Origin: Vreelandella songnenensis
Lineage (GTDB): Bacteria; Pseudomonadota; Gammaproteobacteria; Pseudomonadales; Halomonadaceae
Length of the DNA stretch: 64,000 nucleotides
Reading direction: 5' to 3'
NCBI RefSeq assembly: GCF_003002925.1
Contig: NZ_PVTK01000003.1
Span: forward strand, 62,001-126,000
Numbering within the stretch: the first letter of the stretch is position 1; every line of letters begins with the position of its first letter. Under the pieces are notes generated by a model. It searched no databases. It was not told the origin of the DNA and worked only from the letters and a program-made list of their open reading frames with translations. The translations under genes and the position numbers were made by a program. Positions 1-64,000 of this stretch are shown piece by piece.

Positions 1-540
1 AGCGGTACCGAGCTTAACGCCCGCGCCGTGCTGGAAGCCAACGGCATCAGCTACAAGGACTTCACGCCTCAGCGGCTCAACTTCAACGAAACCGCCGACG
101 CTATCCGCGATGGCGATATCGATGCCGGTTTCTGGAGCGTAGGTCCGCCCACCAGCTCGATCCTCAACCTGGCGGCCACGCGTGATATTCGCCTGATCGG
201 CTTGTCGGATGAAGAGATTGCCAACGCTCAGGAAGAAGAGGCGGTCTTCGCCCCTTACGAGCTGGCCGCCGGCATGTACGACGGCATGGACGAAGCCGTC
301 CAGACCATCGGCATTCCCAACGTCCTGGTGGTCAATGCCGATATGGATGAAGACCTCGCCTACCAGCTGACCCAACTGCTGTTTGAACACATTGACGAGC
401 TGATCGCCGTACACCCGGCAGCCAACGACACCACAATCGAGTTCACCATGAACTCTACGCCGGTACCGCTGCACCCGGGCGCGATCCGTTACTTCGAGGA
501 AGTGGGTGCCGAGATTCCGGACCGCCTGCGCCCGGAATGA
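1..540 (+). CDS. TRAP transporter solute-binding protein, TAXI family (C-terminal part)
   Basis: The open frame runs in from the left edge and ends at a TGA at 538-540, so only the last 179 residues are present and the start is missing. The visible part looks like the C-terminal lobe of a TAXI-family periplasmic binding protein: a DAGFWSVGPPTSS segment, then the usual run with MYDGMDEAVQTIGIPNVLVV and a helix ending in a phrase on the protein retained in the gradient-driven transporter (HPAANDTTIEF, LHPGAIRYFEEVG). Such proteins capture small organic acids or glutamate-like ligands in the periplasm and hand them to a fused TRAP permease. The DUF1850 gene and permease directly downstream are the standard partners. 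The substrate cannot be told from the sequence. Confidence 0.9.
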   Translation, partial: SGTELNARAVLEANGISYKDFTPQRLNFNETADAIRDGDIDAGFWSVGPPTSSILNLAATRDIRLIGLSDEEIANAQEEEAVFAPYELAAGMYDGMDEAVQTIGIPNVLVVNADMDEDLAYQLTQLLFEHIDELIAVHPAANDTTIEFTMNSTPVPLHPGAIRYFEEVGAEIPDRLRPE

Positions 541-561
541 CGTTCTGACGGAGTATCTGTC

Positions 562-1074
562 ATGCAGTGGCAACAACGAACGCTGATGATGCTCCTGCTG
601 GTCGGTTTACCGCTCGCCGAGGCCGGGGCTTCCCCCGCCTCGGCGTCGGCGCATCTGGTGGTAACTACCCAGCAGGGTGAAACGCTGCTGGATATGCCAG
701 CGGCCAGCGGAGCGAGCTGGTGCATTCAATGGAAGCATTCGGTTGAACACTTCACGGTGCTGGACTGCTACCGCAACGCGAATGGCGTCATGCAGCTTGA
801 GCGCAGCCACCAGCCCGACTTTGCCGCCGGGCTTGGGCATATCATGGGCCGGGGTGAGCAGGTATCCGATGGAAAGGGCGGCTACTGGATCAACGCCATC
901 AACGAGCCGGTGGCCGACAACCGCTATGTGCTTCGGGTCGGCGCGCCAGCGGTCAACCACCAGGTGGTATGGCCGGGGGGTGAGCATCCGGCGGTAAGTC
1001 TGAGCGAGCAGGCGGCCGGGCAACGGGTGACGATCCAGCTGGTAGAGCCATCGACGCACACCATAAGTCAATAA
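562..1074 (+). CDS. DUF1850 domain-containing protein, TRAP-associated
   Basis: The gene encodes 170 residues with an N-terminal signal-peptide-like segment (residues 1-28, hydrophobic LMMLLLVGLPLAEAGASP), so the product is probably exported. The body carries the DUF1850 pattern: a conserved W-x-I-x-W-x-H-S-V-E core (WCIQWKHSVEHF) and a G-x-G-E-x-SDGKGGYW stretch. DUF1850 proteins are typically encoded between TAXI binding proteins and fused TRAP permeases, exactly as here (22 bp after the binding-protein gene, 104 bp before the permease). Their molecular role is not established; an accessory function in the transporter is inference from context. Confidence 0.85.
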   Translation: MQWQQRTLMMLLLVGLPLAEAGASPASASAHLVVTTQQGETLLDMPAASGASWCIQWKHSVEHFTVLDCYRNANGVMQLERSHQPDFAAGLGHIMGRGEQVSDGKGGYWINAINEPVADNRYVLRVGAPAVNHQVVWPGGEHPAVSLSEQAAGQRVTIQLVEPSTHTISQ

Positions 1075-1178
1075 ACAGTGTGAAGTAAGCAGCCTGAAGT
1101 AGACAAACAACCTGAGCCGCGAGAGCCAGGGTAGTACATGTCATTAAAAACAAGCTAGACAACATTTCCGAGGACTTC

Positions 1179-3191
1179 ATGAACGAATCCAATCCACCGC
1201 CGGTCCTCATGCCGGGCGGTAATGCGATTCAGCCGCGTCTGGTGCTGTGGTGCATTACCATCGTGGCGGTAGCACTTTCCCTGTTTCAACTCTACTCCGC
1301 CGGCATTCAGCCGCTGGGGCTTTTTTACCAGCGCGGTATTCATCTGGCGCTGATCATGCTGCTGGCGTTTCTGATGTTTCCCGCCTTCGGGCCAAACCGC
1401 AAGCGCGGGGTACTGGGCTGGGGGGTTGATCTTGTGTTCTTCGCCGGGGCCTTGATCACCGGCGGCTATCTGGTGCTCTTCCTGGATGACATCTTCAGCC
1501 GGGCCGGGTTCTGGAGCGACACCGACATTCTGGTGGCCTGCATTGCCACGGTCACCGTGCTTGAAGCCAGCCGCCGTGCCGTAGGCCTTGGCATGACGAT
1601 TATTGGTTTGCTGGCCATCGTATATGCCTTTGCCGGGCCGCGGGGCGAGCTGCCCTGGCTCGGCGAATGGTTGCCCGGCATTCTGAACCACCGCGGCTAT
1701 TCGCTTGACCGGGTCGCCGGGCAGCTGTACCTGGGCCAGGAGGGCATCTTCGGCCTGCCGCTGGGCGTGGCAGCCACCTATATCTTCATCTTCGTGCTGT
1801 TCGGCGCGTTTCTGGAAAGCACCGGCGCGGGCAAGTTCTTTATCGATATGGCCTACGCGGCCACCGGGCGCCAGCGCGGCGGCCCGGCCAAGGCCGCTGT
1901 GCTTGCCTCGGCCGGCATGGGGTCCATTTCGGGTAGCGCCATTGCCAACGTGGTGACCACCGGCGCCTTTACCATTCCGCTGATGAAAAAGCTGGGCTAT
2001 CAGCCCAAGCAGGCGGGCGGCATCGAAGCGGCCGCGTCCACCGGCGGGCAGATCATGCCGCCGCTGATGGGTGCCGGCGCCTTCCTGATCGCCGAATACA
2101 CCAATACGCCGTACCTGGACATCGTCAAGATCAGTATTCTGCCGGCGATCATGTACTTCGCCACGGTCTACCTGTTCGTGCACATCATCGCGCTGAAGCA
2201 GGGTATGCAGGGCATGCCCAGAAGCGAGCTGCCGAAGATGCGTCAGGTCATGAAGGATGGCTGGCACTTTCTGCTGCCGCTGGCGGTGCTGGTCTGGCTG
2301 CTGGCGCTGAGCCTTTCGCCCATGCGCGTGGGCTACTACGCGGTGGTGACCATGGTGGCCGTGGCGGTCATTCGCTATGCGCTGTGGTACTTCTTTGTCG
2401 CCCCCGGCCAGGGTCAGCCGGTTACGCTTGAGCGTACCAAAGGCGTTATCTGGGCAGGGCTTGTCAAACTGGTGGAAGGGCTCGAACTTGGCGCGCGCAA
2501 CGCCGTGGCGGTTTCCATGGCCTGTGCCGTAGCGGGAATTATCGTTGGCGTGGTGGGGCTTACCGGCCTGGGGCTCAAGTTCTCCTCCATGATGCTGGCG
2601 TTCTCCGGCGGCAACCTGGTGCTGGCGCTGGTCATGGTGCTGCTGGCAAGCCTGATTCTGGGCATGGGGCTGCCGGTCACGGCAAGCTACATCGTGCTGA
2701 TCGTGCTGGTGGGCCCGGCGCTGACCAACGAGTTCGGCGTACCGCTGTTGATCGCTCACCTGGTGGTGTTCTGGTACTCCCAGGACTCCAACGTGACGCC
2801 CCCCATAGCGCTTGCCGGGTTTGCGGGGGCGGCCATTGCGGGCAGCAAGCCCATGGAAACCGGTTTTCAGGCCTGGAAGTTTGCCAAGGGGCTTTACCTG
2901 ATTCCGCTGTTCATGGTGTTCAACCCGGAAATCATCGTGGGCGGGCCGGTGCTGGTGGTGGCCTGGAACGCAGTCATTGCCATTCTGGCACTGTGCGCCT
3001 TTGCCGCCGCGCTCGAAGGTTACCTGTTTACCCGCATGGCCTGGTTACCGCGTCTGGCGATCAGCGCTGCCATCTTCGGCGTGTTCTACCCAAGCCTGCT
3101 TACTGAGGTGGCCGGCGTCATCGTCATGCTGGTAGCCATCGGCATGAACTGGAACGCCAGCAAGCGCGAAGCACCCACCACCGTGGCGTAA
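1179..3191 (+). CDS. TRAP transporter permease, fused DctQM type
   Basis: The 670-residue polytopic membrane protein combines a small N-terminal TRAP subunit (about four membrane segments, residues 20-130) with the large DctM/SiaM-like subunit (about residues 130-640). Visible hallmarks are the glycine- and serine-rich loop with GSISGSAIANVVTTG near residue 250, the ASTGGQIMPPLMGAGAF motif and the GMGLPVTASYI motif, all typical of the TAXI-associated fused permeases. Import is driven by a sodium or proton gradient. The ATG at 1179 follows a GAGGA Shine-Dalgarno. A strong bidirectional terminator follows 32 bp after the stop. Confidence 0.95.
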   Translation: MNESNPPPVLMPGGNAIQPRLVLWCITIVAVALSLFQLYSAGIQPLGLFYQRGIHLALIMLLAFLMFPAFGPNRKRGVLGWGVDLVFFAGALITGGYLVLFLDDIFSRAGFWSDTDILVACIATVTVLEASRRAVGLGMTIIGLLAIVYAFAGPRGELPWLGEWLPGILNHRGYSLDRVAGQLYLGQEGIFGLPLGVAATYIFIFVLFGAFLESTGAGKFFIDMAYAATGRQRGGPAKAAVLASAGMGSISGSAIANVVTTGAFTIPLMKKLGYQPKQAGGIEAAASTGGQIMPPLMGAGAFLIAEYTNTPYLDIVKISILPAIMYFATVYLFVHIIALKQGMQGMPRSELPKMRQVMKDGWHFLLPLAVLVWLLALSLSPMRVGYYAVVTMVAVAVIRYALWYFFVAPGQGQPVTLERTKGVIWAGLVKLVEGLELGARNAVAVSMACAVAGIIVGVVGLTGLGLKFSSMMLAFSGGNLVLALVMVLLASLILGMGLPVTASYIVLIVLVGPALTNEFGVPLLIAHLVVFWYSQDSNVTPPIALAGFAGAAIAGSKPMETGFQAWKFAKGLYLIPLFMVFNPEIIVGGPVLVVAWNAVIAILALCAFAAALEGYLFTRMAWLPRLAISAAIFGVFYPSLLTEVAGVIVMLVAIGMNWNASKREAPTTVA

Positions 3192-3222
3192 GGCGTCAGG
3201 AAAATACCTTGCATCTTGCAAT

Positions 3223-3258
3223 AAAAAAGCCCGGAAACCACAAGGTTTCCGGGCTTTT
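3223..3258. terminator. Bidirectional intrinsic terminator (TRAP operon / mrcA)
   Basis: A perfect 15-bp stem (AAAAGCCCGGAAACC with GGTTTCCGGGCTTTT) closes a 4-nt ACAA loop. A-runs and T-runs flank both sides, so it can stop the TRAP transcript on the plus strand and the converging mrcA transcript on the minus strand. Confidence 0.9.
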
Positions 3259-3278
3259 GCGTTAAGCGCTGCGCACTT

Positions 3279-5807
3279 TTAGAAGATCGATTCTGCCGTA
3301 CCCGAGCCCTGGGAGCCGCTGGCCTCTTCCAGCTCGCGGCTGATGCCGCGCGGCTGGTAGTCAGGCAGGTGGTCACGGTGGAACAGCTCGGTGATACCGC
3401 CACCTTGCCCATCCTGTAAACGACGCCCGGTGTCGGGGTCTACCTGAGCGGTGACCACCGTTGAGGGGCGTTCCAGGATGGCGCTGGGCGTGCCTTCAAG
3501 CGCTTTACCCATGAAGGCCGTCCAGATAGGCAGGGCCGCGTTGGCGCCGTATTCGGCAATGGTTTCATTGCTGTCTTTACCCACCCATACGGTGGTGACC
3601 AGGTTGGCATTGAAGCCTGCAAACCAGGCATCGCGCTGACTGTTGGTAGTACCGGTCTTGCCCACGATGTCTTCACGGTTGAGGCTTAGCGCACCGCGCC
3701 CGGTGCCCGAGGTGATAACGTCGCGCAGCATGTCGCGCAGGATGTATACGGCCGCGGCGTCTGCCACGCGCTCGGCAATCGGATATTCGCGCCCGTCGAT
3801 CTCGACGAACTCCTGGCCCTCTTCACAGCTCGGGCAAGCCACTTTGGGCGTGGCTTCATCGATAAGCTCGCCATCATCGTTACGCGTCACGCGCTCGATA
3901 AACCACGGGGCTACCTGGAAGCCGCCGTTGGCGATCACCGAGTAGGCGTTGGTCATTTCCATGGGCGTGAGGCTCGCGCTGCCCAGCGCCAGCGAAAGCC
4001 CGTGAGGCAGACGGCCAGGCGCGAAGCCGAAGCCTTCCAGGTAGTTGATCGTGTGATCCAGCCCCATGGTCTGCAGCACGCGGATGGTAACCAGGTTACG
4101 CGAACGGGCAAGGGCCGGGCGCAGGCGCATGGGCCCCTGGAAATCGCGGCTGGAGTTGACCGGGCGCCACATCGAGTTGCTGCCGTCATCCAGTACGACC
4201 GGCGCATCGTTCACCACGCTTGCCGCGTTCATTTCACCGTCCTGAAGGGCGGCCAGGTAAATGAACGGCTTGAAGATGGAGCCCGCCTGACGCTGGGCCT
4301 GAATGGCGCGGTTGAACTTGCTGGCGTTGAAATCAAACCCGCCCTGCAGGGCCAGAATGGCACCGGTGCGTGGGTCCTGCGCAACCAGCGAGCCTTCGGC
4401 ATCCGGGCGCTGGGAAAGGCGCACGGCACCGTCCGAGGGTTCGATGATCCGCACCAGATCACCACGCACGGCGATCTGGTCGGCGGAGCTTGGCTCGCCG
4501 CCGCGGCTGCGCGGGCTTTGATACGCGCGCGCCCAGCTCAGGCCGTCCCAGCCAATGGTCTTGAGTTCGCCGCCGCGGGTCAGCACCTGCATCTCCCGGC
4601 CGCTGCTTTGCACCACGATGGCCGGCTGAAGCAAGCCATAGTTGGGCGTACGATCCAGTACCTGAATCCAGTTGCTCACATCGCCTTCGATACCGGCGAT
4701 CTCGGTCTGGCTGCGCTCGGCGGCCTGACGGGCGGTCTGGCGGATTTCCGGCGACTCGGAAAGCTCTTCCTCAAGGCCTTGGGTGGCGGTACGTTCCTGG
4801 GCTTCGACAAGGCTTGGCGCAATGTCGTGCTGCTCGGCACCGCGCCAGCCGTGGCGCATATCATACTCGCGCAGGCCGCTTGCCAACGCATCACGGGCGA
4901 ACGGCTGAAGCTTGCTGTCCAGCGTCGTGTAGATACGGTAGCCGCCGGTGTAGGCGGTATCACCAAAGCGCTCAACCGCGTACTGGCGAGCCATTTCGGC
5001 CACGTAAGAGGCATCCACTTCCGTCTGAGTATAGTGGCGGCGGGCGGTTACCGGCTCCTGTACCGCCGTCTGATACAGGCTGTCATCGATGTAGCCAAGC
5101 TCGCGCATCCGGAACAGGATCCAGTTGCGGCGAATGAGCGAGCGCTCCGAGTTGGCCAGCGGGTTGAACGCCGAGGGTGCCTTGGGCAGCCCCGCGATCA
5201 TGGCGGTTTCCGCCAGGGTCAGTTCGGAAAGCGGTTTGTCGTAGTAGGTATCGGCCGCCGCGGCAATGCCGTAGGCTCGATTGCCTAAGAAAATTTTGTT
5301 AACGTAAAGTTCGAAGATCTCTTCCTTGCTCAGCACCTTCTCCATCTGCAGGGCAAGCAGGATCTCGCGGATTTTACGTGTGAAGGTCTGGTCCAGCGTC
5401 AGCATGTAGTTACGCGCGACCTGCATGGTAATGGTCGAGCCGCCGGACTGAATGGCACCACCGCTCTGGGCAAGCTCAACGGCTGCCCGGGCAAGGCCGC
5501 GGGGGTCGACACCCGCGTGATCAAAGTAGTTGGTGTCTTCGGCGGCGATCAGGGCGTTCACCATGTTCTGAGGGATTTCATCGAAATCCACCACTACCCG
5601 GCGCTCTTCACCAAATTCACCAATCAGCTTGCCGTCGTTGGTGAAAATACGCAGTGGCGAATGCAGCTCGAAGTTTTGCAACTGGCGCACATCGGGCAGG
5701 CCCGGCGAGAAGTAGATAGCAGCACCCACCACGGCAAGCGCGGCGGCACCCACTAACGAAACGACAAGAAAGAACAGCGATAGGATGAGGGTTCGCAAAA
5801 ACGTCAT
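3279..5807 (-). CDS. mrcA: Penicillin-binding protein 1A
   Basis: Bifunctional class A PBP of the inner membrane, 842 residues from the chosen start. An N-terminal membrane anchor (MTFLRTLILSLFFLVVSLVG) is followed by the glycosyltransferase domain with the EDTNYFDHAGVDPRGLARA signature (catalytic Glu), then an OB-like insert, then the transpeptidase domain with the SxxK serine in GSIFKPF, the SRN triad and KTGTT. It polymerises and cross-links peptidoglycan. An ATG 90 bp further upstream is in frame, but it would place 30 polar residues before the anchor, so 5807 is preferred even though no clear Shine-Dalgarno precedes it. It is divergent from pilM, as in Pseudomonas. Confidence 0.95.
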   Translation of the reverse strand: MTFLRTLILSLFFLVVSLVGAAALAVVGAAIYFSPGLPDVRQLQNFELHSPLRIFTNDGKLIGEFGEERRVVVDFDEIPQNMVNALIAAEDTNYFDHAGVDPRGLARAAVELAQSGGAIQSGGSTITMQVARNYMLTLDQTFTRKIREILLALQMEKVLSKEEIFELYVNKIFLGNRAYGIAAAADTYYDKPLSELTLAETAMIAGLPKAPSAFNPLANSERSLIRRNWILFRMRELGYIDDSLYQTAVQEPVTARRHYTQTEVDASYVAEMARQYAVERFGDTAYTGGYRIYTTLDSKLQPFARDALASGLREYDMRHGWRGAEQHDIAPSLVEAQERTATQGLEEELSESPEIRQTARQAAERSQTEIAGIEGDVSNWIQVLDRTPNYGLLQPAIVVQSSGREMQVLTRGGELKTIGWDGLSWARAYQSPRSRGGEPSSADQIAVRGDLVRIIEPSDGAVRLSQRPDAEGSLVAQDPRTGAILALQGGFDFNASKFNRAIQAQRQAGSIFKPFIYLAALQDGEMNAASVVNDAPVVLDDGSNSMWRPVNSSRDFQGPMRLRPALARSRNLVTIRVLQTMGLDHTINYLEGFGFAPGRLPHGLSLALGSASLTPMEMTNAYSVIANGGFQVAPWFIERVTRNDDGELIDEATPKVACPSCEEGQEFVEIDGREYPIAERVADAAAVYILRDMLRDVITSGTGRGALSLNREDIVGKTGTTNSQRDAWFAGFNANLVTTVWVGKDSNETIAEYGANAALPIWTAFMGKALEGTPSAILERPSTVVTAQVDPDTGRRLQDGQGGGITELFHRDHLPDYQPRGISRELEEASGSQGSGTAESIF

Positions 5808-6000
5808 GAACAGGGGGCACCCATGATAAGAAGAATAGGATCGGCGTTTAAACGGCCGTATCGCGCAATTGGCTGCCATTATAGGAAGGCGAGGCACCGG
5901 CCACCAGTGTTGATATGGCGTAAATTCAACAGCGCGTTACATGATTGATGAGGCGTAACGCCGCGGGGCAGGCACGCAAGAAGGCGGGGTGAAACCTAGT

Positions 6001-6996
6001 ATGCGCTTATTCAAAGCCAGTAAAAGCTTGATTGGCATCGATATTACTTCAAGCGCCGTCAAGCTGTTGGAGTCCAGGAAACGCCGTGACACCTGCCAGA
6101 TCGAAAGCTACGCGATTCGACCGCTTTCCAAGGGTGCCGTCGTCGACGGTCGCGTTCAAAGCGCCGATGACGTGACGCACGCCTTGGTTCAAGCACTTGA
6201 CGATGCCAGACCCGCTACCCGAAATGCCGCTATCGCCTTGCCCGCTCGCATGGCCATCACCAAAACGCTCACCTTTCCTTTAGAACTCAACGAGCAGGAA
6301 ATCGAGGAGCGTTTGCTGGTCGAGTCAGACCGCCTTCTTCCTTTTCCGTTCACTGACGTCGCCTTTGATTTTGTGTCTCTGGGCGCCATGCCGGATGCAC
6401 CGCATTTACAGCAGGTCATGCTGGTTGCCGCCCGGCACCAGGACCTCTGGTCGTGGACCGATGTAGTGGTACGGGCGGGACTCGAGCCTGTCGCCGTTGA
6501 CGTAAAAACCCTTGCGCTGGCGCGCGCGTTCAGCGCACTGAAGCTTGCCCTGCCAAGTAACGCAGGCCCAGCCTGTGCAGGTCTGGTAGAAATAACGCTT
6601 GGTGAAGAAGGTAAGGCGGCCATAACGCTTTATGTGCTTCATGACGGGCAGGTCATCTACACCCAGGAAGGTGGGTCTAAACGCATTAAGGCGACGGTTT
6701 CAGCCTGCTGCTTTACCTCTCTGGCACAGCAGATCAACCGCGCCTTGCGGCTTTATTACGCTACGGGGAAAGTGCCGGAGATTGCCTATCTGGTGCTGGT
6801 TGGAGACGAGGCGTCAGCGCCGGGCCTTGCCGCGCATCTTGCCAGGGCGTGTGGTGTTGACGTAGCGCCTGGCGACCCGCTGGGCGCCATGGGGCTGAGT
6901 AGCCGCCTGGCGAAACGGCTGGCTCCCGAGGCACTGGCAGACGACTCCACACGCCTGATGGCCGCCTGCGGGCTGGCCATGCGGGTGGCGCCATGA
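6001..6996 (+). CDS. pilM: Type IV pilus assembly ATPase-like protein PilM
   Basis: Actin-like cytoplasmic protein of the type IV pilus alignment subcomplex that binds the N-terminal tail of PilN. The start region RLFKASKSLIGIDITSSAVKLLE is the typical PilM opening with the phosphate-1-like GIDITSSAVK motif, and LVGDEASAPGLAAHL near the C-terminus is the adenosine-type motif. ATG at 6001 gives 331 residues; a GTG at 5989 is an alternative, but the AAGG in front of it is only 4 nt away. It is the first gene of pilMNOPQ and its stop overlaps the pilN start (ATGA). Confidence 0.93.
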   Translation: MRLFKASKSLIGIDITSSAVKLLESRKRRDTCQIESYAIRPLSKGAVVDGRVQSADDVTHALVQALDDARPATRNAAIALPARMAITKTLTFPLELNEQEIEERLLVESDRLLPFPFTDVAFDFVSLGAMPDAPHLQQVMLVAARHQDLWSWTDVVVRAGLEPVAVDVKTLALARAFSALKLALPSNAGPACAGLVEITLGEEGKAAITLYVLHDGQVIYTQEGGSKRIKATVSACCFTSLAQQINRALRLYYATGKVPEIAYLVLVGDEASAPGLAAHLARACGVDVAPGDPLGAMGLSSRLAKRLAPEALADDSTRLMAACGLAMRVAP

Positions 6997-7547
6997 GCAT
7001 GAGCATCAACCTGCTGCCCTGGCGCGAGGCGCGGCGCAGAAAGCGTACGCGCCACTTCTATATCATCATGCTGCTGGTCGGCGCCTTGGGGGCCCTGGTC
7101 GGCGGCGCAATTGCCCATGGCTACCAGCAGAAACTTGCCAGTCAGCAGGCCCGCAATGCTCATATCAAGAGCCAGATAGCCCTCTTCGAACATGAACTGG
7201 CCGAAGCTGAACGCCACCATCAGGCGATAGCTCGGCTTGAGCGGCAACTGGTCTTTTTCAGGCGCTTGCTTGAAGCGCGCCCCCAGACGCTGAACCTGTT
7301 CAATGACCTGGCGGCCAGCCACGTCGCCGGCGTGACTTACCAGCGCCTTGAGCGCCGCCATGGCAAGCTCAGTGCCACGGCGGTGGCGGATAGCGAGCAT
7401 CAGGTATCCGAGCAGCTGCGCCGCCTGGCGCAAAGGCCGGGGCTTGAGAGGCCGGTACGCACCGGTGTCGAGCGTGGGCAGCACGGCCAGCGCCACTTCA
7501 GCTTCGAGATCGCGCCGCTGCGCGCTGACGAACAGGAGGCGCCATGA
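6993..7547 (+). CDS. pilN: Type IV pilus assembly protein PilN
   Basis: Bitopic inner-membrane protein of 184 residues. The conserved N-terminal cytoplasmic tail SINLLPWREARRRKR, which docks into PilM, is intact. It is followed by one membrane segment (about residues 25-45, FYIIMLLVGALGALVGGAI) and a coiled coil (residues 50-95), leading to a periplasmic ferredoxin-like domain that dimerises with PilO. The start overlaps pilM by 4 nt and the stop overlaps pilO by 4 nt, indicating translational coupling. Confidence 0.93.
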   Translation: MSMSINLLPWREARRRKRTRHFYIIMLLVGALGALVGGAIAHGYQQKLASQQARNAHIKSQIALFEHELAEAERHHQAIARLERQLVFFRRLLEARPQTLNLFNDLAASHVAGVTYQRLERRHGKLSATAVADSEHQVSEQLRRLAQRPGLERPVRTGVERGQHGQRHFSFEIAPLRADEQEAP

Positions 7548-8203
7548 TGTCCAGCCAAAGGCGTTGGCATGAGGAGTGGCAGCGTTTGCGAACGCTTGAC
7601 TGGCAGGCGCTGGACCTTAATGAAGCGGGCACCTGGCCCTGGTCGATAAAAGTGCTTGGTGGCGTACTGGTGTTCATCGCTGCGTTAGCGCTCATCGGCG
7701 GGTGGTGGGCAAGCGACTCCCGCCTGGCGCTGGCAGGCGCCCAGCGGGAGGAGGCGCGCTTGCTCAACGACTACCGCAGCAGCGTTCACGCCGCCGGGTT
7801 GCTTGGCCAGGCGCGGGCTCAGAAGGCAGCGCTTGATGCACAGCTGACCCAGGTGCGCGGCATGTCAACGCCCGAGGCCGACATGCCAGCCTTGGTAGAT
7901 AGTATTATTCACGCCGCCGAGGCTAATCGCCTCGCCGTCGACACCTTGCACCAGCAGCCGAGCGTCAGCCGTGCGCTGCATACCGAGCACCCTCTGGACA
8001 TCGAAGTGCTCGGTGGCTATCACGAGATTGCCGAGTTTATCGCTGATATCAGCCGCCTGCCCCGGCTGCTCAGCGTGCATGCGTTTACCCTCGAGCCCAG
8101 TGCGCCGCAAAGCGCCACGCTGCGGCTGACGCTGGCGGCCCGCGCCTATGACACGGGGCCCTCAAGTGGGGGTGAAGACCACCCGCAGGAGGGGGCGCCA
8201 TGA
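7544..8203 (+). CDS. pilO: Type IV pilus assembly protein PilO
   Basis: Bitopic inner-membrane protein of 219 residues with a cytoplasmic N-terminus, one membrane segment (about residues 39-58, VLGGVLVFIAALALIGGWWA), a periplasmic coiled coil, and a C-terminal domain containing the usual LDIEVLGGYHEIAEFIADISRLPRLLS pattern of PilO (split here: GGYHEIAEFIADI, then SRLPRLLSVHAF). It forms heterodimers with PilN and aligns the inner-membrane platform with the PilQ secretin. It overlaps both neighbours by 4 nt. Confidence 0.93.
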   Translation: MMSSQRRWHEEWQRLRTLDWQALDLNEAGTWPWSIKVLGGVLVFIAALALIGGWWASDSRLALAGAQREEARLLNDYRSSVHAAGLLGQARAQKAALDAQLTQVRGMSTPEADMPALVDSIIHAAEANRLAVDTLHQQPSVSRALHTEHPLDIEVLGGYHEIAEFIADISRLPRLLSVHAFTLEPSAPQSATLRLTLAARAYDTGPSSGGEDHPQEGAP

Positions 8204-8712
8204 GATGGGGGCTCGCGGTGGTCATCGTGCTAGGGCTTTCAGGCTGTGGCGGGCCGGAGCTTGACCAGTTGGACGCCACGCTTGCCGCGCTGCGTGAAAA
8301 TGCCGGGCCTTACGCCGTTGAAGCGGTAAAGCCGCTGCCGGCGGTTGCCAGGCCCGTATATCGCCACGCAGAAGCCCCGAACCCTTTTCAGATCGGCGAA
8401 ATAGTGGCCGGGCCGGTGGAACGTACACGTACTGCGCACACGCCCGAACCCCTGGAAGATTTTTCGCTTGCCGAGCTGCGCCTGGTTGGCACGCTTGCCA
8501 TGGGCGGGCAGCGCGTAGCCCTGGTCGAGACGCCGGGCGGGCAGGTGCTGAGCGCCCGTGAAGGTGGCTACATCGGTCGTGACAGGGCGCGCATTGCAGA
8601 AATAACCGCGCAGGCGGTGCACATTACCCGGCGCGCTGCTGCGCTTGATGTAGGGCAGGCGCCGCAGGTGTCGCTTTCCCTGGACGCGCCACGCCACACC
8701 CAATCAATGTAG
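8200..8712 (+). CDS. pilP: Type IV pilus pilotin-like lipoprotein PilP
   Basis: Small lipoprotein of 170 residues with a lipobox (LSGC, Cys16) after a short hydrophobic signal, so it is anchored in the inner membrane. The C-terminal beta-domain contains the typical PilP run LRLVGTLAMGGQRVALVETPGGQ and GYIGRDRARI. PilP links the PilNO heterodimer to the N0 domain of the PilQ secretin. It sits between pilO (4-nt overlap) and pilQ (11-bp gap). Confidence 0.92.
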   Translation: MRWGLAVVIVLGLSGCGGPELDQLDATLAALRENAGPYAVEAVKPLPAVARPVYRHAEAPNPFQIGEIVAGPVERTRTAHTPEPLEDFSLAELRLVGTLAMGGQRVALVETPGGQVLSAREGGYIGRDRARIAEITAQAVHITRRAAALDVGQAPQVSLSLDAPRHTQSM

Positions 8713-8723
8713 AGGAGCACGCC

Positions 8724-10418
8724 ATGGCCGCATGGATGAATCGAGTAGCGCTGGTGGTTTTACTGCTGATGCCTTGCGCGGCCATGGCATCCATACTCAC
8801 CGCCATTGATGTGCACCGGGTAAGCGATAGCGAGGTCAGGCTGGAGCTTCAGTTCAGCGGGGGCGTAGCGGCGCTTCAGGGCTATCGCCTTGAGGACCCG
8901 CCGCAATTGATGCTGGATCTTGCCGATACGCAAAACGGCCTGGGCCAGCGCCATATCGGGGTGGGCCAGGCGGGCGTTGGGCGTATCAGCGTAGTGGAAG
9001 ACGCCAGCCGTACCCGATTGGTCGTGGGGCTGGCCAGGCCGCTGGACTACACCGTGCAAACGGCTGATGACAAGCTTCAGATTACCCTGCGCGAGCCCTC
9101 TTCAGCGCTGACTCAACGCCTGCAGGGTGAAAGGCCGCGCCCTGCCGCAGGGGCTGGCGAGCCGACGCGCTTCAGCGGTGAAAAGCTGAGCCTGAACGTG
9201 CAGGACATGGACATACGCGCCGTGCTGGCACGGCTTGCCGAGTTCACCGACATGAACCTGATCGTAAGCGACAGTGTAACCGGGCGTATCACTCTGAACC
9301 TGAACGAGGTGGCCTGGGATCAAGCACTTGCGCTGATTCTACACACCCAGGGGCTTGCCAGCCGTGAGCATGACAACGTCATTCTGGTGTCGCCGGCAGG
9401 GGAGCTTGCCGAGCTTGAGCGCCAGGAGATGGATAGTTTGAGTCAGCAGGAGGCGCTTGCCCCGCTGGTGGATGAGCTGATCGAGATAAGATACGCCCGC
9501 GCCGAGGAGCTTGCGCCCCTGGTGCGCGGCGCTGACGGCTTCGGGTTATTGACCGAGCGCGGGCGGATCAGCGTGGACCCCCGAACCAATGCCCTGCTGA
9601 TTCAGGATACCCCCGAACAGGTGCAGAGCATCATGGGTACGCTTGCGCGACTCGACGTGCCGGTGCGTCAGGTGCAGATCGAGGCGCGCATCGTGATTGC
9701 CCGGGACACCGCCTCCCGGGAGCTTGGGGTTAACTGGGGCGCCTCCAGCACGCGCGGCTTTCAGGCAGCGGAGAACGGCAATTTTGGTCCGCGCAACATC
9801 AACCCGGGCGGCCTGAACCGGGCGCGCGGCGGGCTGGCCGTTGACCTTGGCGCACCTTCCGGGCCTGGCACCGGCTTCAGCTTTGGCTATTTATCCGGCG
9901 ATATTCTGCTCGACCTGGAGCTCAGAGCGCTGGAGAGCGAAGGCAAGAGCCAGACCATTTCGCAGCCGCGGGTCATTACTGCCAACCAGCGCACGGCGAT
10001 CATTCGCCAGGGCGAAGAGCGGGCGTTTCAAAGCGTGGATGTGCAGGGTAATCCGGATACCCAGTTCAAGGAGGCGGAGCTTTCGCTTGAAGTCACGCCG
10101 CAGATTACGCCGGATAATCGTATTATCATGGACCTGGTCATCAAGAATGACAGCTTTCGGGAGTCCGGATTTGGCGGCGAGCCGCCTATCGATACCAACC
10201 AGATCGAGACTCAGGTGCTGGTGGATAATGGCCAGACGGTGGTGCTGGGCGGTATCTTGACCACCGAGCAACTCAGTCAAATGGCCAAAACACCGCTTCT
10301 GGGTGATATTCCTTGGCTTGGGCGGCTGTTTCGGTATACCGAAGAGAGCAATGAGAAGGTAGAGTTGTTAGTCTTTATTACTCCACGACTACTTGACGAC
10401 GGCTTGGCGGTTCGCTGA
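8724..10418 (+). CDS. pilQ: Type IV pilus secretin PilQ
   Basis: Outer-membrane secretin of 564 residues with a signal peptide (residues 1-24), one AMIN domain (about 25-115), a secretin/TonB short N-terminal domain (about 145-215, [19 protein letters not shown]), an N1/NolW domain (about 240-310) and the secretin channel (about 330-560, ending [12 protein letters not shown]). It is shorter than Pseudomonas PilQ, consistent with a single AMIN domain where Pseudomonas has two. A GAGGAG Shine-Dalgarno precedes the ATG. The stop overlaps the aroK start (TGATG), which ties pilus and shikimate genes in one transcript. Confidence 0.94.
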
Positions 10419-10984
10419 TGCAGGATTTACCCAACCTTTTTCTGATCGGCCCCATGGGGGCTGGTAAAAGCACGATAGGCCGCCTGCTGGCAGGTGAGCT
10501 TGCGCGCACGTTTTATGACAGCGACCACGCCATTCAGGACCGCTGTGGTGCGGACATTCCCTGGATATTCGATGTAGAGGGCGAGGGCGGCTTTCGTCAG
10601 CGCGAAATTCAGATGATCGACGAGCTTACCCGTCTTTCAAGCGTAGTGGTGGCTACCGGCGGCGGGGCGGTGCTGCGTGAAGAGAACCGCCGCGCGCTGC
10701 GCGAGCGCGGCACGGTCGTCTATCTGATGACCACGGTGGACCAGCAGCTCAAGCGCACCGCGAAGGATAGAAACCGGCCGCTTCTGCAGTGTGCCAACCG
10801 TGAGCAGGTGCTGATCGACATGTTTGCCGCCCGCGACCCGCTCTACCGCGCCACATCCGATATTACCGTACGCACCGACCGTCGCAGCCCGCGCGCAGTG
10901 GTCAATGAAATCCTGCGCCGGGTACACCGGATGCTCGACCCGCTGGAAAGCGTCGATGCGCTCAACTCAAAGGTTTCTCCATGA
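10418..10984 (+). CDS. aroK: Shikimate kinase
   Basis: The 188-residue enzyme phosphorylates shikimate at the 3-hydroxyl in chorismate synthesis. The P-loop GPMGAGKST is at residues 11-19, the shikimate-binding aspartate region is [11 protein letters not shown], and the GGG triplet of ATGGGAV and the lid arginine region [12 protein letters not shown] are in place. Its start overlaps the pilQ stop and its stop overlaps aroB, the standard pilQ-aroK-aroB arrangement of gammaproteobacteria. Confidence 0.96.
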
Positions 10985-12087
10985 CTCGACCCGCCACGGC
11001 CCAGCGTACGCTTGATGTAGCCCTGGGCGACCGCAGCTACCCGATCCATATTGGCGCCGGACTCTTGAGCGACCCGCAGGCGCTCGTGCCCTACCTGGCG
11101 GGCAAGCAGGTAATGGTAGTCACCAATGAAACCATCGCCCCGCTCTATCTGGAAACGCTCTGCGCTACCCTGCCTGATGAGTTCGACGTACGCACCGTTA
11201 TTCTGCCGGACGGCGAGCAGTACAAGAGTATCGAGCAGGTCGGGCGCATCTGGGATGCCCTGCTGGAGGCAGGCTTCAACCGGCGCTGTACGCTGGTAGC
11301 GTTAGGTGGGGGTGTCATCGGCGATATGGTTGGCTACGCGGCCGCCTCCTATCAGCGGGGTGTGGCCTTTATTCAAGTGCCTACGACGCTGCTTTCTCAG
11401 GTGGACTCGTCTGTCGGCGGCAAGACCGGCGTCAACCACCCGCTCGGCAAGAACATGATTGGCGCATTCTGGCAGCCCCGGGCGGTGCTGATCGATATCG
11501 CAACGCTTGCCACCTTGCCGGGCCGCGAGCTTTCGGCAGGCCTTGCCGAGGTCATCAAGTATGGGCTGATACGCGACGAGGCGTTTCTGAGCTGGCTTGA
11601 GGAGAACATGGCGGCACTGCGCCAGATAAGCCCTGAGGCCGTGATCGAAGCCATCGCCAGCAGTTGCCAGATCAAGGCCGATATCGTCGCTGACGATGAA
11701 ACCGAGCAGGGCGTTCGCGCGCTGTTGAACCTGGGGCATACCTTTGGTCACGCCATCGAGGCGCACCAGGGTTACGGCAACTGGCTGCATGGTGAAGCAG
11801 TGGGCGCCGGGATGGCCATGGCGGCTACGCTCTCCGAGCGATTGGGCTTTATCAGTACCGCCGACCTGAAGCGCGCTCAGGCGGTGATCGAAAGTGCCGG
11901 GCTGCCGCTGGCGGCCCCGGCGGGCATGGGCAGTAACGACTTTCTCGTCCGTATGCGCCTGGACAAGAAAAATGTGGATGCCAGGCTGCGCCTGGTGCTG
12001 CTCGATGCCATCGGCGATGCCTGCATTGATGACACTACCTCTGAAGCGTTGCTGTGCGAGCTTATCGACGGCTACCCGCGCGCGTAA
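10981..12087 (+). CDS. aroB: 3-dehydroquinate synthase
   Basis: The 368-residue NAD- and metal-dependent enzyme converts DAHP to 3-dehydroquinate. Signature stretches are DGEQYKS (residues 77-83), [19 protein letters not shown], the substrate region [18 protein letters not shown], and the metal ligands in GLAEVIKYG (Glu), [11 protein letters not shown] (His) and [11 protein letters not shown] (His). ATGA overlap with aroK. An intrinsic terminator follows 28 bp after the stop. The damX gene often found downstream of aroB is absent. Confidence 0.96.
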
Positions 12088-12115
12088 CCCGTCTGTAAAG
12101 CAGCACTGTTTTTAT

Positions 12116-12139
12116 AAAACCCGCCGATTGGCGGGTTTT
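12116..12139 (+). terminator. Intrinsic terminator of the pil-aro operon
   Basis: A 10-bp perfect stem AAAACCCGCC / GGCGGGTTTT with GATT loop lies 28 bp after aroB and is followed by a T-run a few bases on. Confidence 0.85.
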
Positions 12140-12539
12140 CGCGTTTTTAGAACAGTGTTAGATAATTGGTCATAATGTAATCAGCATGAGTTATGCGTTA
12201 TCGGCATGGGGGTAAAGTGTGTTGTTAGACTAAAGTTCAATGGGTTTGGTTTTTCGTTGAAATAGCGTTTTATCAATATGCAAGTCCTTGAACTGTATGT
12301 CTTTTTTGTCATGTGCTGTGTTGCAAATGCTGGATTTGAAAAGGGTTTCTTGCATTGGCGGGTGTCGGGTGATTGCGCGACAGGTAGGCGAATCGCTATG
12401 CTGAGCGACCATTTTCATGCGGCAGCGGACCGGGCGAGCGCCCTATTCCAGGCGGGTTAAAAAGGCTTTAAAAAAAGAAAAACCTGCTATTAAACCATAA
12501 GAACGCTGCTAATAAAACACCTTGACTAGAGGCACGCCC
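12140..12539 (+). other. Non-coding gap aroB-gltB
   Basis: About 400 bp without a convincing gene. The short frames here have no Shine-Dalgarno and a composition unlike the neighbours. The stretch is AT-richer than its surroundings and probably carries the gltB promoter and leader. No riboswitch fold is recognised. Confidence 0.5.
12373..12402 (+). promoter_or_regulatory. Candidate sigma-70 promoter for gltBD
   Basis: TTGCGC at 12373-12378 and TATGCT at 12397-12402 are separated by 18 bp, about 140 bp upstream of the gltB ATG. It is the best match in this gap by eye. Confidence 0.35.
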
Positions 12540-15500
12540 ATGAATAGAGGTCTTCACCAGCCTGGCGAGTTTCGCGATAACTGCGGCTTTGGCCTTATCG
12601 CCCATATGGAAGGGCAGGCCAGTCACGATCTGCTGAAAACGGCGATTGAATCGCTGACCTGCATGACCCACCGCGGCGGTATCGCCGCCGACGGCAAAAC
12701 CGGTGATGGCTGCGGGCTGCTGCTCAAGATGCCCACCCAGTTCATGCGCGAAGCTGCCCAGGAAGCACTGGGCGCCGCGCTTGGCGAGCAGTTCGCGGTG
12801 GGCGTTGTGTTCCTGCCCAACGACGATGCTCGGGCCGTTGAGGCGCGTGACACCGTCGAGCGCGAGCTGAGTGCCCGCGGCCTTCACGTGGCGGGCTGGC
12901 GCGTCGTGCCCACCGACTCAAGCGTTTGCGGCCCCATGGCGCTTGATTGTCTGCCCCGTATCGAGCAGGTGTTTGTCGAGCCCGGTAACAGCGAACAGTT
13001 CACCGTGGATCTCTTCATGGCTCGCCGCTATGCCGAGCAGGCGCTGAAGCGCGAAGAAGACTTTTACGTGGCCTCGCTCTCCTCGGAAGTCGTCTCCTAT
13101 AAAGGCCTGGTGATGCCGGAAGACCTTCCGGCCTTCTACAAGGACCTGAACGACCCGCGCCTGGAAACCGCGATCTGCGTATTCCACCAGCGCTTCTCGA
13201 CCAATACCGCGCCGCGCTGGCCGCTGGCCCAGCCGTTCCGCCTGCTGGCGCATAACGGCGAGATCAACACCATCGAGGCCAACCGCGGTTGGGCCAACTC
13301 GCGCAAGGCCAACTTCGTCAACGAGCGTCTGCCGGATATCGACAAGCTCGATGAAATCGTCAATACCACAGGCTCCGACTCCTCGAGCATGGATAACATG
13401 CTCGAAGTGCTGTTGACCGGCGGTATGGAGCTGCACCGCGCCGTGCGTATGATGGTGCCGCCGGCCTGGCAGAACGTCGAAACCATGGACGCCGAGCTTC
13501 GCGCCTTCTACGAATACAACTCCATGCACATGGAGCCCTGGGACGGCCCCGCCGGCGTGGTCATGACCGACGGCCGCCAGGCTGTGTGCATGCTCGACCG
13601 CAACGGCCTGCGCCCGGCGCGCTGGGTGATCACCAAGAACGGCTATATTACGCTTGCCTCGGAAGTGGGCACCTACGGCTACAAGCCCGAAGACGTGGTG
13701 GCCAAGGGGCGCGTTGGACCGGGGCAAATGCTCGCCGTCGACACCCAGACCGGTGAAGTGCTGCATACCCAGGATATTGATGACCGCTTGAAGTCCGCCT
13801 ACCCCTACAAGCGCTGGCTCAAGCAGGAAGCCAACTATCTCGAGTCGGCGCTCACCGAGCTTGCGCGCTTCCAGTCCATGGATACCGACGCGCTCAACGT
13901 GCAGCAGAAGATGTTCCAGGTGACATTCGAAGAGCGTGACCAGGTACTGCGTCCGCTCGCGGAAAGCGGTCAGGAAGCCGTGGGTTCCATGGGCGATGAC
14001 ACGCCGATGGCGGTGCTTTCTAGCCGTCCGCGTCTGCTGACCGATTTCTTCCGCCAGAAGTTTGCCCAGGTCACCAACCCGCCCATCGATCCGCTGCGCG
14101 AAGCGATCGTGATGTCGCTGGAAACCTGCTGCGGGGCGGAGCTCAACGTATTCAAGGCAACGCCGGAGCACGCGCATCGCCTGATTCTGACCACGCCCGT
14201 GCTTTCGCCGCGCAAGTTTACCGCGCTGGTCAGCCAGGACGATCCGGCCTTTGCCAGCCATACGCTGGTAATGGGTTACGACCCGGAGCAGCAGAGCCTC
14301 AAGCAGGCGCTGACGGCGCTTTGCCAGGAAGCCGAAGCCCAGGTCAAGGCGGGCAAGGTGCTGCTGGTACTGACCGATGCCGACCTGCCCAGAGGGCAGA
14401 TTCCCCTTCAGGCGGCGCTGGCCGTGGGCGCGGTACACACCCACCTGGGCCGTCTGACGCTGCGCCCGAACGCCAACATCATCGTGGAAACCGGCTACGC
14501 CCGCGACGCCCACCAGATGGCGGTGCTGTTCGGCGTGGGTGCCACCGCCGTCTACCCGTGGCTTGCCTATCAGGTCATGGCGGACATGCATCGCGTGGGC
14601 GAGCTGACCGGCAATCCGGCGGATGGTCGCGAAAACTACCGCAAGGGGCTGCAGAAGGGGCTGTTCAAGATTCTCTCCAAGATGGGCATCTCCACGCTCG
14701 CCTCCTACCGCGGCTCGATGCTGTTCGAGGCGGTGGGGCTTTCTGATGACGTCATGGACACCTGTTTTGCGGGTATGGCCTCGCGCATTCAGGGGGCAGG
14801 CTTTGCCGAGCTGCAGATGCAGCAAGAGCTGCTGGCACGAGACGCCTGGATTCCCCGCAAGGGCATTTCTCAGGGGGGAATGTTCAAGTACGTGCACGGC
14901 CATGAATACCATGCCTACAACCCTGATGTGGTAAAGACGCTGCAGGCCGCCGTTCAGGAAGGCAGCTACGCCAAGTGGAAAAAATTCGCGCAATTGGTGA
15001 ACGAGCGTCCCGTGGCGACCATCCGCGATCTGCTCACGCTCAAGGCGGCTGAAACGCCGGTGCCGTTGGAAGACGTCGAGCCAATCGATGCGCTGCTGCC
15101 ACGCTTTGACAGCGCGGGCATGTCGCTGGGCGCGCTGTCCCCAGAGGCGCATGAAGCGCTGGCCCAGGCCATGAACGAGGCCGGTGGCCGCTCCAACTCC
15201 GGTGAAGGCGGTGAAGACCCGGCCCGTTACGGCACCATTCGCAGCTCCAAGATCAAGCAGATCGCTTCCGGCCGTTTCGGGGTTACGCCCGCCTATCTGG
15301 TCAACGCCGAAGTGCTGCAGATCAAGGTGGCCCAGGGCGCCAAGCCCGGCGAGGGTGGCCAGCTGCCCGGCGGCAAGGTCAACGCACTGATCGCTCGTCT
15401 GCGCCACGCGGTGCCTGGCGTCACGCTGATTTCACCGCCGCCGCACCATGATATCTACTCCATCGAAGACTTGGCGCAGCTGATCTTCGATCTAAAGCAG

Positions 15501-16982
15501 GTCAATCCGGAAGCCCAGGTGTCGGTCAAGCTGGTGTCCGAGCCGGGCATCGGCACCATCGCCACCGGCGTTGCCAAGGCCTATGCCGACCTGATCACTG
15601 TCTCCGGTTACGACGGCGGCACGGCGGCAAGCCCGTTGACCTCCATCAAGCATGCGGGGTCGCCCTGGGAGCTGGGGCTTCCCGAGGTGCATCAGGCGCT
15701 GCGTATCAACGGTCTGCGCGACAAGATTCGCCTGCAGACCGACGGCGGCCTGAAAACCGGGTTGGACGTCGTCAAGGCGGCGATTCTGGGGGCGGAAAGC
15801 TTTGGCTTCGGCACCGCGCCGATGGTCGCGCTGGGCTGCAAGTTCCTGCGTATCTGTCACCTGAACAACTGCGCTACCGGCGTGGCCACGCAAGATGACT
15901 TCCTGCGCGGCGAACACTTCCGTGGCACCGTGGACATGGTCAAGAACTACTTCCGCTTTATCGCCGAAGAAGTGCGTGAATTGATGGCCCTGCTGGGCGT
16001 GCGCCAGTTGACTGACCTGATCGGGCGCACCGACCTGCTGGAAGTGCTGGAAGGCAATACCGCAAGCCAGCGCAAGCTGGATCTGATGCCGCTGCTGGCC
16101 AACGACTTCGTGCCGGCGGATGCGCCGCAGTTCTGCACCGTGAGCCGCAACGTGCCTCACGACCCGGGCGCCAAGAACCAGGAAGTGCTTGCGGCATTGA
16201 AAGAGGCCATCGAGAGCCAGTCCGGCGGTGAGTTCAGCTTTACCATTACCAACTGCGACCGCAGCGTGGGCGCGCTGACCTCCGGCGCCATTGCCAAGCG
16301 CTACGGCGATGAGGGGCTTGAGAGCGCGCCGGTGACCGCACGCTTTACCGGCGTGGCCGGGCAGAGCTTTGGGGTGTGGAACGCTCGTGGCCTGAACCTG
16401 TATCTCGAAGGCGATGCCAACGACTACGTGGGCAAGGGCATGAACGGCGGCAGCATCGTGATCGTGCCGCCCAAGGTCAGCCAGTTTGAGAGCCACAAGA
16501 CGGCCATTATCGGCAACACCTGCCTTTACGGCGCAACGGGCGGCACGCTGTTTGCCGCGGGTACTGCCGGCGAGCGGTTCGGGGTGCGCAACTCCGGCGC
16601 CACGGCGGTCATTGAAGGTGCCGGCGATCACTGCTGCGAGTACATGACCGGCGGCCTTGTATGTGTACTTGGCGAAACCGGCGTCAACTTCGGCGCGGGC
16701 ATGACGGGTGGGTTTGCCTACGTGCTGGATGAAGATCGTACCTTCGTGGACAAGTACAACCACGAGCTGGTCGAGATTCATCGTATCAGTACCGAAGCCA
16801 TGGAGGCGTATCGTCGCCACCTTCGCGAGCTGATTACCACCTATGTGGAAGAAACAGGCTCCAGCCGTGGCGCGGCCATTCTGGAAGATTTCGGCGACTA
16901 CCTGCGCCACTTCTGGCTGGTGAAGCCAAAAGCGGCAAGCCTTGGCAGTCTGCTGGATCAATCTCGGCGTCAGCCGCAATAA
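12540..16982 (+). CDS. gltB: Glutamate synthase (NADPH) large subunit
   Basis: The 1480-residue large subunit transfers the amide nitrogen of glutamine to 2-oxoglutarate. The N-terminal class II glutaminase begins at the [10 protein letters not shown] motif, whose Cys becomes the N-terminal nucleophile after removal of a short propeptide. Then follow the central domain, the FMN-binding synthase barrel ([27 protein letters not shown]), the 3Fe-4S cysteines in [13 protein letters not shown], and the C-terminal GXGXG beta-helix. ATG at 12540 is preferred to the in-frame TTG at 12522 because GAGG-like pairing (tagaggc) lies before the ATG. gltD follows after 34 bp. Confidence 0.97.
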
Positions 16983-16992
16983 CCGCCCGTGA

Positions 16993-18435
<1,443 letters not shown>

Positions 18436-18441
18436 GCGGTT

Positions 18442-18468
18442 AACAGGCCGTGCCATCACGGCCTGGTT
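18442..18468 (+). terminator. Putative terminator after gltD
   Basis: The 9-bp stem CAGGCCGTG / CACGGCCTG with CCAT loop starts 7 bp after the gltD stop. The T-run is short (GGTTGC), so termination efficiency is uncertain. Confidence 0.5.
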
Positions 18469-18473
18469 GCATA

Positions 18474-18546
18474 CGTAGGAGCAGGCTTTAGCCAGCGACT
18501 TGCCTGGGGTGGCGCCTTCCTTCGCCCAATGAATTGGGCTCCTACG
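18474..18546. repeat. REP-like palindromic element
   Basis: Perfect 9-bp outer arms CGTAGGAGC (18474-18482) and GCTCCTACG (18538-18546) enclose 55 bp that contains a second inverted repeat CCCAAT-GA-ATTGGG (18525-18538). The outer arm resembles the GTAGGAGCGGGCTTG head of Pseudomonas REP elements. No second copy was noticed in the window by eye. Confidence 0.6.
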
Positions 18547-18656
18547 GGATGGCAGATCGATTAGGAAGGATGGCATGGCAGTTCAAATTGAGCCTTAAGG
18601 CGTAGTCTGCTATTCTGTCGTCCCATCCTGGTGTGGCTTTCTGTTACGCCTTTTGA

Positions 18657-22566
<3,910 letters not shown>

Positions 22567-22608
22567 AGGGCTGTTTTTGCCTCCGGTGTAAGAGATGTCT
22601 CAAAAAAT

Positions 22609-22626
22609 TGTAAGACATTTCTTACA
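22609..22626. promoter_or_regulatory. GacA-type upstream activating sequence
   Basis: A perfect palindromic TGTAAG-ACATTT-CTTACA matches the TGTAAG-N6-CTTACA box bound by the response regulator GacA upstream of rsmX/Y/Z in Pseudomonas. A further TGTAAG half-site is at 22587-22592. The box lies 43 bp after eno and about 180 bp upstream of the GGA-rich RNA candidate. A TATACT hexamer (22683-22688) without a recognisable -35 lies 57 bp downstream and is a possible GacA-dependent -10. Confidence 0.75.
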
Positions 22627-22721
22627 AATGCCGACGAGAATCGCTCGGTTTGGGGTAAGAAATAGTGAAATTTCTGGTTAGCTATACTTCAAGTTATTGA
22701 TTGATTGTTACTTTTTTTCAG

Positions 22722-22747
22722 AAAGCGAGCCTTGAAGGCTCGCTTTT
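22722..22747 (+). terminator. Intrinsic terminator (eno, or short leader RNA)
   Basis: The 8-bp stem AGCGAGCC / GGCTCGCT with TTGAA loop is followed by CTTTTTGC. It most likely ends eno transcription before the RNA gene. If transcription starts at the TATACT above, the same hairpin would end a roughly 55-nt RNA or act as an attenuator. Confidence 0.75.
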
Positions 22748-22794
22748 TGCGTTTTGTGCCGCTTGAGAAGACACCGGTATCTGCCACAATGCAC

Positions 22795-22968
22795 ACAGGA
22801 CAGGGGAGGCAGGGATGCTTTAGACAGGATGCAATGCAACGGGGTGTAGGCAGGTACGCCGGGTGCCACATTGATGTGAGCCTTGGTAAGGAAGTTGCCT
22901 GAGGAGTTTGACACAGGGAGTGGTCAGAGGAAGTGCTTGGAGCGGGCGGCCTACGGGCCGCCTTTTTT
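22795..22968 (+). ncRNA. CsrB/RsmZ-like CsrA-titrating small RNA (candidate)
   Basis: A protein-free segment with nine GGA motifs (at 22798, 22805, 22813, 22827, 22890, 22903, 22917, 22929 and 22939) ends in a strong terminator. Several motifs are predictable hairpin loops: GGTAA-GGAAG-TTGCC (22885-22899) and CAC-AGGGA-GTG (22912-22922) expose GGA as CsrA prefers. Possible promoter: TTGAGA (22763-22768), 16 bp, CACAAT (22785-22790). A perfect GacA box lies upstream. In Pseudomonas aeruginosa rsmZ lies beside fdxA, and fdxA is the second protein gene downstream here, with csrA 11.5 kb further on. The exact 5' end is unknown. Known family behaviour: such RNAs sequester CsrA/RsmA from mRNA. Confidence 0.72.
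22945..22968 (+). terminator. Intrinsic terminator of the GGA-rich RNA
   Basis: Perfect 7-bp GC stem GGCGGCC / GGCCGCC with a TACG tetraloop, followed by six T. It has no upstream coding gene other than eno, which already has its own terminator; this supports an independent RNA. Confidence 0.88.
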
Positions 22969-23101
22969 ATGCATGAAAAATGGTCGATTCGTGAAAAAGA
23001 TTATTAGGTTATAAGTAAAATACATTTTTATTCCACGCTGCTATTACTTACCATGGCGCGCAAGCGTTAGCAGGCTAGGTTTTACACCAGGCTGACGACA
23101 G
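22969..23101 (+). other. AT-rich promoter region before the symporter gene
   Basis: This stretch is clearly AT-richer than its surroundings (22975-23050, with TATAAG near 23012) and has no gene. It probably contains the promoter of the symporter gene. Confidence 0.4.
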
Positions 23102-23129
23102 CGGTACATCATTGATGTGCCGTTTTTTT
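23102..23129 (+). terminator. Leader terminator / possible attenuator ahead of the symporter
   Basis: The 9-bp stem CGGTACATC / GATGTGCCG (one G-U pair) with ATT loop is followed by seven T. It ends 21 bp before the tcyP ATG and just before its Shine-Dalgarno, a position typical of conditional termination in a leader. Confidence 0.6.
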
Positions 23130-23150
23130 AGTTTAGGGGAGACGGTAAAT

Positions 23151-24542
23151 ATGCTTGGGTTGGTTACGATCAACGTGTTGATCTTTGCGTTGGCCATCGC
23201 GCTGCTGGCGCGCTGGCAGCGAAGCGGCGCAAGCCTTTCGAAGGTGGTGCTGGTGGGCCTGGTGATCGGGGTTGGTCTGGGCGCGCTGCTACAGTGGCTG
23301 TTTGCGGATTCAGCGGTGCTTGAAGGCACCATCGACTGGGTCAATCTGGTCGGCGGTGGCTATGTCCAGCTGCTGAAGATGATCATCATGCCGCTGGTGC
23401 TGGTGACCATTCTCTCGGCGGTTACAAGGCTGCATGATGCCAGTGCGCTGGGCAAGATCAGCCTGGGGGTGCTGGCCATGCTGATGATCACAACCGCGAT
23501 CTCGGCCGTCATCGGTATCAGCATGACTCAGCTGTTCGGTCTTTCCGCCGAGGGGCTGGTGCAGGGGGCGCGCGAACTCGAGCGTGGGCAGGCCATTATC
23601 GAGCGCAGCGCACAGGTGGCGGACCTGAGCGTACCGCAACTGCTACTTTCATTCATTCCCGCCAATCCGTTTCAGGATCTGGCCGGCGCGCGCCCGACGT
23701 CCATCATCAGCGTCGTGATCTTTGCCACCTTCCTGGGCCTGGCGGCACTGGGCATCAGGCGGGAAAGCCCCGCGCTTGGCGACAAGCTGATTGAAGGCAT
23801 CGATCTGGTACAGAAGTGGATCATGCGCCTGGTCCGCATGGTAATTCGCCTGACGCCTTATGGTGTCATGGCGCTGATGACCAAGGTGGTTTCTACCTCC
23901 GATCTAGGCGATATTCTCGGCCTGCTTGGCTTCGTGGTGGCCTCCTACGTGGGCCTGACGCTGATTCTGGTCATGCACGCGCTGTTCTTGATGGGTGTTG
24001 GCGTCAACCCGCTACGCTATTTCCACAAGGTATGGCCGGTGCTTACCTTCGCCTTTACCTCACGCTCCAGTGCGGCCACGATTCCGCTGAATATCGAAGC
24101 CCAGGTAAGCCGCATTGGCGTGCCGCCTGCGATTGCCAACTTTGCCGCCTCCTTTGGCGCAACGATTGGTCAGAACGGCTGTGCGGGCCTGTATCCTGCG
24201 ATGCTGGCGATGATGATTGCTCCCACCGTGGGAATCGACCCGCTGTCGTTCGAGTTTCTGGCAACGCTGGTGCTGGTGGTGACGCTTGCCTCCTTCGGCA
24301 TTGCCGGTGTCGGCGGCGGGGCGACCTTTGCGGCCATCATCGTGCTTTCGACGCTCGACCTACCCATTGCCCTGGCGGGCCTTTTGATCTCCATCGAGCC
24401 GCTGATCGACATGGGCCGTACGGCGATCAATGTCAACGGCTCGATGACCGCGGGCACGGTGACCAGCCGGCTGCTTGGTCAGCACGACAGCGCGGTCTTC
24501 GATTCCAGCGACGACGAGCTGGGCGAGCCGAAAAGCGTCTAG
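23151..24542 (+). CDS. tcyP: L-cystine-type dicarboxylate/amino acid:cation symporter
   Basis: 463 residues, the same length as E. coli TcyP (YdjN), in the SLC1/DAACS fold with eight membrane helices and two re-entrant hairpins. Diagnostic runs are [35 protein letters not shown] (HP1 serine-rich motif), [16 protein letters not shown], and the HP2/TM8 region [10 protein letters not shown] and [10 protein letters not shown]. It should import cystine or related amino acids with a cation. The start at 23151 has AGGGGAGA 8 bp upstream; an in-frame ATG at 23112 lies inside the leader hairpin and has no Shine-Dalgarno. Substrate assignment is by family resemblance only. Confidence 0.85.
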
Positions 24543-24545
24543 TCA

Positions 24546-24657
24546 GACAGGCACGTCCTGACTGGCACGTCCTGACAGGCACGTCCTGACTGGCACGTCC
24601 TGACAGGCACGTCCTGACAGGCACGTCCTCACAGGCATGTCCTCACAGGTACGTTCT
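24546..24657. repeat. Eight tandem 14-bp repeats downstream of tcyP
   Basis: Consensus GACAGGCACGTCCT repeated eight times without gaps; units 2 and 4 carry GACTGG, and the last two begin CACAGG and have diverged. The period of 14 is not a multiple of three, so it does not encode a peptide repeat. It begins 4 bp after the symporter stop and ends just before its terminator, so it would be part of the 3' UTR. Confidence 0.93.
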
Positions 24658-24662
24658 GTAAC

Positions 24663-24698
24663 GCAGAAGAGCTGCCTCCGGGTGGCTCTTCTGCTTTT
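24663..24698 (+). terminator. Intrinsic terminator of tcyP
   Basis: GCAGAAGAGC / GCTCTTCTGC 10-bp stem, extendable inward by GCC/GGT pairing, with TTTT tail. It lies directly after the 14-bp repeats. Confidence 0.85.
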
Positions 24699-24703
24699 GG
24701 GGC

Positions 24704-24730
24704 ATAAAAAAACCAGCGCGGACGCTGGTT
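24704..24730 (-). terminator. Intrinsic terminator of fdxA
   Basis: On the minus strand the stem AACCAGCG / CGCTGGTT (loop TCCG) is followed by seven T, 27 bp after the fdxA stop. Confidence 0.85.
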
Positions 24731-24757
24731 CTTCGAAAATACCCTTGCGCCGTCTTG

Positions 24758-25081
24758 TCAGCGCTCGAGCTTCTCGAGCTTGCCGGTCTTGCCATCCCAC
24801 TCTTCGGCGTCGGGCAGGGCGTCCTTCTTTTCCGAGATGTTGGGCCATACCTCGGCCAGTTCGGCGTTGATCTCGGTAAACTGCTCCTGCCCCTCGGGCA
24901 GCTCGTCTTCCGAGAATATCGCCTCGGCGGGGCATTCGGGCTCGCACAGGGCGCAGTCGATGCACTCATCCGGGTGGATCACCAGGAAGTTGGGGCCTTC
25001 GTAAAAGCAGTCGACCGGGCAAACCTCTACACAGTCAGTGTATTTGCATTGGATGCAGTTTTCGGTAACGACAAACGTCAT
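24758..25081 (-). CDS. fdxA: 7Fe ferredoxin
   Basis: 107 residues, the standard length of Azotobacter/Pseudomonas FdxA. Cysteines for a 3Fe-4S and a 4Fe-4S cluster are in [17 protein letters not shown] and [16 protein letters not shown], and the C-terminus is acidic with [18 protein letters not shown]. It is a low-potential electron carrier in the cytoplasm. The ATG at 25081 follows AGAGGGA; the longer in-frame start at 25129 would add 16 non-conserved residues. It lies downstream of mutS on the same strand but has a separate gap with the mutS terminator. Confidence 0.95.
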
Positions 25082-25166
25082 CGCGCTATCCCTCTTGCGG
25101 GACCGGGGATGCGTCCCGGTCATGGTCAATCGTGAATGGTTATAAAACAGCCGTTTTTTATAAGCT

Positions 25167-25201
25167 AAAAAGTATGGGCGGTATTCTAGTAGCGCCCATA
25201 C
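25167..25201 (-). terminator. Intrinsic terminator of mutS
   Basis: On the minus strand the 9-bp stem GTATGGGCG / CGCCCATAC with a 12-nt loop is followed by TTTTT, beginning 35 bp after the mutS stop. It separates mutS from fdxA. Confidence 0.8.
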
Positions 25202-25235
25202 CTCACGGCAAGCTCTTGCCCCGTTTCTGAACCAA

Positions 25236-27818
25236 TTACAGCAGATCGCGCCACTGATAGATCAGTGCCAGCGCCTCACGGGGCGACAAGTCGTCAACAT
25301 CGGCCCGCTCAAGCGCGTCAATGACCGGATGCGGGGCGCTGGCAAACAGATCGTTCTGCTGGGGTGCCGATGGCGTGTGTGGCGCCTGGGCAGCAGATAG
25401 CGTCTGGTGGGTATCGACATCACGCTGTTCAAGCGCCATCAGCTTTTCTCGGGCGCGTTTGATCACGTGGGTGGGCACCCCGGCCAGCTGGGCGACCTGC
25501 AAGCCGTAACTCTGGCTTGCCGGGCCAGCCTCGATACGGTGCATGAACACGATGGTGTCGCCGTGCTCGGTGGCGGTCAAATGGATATTGGCCACGCCCT
25601 CGGCCTGTTCCGGCAGGGCGGTCATTTCAAAGTAGTGAGTGGCAAACAGGGTCAGTGCCCGTGCCCGCGCCAGATGCTCAGCGCTTGCCCAGGCAAGGGA
25701 AAGCCCGTCAAAGGTGCTGGTGCCGCGGCCGATCTCGTCCATCAGCACCAAGCTGTGCTCGGTGGCGTTATGCAGGATATTGGCGGTTTCGGTCATCTCG
25801 ACCATGAACGTCGAGCGCCCGCCGGCCAGATCGTCTGATGAACCAATCCGGGTGAAAATCCGGTCGATGGGGCCGATGTCGGCGGCATCGGCGGGCACGA
25901 AGCTGCCGCTGTGAGCCAGCAGCGCGATCAGGGCCGTCTGGCGCATGTAGGTCGATTTACCGCCCATGTTGGGGCCGGTAATCACCAGCATATGCTGCTC
26001 GGGGGTGAGCGTCACGTCGTTGGGCACGAAAGGCTTGTCGCTGACCTGCTCGACCACCGGATGGCGCCCGGCAGTGATGGTAATGCCGGTGGCATCGCTT
26101 AGCGTCGGGCGTACCCAGTTGAGCGCTTCGGCGCGTTCGGCAAAGGCGCACAGCACGTCAAGCTCGGCAAGCGCGCGCGAGGTGGCCTGAAGCTCTGCTA
26201 GCAGCCCGTTGAGTTCGCCCAGCAGACGGTCGTACAGCCACTTTTCCCGAGTGAGGGCGCGGGACTTGGCGGAAAGCGCCTTGTCCTCGAACTCCTTGAG
26301 TTCGGGAATGATGAAGCGTTCGGCGTTTTTCAGCGTCTGGCGACGGATGTAGTCAGCCGGCGCCTGCTGAGCCTGAGAGCGCGGCAGCTCGATAAAGTAG
26401 CCGTGTACGCGGTTGTAGCCGACCTTCAGGTTGGCAAGCCCGGTGCGCTCACGCTCGCGAAGCTCCAGCTGAACCAGATAGCTGCCGGCGTTTTCGGCCA
26501 TGCCGCGGTGCTCGTCGAGCTCGGCATCAAAGCCATCGGCAATCACGCCGCCGTCGCGGATTACCACCGGCGGATTCTCGATCAGCGCGCGGCTGAGCGT
26601 TTCGGCAAGCTCGGGGTAGGGGCGTACATGCGGGCGCAGGTTGTCCAGCGCGCTGCCATGCTCGATGTCGCCCAGCAGCTGCTCGAGATCAGGTAGCGTA
26701 TTCAGCGCGTCGCGCAGGCGTGCCAGATCCCGCGGGCGGGCGCTGTAGAGCGCGACCCGGGCAAGGATACGTTCGACATCACCCACGTCGTTGAGCGTTT
26801 CGCGCAGGGCCATGTACGCCGCGTCAAGGCCAAGCAGGGCAACCCCTGCCTGGCGGCCCTGCACGATGTCGCGCTGGCGCAGTGGCCGGTTCAGCCAGCG
26901 TTTCAGAAGGCGCGAGCCCATGGCGGTGGTGCAGGTGTCCAAGACGCTTGCAAGGGTGTTGTCCGTGCTGCCGCCAAGGTTGATGTCAATTTCCAGATTG
27001 CGCCGGCTGGCGCCATCGATCACGACCGCGTCGTCGCGGTTCTCGACGCTGATGGCAGTGACGTGGGGCAGGCGCGAGCGCTGGGTATCGCGGGCGTAAT
27101 CAATCAGCACGCCAGCGGCCACTAGCGCCGTGCTCAGGTGGGCGCAGCCAAATCCGCGCAGATCCTTGACTTCGAACTGGTCGCACAGGCTGCGGTTGGC
27201 GCTTTCCAGGTCAAAAAGCCATTCGCCCTGACGGCGCAGGCTGCGCTTTTGCGCCCACACGTCCGGCAGCGTCAGGCTTTCCGGCACCAGCAGTTCGGCA
27301 GGCGAAAGGCGGGTCAGCTCGGCCAGCATCTCGGCTTCGCTCTCGACTTCCAGCACGCTGAAGCGCCCACTGGAGAGTTCGAGCCAGGCAAGCCCCCAGC
27401 GGTCGTGGCCAGGGGCCAGGGAGACCAGCACGTTGTCGCGCCGGGCGTCCAGCAGCGCCTCGTCGTGCAGCGTGCCGGGGGTAACGATACGCACCACCTG
27501 GCGCTCCACCGGGCCTTTGCTGGTGGCCGGGTCGCCAATCTGCTCACAGATGGCCACCGATTCACCGGTGGCTACCAGGCGGGCGAGATAGCCTTCGGCG
27601 CTATGATAGGGCACACCGGCCATGGGAATCGGCTTGCCGCCGGACTGGCCACGCTGGGTCAGGGTGATATCCAGAAGCGCTGCGGCACGCCTGGCATCGT
27701 CAAAAAAGAGCTCGTAAAAGTCGCCCATCCGATAAAACAGAAGGACTTCGGGATGTTCGCGCTTGATCTTGAGATACTGGGTGATCATTGGCGTGTTGGC
27801 GGGGATGGCCTGTGACAT
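25236..27818 (-). CDS. mutS: DNA mismatch repair protein MutS
   Basis: 860 residues with all MutS parts: mismatch-binding domain with [11 protein letters not shown] (the FxE wedge, residues 30-40), connector, lever and clamp, and the ATPase with Walker [14 protein letters not shown], Walker [17 protein letters not shown] and the helix-turn-helix dimerisation region. It recognises mispairs and recruits MutL. Start ATG preceded by AGGA. Divergent from cinA; the mutS / cinA-recA-recX arrangement is shared with Pseudomonas. Confidence 0.97.
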
Positions 27819-27952
27819 GGGCGTCCTGATTGAGCGTAGCGCAAGTCGTTTCGACTCACGGCATGTTCCTGGGCAAATTCGTTGCGCAATTTCGTTGAGA
27901 AAGCTAAACGCAGTATTCTACGCTGACTGATATCTTACATGAAGGAGCGGCC

Positions 27953-28486
27953 ATGACGCCCAGCGTGTCCAGCCTCAAGAATCTCGATCTTTCCCTGTTG
28001 GCGCAGCGCCTTGGAAAGCTTTGCCGTAAGCTGGATATAGACATCACCACGGCGGAGTCGTGTACCGGCGGCGGCATAGCCTGCGCCATTACCTCGACGC
28101 CAGGCAGCTCGGCGTACTTCACCACAGGCTATGTCACCTACGCCAACGCGGCGAAAACCCGACTGGTTGGCGTGCCAGAGGCTACACTACAAGCGCATGG
28201 CGCGGTAAGTGAAGCCGTGGTCAAGGCCATGGTGGCTGGCGCCTGCCAGGATAGCGGCGCCCAGCTTGGGGTGGCCGCCAGTGGCGTCGCAGGCCCTGAT
28301 GGCGGCACGGATGACAAACCCGTGGGCACGGTATGGCTTGCCTGGGGCGATGCCAGCTTTCAGGAAGCCGAATGTTTTTATTTCCCCGGTGACCGTCAGG
28401 CCGTGCGTGAGCAGGCCGTACGCGAGGCGCTGGCCGGTTTGGTGGCGCGTCTGGATACCTGGGCGGCAGGGTCTGCCAGGAAATAA
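27953..28486 (+). CDS. pncC: Nicotinamide-nucleotide amidohydrolase (CinA C-terminal type)
   Basis: 177 residues, the stand-alone CinA C-terminal domain (YgaD/PncC) that deamidates NMN to nicotinate mononucleotide in pyridine nucleotide recycling. Key stretches are TAESCTGGGIACAIT (catalytic Ser), GYVTYANAAKTRLVGV, SGVAGPDGGTDDKPVGTVWLA and FPGDRQAVREQAVREAL. A clear GAAGGAG Shine-Dalgarno precedes the ATG. It precedes recA by 88 bp as in many gammaproteobacteria. Confidence 0.94.
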   Translation: MTPSVSSLKNLDLSLLAQRLGKLCRKLDIDITTAESCTGGGIACAITSTPGSSAYFTTGYVTYANAAKTRLVGVPEATLQAHGAVSEAVVKAMVAGACQDSGAQLGVAASGVAGPDGGTDDKPVGTVWLAWGDASFQEAECFYFPGDRQAVREQAVREALAGLVARLDTWAAGSARK

Positions 28487-28509
28487 TCGTTAAAAACCGC
28501 GTTGAGGAT

Positions 28510-28537
28510 TTGTTTAGCGACGAATTTTTGGCATAAT
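28510..28537 (+). promoter_or_regulatory. recA promoter
   Basis: TTGTTT (28510-28515) and CATAAT (28532-28537) are separated by 16 bp and directly abut the SOS box. Confidence 0.6.
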
Positions 28538-28538
28538 A

Positions 28539-28554
28539 CTGGTTAATTATACAG
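28539..28554. promoter_or_regulatory. LexA (SOS) box of recA
   Basis: CTGGTTAATTATACAG differs from the CTGT-N8-ACAG consensus at one position and covers the expected start point of recA transcription, 20 bp before the ATG. Confidence 0.85.
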
Positions 28555-28574
28555 TCTGTTATGAGGGTGTTTGC

Positions 28575-29642
28575 ATGGCTCAGGATGACAATCGTACGAA
28601 AGCGCTAAACGCCGCACTTAGCCAAATTGATCGCCAGTTCGGCAAAGGCACGGTAATGCGCCTGGGCGACGCGCCCCGCGTCGTGATGCCGTCAGTATCC
28701 ACCGGCTCTCTGGGGCTGGATATCGCGCTTGGCATTGGCGGCCTGCCCTTTGGCCGGGTGGTGGAAATCTACGGCCCGGAATCCTCGGGTAAAACTACGC
28801 TGACGCTCTCGGTGATCGCCCAGGCGCAGAAGCAGGGCAAGGTGTGTGCTTTCGTGGATGCCGAGCACGCGCTTGACCCAAGCTATGCCGAAAAACTCGG
28901 TGTCAATCTGGATGACCTGCTGGTTTCCCAGCCGGACACCGGTGAGCAGGCGCTTGAAATCACCGACATGCTGGTTCGCTCCGGCGGTGTCGACGTCATT
29001 ATCATCGATTCCGTGGCCGCACTGACCCCGCGCGCCGAGATCGAAGGCGAGATGGGCGACTCCCACGTTGGCCTGCAGGCGCGCTTGATGTCTCAGGCAC
29101 TGCGTAAAATTACCGGCAACATCAAGAATGCCAACTGCCTGGTGGTCTTCATCAACCAGATCCGCATGAAGATCGGCGTCATGTTCGGAAGCCCGGAAAC
29201 CACCACCGGTGGTAACGCGCTGAAGTTCTACTCGAGTGTGCGTCTGGACATTCGTCGCACCGGCTCGGTCAAGTCCGGCGATGAAGTCACCGGTAACGAG
29301 ACCCGCGTGAAAGTGGTCAAGAACAAGGTGGCCCCCCCGTTCCGTCAGGCCGAATTCCAGATCCTGTACGGCAAGGGCATCTACCATGCCGGTGAGGTGG
29401 TGGACCTTGGCGTGCAGTGCAACCTGGTCGACAAGGCCGGCGCCTGGTACAGCTACAAGGGCAGCAAGATTGGTCAGGGCAAGGCGAACGCCGCTCAGTA
29501 CCTTGAAGAGCATCCTGAGATCATGGAAGAGATCGAAAGCCAGATCCGTGATCAACTGCTGGCCAAGGCCGATCCAAAGGCAGAAGAAGCACCCGCAGCT
29601 GATGTAGCTGCCGATGCCGATGCTGACGACGATCTGCTGTAA
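28575..29642 (+). CDS. recA: Recombinase RecA
   Basis: 355 residues. Central ATPase of homologous recombination and coprotease of LexA in the SOS response. Walker A GPESSGKT is at residues 67-74. The Walker B region [12 protein letters not shown], the L1 loop area [22 protein letters not shown] and the L2 loop with [25 protein letters not shown] are intact. The C-terminus is acidic ([10 protein letters not shown]), as is usual. It is controlled by the LexA box just upstream and followed 5 bp later by recX. Confidence 0.98.
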
Positions 29643-29647
29643 CACTC

Positions 29648-30109
29648 ATGTTCGGCGCCTCACGTGATGCAACCCCACGCGAGATAGTGGTTCAGCTGCT
29701 GGCTCGGCGCGAGTACTCTCGCGCCGAGCTTGCGCAAAAGCTTAGACAGAAAGCCTTTGAGAGCGCGGATATCGAGGAGTGCCTCGATACCGTTGCCGAG
29801 CAGGGGCTTCAATCCGACGTTCGTTTCGCCGAAAGCTTCGTGCGCTCACGCATCCTGCGTGGGCAGGGCGTCATCCGCATCAAGGGCGAGCTTCGCCAGC
29901 GCGGCATACATCAGGACATTCTCAGCGAAGCGCTTGCAAGCGTGGAAGCCAGCGAGAACGTGGACTGGTTCGAACTGGCCAGGGAAACCCTGGCACGCCG
30001 CTTCTCCTCCCCGGGTGAAAATCCCAAAGAGCGTGCCCGACGCGAGCGTTTTCTCGCTGCACGCGGTTTCGATTTTGAACAAATTCGTTACGCCCTCTCT
30101 TGCCTGTAA
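29648..30109 (+). CDS. recX: Regulatory protein RecX
   Basis: 153 residues made of three-helix repeats: VQLLARREYSRAELAQKLRQK, IEECLDTVAEQGLQSDVRFAESFVRSR (split over two repeats) and IKGELRQRGIHQDIL. RecX binds RecA filaments and limits their extension. The gene starts 5 bp after recA, so it shares the SOS-controlled transcript. The C-terminal RYALS is typical. Confidence 0.93.
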   Translation: MFGASRDATPREIVVQLLARREYSRAELAQKLRQKAFESADIEECLDTVAEQGLQSDVRFAESFVRSRILRGQGVIRIKGELRQRGIHQDILSEALASVEASENVDWFELARETLARRFSSPGENPKERARRERFLAARGFDFEQIRYALSCL

Positions 30110-30200
30110 AGCCTTCTTTCATCACTATTAAGGCTTCATCACCTCTTGCGTCTTTAGCTTTCAGCCACTAACTGCCGCTTTAGTCGTTTGACAACTGCGC

Positions 30201-30206
30201 TATAAT
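30201..30206 (+). promoter_or_regulatory. Candidate -10 element for alaS
   Basis: A perfect TATAAT followed by a GC-rich discriminator (GGCGC) lies about 75 bp before the alaS ATG. The TTGACA at 30188-30193 is only 7 bp upstream and cannot be its -35; the properly placed hexamer (CTTTAG) is weak. Confidence 0.4.
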
Positions 30207-30279
30207 GGCGCTTTTGCGACCCCAGCGGGTAGCGGCGACAGCGCCCTGGGGCATCATGCTTTCTTGTTACGGATACCCT

Positions 30280-32889
30280 ATGAAAAGCGCAGAGATCAGG
30301 CAGGCCTTTTTATCCTTCTTCGAAGAGCAGGGGCATACCATCGTCCCGACCAGCTCGCTGGTGCCAGGTAACGACCCCACGCTGCTGTTCACCAATGCGG
30401 GCATGGTGCCTTTCAAGGATGTCTTTCTTGGCCGTGATCCGCGCCCCTACGTTCGTGCAACGTCTGCCCAGCGCTGCGTACGCGCCGGCGGCAAGCACAA
30501 CGACCTGGACAACGTCGGCTATACCGCGCGCCACCACACCTTTTTCGAGATGCTGGGCAACTTCAGCTTCGGCGACTACTTCAAGCGCGACGCCATCCGC
30601 TTTGCGTGGACCTTTCTGACCGAAACCCTGGGCCTGCCCAAGGAAAAGCTCTGGGTCACGGTACATATCAGTGACGACGAAGCCGAGCGCATCTGGAAAG
30701 ACGAGATCGGCATCGACCCCGAGCGCTTCTCCCGCCTGGATGAGGACAACTTCTGGCAGATGGGGGATACCGGCCCCTGCGGCCCCAGCTCGGAAATCTT
30801 CTTCGATCACGGCCCCGACGTCTGGGGTGGGCCTCCCGGCAGCGCCGATGAAGACGGCGACCGCTATATCGAGATATGGAACCTGGTGTTCATGCAGTTC
30901 GATCGTGACGCCCAGGGCACGCTGAACCCGCTGCCCAAGCCCTCCATCGATACCGGTATGGGTCTTGAGCGCGTGGCCGCCGTCATGCAGGGCGTCCACT
31001 CCAACTACGAGATCGACCTGTTCCAGAACCTGCTGGCCGCCGCTGCCCAGGCGACCGGCCATGCGGATACCGCCGCCCCTTCGCTGCGCGTCATTGCCGA
31101 CCATATCCGTTCCTGCGCGTTCTTGATCGCTGATGGCGTGCTGCCTTCCAACGAAGGTCGCGGCTATGTATTGCGGCGTATCATTCGCCGGGCCATCCGC
31201 CACGGCCACAAGCTGGGTGCCACCAAGCCGTTCTTCCATACTCTGGTAGACGCGCTGGATGCCGAAATGGGCGACGCCTACCCGGAGCTGCGTGACGCGA
31301 GTGCCCAGATCGCCCGCGTACTGCTGAAAGAGGAAGAGCAGTTCGCCCGCACGCTGGATCACGGCATGGGCCTGTTGAACGCTGCCCTTGAAGAGCTTGA
31401 TGGTGACGTGCTGTCCGGCGAAACCGTGTTCAAGCTTTACGATACCTACGGCTTCCCGTTCGATTTGACTGCGGATGTATGCCGCGAGCGCGGCGTAACC
31501 CTCGACGAGGAAGGCTTCCAGCGTGAGCTCGAAGCCCAGCGCGAACGTGCCCGGGCGGCCAGCCAGTTTGGCGCCGACTACAGCGCCAATATCGAGCTTG
31601 ACGGCACTACCGACTTTACCGGCTACGAGCGTCTGGAAGATCAGGCCAAGGTCGTTGCGCTGCTGGACAGTGAAGGTAACGCTCTGGCCGCGCTGGAAGC
31701 CGGCCAGAAGGGAACTGTCGTGCTGGACCGCACGCCGTTTTACGGCGAGTCTGGTGGCCAGGTAGGCGATACCGGCTACCTGCACATAGAGGGCGGGCGT
31801 TTCCAGGTAACCGATACCCAGAAGCAGAGCGGTCACCACCTTCACCAGGGCATCATGGTGGAAGGCGCGCTTGACGTCGGCGCCAACGTGCGTGGTGAAG
31901 TGGATGCCAGCCTGCGGGCTGCCACCATTCGCAACCACTCGGCTACCCACCTTCTCCACCAGGCGCTGCGCATGGTGCTCGGCGATCACGTGCAGCAGAA
32001 AGGCTCGCTCGTGAATGCCGAGCGCCTGCGCTTTGACTTCAGCCACTTCGAGCCGATGAGTGCCGAGCAGCTGGAGGAAGTCGAGCGGCTGGTGAACGAG
32101 CAGATTCTGGCCAATGCGGCGACCCGGGTTGAACAGATGAGCCTGGAACAGGCCAAGGCCAAAGGCGCGGCGGCGCTGTTTGAAGCCAAGTATGCCGACA
32201 ACGTTCGCGTACTCACCATTGGTGCCGACGACTTCTCGATCGAGCTGTGTGGCGGCACCCACGTGGCCAGAAGTGGCGACATCGGCTGCTGCCACGTGGT
32301 CAGCGAAGTGGGGATTGCCTCCGGCGTACGCCGGATCGAGGCGATCACCGGCGAGAATGCGCTGACCTACTTCCGTGAGCAGGAAGCCCGCGTACAGCGC
32401 CTGGGCGAGCGCCTGAAGACCAAGCCAGAGCAGGTCGAGGCGCGTGTCGAGTCGCTGGTCGAGCGTAACCGCAGCCTGGAGAAGGAGCTTGAGCAGCTGA
32501 AAGCCAAGCTGGCGAGCGCTGCAGGTAGCGACATGCTGAGCCAGGCGCGTGACGTCAACGGCGTGAAGCTTTTGGCTACCCAGCTGGAAGGCGTTTCAGG
32601 CAAGGATCTGCGCGGCGTGCTCGATCAGCTCAAGAACAAGATCGGCTCCGGCGTGATCATCCTGGGCGTGGCGGATCAGGCGGCGGGCAAGGTCAGCCTG
32701 ATTGCCGGCGTTACCCAGGACTTGACCGGACGCGTCAAGGCCGGCGAGCTGGTCAATCATGTGGCCTCGCAAGTGGGCGGCAAGGGCGGTGGTCGCGCGG
32801 ACATGGCTCAGGCAGGGGGCAGCCAGCCAGAAGCGCTGCCCGAGGCGTTGGAGAGCGTTCCCGCGTGGCTTGCAGATATACTTAGCTAA
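30280..32889 (+). CDS. alaS: Alanine--tRNA ligase
   Basis: 869 residues from the conserved start [19 protein letters not shown]. The class II core has motif 2 around [16 protein letters not shown] and motif 3 in STGMGLER-type [16 protein letters not shown]. The editing domain carries the zinc-binding [12 protein letters not shown] and [13 protein letters not shown]. The C-terminal C-Ala domain ends with [15 protein letters not shown]. It charges tRNA-Ala and edits Ser/Gly mischarging. The longer open frame beginning at 30205 overlaps the promoter, so it is not used. Confidence 0.97.
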
Positions 32890-32892
32890 ACA

Positions 32893-32927
32893 AAAAGGCC
32901 GGTGGCATTATCTGCAACCGGCCTTTT
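32893..32927 (+). terminator. Intrinsic terminator of alaS
   Basis: Perfect 11-bp stem AAAAGGCCGGT / ACCGGCCTTTT with a 13-nt loop, starting 4 bp after the alaS stop. Confidence 0.85.
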
Positions 32928-32988
32928 GCCAACTTAATATAAATTACGTTTCATCCTCCATTCCCGAACGAATAGGAAAAAACGGCAT

Positions 32989-34239
32989 ATGGCATTATAC
33001 GTACAGAAGTTCGGTGGCACCTCGGTGGGTTCAGTCGACCGTATCAAGGCCGTGGCGGAAAAGGTCAAGGGCTTTCGTGATCAGGGCCATCAGGTCGTGG
33101 TCGTGGTCTCCGCCATGAGCGGAGAGACCAACCGTTTGACCGATATGGCCAACGCGCTCAATGAAGACCCCGCCCCGCGCGAAATGGACATGCTGCTCTC
33201 GACCGGTGAGCAGGTAACCATTTCACTGCTCGCCATGGCGCTCCAGCAGATTGGCGTATCCGCCACCTCGCACACTGGCGCCCAGGTGGGTATTCATACC
33301 GATAGTGCCTACACCAAAGCCCGTATTCAGCGTATCGAAACCGATGACCTCAAGGCCGACCTGGAAGCAGGCAAGGTCGTGGTGGTCGCCGGTTTCCAGG
33401 GCGTTGATGAGAACGGCAATATCACGACCCTGGGTCGCGGCGGCTCGGACACCACCGGCGTGGCGCTGGCGGCGGCCCTGGGCGCTGACGAGTGCCAGAT
33501 CTATACCGATGTAGACGGCGTTTACACCACCGACCCGCGCGTATGCACCAAGGCTCAGCGCCTTGAGAGCATCACGGTGGAAGAGATGCTGGAGCTTGCC
33601 AGTCTCGGCTCCAAGGTTCTGCAGATTCGCGCGGTAGAGTTTGCAGGCAAGTACAACGTTCCCCTGCGGGTGCTGTCGAGCTTCGAAGATGGCCCCGGTA
33701 CCCTAATTGTTGCAGATGCTGACCAAGACGAGGACTCCATGGAAGAACCGCTGATCTCCGGTATCGCGTTTACCAAGAACGAAGCCAAGCTGACCCTGTT
33801 GCACACTCCTGATGTGCCGGGCGTGGCATCGCGCATTCTTGGCCCTATCGCCGATGCCAATATCGAAGTCGACATGATCGTGCAGAATGTAGCACCGGCG
33901 GGTGACTACACCGATTTCACCTTCACCGTGGCAAAAGGCGACTACAAGGCCACCAAGAAGCTGATCGAAGAGACGGTCATTCCGGATCTGGGCGGTGGCG
34001 AGCTGCGCGGTGACGACAATATTGCCAAGGTTTCCCTGGTAGGCGTCGGTATGCGTTCACACGCAGGCGTGGCCTCCAAGATGTTCCGCGTCCTGGCCGA
34101 CGAGAACGTCAATATCCGTATGGTCTCTACCTCGGAAATTAAGATTTCCGTGGTCATTGACGAAAAACATATGGAATTGGCAGTGAACGCGCTGCACAAG
34201 GCATTTGGCCTGGATAAAGCAAATATAGAATCTGAATAA
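32989..34239 (+). CDS. lysC: Aspartate kinase
   Basis: 416 residues, the stand-alone class with an N-terminal kinase domain (VQKFGGTSVGS at residues 5-15, GRGGSDTTGVALAAALGADECQIYTDVDG) and two C-terminal ACT domains (LLHTPDVPGVASRI and VGVGMRSHAGVASKM). It commits aspartate to lysine, threonine and methionine, and in halophiles also to ectoine. No lysine riboswitch fold is visible in the 60-bp leader. csrA follows after 192 bp, the arrangement alaS-lysC-csrA known in Pseudomonas. Confidence 0.96.
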   Translation: MALYVQKFGGTSVGSVDRIKAVAEKVKGFRDQGHQVVVVVSAMSGETNRLTDMANALNEDPAPREMDMLLSTGEQVTISLLAMALQQIGVSATSHTGAQVGIHTDSAYTKARIQRIETDDLKADLEAGKVVVVAGFQGVDENGNITTLGRGGSDTTGVALAAALGADECQIYTDVDGVYTTDPRVCTKAQRLESITVEEMLELASLGSKVLQIRAVEFAGKYNVPLRVLSSFEDGPGTLIVADADQDEDSMEEPLISGIAFTKNEAKLTLLHTPDVPGVASRILGPIADANIEVDMIVQNVAPAGDYTDFTFTVAKGDYKATKKLIEETVIPDLGGGELRGDDNIAKVSLVGVGMRSHAGVASKMFRVLADENVNIRMVSTSEIKISVVIDEKHMELAVNALHKAFGLDKANIESE

Positions 34240-34338
34240 CATTTATGCCTTAAACCTTCTACGCTGAAGAGGTACTCGCTGCCGTTGGTGGTGGGCTTTC
34301 TTTCAACGGGAGGTTTAAGTGTCATGGAACCAGAGGCA

Positions 34339-34367
34339 TTGGTGACAGCGCCGCTATGACGCATAAT
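34339..34367 (+). promoter_or_regulatory. Candidate csrA promoter
   Basis: TTGGTG (34339-34344), 17 bp, CATAAT (34362-34367), about 65 bp upstream of the csrA ATG. Confidence 0.4.
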
Positions 34368-34431
34368 GGCGCGGTGGCGCCTCTGGTGGACACAACCCGT
34401 TGTAATAAAACGTCTGAAAAGGAGATCAGCC

Positions 34432-34620
34432 ATGCTCATCCTAACCCGCCGTGTCGGCGAAACGCTGATGATAGGTGATGAGATCACCGTCACAGTGCTA
34501 GGTGTGAAAGGTAATCAGGTACGTATAGGCGTCAACGCGCCTAAAGACGTAGCGGTACACCGGGAAGAGATTTACCAGCGCATCCAGCGCGAGCGTAATA
34601 GTGAAAGCGAAACCGAGTAA
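34432..34620 (+). CDS. csrA: Carbon storage regulator CsrA (RsmA)
   Basis: 62 residues: [24 protein letters not shown] followed by the RNA-contacting [26 protein letters not shown] (given in two parts to stay short: [26 protein letters not shown]), with Leu4, Arg6/Arg7 and Arg44-type positions intact (VHREEI). The dimer binds GGA motifs in mRNA leaders and blocks or promotes translation. AAGGAG lies 8 bp before the ATG. The likely antagonist RNA is encoded at 22.8 kb. The csrA-tRNA-Ser-tRNA-Arg order is the same as in E. coli. Confidence 0.97.
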
Positions 34621-34635
34621 ATGGCCGCTTATATC

Positions 34636-34653
34636 ACGCCCAATAAAGGGCGT
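34636..34653 (+). terminator. Possible weak terminator after csrA
   Basis: ACGCCC-AATAAA-GGGCGT hairpin 15 bp after the stop; only a TCTAAA tail, so termination is doubtful. Confidence 0.35.
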
Positions 34654-34699
34654 CTAAACGGTAACGTAAGGCCGGCGCGAAAAAAAATCGGCAGAGGGC

Positions 34700-34728
34700 T
34701 GGACACCGGCCGCTGAAATCGGTAACAT
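34700..34728 (+). promoter_or_regulatory. Promoter of the tRNA cluster
   Basis: TGGACA (34700-34705), 17 bp, TAACAT (34723-34728), followed by a GC-rich discriminator (TCGCGCC) as expected of stringently controlled tRNA promoters; the first tRNA begins 17 bp later. Confidence 0.5.
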
Positions 34729-34745
34729 TCGCGCCGTGCTGTTGA

Positions 34746-34838
34746 GGAGAGGTGGCCGAGTGGCTGAAGGCGCTCCCCTGCTAAGGGAGTATAGGGTTTA
34801 TAGCCCTATCGAGGGTTCGAATCCCTCCTTCTCCGCCA
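34746..34838 (+). tRNA. tRNA-Ser (GCT)
   Basis: 93 nt including encoded CCA. The acceptor stem GGAGAGG pairs with CTTCTCC, the long variable arm (TATAGGGTTTATAGCCCTATC) marks a class II tRNA, the T-arm is GAGGG-TTCGAAT-CCCTC, and the anticodon loop CTGCTAA gives GCT, reading AGC/AGU serine codons. Confidence 0.96.
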
Positions 34839-34855
34839 GCCGCACATTAGAAGAT

Positions 34856-34932
34856 GCGCCCGTAGCTCAGCTGGATAGAGTACCTGACTACGAATCAGGG
34901 GGTCGGAGGTTCGAATCCTCCCGGGCGCGCCA
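34856..34932 (+). tRNA. tRNA-Arg (ACG), copy 1
   Basis: 77 nt with encoded CCA; acceptor GCGCCCG / CGGGCGC, anticodon loop CTACGAA with ACG (A34 is deaminated to inosine in bacteria), T-arm GGAGG-TTCGAAT-CCTCC. Flanked by a perfect 9-bp inverted repeat that extends the acceptor helix in the precursor. Confidence 0.97.
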
Positions 34933-35006
34933 TCTTCTAACCCGATGTGAGGCGAAAGCCCTAAAGTACTTGATTGATGTCTGACTAGGTATTTTACATC
35001 GCTAAA

Positions 35007-35083
35007 GCGCCCGTAGCTCAGCTGGATAGAGTACCTGACTACGAATCAGGGGGTCGGAGGTTCGAATCCTCCCGGGCGCGCCA
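35007..35083 (+). tRNA. tRNA-Arg (ACG), copy 2
   Basis: Identical in sequence to copy 1, 74 bp downstream, with encoded CCA. The flanks differ from those of copy 1 and do not extend the acceptor helix. E. coli has the same csrA-serV-argV cluster with several identical tRNA-Arg genes. Confidence 0.97.
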
Positions 35084-35089
35084 GATTCC

Positions 35090-35119
35090 AAACCCGCTCT
35101 CTTCTTGAGAGCGGGTTTT
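35090..35119 (+). terminator. Intrinsic terminator of the tRNA cluster
   Basis: Perfect 12-bp stem AAACCCGCTCTC / GAGAGCGGGTTT with TTCTT loop and a T-rich tail. Confidence 0.88.
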
Positions 35120-35172
35120 CTGTTTTCTAGCCTGATCGAGATGGCTCGCGTCTCGATCTTGGATCGTTTAGA

Positions 35173-35204
35173 GCGCCCCGCACGTTGCGAGGGCGCTTTT
35201 TTTT
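35173..35204 (+). terminator. Second intrinsic terminator
   Basis: GCGCCC-CGCA / TGCG-A-GGGCGC stem with one bulge and eight T. It faces the same way as the tRNA cluster and lies about 55 bp after the first terminator. It may be a backup, or it may end a very small RNA. Confidence 0.8.
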
Positions 35205-35218
35205 GGCCCGCGGTTTGG

Positions 35219-36226
35219 TTATGTCGCCCAATCAGGCATTTGCAACGGTCCGCTATCCACAACCAGGCTTTCCAGCAGGGTTTCAAGGTCGGTCAGGCGC
35301 TTTACGCGCTGAAAGTGCTGATCAGCCTCTGCATTGCCCTGGCGCATCTGGGCAAGCCACTGCTTCACCAGCGAGACCACGATGCGGTCCGGCAAATGCT
35401 GGCGTTGCAGGTCGGCATACTTCTTGAGCACGCCGGCACGCATCTCCCAGGTGGTTTCCGGCAGCCGCTCACCGGTTTGCTGCCAGTGGCGAATACGCGG
35501 CGCAAGCCAGGGATCTGCCAGGGCGCTGCGCCCCAGCATGACATCGCGGCAGCCCGACAGCGTGCGCGCCTTCCAGTAAGCCTCCAGCGACCATATATCC
35601 CCATTGGCCACCACCGGTATGGATACCTGCTGGCGGATGCGTCCAATCCACTCCCAGTGGGCCGGCGGGCGGTAGCCCTCGTCGCGGGTGCGCCCATGGA
35701 CCACCAGGCGTGCTGCACCACCGGCCTGGGTCGCCTGCGCGCAGGCCACCGCCAGTCGGCGGTCTGAAAAGCCCAGGCGAATCTTGGCCGTGACCGGTAT
35801 CTCGCCCGCCAGGGCATCGGCCACTGCCTTCACCGCTCGATAGACGCGCTCGGGTCGGCGCAGCAGCGAAGCGCCGCCATCGTGACGGTTGACCAGCTTC
35901 GCCGGGCAGCCAAAATTGAGATCCACGCTCAGCGCGCCCAAAGAGAGCGCCTGACGGGCGTTCTCCGCAAGCGCCTCAGGGTCAGAGCCAAGCAGCTGTA
36001 AATGCACAGGAACGCCGCTAGGCGTCGCCACAGGGCGCTTGGCAAGCTCGGGACAGTGGCGATAGAACACGCGCGGGGGTAAACGCGTATCCACCACGCG
36101 GACAAACTCGGTAACGGTCCAATCGAATCCTGCCTGACGCGTCAACAGCTCGCGGGTGAGCGCATCGATGACGCCTTCCATCGGGGCAAGCCCAATCTTT
36201 CCGTTTTGTAGTAAATTAACAACCAT
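35219..36226 (-). CDS. dusC: tRNA-dihydrouridine(16) synthase
   Basis: FMN-dependent enzyme that reduces uridine in the tRNA D-loop, 335 residues from the chosen ATG. The N-terminal GLAPMEGVIDALTRELL, the catalytic-cysteine region LNFGCPAKLVNRHDGGASLL, TAKIRLGFSD and VHGRTRDEGYR, and the phosphate-binding VVANGDIWS are seen. The choice of DusC over other Dus paralogues rests on the MEGV motif and NRHDGGASLL. ATG at 36226 has GGAAG upstream; an in-frame GTG at 36235 is the alternative. Confidence 0.92.
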   Translation of the reverse strand: MVVNLLQNGKIGLAPMEGVIDALTRELLTRQAGFDWTVTEFVRVVDTRLPPRVFYRHCPELAKRPVATPSGVPVHLQLLGSDPEALAENARQALSLGALSVDLNFGCPAKLVNRHDGGASLLRRPERVYRAVKAVADALAGEIPVTAKIRLGFSDRRLAVACAQATQAGGAARLVVHGRTRDEGYRPPAHWEWIGRIRQQVSIPVVANGDIWSLEAYWKARTLSGCRDVMLGRSALADPWLAPRIRHWQQTGERLPETTWEMRAGVLKKYADLQRQHLPDRIVVSLVKQWLAQMRQGNAEADQHFQRVKRLTDLETLLESLVVDSGPLQMPDWAT

Positions 36227-36352
36227 GACTTCCACTATGGCGCGATTGCAAACTATGCTGGGTGTGGCAGGTTAGTGTATTACTTTCATTACGCCAAGGA
36301 GCTTTTATCGCCCTTGAATGCTTGATGAGTACCCAATAACAGGAGGGGGGTT

Positions 36353-36610
36353 ATGCAGGATTCTGAGCTGCTCCAGGAAGGCCTGGCCATTATGGGGCTG
36401 GGGATGGGGTTTGTTTTTGTTTTTCTTACGGTTCTGGTTATCAGTGTCACGCTGATGTCAAAACTGATTGGGCGTTTTCAGCCGTTGCCGACACCGGCCG
36501 CGCCGGGTTCGCAGGGCGGGCGTGCGCCTGCACGGGCGGATACGGATGCCGAAGTGCAGGCCGTGATCAGTGCTGCGGTGCATCGTTATCGTTCTTCACG
36601 GCTCAATTGA
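36353..36610 (+). CDS. oadG: Oxaloacetate decarboxylase gamma chain
   Basis: 85 residues: one N-terminal membrane helix (about residues 13-35, IMGLGMGFVFVFLTVLVISV) then a short cytoplasmic tail with a proline/alanine linker and HRYRSSRLN end. The gamma chain holds the alpha and beta subunits of the Na+-translocating decarboxylase together. GGAGGGGGG lies just before the ATG. First gene of oadGAB; 91 bp precede oadA. Confidence 0.88.
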   Translation: MQDSELLQEGLAIMGLGMGFVFVFLTVLVISVTLMSKLIGRFQPLPTPAAPGSQGGRAPARADTDAEVQAVISAAVHRYRSSRLN

Positions 36611-36652
36611 ACGACCCGCATTTTGTTGGTTACGACAATTCAAACGTCTTTT

Positions 36653-36680
36653 TTTGTTAGTTTTACTACATATCTATAAT
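36653..36680 (+). promoter_or_regulatory. Candidate internal promoter for oadA
   Basis: A perfect TATAAT (36675-36680) with TTTGTT (36653-36658) 16 bp upstream, in an AT-rich gap, 22 bp before the oadA ATG. Confidence 0.45.
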
Positions 36681-36701
36681 TTCAACGTGTGAGCTATCGC
36701 C

Positions 36702-38513
36702 ATGAACGAGACAAAACGCCCGCTGGGAATTACCGATGTTGTGCTGCGCGACGCCCATCAGTCGCTGTTTGCCACTCGCCTGCGCCTTGAAGACATGCTG
36801 CCTATCGCCGAAAAGCTGGACCGCGTCGGCTACTGGTCGCTCGAGACCTGGGGCGGCGCCACCTTCGATGCGTGCATCCGCTACCTGGGTGAAGACCCGT
36901 GGGAGCGTATTCGTGCCTTGAAAGAAGCCATGCCCAATACGCCGCAGGCCATGCTGCTGCGCGGCCAGAACCTGCTGGGTTACCGTCACTATGCCGATGA
37001 CGTGGTCGACAAGTTCGTCGAGCGCGCCAAGATCAATGGCGTAGACGTGTTCCGTGTGTTTGACGCCATGAACGACCCGCGTAACCTGGAGCGTGCCATC
37101 AAGGCGGTGCGTCAGGTAGGTGGTCACGCTCAGGGCACCATTTCCTATACGGTAAGTCCGGTCCATACCCTGGATAGCTGGGTCGACCTTGCCTCAACCA
37201 TTGCAGCAATGGGTGCAGACTCGCTGGCTATCAAGGATATGGCGGGGCTTTTGACGCCGTATACCGCCTTCGAGCTGGTATCCAGGCTCAAGAAAACGCT
37301 CTCCATTCCGGTCCATCTGCACTGCCACGCCACGACCGGGCTCTCCACCGCCACCATTCTCAAGGCGGTGGAAGCGGGAATCGACAACGTGGATACCGCT
37401 ATCTCCTCCATGTCGATGACCTACGGCCATAGCCCGACGGAATCGGTCGTGGCCATGCTCAAGGATACCGACCGTGACACCGGGCTGGACCTTGAACTGC
37501 TGGAAGACATCGCCAGCTACTTTCGCGAGGTGCGCAAGAAGTACACCGCCTTCGAGGGCTCGCTGCGCGGTATCGACTCGCGCATTCTGGTGGCCCAGGT
37601 GCCCGGCGGCATGCTCACCAACATGGAAGGCCAGCTCAAGGAGCAGGGCGCCGGTGACAAGCTGGACGACGTGCTGGGAGAAATCCCCCGGGTGCGCGAA
37701 GACCTGGGCTTCATCCCACTGGTCACGCCGACCTCGCAGATCGTGGGTACCCAGGCGGTCATGAACGTGATGATGGGGGAGCGCTACAAGTCGATTTCCA
37801 AGGAAGTGCAGGCGCTGCTGAAAGGCGAGTACGGCGCCGCGCCTGCGCCCTTCAACAAAGAGCTTCAGGCACGCGTGCTGGAAGGTGGCGAGCCGATTAC
37901 CTGCCGCCCGGCGGATAATCTTCAGCCGGAAATGCAGCGCCTTGCCGCAGAGCTTAAAGATAAGGCCGGTGCCGAAAAGGTACGCCTGGCTGACGGTGAG
38001 CGCGAGCTGGACGACGTGCTGACCTACGCGCTGTTTCCGCAGATTGGTCTCAAGTTTCTTAAAAACCGCGATAACCCCGATGCCTTCGAGCCAACCCCCC
38101 AGGCTGCCGGCAGCGAAGCGGCGGCGGTGCCCGGAAAGCCGGCGAGCGCTCCGGCACCCGCCCGTGGCCCGGAAACCTATACCGTCAAGCTCAACGGCAA
38201 GGCGTTCGTGGTCGAAGTCTCCGAAGGCGGTGATATCGGCCAGGTACAGGAGCAGTCTCAAGCCGCCAGTGCCACTCCCGAGCCTGCGCCAGCGCCAAGC
38301 AGCGGTGAAAGCATTGCCGCGCCGCTGGCCGGCAATATCTTCAAAGTGAACGTGCGCCCGGGCGACCAGGTCGCCGAAGGGGACGTGGTGATCATCCTTG
38401 AAGCGATGAAAATGGAAACCGAGATCCGCGCAAGCGCTGCCGGTACGGTTTCGAAAGTCAATGTCAGCGAAGGCGACAGTGTCGCTGTCGGTGACGCACT
38501 GATCGAGCTTTAA
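36702..38513 (+). CDS. oadA: Oxaloacetate decarboxylase alpha chain (biotin-containing)
   Basis: 603 residues. The N-terminal carboxyltransferase barrel (about 1-280) begins [19 protein letters not shown] with the metal and substrate residues and has [15 protein letters not shown] conserved PYC/OadA domain follows (to about 465). An alanine/proline linker leads to the biotinyl domain with the target lysine in [10 protein letters not shown] (about residue 568). It transfers the oxaloacetate carboxyl group to biotin; OadB then decarboxylates carboxybiotin and exports sodium. It is cytoplasmic and membrane-associated through OadG. Confidence 0.96.
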
Positions 38514-38523
38514 GGGCACCGGC

Positions 38524-39846
38524 ATGGAAAAACTAATCACCCTATGGGAAGGCTCGGGGCTTTATAACCTCGAGCTTGGCCAGGCGGTCATGATCCTGGT
38601 GGGGCTCTTGCTGCTTTACCTTGCAATCCACAAGAAGTTCGAGCCGCTGCTGCTGGTGCCTATCGGCTTTGGCGGTATTCTGGCCAACATACCGGAAGCG
38701 GGGCTTGCGATCTCGGCGCTCGACCAGGCCATCGAGGTAGCCAAGCCCGCGGTGCTTCAGCAGATAAGCGTCGCACTTGGCACCACCCTTGACCCGCTGG
38801 CCGGCGTCGAGGGCTGGCGCGAGACGCTGCACGTGCTGGCCCATGGCGACGTGGCGCCGGATCAGCTGCGGGCCGCCAAGGATATCGCGCTAAGCGTGGG
38901 CTACAGCGACGGCATGCTCTACAACTTCTACCGCGTGGCCATCGGTTCGGGAGTGGCGCCGCTGCTGATCTTCATGGGCGTGGGTGCAATGACCGATTTC
39001 GGCCCGCTGCTTGCCAATCCGCGCACGCTGTTTCTGGGTGCGGCGGCGCAGTTCGGCATCTTCGCCACGCTGTTTGGTGCGGTGCTCTTGACCTCGATGG
39101 GCGTGATGGATTTTTCGCTCAATCAGGCGGCGGCCATCGGTATCATCGGCGGCGCGGACGGACCGACCTCGATCTACGTCTCAAGCGTTCTGGCGCCGGA
39201 GCTCCTGGGGGCGATTGCCGTCGCTGCCTACGCCTATATGGCGCTGGTGCCGCTTATCCAGCCGCCCATCATGCGTCTGTTGACCACGGAAAAAGAGCGC
39301 CAGATCACCATGACCCAGATGCGCCCGGTCTCCAAGCTGGAGAAGGTCGTTTTCCCGCTGATGCTGCTGATTCTGGTGGCGCTGTTTCTGCCTGATGCGG
39401 CACCGCTTCTGGGAATGTTCTGCTTTGGTAACCTGATGCGCGAGTGCGGCGTGGTCGAGCGGCTTTCCGATACCGCCCAGAACGCGCTGATCAATATCGT
39501 GACCATCATTCTAGGGCTTTCCGTAGGCTCCAAGCTGATGGCCGACAGCTTCCTGACCGTGCAGACCCTGGGCATTCTCGGCCTGGGGATCGTGGCCTTC
39601 GGCATCGGCACCGCCGCCGGTGTGCTGATGGCCAAGCTGATGAACCTGGTCAGCCGCATGCCCATCAACCCGCTGATAGGTGCAGCCGGTGTCTCGGCCG
39701 TGCCCATGGCGGCCCGGGTAGCCAACAAGGTCGGTCTGGAGGCCAATCCGCATAACTTTTTGCTGATGCACGCCATGGGGCCGAACGTGGCCGGGGTGAT
39801 CGGCTCGGCGGTGGCGGCGGGAGTCATGATCAAGTATCTGGGTTGA
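38524..39846 (+). CDS. oadB: Oxaloacetate decarboxylase beta chain (Na+ pump)
   Basis: 440-residue integral membrane protein with about ten helices. The conserved region [28 protein letters not shown] (family region with the essential Asp), [16 protein letters not shown] and [13 protein letters not shown] (essential Ser/Lys-containing helix) are present. It couples carboxybiotin decarboxylation to Na+ export, which suits a halophile. It starts 10 bp after oadA and is followed by a strong terminator. Confidence 0.95.
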
Positions 39847-39875
39847 TGTAGAAACGCTATTGGTCATGCCAATGA

Positions 39876-39908
39876 GCGGCTTGCGGGGTACCGCAAGCCG
39901 CTTTTTTT
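39876..39908 (+). terminator. Intrinsic terminator of oadGAB
   Basis: Perfect 11-bp stem GCGGCTTGCGG / CCGCAAGCCGC, GGTA loop, seven T. Confidence 0.92.
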
Positions 39909-39919
39909 ATCGGCAGTGA

Positions 39920-40549
39920 TCAAGGTGGGGCATCAAGCGGGGTAATGTCCAACGTGCACTTCAAGCGATTTTCAAGCGGAGCAAGATCAAACGCCTGATC
40001 GCGCGGCCAGCCGATGGTCAGCTGTACGCCGTCCTTGTCGTAATCGACCTGCTCGACAGGAATGGCCTGTTCGCTGCACCAGCTGCGGGCAACGGCTTCG
40101 TTGGCGAATGTCAGGCGCAGGGTGTAGGCGTCGCGCTCGATCACCTCAAGCGTGGGCAGGGTTTCCAGAGCGTGGCTGACCGCCTGGGCATAGGCACGGG
40201 CCAGACCGCCGGTGCCAAGCTTGGTGCCGCCAAAATAGCGGATCACCACGCAGCCTACCTCGCCAAGCTGGCTGCCCTGCAGCACCTGATACATGGGGCG
40301 GCCCGCCGTACCGCCGGGCTCGCCATCGTCGGAAAAACCGATCTGGGTCTGCTCGCCGGGCGGGCCTGCGATATAGGCCGTGCAGTGATGGCTGGCGTTT
40401 GGATGGGTGGCGCGGGCCGCCTCGAGCAGCGCGCTGAACGCGTCAGCATCCGGCGCGTGGCATAGCCAAGCGATAAACTGGCTCTTTTCCACATCGATCT
40501 CGGCGCTATGCCACTGCGCGGCAGGTAAATCAGGGACTCGGTAACGCAA
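39920..40549 (-). CDS. yigZ: YigZ/IMPACT family protein
   Basis: 209 residues with the UPF0029 N-terminal domain (KSQFIAWLCHAPDADAF, SHHCTAYIAG, GFSDDGEPGGTAGRPMYQVL, VIRYFGGTKLGTGGLARAYA) and a C-terminal DUF1949 domain. The family is linked to translation stress (eukaryotic IMPACT); its bacterial function is not settled. The start is TTG, one base beyond the TGA of the upstream LexA-like gene (TGATTG), with GGAG as Shine-Dalgarno inside that gene, so the two are translationally coupled. No ATG is available in the conserved region. Confidence 0.88.
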   Translation of the reverse strand: MRYRVPDLPAAQWHSAEIDVEKSQFIAWLCHAPDADAFSALLEAARATHPNASHHCTAYIAGPPGEQTQIGFSDDGEPGGTAGRPMYQVLQGSQLGEVGCVVIRYFGGTKLGTGGLARAYAQAVSHALETLPTLEVIERDAYTLRLTFANEAVARSWCSEQAIPVEQVDYDKDGVQLTIGWPRDQAFDLAPLENRLKCTLDITPLDAPP

Positions 40550-40984
40550 TCAGTGCTCCAGAGGCCCATGAGCGTCGGCCGCAAGGCCTTGCATATCGTG
40601 CTGGGCCACGCCCATGACCATTCCCAATACTTGAATATCGCGATTATGCAAGAAGAGATCCGGCGCGTGGGCATCGGCAGGCCACAGATGCACGCCAAAG
40701 CGGTTGATCGACAGGTGCTTCAAGGCAATTTCCTGCTGATTGATCTGGGCCACCGCGGTCTCTTCATGCGTATCGTGCTGAAAACGCCGGATAATGATGA
40801 CATCCCCATCGAACAAGTTGCAATCGCGCATGCGATTGCCGCGTACCTTGAGGGCGTAGGTATTGCGTCTGGTCATGCGCGGTGCCTGGAAAGCGCGCGC
40901 CGTCTGAATGCTCTTGGAAGGGCAGGGCGCTGCGGCCAGTGGCGAACGGCTCGCAAAGGTTGGTGCTGACATCGACATATTCAT
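40550..40984 (-). CDS. LexA/UmuD-like S24-domain protein lacking the catalytic serine
   Basis: 144 residues. The C-terminal two thirds match the LexA/UmuD S24 fold: YALKVRGNRMRDCNLFDGDVIII, AVAQINQQEIALKHLSI (the general-base lysine is in ALKHL), HLWPADAHAPDLFL and VLGMVMGV. The serine expected in the GxSM motif is Arg (GNRM; codon CGC for AGC), so self-cleavage chemistry should be lost. There is no helix-turn-helix, which makes it UmuD-sized. ATG at 40984 follows GGAGA. Three LexA-box-like units lie upstream. It could be a co-repressor, a dominant-negative partner of UmuD/LexA, or a decaying gene. Confidence 0.8.
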   Translation of the reverse strand: MNMSMSAPTFASRSPLAAAPCPSKSIQTARAFQAPRMTRRNTYALKVRGNRMRDCNLFDGDVIIIRRFQHDTHEETAVAQINQQEIALKHLSINRFGVHLWPADAHAPDLFLHNRDIQVLGMVMGVAQHDMQGLAADAHGPLEH

Positions 40985-41052
40985 AGGGGATTCTCCAATG
41001 CAGCGCCCTCTCCCTAGGCATGTGATCGTGATAAACCGGTATGGTTGTTGGT

Positions 41053-41100
41053 ATGGTTTTTCATACAGTGGTTTCAGTATACAGCTGTTCTTGCATACAG
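41053..41100. promoter_or_regulatory. Three phased LexA-box-like units
   Basis: ATACAG occurs at 41063, 41079 and 41095, exactly 16 bp apart. The distal unit CTGTTCTTGCATACAG (41085-41100) is a perfect CTGT-N8-ACAG SOS box; the other two (ATGGTTTTTCATACAG and TGGTTTCAGTATACAG) have an intact right half and a degenerate left half. On the minus strand a TATACT -10 (41076-41081) is embedded in the array. Confidence 0.75.
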
Positions 41101-41253
41101 TGGTAGTGCTGTTTTTATTCACGCGTCGGGGAATGCACTGAAGGCGCCTATCGTTAGCAGGCTTAATTTATGCGTTAGACGGCCCCGGCGGCTGGCGATG
41201 AACCGGCTTTACGTGTAGAGTTTTGCCCACTATCAATACGCCGGGAGATACCC

Positions 41254-41874
41254 TTGAGCCTGTGCCTGGAAGCACGAAAGCTCGCCTGCGAGCGTGATGG
41301 GCGCTGGTTATTTGAAGGGCTCGATCTTTCGATTCGAAGCGGCGAAATCCTACGCATTGAAGGCTCCAACGGCAGTGGCAAGACCACCCTGTTGAAGCTT
41401 CTGTCAGGCCAGTTGAGCGATTACCAGGGTGAGCTTTTCTGGAACGGCGCCCCGCTTGGCAAGGTACGCGAGCAGTTTCTGGCCAACCTGCTGTATCTGG
41501 GGCATTCACCGGGCATCAAGGCAGGCCTTACGCCGCTTGAAAACCTGGCCTGGTATCAGGCACTCGGCGGCGAGCGGGGCAGTGAAGCGCAACGTCTTGT
41601 CGCCTTGGAGCAGGTGGGGCTTGGAGGGTTTGAAGACGTGCCGGCGGGGCAGCTATCTGCTGGCCAGCAGCGCCGCGTGGCGCTGGCGCGGTTGACGCTT
41701 ACACGCCGCGCGCTGTGGGTGCTTGACGAGCCGTTCACCGCCATTGACCGCCAGGGCGTGGCCGCGCTTGAAGCGCAGCTTGCCGCCCACGCAAGCGCCG
41801 GGGGCTGTGTCCTGGTGACCACGCACCACACGCTGAGCGCGTCTTCCGCCGTTCGAAGCATTCAACTGGGGTAG
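41254..41874 (+). CDS. ccmA: Heme exporter ATP-binding protein CcmA
   Basis: 206-residue ABC ATPase of the cytochrome c maturation system I: Walker A EGSNGSGKTTLLKLL (about residues 34-48), signature LSAGQQRRVALARL, Walker B LWVLDEPFTAID. With CcmB and CcmC it releases holo-CcmE. The start codon is TTG with GGGAGA 5 bp upstream; no suitable ATG exists nearby. First gene of ccmABCDEFGHI. Confidence 0.94.
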   Translation: MSLCLEARKLACERDGRWLFEGLDLSIRSGEILRIEGSNGSGKTTLLKLLSGQLSDYQGELFWNGAPLGKVREQFLANLLYLGHSPGIKAGLTPLENLAWYQALGGERGSEAQRLVALEQVGLGGFEDVPAGQLSAGQQRRVALARLTLTRRALWVLDEPFTAIDRQGVAALEAQLAAHASAGGCVLVTTHHTLSASSAVRSIQLG

Positions 41875-41877
41875 AGG

Positions 41878-42606
41878 ATGACGCAAGGGCAAAAGACTAC
41901 CCCGGTAATCGCTGAGGCAACGCTGCCGGGTGGGCTGTGGATTGCCTTTACAGCGACGCTCAGGCGCGATGTGACGCTGATGTTCAGGCGCCGCGGTGAG
42001 CTGCTCAATCCGCTGGTCTTTTTCGCGCTGGTGATAACGCTGTTCCCGATTGGCATTTCGCCCGACCGCGAGGTGCTTGCGCTGATAGCCCCCGGGCTTT
42101 TATGGGTGGCCGCACTGCTGGCGGCGCTGCTGTCGCTGGATAGCCTGTTTCGCACCGATTACGACGACGGCAGCCTGGAGCAGATGCTGCTGGCACCTCA
42201 ACCTCTGGCCGCGCTCGGCCTTGCCAAGGTGCTGGCTCACTGGCTGTTGACCGGGCTGCCGCTGGCACTGGTTGCGCCGCTTCTGGGGGTGACGCTGGCC
42301 CTGCCTCCGGGCAGCTACGCGGTGCTTGCACTTTCGCTTTTGCTGGGCAGTGCCAGTTTGAGCCTGATTGGCGCGATTGGCGCGGCGCTCACGGTCGGCA
42401 TTGCCCGCGGGGGCGTACTGCTGTCGCTGCTGATATTGCCGCTGTATATCCCGGTGCTTATTTTCGGCGTCGGGGCGGTGCAGGCCGCCGTCATCGGTGA
42501 AGGCGTTGCCGCGCACCTGGCCATGCTCGGCGCATTGCTGGCCGCGTCGCTCTTGCTGGCCCCCTGGGCGATTGCCGCTTCTCTGCGCATCAGCATCAAC
42601 GGTTAA
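41878..42606 (+). CDS. ccmB: Heme exporter permease CcmB
   Basis: 242-residue membrane protein with six helices. Typical opening [30 protein letters not shown] (shortened: [19 protein letters not shown]) and the [21 protein letters not shown] loop. Membrane partner of CcmA. It begins 3 bp after ccmA and lies 14 bp before ccmC. Confidence 0.95.
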
Positions 42607-42620
42607 GGACAGAACACGCC

Positions 42621-43361
42621 ATGTGGACCTTTATTCATAAATGGGGCTCGCCCAAATGGTTTTATGCCATGAGCGCACGGGTACAGCCCTGGTGCTGGGC
42701 GGCCGCACTGATACTGATTGCGCTGGGGACAGTGTGGGGCTTGGCCTTCGCCCCGGCGGATTATCAGCAGGGCGATAGTTTTCGGATCATCTATGTCCAC
42801 GTGCCCGCTGCCTTTCTCGCTCAGTCGGTATTCGTGTCGATGGCGGCGGCGAGCCTGGTCTTCATGGTGTGGAAGATCAAGGTGGCGGACATGGCCGCCA
42901 CGGTAATGGCGCCATTCGGCGCGGTGATGACGTTCGTAGCGCTATTTTCCGGCGCGGTGTGGGGCGTGCCTACCTGGGGCACCTGGTGGATGTGGGATGC
43001 CCGGCTGACCTCCATGCTGATTCTGCTGTTTCTGTTTCTGGGCGTCATCGCCCTGCGCGGCGCCTTCACCAGTCGTGACGGTGGTTCAAAAGCGGCCTCG
43101 GTGCTCGCCATGGTGGGCGTCATCAATATCCCGATCATCAAGTACTCGGTGGACTGGTGGTTTACGCTCCACCAGTCCTCCACGTTTTCGGTCACTTCAC
43201 GCCCGGCCATGCCCACCGAGATGTGGCTGCCGCTGCTGATCATGGTGCTGGGTTTCTACTGCTTTTTTATCGCCCTGACGCTGATGCGTACGCGCAGCGA
43301 AATTCTACGCCGAGAGATCAACAAACGCTGGGTCATGGACCTTGCCAAGGAGGCGCGCTGA
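42621..43361 (+). CDS. ccmC: Heme transporter/handling protein CcmC
   Basis: 246-residue protein with six helices and the heme-handling tryptophan-rich WWD loop [17 protein letters not shown] flanked by conserved histidines (YVHVPAAF and WWFTLHQ). It presents heme to CcmE on the periplasmic side. The stop overlaps the ccmD ATG by one base. Confidence 0.96.
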
Positions 43362-43570
43362 TGGCCTTTTCATCGCTGGGCGCGTTTTTCGCCATGGGCG
43401 GGCACGGCCCTTACGTGTGGGCAGCCTGGGGTGTCACGGCACTGCTCATGGCCGCCTGCGTTATTCACGCGCGTATCGAGCGCCGCCAGCTGGCCCGGGT
43501 GTTAACGCGCCGCGCCCGGCGTGGCGGTACTTCTCAACCCCATCAAGCGAGCCATGCCGATGACCCCTAG
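43361..43570 (+). CDS. ccmD: Heme exporter protein CcmD
   Basis: 69 residues: [21 protein letters not shown] is the typical CcmD opening with a single membrane helix, followed by a basic cytoplasmic tail ([17 protein letters not shown]). CcmD stabilises the CcmABC complex and helps release CcmE. It starts at the last base of the ccmC stop and its end overlaps ccmE. Confidence 0.9.
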
Positions 43571-44051
43571 ACGCCGCCAGAAGCTGCTGATCATTCTGGG
43601 CGCACTGGCGCTTGCGGGGGTGGCCGTGGGCCTGACGCTCTATGCCCTGCGCAGCAACATCAACCTGTTCTTCAGCCCGGTACAGATCGCCCAGGGCGAT
43701 GCGCCTATCGAGCGCACCATTCGCGCAGGTGGCATGGTCAAGGAAGGTTCGGTGGCCCGTGACCCGCAAAGCCTCAACGTCGAATTCCGGATTACCGACT
43801 ACGTGGATGAGCTTGCCGTGGCCTACAACGGCATCCTGCCGGATCTGTTTCGCGAAGGGCAGGGCGTGGTGGTGGTAGGCAAGCTGGCGGCCGACGGGCA
43901 GTTCATGGCCGACAAGGTGCTGGCCCGCCACGATGAAAACTACATGCCGCCGGAAGTCGCCCAGGCGCTGGAAGAGGCAGGCTACTCACCGGCCGATTAC
44001 CAGGCCAAGGCCGCAGAGGTCGGTGAGCGCCTTCGCTCACAAGACAAGTAA
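43560..44051 (+). CDS. ccmE: Heme chaperone CcmE
   Basis: 163 residues. Basic N-terminus (TPRRRQKLL), one membrane anchor, then a periplasmic OB-fold with [25 protein letters not shown] and the heme-linking histidine in [13 protein letters not shown]. The covalently bound heme is passed to CcmF. ATG at 43560 has AAGCGAG 8 bp upstream, while the ATG at 43554 is too close to it. It overlaps the ccmD end by 11 bp. Confidence 0.93.
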
Positions 44052-44112
44052 GTGTATTCGTTGAACGGCCATGGGCCGACGATGTTGATCAAAGTGCCGG
44101 GGTAGAGCGTCG

Positions 44113-46098
44113 ATGTTGGTAAAAATGATTCCTGAGCTTGGCCATTTCGCGCTGATCATCGCCCTGCCGATGGCCGTGGTGCAGACCCTGATGCCGCTGG
44201 CCGGTGCCGCCACGCGCCGGCCGCTGTGGATGGCCTACGGCCACCCCATGGCCGTGGGTCAGTTCCTGTTCATAGCGCTTGCCTACCTGTGTTTGACGGC
44301 AAGCTACGCGCTGGATGATTTCAGCGTGGCGAACGTGGCCAACAACTCCAATTCGATGCTGCCCTGGTACTACAAGCTGAGCGCGGTGTGGGGCAACCAC
44401 GAAGGCTCGGTGCTGCTGTGGAGCCTGATGCTGGCCGGCTGGGGCTACGCCGCTTCGCGCTTTTCGAAAAGCCTGCCGCGGGACATGCTGGCCCGGGTAC
44501 AGGGCATCATGGGGTTCATCAGCGTGGGTTTTCTGCTGTTTATTCTGCTCACCTCCAACCCGTTCACGCGGCTTTTACCCAACGTGCCGCAGGATGGCGC
44601 GGACTTGAACCCGCTGCTTCAGGATATCGGACTGATCGTGCATCCGCCCATGCTCTACATGGGCTATGTCGGGTTTTCGGTGGTGTTTGCGTTTGCCATC
44701 GCTGCGCTGCTGGGCGGCCGGCTGGACGCCGCCTGGACCCGCTGGGCGCGCCCCTGGACCAATCTGGCCTGGGCCTTTCTGACCGTGGGCATTGCGCTTG
44801 GCAGCTGGTGGGCCTATTACGAGCTTGGCTGGGGCGGCTGGTGGTTCTGGGACCCGGTAGAGAACGCCTCGCTTCTGCCCTGGCTGACGGGCACGGCGCT
44901 GATCCATTCGCTGGCGGTCACCGAAAAACGCGGCTCGTTCAAGAGCTGGACCGTGCTGCTGGCTATCTTCACCTTTTCGCTTTCGCTGATGGGCACTTTT
45001 CTGGTGCGCTCCGGCGTGCTTACCTCGGTGCATGCGTTTGCCAACGACCCTTCTCGGGGGCTGTTCATCCTGGTGCTGCTGGCCATTACCGTCACGCTGT
45101 CGCTCGGCGTCTTTGCCCTGCGTGCGCCCCGGGTGAGTCACCATGCAAGCTTCAGCTGGCTCTCGCGGGATGCGCTGCTGCTGATCAACAATATCCTGCT
45201 GGTCATCATGACCGTGACCATTCTGCTCGGCACGCTCTATCCGCTGATTCTGGATTCCCTCGGGCTTGGCAAGATCAGCGTGGGGCCACCGTACTTCAAC
45301 GCCCTGTTCGTGCCGTTGACCGTGATCATGTGCATCTTCATGGGGCTTGGGCCGGTGGCTCGCTGGAAGCGCATGGCATCCGGTGAGCTGGTCGGCAAGC
45401 TGTGGCTTGCCGGGGGCGCGGCGCTGGCGCTGGGCGTGGTGCTGCCGCTGCTCTATCGGGGCGAGTGGAACCTGTGGGCGTCGCTGGGTATCGTCACCGC
45501 GCTGTGGATCGTGCTGCCCCTGGTGCGCGATGTCTTCGACAAGACCCGCCATGGCGCTACCCGCCTGGGCGGGCTTGGCAAGCTGTCGCTGGCCTACTGG
45601 GGCATGGTGCTCGGGCATCTGGGCATTGCGGTCACCATTGTGGGCGTGGCGGTGGTGTCCAACTACGCCGTTGAGCGCACCGTGCGCATGGCGCCGGGCG
45701 CCTCTGTAGACGTCGCCGGCTACGAGTTCACCCTGCAGGAACTGGTCAGCCGCCGGGGGGCCAACTTTCTCGCCGATACGGCGGTGCTCGAGGTTGCGCA
45801 TACCGATTCAGGCCGGCGTTTTACCCTGCGTCCGGAAAAGCGGTTTTACCTGGCCACCGGCATGCCCATGACCCAGGTGGCGCTGCGTCCGGGACTTTTC
45901 CGTGACCTGTACGTCGCCATGGGCGAAGACCTTGATGATGGCAGCTGGGCCATGCGAATCCAGTACAAGCCCTTCGTGCGCTGGCTCTGGCTTGGCGGTC
46001 TGCTGATGGCGCTGGGAGGCGTGCTGGCGGTTATCGACAAGCGCTACCGCCGCACCCCGAAAGCGTCGCGCACCGCGCCGCAGGAGGTTACTTCATGA
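44113..46098 (+). CDS. ccmF: Cytochrome c heme lyase CcmF
   Basis: 661-residue polytopic protein that attaches heme to apocytochrome c. The WWD motif region is WGGWWFWDPVENASLLPW with heme-ligand histidines around it (VHPPMLYMGYVGFS; LIHSLAVTEKRG). The ATG at 44113 is preferred, with GGGGTAGAG upstream; an ATG four codons later would give the common MIPELGHFALI start. The stop overlaps the ccmG ATG (4 nt). Confidence 0.96.
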   Translation: MLVKMIPELGHFALIIALPMAVVQTLMPLAGAATRRPLWMAYGHPMAVGQFLFIALAYLCLTASYALDDFSVANVANNSNSMLPWYYKLSAVWGNHEGSVLLWSLMLAGWGYAASRFSKSLPRDMLARVQGIMGFISVGFLLFILLTSNPFTRLLPNVPQDGADLNPLLQDIGLIVHPPMLYMGYVGFSVVFAFAIAALLGGRLDAAWTRWARPWTNLAWAFLTVGIALGSWWAYYELGWGGWWFWDPVENASLLPWLTGTALIHSLAVTEKRGSFKSWTVLLAIFTFSLSLMGTFLVRSGVLTSVHAFANDPSRGLFILVLLAITVTLSLGVFALRAPRVSHHASFSWLSRDALLLINNILLVIMTVTILLGTLYPLILDSLGLGKISVGPPYFNALFVPLTVIMCIFMGLGPVARWKRMASGELVGKLWLAGGAALALGVVLPLLYRGEWNLWASLGIVTALWIVLPLVRDVFDKTRHGATRLGGLGKLSLAYWGMVLGHLGIAVTIVGVAVVSNYAVERTVRMAPGASVDVAGYEFTLQELVSRRGANFLADTAVLEVAHTDSGRRFTLRPEKRFYLATGMPMTQVALRPGLFRDLYVAMGEDLDDGSWAMRIQYKPFVRWLWLGGLLMALGGVLAVIDKRYRRTPKASRTAPQEVTS

Positions 46099-46622
46099 AT
46101 CGTCGGCTGCTGCTGTTGCTTCTGCCGCTGGGCTTTCTGATCGTGGCGCTGTTTTTCTACCAGCGCCTTCAGCACGACCCGTCCGCACGGGATTCGGCGC
46201 TGATGGCCCGAGCCTTCCCGGCCTTCGAGGCCACTACGCTGCGCGATGAAAGCCACCACATCGACCAACGCCTGCTGGAAGGCGAGCTCACGCTGGTCAA
46301 CGTGTGGGGCGAGTGGTGTCCGGCCTGCAAGCAGGAGATGCCCCAGCTGCTCGAGCTTGCTGACCACGGCATCCGCATGGTGGGGGTGAACTACCGCGAT
46401 ACCCGCGAAAAGGGCAAGAGCTTTCTTGACGAGTATGGCGACCCGTTCGAGGTCAATATCTTCGACCCCGAAGGCGACCTGGGCTTTGATCTGGGCGTGT
46501 ACGGCGCCCCGGAAACCTTTCTGGTGGATGCCGAGGGTATCATTCGCTACCACCATAAAGGCTACATTTCGCCCGAGGACGTGACCCAGCGCATTCTGCC
46601 GGAGGTAGCCAAATGGCGTTGA
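46095..46622 (+). CDS. ccmG: Thiol:disulfide interchange protein CcmG (DsbE)
   Basis: 175 residues: N-terminal membrane anchor (LLLLLLPLGFLIVALFFY) and a periplasmic thioredoxin fold with the redox motif NVWGEWCPACKQEMP and GAPETFLVD. It keeps apocytochrome c CxxCH cysteines reduced. It overlaps ccmF at the start and ccmH at the end. Confidence 0.96.
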   Translation: MNRRLLLLLLPLGFLIVALFFYQRLQHDPSARDSALMARAFPAFEATTLRDESHHIDQRLLEGELTLVNVWGEWCPACKQEMPQLLELADHGIRMVGVNYRDTREKGKSFLDEYGDPFEVNIFDPEGDLGFDLGVYGAPETFLVDAEGIIRYHHKGYISPEDVTQRILPEVAKWR

Positions 46623-47089
46623 TTCGTCTGTTTAAAGCGGCGCTGTTTTTCGGCCTTGTGTTGACGGCGCTAAGCGCCGCGGCGGGGGGTATCGAGGTGC
46701 GCGAGTTCGACGACCCGTTGCTTGCCCAGCGCTACCATGACCTGACCGCCTCCATGCGCTGCCCGCTGTGTGAAAACCAGGCGATTGGCGACTCCGACGC
46801 GCCAATTTCCGCAGATATGCGCGAGCGCGTGTATCGGATGCTTCAGGAAGGCCGGGCGGACAGCGAAATCATAAACCATATGGTGGAGCGCTTTGGCGAC
46901 TACATTCTCTATAATCCGCGCCTGGAGAGCCGCACCTACCTGCTGTGGGGGTTGCCTGTCGGCCTGGGTGTCGTTGGCTGCCTGGTGGTGGTGCTGGTGG
47001 TTCGCGCCCGGCGCAACGCGTCGGCCAAGGCGCTCAGCGCCGAAGAGCGCGCCCGCCTCGATGCCCTGATCGACCGGAGGCCCTCATGA
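46613..47089 (+). CDS. ccmH: Cytochrome c-type biogenesis protein CcmH (CycL)
   Basis: 158 residues: signal peptide, periplasmic three-helix domain with the RCPLCENQAIGDSDAPI redox motif (LRCPLCQNQ family; here MRCPLCENQ), and a C-terminal membrane helix (LLWGLPVGLGVVGCLVVVLVV). It works with CcmG and CcmI in apocytochrome handling. Overlaps of 10 bp with ccmG and 4 bp with ccmI. Confidence 0.94.
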   Translation: MALIRLFKAALFFGLVLTALSAAAGGIEVREFDDPLLAQRYHDLTASMRCPLCENQAIGDSDAPISADMRERVYRMLQEGRADSEIINHMVERFGDYILYNPRLESRTYLLWGLPVGLGVVGCLVVVLVVRARRNASAKALSAEERARLDALIDRRPS

Positions 47090-48003
47090 CGCTTTTATGG
47101 GTCGCCATGGCGCTGATGCTGCTGCCGGCGATGGTCTGTCTGCTCGCGCCGCTGCGCTCGGCGCGCAGGCTGTATGACCAGCAGCAGGCCTTTGAGGCAA
47201 ACGACGATGCCACCGAGCAGAACGTGGCGATTTTCAAGCGCCGCCTGGCCTCGCTGAACGCCGCCCACGAGCGCGGCGATATCGACGCCGAGCAGCGCGC
47301 AGAAGGGCAGCTTGAGCTTGAGCGCAGCCTGCTCGAGGATACCGCCGCTCACCGCCCGCGCCCGCTGAAATCGGCCCGTGCCGGGCGGCTGGCCGTGCCG
47401 GTCATTGCGCTGGGGATTACCGCCATCAGCCTGTTCTGGTACGTGCAGGAGGGCGCCGTGGACGACCTCACGCTTTATGGCGTGCAGCAGGAACTGCTGG
47501 AAGATTCCAGCGCCACGGCGACCACCTATATCGCTCGGCTCGAGGAGTTGGCAGCGCGCCAGCCCGGCAACCCCAACGTCTGGGCCACGCTGTTTCCGCT
47601 CTACCGCGACACCGGCCAGCAGGCCAAGGCAATTCACGCCCTGGAACAACTGATGGCCCTGGAAGGGCGGCAGCCCGAGGTGCTTGCCCAGCTCGCACAG
47701 ATCCGCTTTTTCATGGCCGGGCGAGAGCTTACGCCAGAGGTGCAGGCTCTGGTGGATGAAACCCTGGCACAAGACCCGCGCCAGCCAACGGTGTTAGGCT
47801 TGCTCGGCCTTCACGCCTTCGGTGAAGGCGATTACGCCGGTGCCATAGAGCGCTGGCGCCGGGCGCTGGCCACGGCAAGCGATAACGCCATGGCGGATTC
47901 GCTGCGCGAAGGCATTCGCGTAGCCCAGCAGCGCCTGGAAAACAGCAATGACTCAACCGAAGATAATGCCGCCGAGGCCGTAACTGATCGTGTATCTGAA
48001 TAA
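47086..48003 (+). CDS. ccmI: Cytochrome c biogenesis protein CcmI (CycH)
   Basis: 305 residues: two membrane helices (residues 1-20, LLWVAMALMLLPAMVC, and about 103-120) flank a cytoplasmic leucine-zipper-like loop (FKRRLASLNAAHERGDIDAEQ), and a periplasmic TPR domain follows (TYIARLEELAARQPGNPNVW and later repeats). It chaperones apocytochromes c. The true start is the ATG overlapping the ccmH stop, preceded by CGGAGG. The end of the operon; smc follows after 36 bp without a visible terminator. Confidence 0.93.
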   Translation: MTLLWVAMALMLLPAMVCLLAPLRSARRLYDQQQAFEANDDATEQNVAIFKRRLASLNAAHERGDIDAEQRAEGQLELERSLLEDTAAHRPRPLKSARAGRLAVPVIALGITAISLFWYVQEGAVDDLTLYGVQQELLEDSSATATTYIARLEELAARQPGNPNVWATLFPLYRDTGQQAKAIHALEQLMALEGRQPEVLAQLAQIRFFMAGRELTPEVQALVDETLAQDPRQPTVLGLLGLHAFGEGDYAGAIERWRRALATASDNAMADSLREGIRVAQQRLENSNDSTEDNAAEAVTDRVSE

Positions 48004-48039
48004 TTTTTCCATGCTGAACAGCCGCCTTGCAGGTCCGGC

Positions 48040-51000
48040 ATGCGTTTAACCTCCATTCGTCTGGTGGGCTTCAAGTCGTTTGTCGACCCGGTGACGGTGC
48101 CGTTTGACGGCAACATGACCGCGATCGTCGGCCCCAACGGCTGCGGCAAGTCCAACATCATCGACGCCGTACGCTGGGTGATGGGCGAATCCTCCGCCAA
48201 GACCCTGCGCGGCGAGTCCATGGCGGATGTCATCTTCAACGGCTCCACCGGGCGCAAGCCCGTGGGCCAGGCCTCCATCGAGCTCAAGTTCGACAACCGC
48301 GACGGCACCATGGGCGGGGTGTATGCCCAGTACGCGGAAATCGTGGTCAAGCGCCTGGTGACCCGCGACGGTCAGTCCAACTACTTCTTCAACGGCCAGA
48401 AGTGTCGCCGCCGGGATATCGCTGACCTGTTCATGGGCACGGGCCTGGGCCCGCGCTCCTACGCGATCATCGGCCAGGGCATGATCTCGAGGCTCATTGA
48501 AGCCCGCCCGGACGATCTGCGCTCGACACTCGAGGAAGCCGCGGGCATCTCCAAGTACAAGGAGCGCCGCCGGGAAACCGAAAACCGCATGCGCCGCACG
48601 CAGGAAAACCTGGAGCGCCTGGACGACATTCGCGAGGAGCTGGACAAGCAGCTCGAGCGCCTGAAGCGTCAGGCCGAAGCGGCCAAGCGCTACCAGGAGT
48701 TGAAGCAGCAGGAGTACCGTCTCAAAGGCGAGCTTGCCCTGCTGCGCGGGCGCACCCTGCGCGCCGAACAGTCGTTGCAGGAGAGCCGGGTACGCGAGCT
48801 TGAAACCGCCGTCGAGAAGGACGTGTTTGGCGTACGCGCGTGCGAAACCCGCCTCGAGCAGGCCCGCGAGCAGCACGATGAGCTGGCGGAAGTGCTCGAG
48901 CGCCACCAGCAGCAGTTCTTCGAGACCACCACGCACATTGCCAGGCTCGAGCAGGATCAGGCCCACCGCAAGAGCCGCGACGCCCAGCTGGCCGCGGACA
49001 TCGCCACCGCCCGGCGCGATCTCGACGAGCAGCGCCGGGTCAGCGAAGGCGACCGCGAACGCCTGATCGCCATCGACGAGCGCTTTGAAGACCTGGCGCC
49101 GGAGCACGAAGCGCTCGAAGAGCAGCTGGAAGCGCTGGAGCAGGCGCTTGCCGATACCACGCCAGCCCTGGAGGCCGCCGAGCAGCAGTGGACAGAGGCG
49201 GAAAATCGCTGGCGGGACTCGAGCCGCGAAGCCGAACGCAGCCAGGATCAGCTGCGCGACCTGGAGCAGCGCATTGCGCGCCTGCAGGCCGAGGGCCAGC
49301 GCCGGCGTCAGCAGCGCGGCGAGCTTGCAGATCTGAGCGCGCTGCGCGAAGAGCACCTGCAGTATCAGGCGCAGCTCGAAGAGGCACAGGCGCGCGCCGA
49401 AGCCTTCACCCAGACCCGCGAGCAGTGGCAGCAGCAGTACTTGGAAGCCAAGAACGCCTACCAGCAGGCCACGCGCACCCGCGATGACAAGCGCGCCAGC
49501 TTGAGCCAGCGCCAGGGCGAGCTTGCTTCGCTGCAGGCGCTGATGGACGCAGCCCTGGCTGACCACGACCCGGATATGCAGGCCACGCTTGCCACCCACG
49601 GCCTGAGCGATGCCCCGCGTCTGGGCGAGACCCTGAGCGTCACGCCGGGCTGGGAAACCGTCATCTCCTGGCTGCTGGCGCCCTGGCTGAATGCCCGGTT
49701 GGTCGCAAGCCATCAGCTGGCCGCGCTGCCGGAGGCGCTGGCCACCGACTGGTGTTTGATCGATGATACCGCACCTGCCGTTTCAACCGACGGCAAGCGG
49801 CTGGATTCGCTGGTAAGCGGCGCCGGTGCGCTGGGTGAATGGTTGGCAAGTATTCACTTCGTGGAGTCCGGCCTTGAGGCCGAGCAGCGGGCGGCAAGCC
49901 TTGCGCCAGGGGAAAGCGTGGTCAGCCGCGACGGCGTATGGCGCGGGCGCGGCTGGCTGCATCAGCAGGCCAACGGCCAGGGCGTCGATGGCCTGCTGGT
50001 GACGCGTCGGCGGTTCGACGAGCTGGACGCCCAGCGCGAAGCGGACGAGCAGACGCTGGCGCTGGTGGACGCGCAGTGCGACACCGCAAGCGAGACGATC
50101 GAGGCACTCGAGCTTGCCCGCGAACAGCAGGCCGAGCAGGAGCGCAGCCACGCGGCCAGCCTTCAGCAGCTGGCCATCAAGGAGCGCAGCGCCGCCCAGA
50201 AGCTCGAGCATCTGGAAGGCCGGGCCACGGAGCTCGACGCCGAACTCAGCCAGTTGCAGGAGGATGAGGCGGAGTTAACGCTCACTCTGGAAGAGCAGCG
50301 CGCCCGTTGGCATATCGCCATGGAGACCCTGGAAGCCGCCGCCGAGGCCCGAGAGACTACCGGCGAGCAGCGCGGGCGCCTGCGCGAACAGCGCGAGCAG
50401 CTGACCCGCGAGCATGCGCCGCTAAAAGCCCAGCAGCAGACCCTGGCGCTCGAGCGCGAACGCTTGACCGCCGAGCGCGACAGCCTGCGCTCGCAGCAGT
50501 CACGCGCAAGCGACAGCGAAGAGCGCCTGGCGCTGCGCATCGCCGAGCTTGAAGAGGCCCGCGAGGCGCTGCTGGAGCCCGACGAGCTGGCCGGCGAAGA
50601 GCTCGAAGAGCTGCTGCACCAGCGCGAGCAGCAGGAGCGGCGGCTCAACGACACCCGCCAGCAGGCCCAGGGATTGGCCGAGCAGTTGCGCAACGACGAG
50701 CTGGCCCGCCAGCAGCACGAACGCAACCTTGAACAGAGCCGTGAGCAGCTGCAGCAGCGGCGCATGGATGTACAGGCACTGGCCCTGAAGGCGGCAACCC
50801 AGGACGAGCAGCTCGCGGAGCTTGGCCACGACGCCGAGGCTCTGGCGGAAAATCTGCCGGGTGAGGCCAGCGAGCAGGCCTGGCAGGAGCGGCTGGAAAG
50901 CACCGGCGAGAAGATCCGCCGCCTGGGCGCGATCAACCTTGCGGCCATCGAGGAGTACGACCAGCAGGCCGAGCGGCGCAACTACCTGGAAGCCCAGCAC

Positions 51001-51534
51001 GCCGAGCTTACCGAAGCGCTGGAAACCCTGGAGCGGGCGATCAAGCGCATCGATCAGGAGACGCGGGTGCGTTTCCGGGAGACGTTCGATCAGGTGAACA
51101 GCGGGCTGCAGGAACTCTTCCCGCGTGTCTTCGGCGGCGGGGCAGCCTGGTTGACGCTGACCGGCGATGACCTGCTGGAAACCGGTGTGGCCATCATGGC
51201 GCGACCGCCGGGCAAGAAGAACAGCACCATTCACCTGCTGTCCGGTGGTGAAAAGGCGCTGACGGCGCTGTCGCTGGTGTTTTCCATCTTCCAGCTCAAC
51301 CCGGCGCCGTTCTGCATGCTCGACGAGGTGGATGCGCCGCTGGATGACGCCAACGTGGGCCGCTACGCCAAGCTGGTAAAAGAGATGTCGGAAAACGTCC
51401 AGTTCATCTACATCACCCACAACAAGATCGCCATGGAAGCCGCCGAGCGCCTGATGGGGGTGACCATGCAGGAGCCCGGCGTGTCGCGCCTGGTATCCGT
51501 GGGTATCGATGAAGCCGCGGCGCTGGTGGACTGA
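48040..51534 (+). CDS. smc: Chromosome segregation protein SMC
   Basis: 1164 residues. The N-terminal head has Walker A GPNGCGKSNIIDAVRW (about residue 32). Long coiled coils (about 165-500 and 660-1000) flank a hinge (about 510-640). The C-terminal head has the signature LLSGGEKALTALSLVF and Walker B FCMLDEVDAPLDDANV. It compacts and individualises chromosomes with ScpAB. It is the bacterial SMC type, not MukB. In related genomes smc is followed directly by zipA-ligA; here tarD and a LysR gene lie between. Confidence 0.96.
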   Translation: MRLTSIRLVGFKSFVDPVTVPFDGNMTAIVGPNGCGKSNIIDAVRWVMGESSAKTLRGESMADVIFNGSTGRKPVGQASIELKFDNRDGTMGGVYAQYAEIVVKRLVTRDGQSNYFFNGQKCRRRDIADLFMGTGLGPRSYAIIGQGMISRLIEARPDDLRSTLEEAAGISKYKERRRETENRMRRTQENLERLDDIREELDKQLERLKRQAEAAKRYQELKQQEYRLKGELALLRGRTLRAEQSLQESRVRELETAVEKDVFGVRACETRLEQAREQHDELAEVLERHQQQFFETTTHIARLEQDQAHRKSRDAQLAADIATARRDLDEQRRVSEGDRERLIAIDERFEDLAPEHEALEEQLEALEQALADTTPALEAAEQQWTEAENRWRDSSREAERSQDQLRDLEQRIARLQAEGQRRRQQRGELADLSALREEHLQYQAQLEEAQARAEAFTQTREQWQQQYLEAKNAYQQATRTRDDKRASLSQRQGELASLQALMDAALADHDPDMQATLATHGLSDAPRLGETLSVTPGWETVISWLLAPWLNARLVASHQLAALPEALATDWCLIDDTAPAVSTDGKRLDSLVSGAGALGEWLASIHFVESGLEAEQRAASLAPGESVVSRDGVWRGRGWLHQQANGQGVDGLLVTRRRFDELDAQREADEQTLALVDAQCDTASETIEALELAREQQAEQERSHAASLQQLAIKERSAAQKLEHLEGRATELDAELSQLQEDEAELTLTLEEQRARWHIAMETLEAAAEARETTGEQRGRLREQREQLTREHAPLKAQQQTLALERERLTAERDSLRSQQSRASDSEERLALRIAELEEAREALLEPDELAGEELEELLHQREQQERRLNDTRQQAQGLAEQLRNDELARQQHERNLEQSREQLQQRRMDVQALALKAATQDEQLAELGHDAEALAENLPGEASEQAWQERLESTGEKIRRLGAINLAAIEEYDQQAERRNYLEAQHAELTEALETLERAIKRIDQETRVRFRETFDQVNSGLQELFPRVFGGGAAWLTLTGDDLLETGVAIMARPPGKKNSTIHLLSGGEKALTALSLVFSIFQLNPAPFCMLDEVDAPLDDANVGRYAKLVKEMSENVQFIYITHNKIAMEAAERLMGVTMQEPGVSRLVSVGIDEAAALVD

Positions 51535-51554
51535 AGCGGTGAGACTGGGGGAAG

Positions 51555-52724
51555 CTAGCCTTCGCCCAGCTCACGCATGACGGCATACAACTTCGATTTG
51601 GCTTCAAAGCCTACGCCGGGAATATCGGGCAGGCCGACGTAGCCGTTTTCCACCTGAATGCCGTCGGCAAAGCCGCCAAAGGGCTGGAAGACATCCGGGT
51701 AGGACTCGTTGCCGCCCAGATGCAGGCCGGCGGCGATATTGAGCGACATCTGATGGCCGCCGTGGGGCACCACGCGGCGCGACGACCAGCCCATTTCATC
51801 CATCACCTTGAGCGTGCGCATGTACTCCACCAGCCCGTAGGAGAGCGCGCAGTCGAACTGCACGAAATCCCGGTCGGCGCGCATGCCGCCGTGGCGTAGC
51901 AGGTTGCGCGCATCCTGATGAGAGAACAGGTTTTCGCCGGTGGCCATGGGCAGCGCGTAGTGATCGGCAAGCTCGGCCTGAAGCGCGTAATCCAGCGGGT
52001 CACCGGCTTCCTCGTACCAGAAAAGGTGGTAAGGCTTGAGCGCTTCGGCGTAGGCGATGGCGGTCTTTAGATCAAAGCGGCCGTTGGCGTCCACCGCCAG
52101 GCGGCTGCCGTCACCCACGACGTCCAGCACCGCGTCGATCCGGCGAAGGTCCTCGTCAAGCGGGGCCGCGCCGATCTTCATCTTCACCACGTTGTAGCCA
52201 CGGTCCAGGTAGCTCTTCATCTCCTCCTGCAGCTTGGTGTGGTCCTTGCCGGGGTAGTAGTAGCCACCGGCAGCATAGACCCACACCTTGTCGTCGGCCT
52301 GGCCGTTCTTGTAACGCTCGGCCAGCAGGCGGTAGAGCGGCTTGCCTTCGATCTTGGCCACCGCGTCCCACACCGCCATGTCGATGGTGCCCACCGCCAC
52401 CGAGCGTTCGCCGTGACCGCCGGGTTTTTCGTTTTTCATCAGGGTGTCCCAGATGGCAAACGGGTCCAGGTTGTCGCGTTCCTGATCAATCAGGCTATCC
52501 GGGTCCGCCTCGCTGATACGGTCCAGAAAGCGGTCGCGCATCAGCGCGCCCTGGCCGTAGCGGCCGTTGGAGTTGAACCCGTAGCCGATCACCGGCTTGC
52601 CGTCGCGGATCACATCCGTCACCACGGCGACCACCGAGCAGGTCATCTTTGAAAAGTCGATATAGGCGTTGGCAATAGGGGAGGCGATGGAAACGGTCTT
52701 TTCGCGAATCTCGACAATGCGCAT
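51555..52724 (-). CDS. tarD: D-tartrate dehydratase (enolase superfamily)
   Basis: 389 residues, the same length as the characterised Bradyrhizobium enzyme. The active-site set lines up at a constant offset of one residue: Lys183 in KMKIG, metal ligands Asp212 (AVDANGRFD), Glu238 (YEEAGDPL) and Glu264 (ATGENL), and His321 (VPHGGHQ). It would dehydrate D-tartrate to oxaloacetate in the cytoplasm, which could feed the oxaloacetate-decarboxylating oadGAB pump in the same window (inference). AAGGAG precedes the ATG. Divergent from a LysR regulator. Confidence 0.87.
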   Translation of the reverse strand: MRIVEIREKTVSIASPIANAYIDFSKMTCSVVAVVTDVIRDGKPVIGYGFNSNGRYGQGALMRDRFLDRISEADPDSLIDQERDNLDPFAIWDTLMKNEKPGGHGERSVAVGTIDMAVWDAVAKIEGKPLYRLLAERYKNGQADDKVWVYAAGGYYYPGKDHTKLQEEMKSYLDRGYNVVKMKIGAAPLDEDLRRIDAVLDVVGDGSRLAVDANGRFDLKTAIAYAEALKPYHLFWYEEAGDPLDYALQAELADHYALPMATGENLFSHQDARNLLRHGGMRADRDFVQFDCALSYGLVEYMRTLKVMDEMGWSSRRVVPHGGHQMSLNIAAGLHLGGNESYPDVFQPFGGFADGIQVENGYVGLPDIPGVGFEAKSKLYAVMRELGEG

Positions 52725-52752
52725 GGCACACTCCTTGAAGGCCCTTGGGGCA

Positions 52753-52780
52753 GGTAAGCGGTAAGTCGGTAAGCCTTACC
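52753..52780. promoter_or_regulatory. Candidate operator between tarD and the LysR gene
   Basis: GGTAAG is repeated three times (52753, 52760 and 52768), and the last copy forms a palindrome GGTAAG-C-CTTACC (52768-52780). It lies in the 124-bp divergent gap, as LysR-type operators do. Confidence 0.55.
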
Positions 52781-52848
52781 CTAAGGGTGACAACCGGCCC
52801 TGCCCAATGCTATTACTTCGCCACCCCATGCTAAAACGGCATTGCCCT

Positions 52849-53727
52849 ATGGAACTCGTCTGGCTTGAAGACTTTGCAGCACTTGCCGAACACAAAAGCT
52901 TCGTGCGCGCAGCAGAGGCTCGACACATTACCCAGCCCGCGTTCAGCCGGCGTATTCGCGCGCTCGAGCAATGGATGGGCGTGGGCCTGTTCGTGCGCAC
53001 GCCACAAGGCACCACGCTGACCGAGGCCGGCAAGCACATTCAGGCTGGTGCCGTCGAGGCGATAGGGCAGCTCTACCGATTGCGTCGCGAAGCGCAGGAA
53101 ATCGAGGGCAAGGCGGACAGAACCCTGCAGTTTGCCGCCACTCACTCACTGTCGTTCACCTTCTTTCCGCGCTGGATTCGCACGCTCGAGCAGGGCGCCC
53201 CCATGGAGGCGCTGCGCCTTCACTCGGACACCATGGCCGCCTGCGAGCAACTGCTGCTTCACGGCGATTGCCAGTTTCTACTCAGCCACCGGCATGCGGC
53301 CGTACCCACGCGGCTGCCAGCAGATCAGTTTGAAAGCCTGAAAATAGGGGAAGACACGTTAATGCCGCTGATCGGCCGCGAGCTTTCGACACAAGGGACG
53401 CGTGAAGCAATCCCGTATCTGGCCTACACCCAGGCATCCGGGCTTGGTCGGGTGGTCAGCCATTGGCTTGCTGAAAATTCCCAGGCCCTGCCTCAGGCGT
53501 CGTATTTTGAAAGTCATCAGGCCGCCGTGCTGATGTCCATGGCGCTCGAGAACAAGGGACTCGCCTGGATACCCAAAAGCCTTGCAGAACAGGAAATTGC
53601 AGAAGGAAAGCTGGTGCGCGGGCGGGAGCCTGCGTGGGACATACCGCTCGAGATTCATCTGACCCGCCATCGCGGGGCGGTTGGCGGCTTTCCCGATATG
53701 TTCTGGAAGAGGCTAGCGAAAGGCTGA
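52849..53727 (+). CDS. LysR family transcriptional regulator
   Basis: 292 residues with the N-terminal winged helix-turn-helix (FAALAEHKSFVRAAEARHITQPAFSRRIRALE, key part ITQPAFSRRI) and a C-terminal periplasmic-binding-like effector domain (FAATHSLSFTFFPRWIRTLE region). Divergent from tarD, so it most likely activates tarD in response to tartrate or a related acid (inference). The start at 52849 gives the usual MELVWLEDF opening; two in-frame ATG codons upstream have no Shine-Dalgarno and lie in the presumed control region. Confidence 0.9.
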   Translation: MELVWLEDFAALAEHKSFVRAAEARHITQPAFSRRIRALEQWMGVGLFVRTPQGTTLTEAGKHIQAGAVEAIGQLYRLRREAQEIEGKADRTLQFAATHSLSFTFFPRWIRTLEQGAPMEALRLHSDTMAACEQLLLHGDCQFLLSHRHAAVPTRLPADQFESLKIGEDTLMPLIGRELSTQGTREAIPYLAYTQASGLGRVVSHWLAENSQALPQASYFESHQAAVLMSMALENKGLAWIPKSLAEQEIAEGKLVRGREPAWDIPLEIHLTRHRGAVGGFPDMFWKRLAKG

Positions 53728-54188
53728 TTCGATAATCGCTACAAGCGTTAACAAAGTTAACCAAATTAATAAAAAAATGTGTAAAAAGGCTCAACTTCTC
53801 TATATTGATCATTATAAGATTGTGGTTGATGCTATGGTAGAGCAGGGCACTCGAAGAACGTCAAGCAGTAAACTGAGTTTTTGTACAGTATTGATTTGAC
53901 AGTATTACGGTCAGTGCTGATTAGATGTTTAAGTAAACATGTTAAGTGTAAAAAGTCAGTGCCTTTTATTACGATTAAAACGAAAATGCACGGCACCAAA
54001 ACTCGCCGTCAGAGTCGAACATTGGCTTTTAAAATCGTTGAAAGATCGGCTAGCGCCTGAAAAACGGCACAGGATGGCCCTTTTCGTAGCAACCGTGCCA
54101 TGCTTGGTGACCAGCAGTCACCTGGAAGGACTCGAGCTTCAGGCATGGTGCCTTGGCAACCGGTAAGATGACCCATGGAATGTTCAAC
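53728..54188 (+). other. AT-rich non-coding gap before zipA
   Basis: 461 bp with much lower GC than all neighbours between 53740 and 53990. A 75-codon open frame at 53939 has no Shine-Dalgarno and no family resemblance and is not called. It may contain promoters for zipA (for example TTGACA at 53896-53901, with a weak GATTAG 17 bp downstream). Nothing else is recognised. Confidence 0.45.
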
Positions 54189-55958
54189 ATGGAATTAAGA
54201 GAGTGGCTAATCATTTTAGGGCTGGCGCTGGTGTCGCTCATCGTGATTGACGGTGTGCGAAGGCTTCAGCGCCAGCGGCGTGTACCCCGCCTGGATCAAG
54301 CGGTCAAGGATCTCCCCGAAGCGAAGATCACCGACCTTGATGATGAGGTAAAGGAAGCCGAAATCAACTGGGAGCTGCCTAACGGCGGCGCGCGCGTCGT
54401 CAAACCTGCCGATTACAGCGGCCTGGGCAAAAAGCCCAAGCTTGAGCGTCAGGAACACCCCGGGCCTTCCCGCGTGCTTTCCGAGTTTCGCCGTACCTTT
54501 GCCAAGGCGGCCCCCAAGCGTAAGGCACCTGCCGCTGAACCCGTTGCCACCAAGCCACAGCCTGCAGCTCAGGTGGCGCCCGCCCAAGCCCCGCAGCCTG
54601 CTACCAGGCCAGCCCCGGTTGCCGAGCCGGAACGCCGCGAACCCAGTTTTTCATTTGATAATGAACCTGACGTTTCTGCCCGCGCTGAAGCACCGGCCGC
54701 GCCCGCTGCTGAATCGCTGGCTGCCGAGCAGACACGTACTGCCGAAACTACCCCGCAAGCTGAGCTTGCGACCAAGGCGCCTGCCCCAAGTGAGCGGCCT
54801 GTCGACGCGCCGTCTATCTCCCTATCCACTGCCGATGAAGCACCGGCGGTGAATAAGGAGAGTCACGTTACGCCTGCTGCAAGCGTCGAACAGGCCGAGC
54901 CTGTGCTGCGCGCCGAGCCCGAAGACGCGGTATTTGCCAAACAGGATGCGCCCAAGCGCCGCCAGCTGCGTGACGATATCGCCGGTGAACTTGATGAGCT
55001 CGATGATGATGCGGTTGACGAGTACCGCCTGGTCGACTTTGAAGGTATGGGCCGTTCGCTCAAGCGCCGCCTGATCATTCGCCGTAAAGAGAAAGCGCGC
55101 AAGAAAGCGGAAAAGGCTGTGCAAGCCGAAGCGAGAGCCAAACAGAAGGCCGAGCGCAAGGCGCTTGAAGCAGAACAGCGCCGCGAAGCCAAGGAAGCTG
55201 CCGAGGCCGAAAAAGCCCGTTTGGCCCAGGAGCATGCCAAGGCGCGTGAAGCCGCTGCCCTTGCCGCCGAAGCTCAGCGCGCCGCGCCGCGCCATGAAGC
55301 ACCGGCGCACGACGCCCCCCGCTATGTTAACGACTACGATGATCGCGCCCAGTACGACGAGCAAGGCTACGACGAGCAAGGCTATGACGACTACGCTGAC
55401 GAAGCCACGGCACACTATGCCCAGGACTCGGTAGTACGTGCCCATCCGACCCTTGAAAAAGCCCTGCGCCACGATGTATCCGGTGAAAACGCCAAGGAGA
55501 CGCTCTCCAACGCCGATGAAGTCATTGTCATCAGCGTGCTCTCCCGCGATCCGGAAGGTTTCGATGGCAGCAAACTGCTGGATCTGATCATGGCCTGTGG
55601 CCTGCGCTACAGCCGCCCCATGGGTGTTTTCCACCGCTTTGAAACCGAGAGCGCGGACAGCGAGCTACAGTTCTCGATGATCAACGTGGTCAAGCCCGGT
55701 ACCTTCCCCATCGAAGAGATGGGCGAGTTCATGACCCCAGGCGTTACCTTCCTGATGCCGCTGCCAGGAGCGGTAGACAGCTCCGCAGCCTTTGAAGCCA
55801 TGGTGGAAACGGCCATGGTCGTGGTGCGCCATATGGGCGGTGAGTTGAAGGATGAACACCGCAGCGTCATGACGGCCCAGACCATCGAGTTTGCCCGCCA
55901 GCGGGTGCATGACTTCGAACGCCGCCACCGCCTGCATCGGCATGTGCACGCGCACTAG
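54189..55958 (+). CDS. zipA: Cell division protein ZipA
   Basis: 589 residues, considerably longer than E. coli ZipA (about 330). The N-terminus MELREWLIILGLALVSLIVI is the membrane anchor, followed by a basic patch (RRLQRQRRVPRLD). A long Pro/Ala-rich linker (about 80-260) leads to a charged Lys/Glu/Ala helix (about 297-365) and an Asp/Tyr-rich stretch. The C-terminal FtsZ-binding domain (about 435-585) includes VIVISVLSRDPEGFDG, SRPMGVFHRF and PGVTFLMPLPG. It tethers FtsZ to the membrane. In-frame ATGs at 54168 and 54180 are possible starts. Confidence 0.93.
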   Translation: MELREWLIILGLALVSLIVIDGVRRLQRQRRVPRLDQAVKDLPEAKITDLDDEVKEAEINWELPNGGARVVKPADYSGLGKKPKLERQEHPGPSRVLSEFRRTFAKAAPKRKAPAAEPVATKPQPAAQVAPAQAPQPATRPAPVAEPERREPSFSFDNEPDVSARAEAPAAPAAESLAAEQTRTAETTPQAELATKAPAPSERPVDAPSISLSTADEAPAVNKESHVTPAASVEQAEPVLRAEPEDAVFAKQDAPKRRQLRDDIAGELDELDDDAVDEYRLVDFEGMGRSLKRRLIIRRKEKARKKAEKAVQAEARAKQKAERKALEAEQRREAKEAAEAEKARLAQEHAKAREAAALAAEAQRAAPRHEAPAHDAPRYVNDYDDRAQYDEQGYDEQGYDDYADEATAHYAQDSVVRAHPTLEKALRHDVSGENAKETLSNADEVIVISVLSRDPEGFDGSKLLDLIMACGLRYSRPMGVFHRFETESADSELQFSMINVVKPGTFPIEEMGEFMTPGVTFLMPLPGAVDSSAAFEAMVETAMVVVRHMGGELKDEHRSVMTAQTIEFARQRVHDFERRHRLHRHVHAH

Positions 55959-55973
55959 TCAGCGCCTGCACTT

Positions 55974-56007
55974 AAACACCCGCCTTCTTGCAGAGGGCGG
56001 GTGTTTT
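55974..56007 (+). terminator. Intrinsic terminator between zipA and ligA
   Basis: Perfect 11-bp stem AAACACCCGCC / GGCGGGTGTTT and a short T tail, 15 bp after zipA. Confidence 0.82.
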
Positions 56008-56016
56008 CGTTAATAG

Positions 56017-58351
<2,335 letters not shown>

Positions 58352-58358
<7 letters not shown>

Positions 58359-60349
58359 GCGCGCACCAGCGCACTGATGATGCGCCGCCCCGGGTGAAGA
58401 TGATCCACCAGCGGCGCTTCCAGCGGCAGGGGGTCGTCGCACAAGCGGGAAGCAATCAGTTCGGCGCATAGCGGAGCGCTTGAAAGCCCTCGCGAGCCGT
58501 GGGCGGTGGATATCCACAGCCCCGGATGATGCTCACCCGGCGTTTCCGGCACCTTCGAGGCATCCTTGCTGAGCCGCGCGTAGGCCGCGTTCCAGGCGGG
58601 CGCGTCGGGCACCGGGCCTGCGTAGGGTGTTTTATCCGGACTTGCCGCCCGCACCGCGGCGCGGCCTTCAAGCGCCGCCGGGGTCACATCCAGCCCTGCG
58701 CTTTCCATCTCGGCCACCAGCGCGGGCAGCGTCTGGCGCAGTTCATCCACATTGCGCTGGTGATCCTCGGCGGTCACCGCGGTATCGGCACTGTTGGGGA
58801 TAAAGCTCGCGCCAAAGGTGAGCACGCCATCAAGCGCCGGTGACACGTAACCTCCCGCACACACCACGCGTTTCGGCCCTTCCACGCCGTCGGGAAGCCT
58901 CACTTCACTGACCTGGCCGCGCACCTGCTGAAGCGGCAGGCTTGCCGTCTGCTCGAAGGCGTTGGCGTAGTGAGCGCTTGCAATCACCACCTGGTCGGCG
59001 CTGAGCGTACGGCCATCCTCGAGGTCCAGCTGCCAGGCGGCCTGCTCACGCGCAAGCCGAGTGACGCTGCCCTGCTCAAGCGTAATGCCGGGCGTTTGAA
59101 GTAAGTGCTCACAGAGTGCCTTGGGGCGCACCCAGCCAGCCTGGGGATAAAACAGGGCGTGCTGAGCGTCGATAGTCGCCCCGGCGGTTTCGCTCAATCC
59201 AGCGCTGAGTGGGCGAACCACGCTTTCCGGCAGCAGATGCTGGGCACTGAAACGCTGCTGGCGCCGGGCCTCTTTATCGCTCAGGGCAAGCTGCACCACG
59301 CCGCAGGGCTGCCATAGTTCAGGAGCTTTCAACTGGTCAAGCCAGCGCTGGCTGTACAGTAGGCCGCCAAGATAAAACCGGCTTTGATGGTTGGTGTCGG
59401 CGGCAAGCTTTACATAAAGCGCCCCCTGACGATTGCCCGACGCGCCGGCCCCCGGCGCCTCGCGCTCGATAACGGTGACGTGAATACCGCGCCGGGCGAG
59501 TGCCGCCGCCACGCTGCATCCGGCAATGCCGGCGCCAATCACCGCTACGTGGCGGGCGGGCAAGGCGTGTGGCGGGGTAAACCAGGGCGTGGCAGCACGG
59601 CGCGTGTCCACAGGCGGTGTCTCGATTGCCCCGGCCAGCATTTCTCGTTTGCGCCCAAACCCCGGCACCTTCTTCCAGCTGAACCCCGCCGCCTTCAAAC
59701 CGCGCTTGACCACGCCGGCGCAGGTAAAGGTGGCGAAGGTGGCGCCGGGCCGTGAGCGGGCGGCCATGGCTTCAAAGAGTTCCGGCTGCCACATCTGGGG
59801 GTTCTTGGAGGGCGCGAAGCCATCCAGGAACCAGGCGTCCACCTGGCCGTCCAGCAGCGCCAGGCGCTCGGTGGTATCGCCAAAGTGCAGATCCAGCGTC
59901 ACGCGCGGGCTCAAGTGCAGGCGGTGGATACCGCTGACCGCCGCAGGCCACTGCGCACACAGCACTTGTGAATAACTTGCAAGCGACGGCCAGGCGCGCA
60001 GGGCGCGTTCAAGCGATGCCCGCTCCATCGGGTACTTCTCTGTGGATAACAGGTGCAGGCGGGCGCCTTCGGGGGCGTACTGCTCGAAGCAGGCCCAGGC
60101 GCAGAGCATGTTGAGCCCCGTGCCGAAGCCGGTTTCCCCCACCACAAACGCACGCGTGCCTTGCCAACCCGCGAAACGTTCGGGCAGGCGGTTGGCGCCC
60201 AGAAAAACGTGCTCGGTTTCGGCGCGCCCATCCTCGCGGGAAAAATAGACGTCATCGAAGGCGTCAGAGTGCGGTGAAGTGTCGCTCCAGGTGAGCGATG
60301 GGGCGCTTAGCGCCGTTAACGGGGGCAAAGCTGTCGGGCGCTGGGTCAC
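58352..60349 (-). CDS. mnmC: Bifunctional tRNA 5-methylaminomethyl-2-thiouridine biosynthesis protein MnmC
   Basis: 665 residues. The N-terminal methyltransferase (about 1-240) has the SAM motif VGETGFGTGLNML and the DAWFLDGFAPSKNPQMW motif. The C-terminal FAD oxidoreductase has the Rossmann motif AVIGAGIAGCSVAAAL (about residue 268). It completes the wobble modification mnm5s2U34. The start is GTG at 60347-60349 (no ATG in a suitable position). The last 7 bp overlap the converging yheU. Confidence 0.94.
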
Positions 60350-60505
60350 GCGGATATCCGTAGTGGTAGAGGTGGTTAAAAAATAGCCAATCTGTCAATC
60401 GGGGCGCTATCTCTGGCTTAGCGAAAAGCGTCCGCCGGGTTTGCACAGAGTTTTCCACAGGCTCTGTGAAAAAGCCGTCGGACCCTCCACAGTCGCCCCC
60501 CTTGG

Positions 60506-60805
60506 TCAAGGCATAACTTTCTTGAACGGCTTCACAATTACCTTGGCATACACGCCTGCAATGATGTATGGATCGGCGTCCGCCCAGTGCTGTGCGGCCT
60601 CCAGGCTGTCGAATTCAGCAACGATCAGACTGCCGCTGAACCCCGCCTCCCCCGGGTTTTCCGTATCCACCGCCGGGTGGGGGCCTGCCAGCACCAGGCG
60701 GCCTTCATCGCGCAGCGTTTCAATACGCGCCAGGTGATCGGGCCGGGCGGCCATGCGCCGTTCCAGGCTATCGGCCACGTCTTCACTCATGATTGCATAC
60801 AGCAT
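60506..60805 (-). CDS. yciI: YciI-like protein
   Basis: 99 residues of the dimeric ferredoxin-like YCII fold: [38 protein letters not shown], and the active-site-like His/Asp pair (RPDHL, ADADPY) in the sequence [14 protein letters not shown]. The catalytic role is not known with certainty. AAAGGAG lies upstream of the ATG, inside the first unit of the 15-bp repeats. Confidence 0.88.
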
Positions 60806-60815
60806 GGGGATAACT

Positions 60816-60905
60816 CCTTTAAAGCATAGTCTTTCAAAATCTAGTCTTTCAAAACCCAGTCCTTAAAAACCCAGTCCTTAAAAACCTAGCCCTTAAGCAC
60901 AGGGC
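60816..60905. repeat. Five to six tandem 15-bp repeats
   Basis: Units of 15 bp read CTTTCAAAATCTAGT, CTTTCAAAACCCAGT, CCTTAAAAACCCAGT, CCTTAAAAACCTAGC and weaker flanking units at both ends. They occupy the yciI 5' leader and the divergent gap to rnm. Confidence 0.85.
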
Positions 60906-60971
60906 AAGGCGCTCTGGGCAGCATTGACCGCACCGGTATAAGCGCGCACCATGGCGGGCATTCGTCAACCG

Positions 60972-61001
60972 CCCGGCACTCAGCCTCATGACAGTGCCGG
61001 G
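60972..61001. promoter_or_regulatory. Palindrome upstream of rnm
   Basis: Perfect 9-bp inverted repeat CCCGGCACT (60972-60980) and AGTGCCGGG (60993-61001) with 12-bp spacing, about 40 bp before the rnm start. It could be an operator or a leader hairpin. There is no T-run, so it is not a terminator. Confidence 0.5.
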
Positions 61002-61039
61002 TCGACACTTCTATTCTGACAAACTCGCCACACGGCGTC

Positions 61040-61984
61040 ATGCCCATGCCCCTATTTCCAACGTTACTCCCCGCGGTGTTCGACGCCGACCAGCGCTATT
61101 CCGTGGACCTGCATATGCACTCGACGGCCTCGGACGGTGCCATGACGCCGACCGAGCTTGTCGAGCTGTGCGCCGCGCGCGGCCTTACCCATATGTCGCT
61201 GACCGACCACGACACCATGGCGGGCATCGATGAAGCTGGGCAGGCGGCGCGTCAGGCGGGGCTCTGCCTGGTACCCGGCTGCGAGTTATCCACTCGCTGG
61301 CAGGGCATCAACATCCACGTGGTGGCACTGATGCCCGGCGGCGTTCAAGGCCCGCTGATTGAGGGGCTTGAACAGCAGCGTCAGGCGCGCATTCAGCGTG
61401 CCGAGGTAATTGCCCAGCGCCTGGAGAAAGCGGGCCTTGAAAACGCCTTGGAAAAAGCCCGTCAGCAGGCCGGCAGCGACCGCCCATTGGGGCGGCCGGA
61501 TTTCGCCCGGGCACTGGTAGCCGAAGGCCTGGTGGCGGACTGGGCCACGGCGTTCAAGCGCTATCTGGGCAGCGGCAAGAAGGGCGACGTAAAGGCCCAC
61601 TGGCCGGAAATCGGCGATGCCGTCAGGTGGGTGGTGGACTCAGGCGGCGTGGCGGTCATCGCCCATCCGCTGCGCTACGGGTTGACCCGGCGCAAGCGCG
61701 GGCTGCTGATGGATGATTTTCAGGCCGCCGGCGGCGATGCGGCCGAGCTGGTCAGCGGTCAGCAGAACCCGGACAGCACCCGCGACCTGGCCCGTCAGCT
61801 GGTCGAGCGCGGGTTTTACGCCTCGATGGGGAGTGATTTTCACTTCCCCGGCAGCCACGCCGCCCCCGGCAGCATGAGCGTGGTGCCGCGTACCGCCGCG
61901 CCGCCCATCTGGCAGCACCCGCGCCTGATGCACCTGCGCGATGCGCCACCAGGGCCATTAGCCGCTGCATCAGCTATGGTATGA
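61040..61984 (+). CDS. rnm: RNase AM (5'-3' exoribonuclease, PHP family, YciV type)
   Basis: 314 residues with PHP-family metal motifs in order: DLHMHSTASDGAMTP, LTDHDTMAG, PGCELSTRW, NIHVVAL, VAVIAHPLRYG and GSDFHFPGSHA. The E. coli homologue (YciV/Rnm) matures the 5' ends of 5S and 23S rRNA. ATG at 61040 (or 61046). yciO follows at 48 bp, the same pairing as in E. coli. Confidence 0.9.
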   Translation: MPMPLFPTLLPAVFDADQRYSVDLHMHSTASDGAMTPTELVELCAARGLTHMSLTDHDTMAGIDEAGQAARQAGLCLVPGCELSTRWQGINIHVVALMPGGVQGPLIEGLEQQRQARIQRAEVIAQRLEKAGLENALEKARQQAGSDRPLGRPDFARALVAEGLVADWATAFKRYLGSGKKGDVKAHWPEIGDAVRWVVDSGGVAVIAHPLRYGLTRRKRGLLMDDFQAAGGDAAELVSGQQNPDSTRDLARQLVERGFYASMGSDFHFPGSHAAPGSMSVVPRTAAPPIWQHPRLMHLRDAPPGPLAAASAMV

Positions 61985-62032
61985 GTAGCATTATCCAATG
62001 GACTGAAACGCGCCAACGGCCAGGAGCAGACA

Positions 62033-62656
62033 ATGAGCCAGTACTTCCAGATACATCCAGAAAATCCGCAAAAGCGCCTGATCGATCAATCCATCGAGAT
62101 TATTCGCAAGGGCGGTGTGGTCGCGTACCCCACGGATTCCGGCTACGCGCTGGGCTGCCATCTGGGCGAGAAAAAAGCCATCGAGAAGATCAAATGGCTG
62201 CGCTCGCTGGATGACAAGCACAACTTCACCCTGGTGTGTTCGGATCTTTCCGAAATCGGCACCTATGCCAAGGTGGATAACGCCATCTTTCGGCTGCTGA
62301 AAGCGCATACGCCGGGGCCTTACACCTACATTCTGGACGCCACCACCGAGGTGCCGCGCCTGCTGCTGCATCCCAAGCGCCGCTCGATTGGCGTGCGCGT
62401 GCCCGACCACCGCATTACCCATGCGCTGCTCGAAGCCCTTGGCGAGCCGCTGATGAGCGTGACGCTGATTCCGGTAGGCGAGGCGCTACCCATGAGTGAC
62501 CCGGAAGAGATCCGCGAGCGCTTTGGCGCGCATCTGGATCTGATCATCGACGGCGGCGCCTGCCACCTGGACCCTACCAGCGTGATCGATCTACGCGAGC
62601 TGCCGCCCAGGATCGTGCGCGAAGGCCGCGGCGATACGGCCCCCTTCGCCAGCTGA
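62033..62656 (+). CDS. yciO: YciO/Sua5-YrdC family translation factor
   Basis: 207 residues of the YciO subfamily of Sua5/YrdC: GGVVAYPTDSGYALGCHLGEKKA (short form: VAYPTDSGYALGC), LRSLDDKHNFTLVCSDLSE, HTPGPYTYIL, KRRSIGVRVPDH. YrdC relatives make threonylcarbamoyl-AMP for tRNA t6A; YciO is a related but distinct branch and its cellular role is less clear. The start is the ATG at 62033. Confidence 0.92.
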   Translation: MSQYFQIHPENPQKRLIDQSIEIIRKGGVVAYPTDSGYALGCHLGEKKAIEKIKWLRSLDDKHNFTLVCSDLSEIGTYAKVDNAIFRLLKAHTPGPYTYILDATTEVPRLLLHPKRRSIGVRVPDHRITHALLEALGEPLMSVTLIPVGEALPMSDPEEIRERFGAHLDLIIDGGACHLDPTSVIDLRELPPRIVREGRGDTAPFAS

Positions 62657-62715
62657 CATCCCCCCGCCATGCCCTTGGCCACAAGGACATGGCGCTCACG
62701 TCGACTGTACGGTTT

Positions 62716-63591
62716 TTAGGTCTCTTTCGCCTGCTTCTCCTTGCGCGGGTCCTCGCTGTTTTCATCCAGCCAGGTACCGCAGCGCAGGCAGTAGCGGGCG
62801 CGCTTTTCGTGGCGGTCGTAGCCGCAGCCGGGGCAGGCTTCGTCGGAGTAGCGGTCTTCACGGATGGAGCGGATGACCTGGGCCGAGAAGATGCCGGTGG
62901 GCACCGCGATGATCGAATAGCCGATCAGGATCAATAGGACGGTAATCGCCTTGCCCAGCTGCGTGCCCGGCACGATATCCCCGTAGCCCACGGTGGTCAC
63001 ACTGACCACGGCCCAGTAGATCGACATGGGAATGCTGGTAAAGCCGGTTTCCGGCGACTCGATGGTGTACATGAGCGCCGCGAACATGGTGACGACCATG
63101 AAGATGCTGCAAAAAAACAGCAGTACCTGGCGTACGCTGCGTTTCAACGCCTCGATCAGCAGGCGTCCTTCACCGACAAACTCCATCAGGCGCAGAATGC
63201 GGAAAATACGCAGTACGCGCAAAAAGCGGATAATCACCAGCGCATGGAAGCCGGGCATCAGCAGTACCAGCCAGGCGGGCAGGATGGAGATCAGATCGAC
63301 CACGCCATAAAAACTTTTCAGGTAGACGGTGGGGCGCTCGAGGCAGTAGATGCGCACGGCAAGCTCCACGGTGAACAGTATCGTGAAACTCCACTCCAGA
63401 TAGTAGAAAAGCCAGCCGTACTCCTGGGAGATGTCCTGCACGCTACCCAGCAGGATCACCGCTACGCTGCCCAGGATCATGATGATCAGCGCAATATCGA
63501 ACCCTTTGGCCGCAGGGGTATCGGACTCAAAGATAATATGAAACAGCTGCGTGCGAAGCCCTTCGGCAGCAGGGGTCAGATGAAAGCTCAT
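62716..63591 (-). CDS. Voltage-gated potassium-type ion channel with C-terminal zinc ribbon
   Basis: 291 residues. Six membrane segments with an arginine-rich S4 (IIRFLRVLRIFRILRLMEF), a pore loop with the K+ selectivity filter SVTTVGYGDIVPGT, and an S6 helix. The C-terminus has a CPGCG-x10-CLRCG zinc-ribbon pattern (about residues 248-270). It is probably a tetrameric inner-membrane K+ channel. ATG at 63591 with AGGA 6 bp upstream; the longer frame (63618) lacks one. Confidence 0.9.
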   Translation of the reverse strand: MSFHLTPAAEGLRTQLFHIIFESDTPAAKGFDIALIIMILGSVAVILLGSVQDISQEYGWLFYYLEWSFTILFTVELAVRIYCLERPTVYLKSFYGVVDLISILPAWLVLLMPGFHALVIIRFLRVLRIFRILRLMEFVGEGRLLIEALKRSVRQVLLFFCSIFMVVTMFAALMYTIESPETGFTSIPMSIYWAVVSVTTVGYGDIVPGTQLGKAITVLLILIGYSIIAVPTGIFSAQVIRSIREDRYSDEACPGCGYDRHEKRARYCLRCGTWLDENSEDPRKEKQAKET

Positions 63592-63694
63592 AAAGGTCCT
63601 GGCGAAATGGAAAACCACCTGCCGCCGCGATAGGTAGTAGCGGCAAGCGCGTCTTGGGTGTTACCGGTTTATCAGGCGGTGTCTCTGGATAACG

Positions 63695-64000
63695 CTAGCT
63701 TAGCGCGCTTTGCAGCGCCAAACGATGGGAAAGCGTCAGTAGCGTCACGCCATAGGCGGTGCTTGGCTGGCCGTCGTCATCGAGCGCTCCGGGCAGGCGG
63801 CCTGCCAGTGCTTTCAGGTCATCGGCCAGGGCGGGATGGCTTGCCAGCTGCTCAAGCGCCTCGCGGGCGTCTTTGAGGTAGGTGGAATCCTTACTGTCGT
63901 GGAACGCATCGAGGGCGAGGGTGGCGCGGTGCAGCCACTGGCCCGGGGTCTGGGCGTTCGGCAGCGGCCACTGCTGGGCGCGAAGCGCGGCGCCGCGTGC
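63695..64000 (-). CDS. C-terminal fragment of an unidentified protein
   Basis: The frame runs without a stop from the right edge to a TAG at 63695-63697, giving 101 residues beginning ARGAALRAQQWPLPNAQ. It is helical and Ala/Leu-rich with many His and Asp, and has no membrane segment. I do not recognise the family. Codon use resembles its neighbours, and the frame is closed by a real stop 103 bp downstream of the ion channel start, so it is probably a genuine gene cut by the window edge. Confidence 0.6.
   Translation of the reverse strand, partial: ARGAALRAQQWPLPNAQTPGQWLHRATLALDAFHDSKDSTYLKDAREALEQLASHPALADDLKALAGRLPGALDDDGQPSTAYGVTLLTLSHRLALQSALS

Follow-up and report, generated by a model that had tools for sequence, protein, structure and literature searches.

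A GGA-rich candidate RNA behind GacA boxes in Vreelandella songnenensis: a probable RsmZ orthologue of Halomonadaceae, with further GacA boxes at T6SS and adhesin genes

Introduction

The described systems closest to the locus reported here are the RNAs of Gac/Rsm and Gac/Csr regulation, namely PrrB/RsmZ (RF00166), the RsmY-type RNAs, and CsrB/CsrC. PMC4950607 places the GacA box at -75 bp for rsmY and at -196 bp for rsmZ, and the genes of Pseudomonas rsmZ regions listed in a figure legend of PMC4353343 include fdxA and mutS. For Marinomonas mediterranea, PMC8523701 proposes a GacA motif before csrA1. Closer to the present genus, a table of 2020 (PMC7366521) enters GacS/GacA of Halomonas anticariensis for quorum sensing, exopolysaccharide, and biofilm, and enters the Gac RNA of the same organism as 'Unknown'.

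Here, we describe a segment of the V. songnenensis genome (positions 22795-22968 of the window, that is, of the whole 64,000-nt stretch of DNA analysed) which, judging from its sequence and that of its relatives, very probably encodes a GacA-activated CsrA-sponge RNA. It is a candidate for the missing Halomonas Gac RNA, and the covariance model derived from it and its relatives, R1, is offered as a model for annotating the family, whose members include salt-loving production hosts. No earlier description of the RNA was found among the open-licence papers listed by a literature search.

Locus Organization

The upstream neighbour of the candidate RNA is eno (enolase; 21277-22566, plus strand), named from its ORF translation. 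A motif search located the perfect GacA box TGTAAG-N6-CTTACA at 22609-22626, where the preliminary description had placed it, preceded by a degenerate tandem copy with 2 mismatches to the box at 22587-22604. Between the box and the promoter of the RNA lies an intrinsic terminator, presumably that of eno (22719-22749, plus strand). The promoter itself (22763-22790, plus strand) is sigma-70-like and reads TTGAGA-N16-CACAAT, with TG preceding the second hexamer. Taking its 5' end from this promoter, the RsmZ-type candidate RNA spans ~174 nt (22795-22968, plus strand); the nine GGA motifs attributed to it were all counted within these limits, and the Rho-independent terminator that had been noted, a GC stem followed by six T, was found at 22944-22968 on the same strand. 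On the far side, a carrier-type ORF (23112-24542) stands in this genome between the RNA and the gene of an fdxA-type ferredoxin (24758-25129, minus strand; named by translation, start uncertain), which is convergent with the RNA and adjoined by mutS (25236-27818, minus strand; named by reading its ORF translation).

Because the eno-type terminator (22719-22749) parts the boxes from the promoter, the most likely start of the RNA is near 22795; counted to this inferred start, the box-to-RNA distance is 177 nt by coordinates. A -10 pattern, variants allowed, was present in 30/30 genus loci, and the exact promoter element TGCCACAAT occurred in 8 of 20 family stretches. The stem at the place of the eno terminator is visible in the genus alignment, at a column identity of 0.662. 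In the region 22587-22749, the GacA boxes precede this putative terminator, so transcription of eno would cross them.

A segment directly behind eno, with the box in the eno 3' region ahead of the terminator, might be a 3' UTR-derived or eno read-through RNA with no relation to CsrA. We consider this origin very improbable, since a promoter-like site lies past the eno terminator, the segment has a terminator of its own, and its GGA triplets are kept more than other triplets and are mostly unpaired, as described below.

Conservation in the Genus and Family

A DNA search gave a match in 34 of 36 other genus genomes; the match in one of them (G003) lay only at a box elsewhere, and the RNA region is thus matched in 33 of 36. 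The best matches of this search were aligned as 30 genus loci, our own included. Mean pairwise column identity across these loci was 0.925 in the box, 0.85 in the tandem copy, 0.795 in the RNA, and 0.958 in its terminator; it was lower elsewhere, at 0.625 in the post-box spacer, 0.33 from eno to the first box, and 0.29 past the terminator. The boxes are kept across the 30 loci, though not all are perfect: 28 carry the box pattern, with 172-175 bp from box centre to -10 end in 27 of them and 164 in the other, and the remaining 2/30 have a box with a one-base variant. These comparisons and the family-wide matches given below indicate that box, tandem copy, predicted promoter, GGA-rich candidate RNA, and terminator are one unit conserved in the genus and beyond.

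Each of the 30 loci carries 8-13 GGA. The ten consensus GGA triplets were kept in 0.92 of sequences, compared to 0.70 for 133 other triplets (p = 4e-4) and 0.76 for 46 other purine-rich triplets (p = 0.007). Taken from this one sequence, the motif counts say less. Nine GGA are weak evidence alone, since dinucleotide shuffles averaged 6.2 and 8.4% of them reached nine; eight AGGA/ANGGA compare with a shuffle mean of 3.0, a count that 1.1% of shuffles attained; and at least nine GGA were present in 135 of 127,652 segments of 174 nt, at four places. Folding of the single sequence, a check proposed in the preliminary description, was unremarkable, its energy having no significance (z -0.80). The case for the RNA is carried by conservation; alone, the sequence is only modestly above chance.

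The covariance model R1, built on the 30 genus (Halomonas/Vreelandella) sequences, gave a match in 158 of 201 family genomes, which cover 15 of the 24 genera. These matches comprise 109 outside the genus and 49 within it (our own included), the genus count being partly circular because the 30 sequences behind the model necessarily match it. Among the rows displayed, which leave out 23 unmatched ones, the same-genus genome G009 had no R1 match. In the wider order, R1 matched 19 of 194 genomes; six of these belong to the family (our own included), and all scores above 35 bits came from the family. The other 13 order matches, at 25.7-34.8 bits and mostly of short span, were rejected as homologues. 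An exact 28-base core of the RNA was found in 39 named stretches, every title being Halomonas or Vreelandella, and the V. boliviensis LC1 record contains it; a plasmid search gave no match. Upstream of the family loci, a GacA box within two mismatches stood at 167-201 nt in 15/20, compared to 0/20 for the reversed control, and 5/20 had no box within two mismatches.

As a separate observation, among the genomes of genus g32 (G134, G167, G184), three R1 matches occur in one genome, which suggests further copies of the RNA there.

RNA Fold, Covariation, and GGA Exposure

RNAalifold on the 30 genus sequences predicted 47 pairs, 16 of them with two-sided changes. Over the 29 distinct rows, pairing holds in 97.2% of cells, and 0/500 shuffles reached any of five measures; slid controls fell far below the observed covariation. 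In a 31-sequence alignment, two-sided changes rose to 35 of the 47 pairs, and again 0/500 shuffles were as high on any measure, in a set that was fitted to the model and is biased that way, holds 20 divergent loci chosen from model matches (19 of other genera and one genus outlier), and takes its structure from the genus alignment. The covariation also bears on the coding potential of the segment. On either strand it is overlapped by ORFs of 60-68 codons and could in principle encode a small protein; this reading has next to no chance of being right, as the indels among relatives are not multiples of three and the base pairs covary.

In the predicted consensus fold, outside the terminator, 83% of GGA bases are unpaired, compared to 42% of other bases. 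Wholly unpaired GGA number 204 of 272 over the 30 sequences, which are related, so that these exposure counts are not independent, and 6 of 9 in this RNA. Two hairpin loops had been drawn from the single sequence. The loop CAC-AGGGA-GTG is kept in the consensus fold and is supported by covariation. The second, GGTAA-GGAAG-TTGCC, gives way to another fold, in which the TTGCCTG side pairs with an upstream stretch in a longer-range helix and the GGA sits in an internal loop.

Relation to RsmZ and Other Known RNAs

A scan with Rfam covariance models, also recommended beforehand, found no family at gathering score on the RNA; the best relative was rsmX, at 15.3 bits. RF00166 was absent at the RNA even with E up to 10 and matched nowhere in this genome; as the RF00166 threshold of 44 bits was not reached, the RNA is not filed under RF00166 itself.

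At 20/20 chosen family loci, an fdxA homologue was present, and an eno homologue at 19/20. Among the 194 order genomes, seven gave an RF00166 score over the cut-off. When seven loci from these genomes were fetched, fdxA and mutS appeared in the same convergent layout at five, the other two showing no fdxA or mutS within the fetched flanks, and the box-to-RNA spacing was 169-181 nt in 7/7. Because the fdxA-mutS neighbourhood and the box spacing match those of RsmZ loci, we read the RNA, with good probability, as a syntenic RsmZ orthologue in Halomonadaceae that lies outside the present Rfam model. It is like PrrB/RsmZ (RF00166) in its box ~170-180 nt upstream, its GGA-rich structured RNA, its terminator, and the convergent fdxA-mutS pair; it differs in length (~174 nt versus a 133-position model), in having eno as upstream neighbour, and in scoring below the cut-off.

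Direct bridging of the two models gave low scores. On 20 RsmZ-type loci, R1 scored no higher than 29.3 bits (L303; 24.2 on L292), and RF00166 reached 24.8 bits in one (L198) of the 11 family loci scanned. Sub-threshold RsmZ matches had fdxA at 7 of the 13 fetched; ten were examined for spacing, of which only one had a box near the RsmZ distance, at 159 nt, three had one at 271-288 nt, and six none. These weak bridging scores, the lack of a clean series among sub-threshold RsmZ loci, and a similarity to RsmZ under the Rfam threshold would fit a CsrA sponge of independent origin rather than an RsmZ orthologue, a question of ancestry only, the mechanism set aside. The convergent fdxA-mutS shared at 5/7 RsmZ loci and the box spacing shared at 7/7 speak against such an origin, and we regard it as unlikely, though with an appreciable residual chance. 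The orthologue reading is the one retained here.

A 28.4-bit RF00166 match in the family genome G121 was set aside; it lies at another place than the R1 match and is without fdxA.

With CsrB/CsrC, including those reported for M. mediterranea in PMC8523701, the locus shares a GacA/UvrY-type box, many GGA, a terminator, and a presumed role as CsrA sponge; in contrast, the Rfam CsrB model had no match to the RNA at E up to 10. RsmY-type RNAs are alike in combining a GacA box with GGA hairpins and unlike in their spacing, the RNA at 22795-22968 having a long one.

Partner Proteins and Proposed Mechanism

The csrA gene that had been claimed for the same window was found at 34432-34620 on the plus strand, and its product, the presumed target of the RNA, scored over both profile cut-offs (NF002469, 118.2 bits; TIGR00202, 100.8 bits). 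In contrast to csrA1 of M. mediterranea, no GacA box within two mismatches stands near csrA in this window. For GacS/BarA, the best candidate is a 917-codon frame at 610.9 bits, compared to the 890-bit BarA cut-off. One protein only passes the UvrY/SirA/GacA cut-off, and its gene adjoins a uvrC-like gene. The GacA model matches 28 places of the genome at E up to 0.001, and another regulator of the LuxR/NarL type could bind the palindromes in place of GacA. That assignment appears improbable: the motif corresponds to the GacA box as published (PMC8523701; PMC4950607), its position is that of the box at RsmZ loci, and a single protein exceeds the GacA cut-off.

With GacA as the presumed regulator, a signal through GacS-GacA would bring phosphorylated GacA to the tandem boxes ~180 bp upstream of the RNA, where it would activate the promoter at 22763-22790. 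Once terminated, the RNA would accumulate and sequester CsrA through its nine GGA sites, of which the conserved fold leaves six wholly unpaired, and so free CsrA-repressed mRNAs. In parallel, GacA might activate T6SS and adhesin promoters. We infer the transcription of the RNA, its GacA dependence, and its binding and titration of CsrA. Beyond anatomy, conservation, and covariation, this most likely mechanism rests on known Gac/Rsm systems, as described in PMC8523701 and PMC4353343, plus inference.

A Second Candidate GGA-Hairpin RNA

The preliminary description had taken the RNA to be the Gac/Csr RNA of this organism. As a class, this assignment agrees with the conserved unit, the encoded GacA and CsrA, and the RsmZ neighbourhood and spacing; it is probably not the sole Gac RNA, since a second candidate exists. 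A one-mismatch box at C1:1007036 precedes a second GGA-rich RNA, a model match at C1:1007107-1007212 of this genome (L011:1608-1714), on the opposite strand to the tRNA genes it faces. Six copies, our own included, share the hairpin GGCC-ANGGAN-GGCC, and two-sided changes occur in 4 of 24 predicted pairs; no terminator was identified for this RNA.

A model of the six copies found the second RNA in 9 of 82 genus genomes (our own plus 8), six of these matches being the sequences from which it was built and one of the other three weak (34 bits). R1 matched none of ten further box loci in this genome, so the second RNA does not represent a copy of the first one. When the second RNA was used together with the adjacent tRNA as a DNA query, 25 of 43 genomes gave a match, which in nearly every case covered just the tRNA. 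Its layout is nearer to the RsmY type, its model beginning ~70 nt past the box.

GacA Boxes at T6SS, vgrG-Type, and Adhesin Genes

GacA boxes are not limited to the RNA; in this genome, T6SS and adhesin genes have perfect ones as well. Five perfect boxes were counted in it, compared to one for the reversed control, and 301 over 82 genus genomes, compared to 15 for the control, with 5/82 genomes having none. The sites in our genome are the RNA, hcp/tssB, a vgrG-type gene, a BapA-type adhesin gene, and one left unclassed (C3:220489). The T6SS box (C6:200743-200760, within C6:199200-202300; L008) lies between divergent hcp (PF05638) and tssB (PF05591). Boxes ahead of vgrG-type genes, one perfect and three one-mismatch, are at C2:411853, C15:1885, C6:153236, and C9:33805 (L006, L010, L012, and L009, respectively); the gene behind the perfect one has a Phage_GPD domain and was read as vgrG. 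Across 13 perfect-box vgrG loci, L006 among them, 100-132 bp separate the end of the box from the projected start of the gene. The adhesin box, a perfect one at C1:274968-274985 (L005), stands ~230 bp before a gene that carries a BapA prefix domain (PF22783), an arrangement that recurs in L094.

TssB is present in 34 of 82 genus genomes. At the 30 delivered tssB loci (L201-L230), a perfect box was found at 29 and a box within one mismatch at all 30, whereas the reversed motif, with one mismatch allowed, was found at 0/30. Perfect boxes stand 220-261 bp before tssB. This conservation is the strongest sign of a putative direct action of GacA on T6SS here. Since GacA boxes precede T6SS, vgrG-type, and BapA-type genes, GacA may drive T6SS both directly and via the RNA. 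We think it reasonably likely that the Gac regulon is rewired in this genus, with a direct GacA branch (hcp/tssB, vgrG-type genes, and BapA-type adhesin) running parallel to the branch of the RsmZ orthologue and CsrA, and some species having a second RNA.

In P. aeruginosa, GacA reportedly acts exclusively through its RNAs, going by the title of a 2009 paper by Brencic, and the box distribution described here bears on that view. Other direct GacA targets in P. aeruginosa are reported in PMC6610081, and Pseudomonas T6SS transcripts are controlled through RsmA/RsmN according to a review (PMC10482370). A literature search returned no report of a GacA box at T6SS promoters in the titles and abstract openings of the papers listed.

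Among the 76 perfect boxes in 18 genus genomes, 75 were classified, the exception being a box in G036; 16 were at the RNA, 11 before vgrG, 8 at hcp/tssB, 1 at bapA, and 39 at none of these. Three boxes (L047, L087, and L091) lie inside a frame reading as murE-type. Perfect boxes were also seen to recur near two kinds of gene named by reading their translations, a poxB-like gene (L007, L053, and L135) and a speG-like acetyltransferase gene (L046, L053, L089, L097, L098, L108, L114, L130, and L131).
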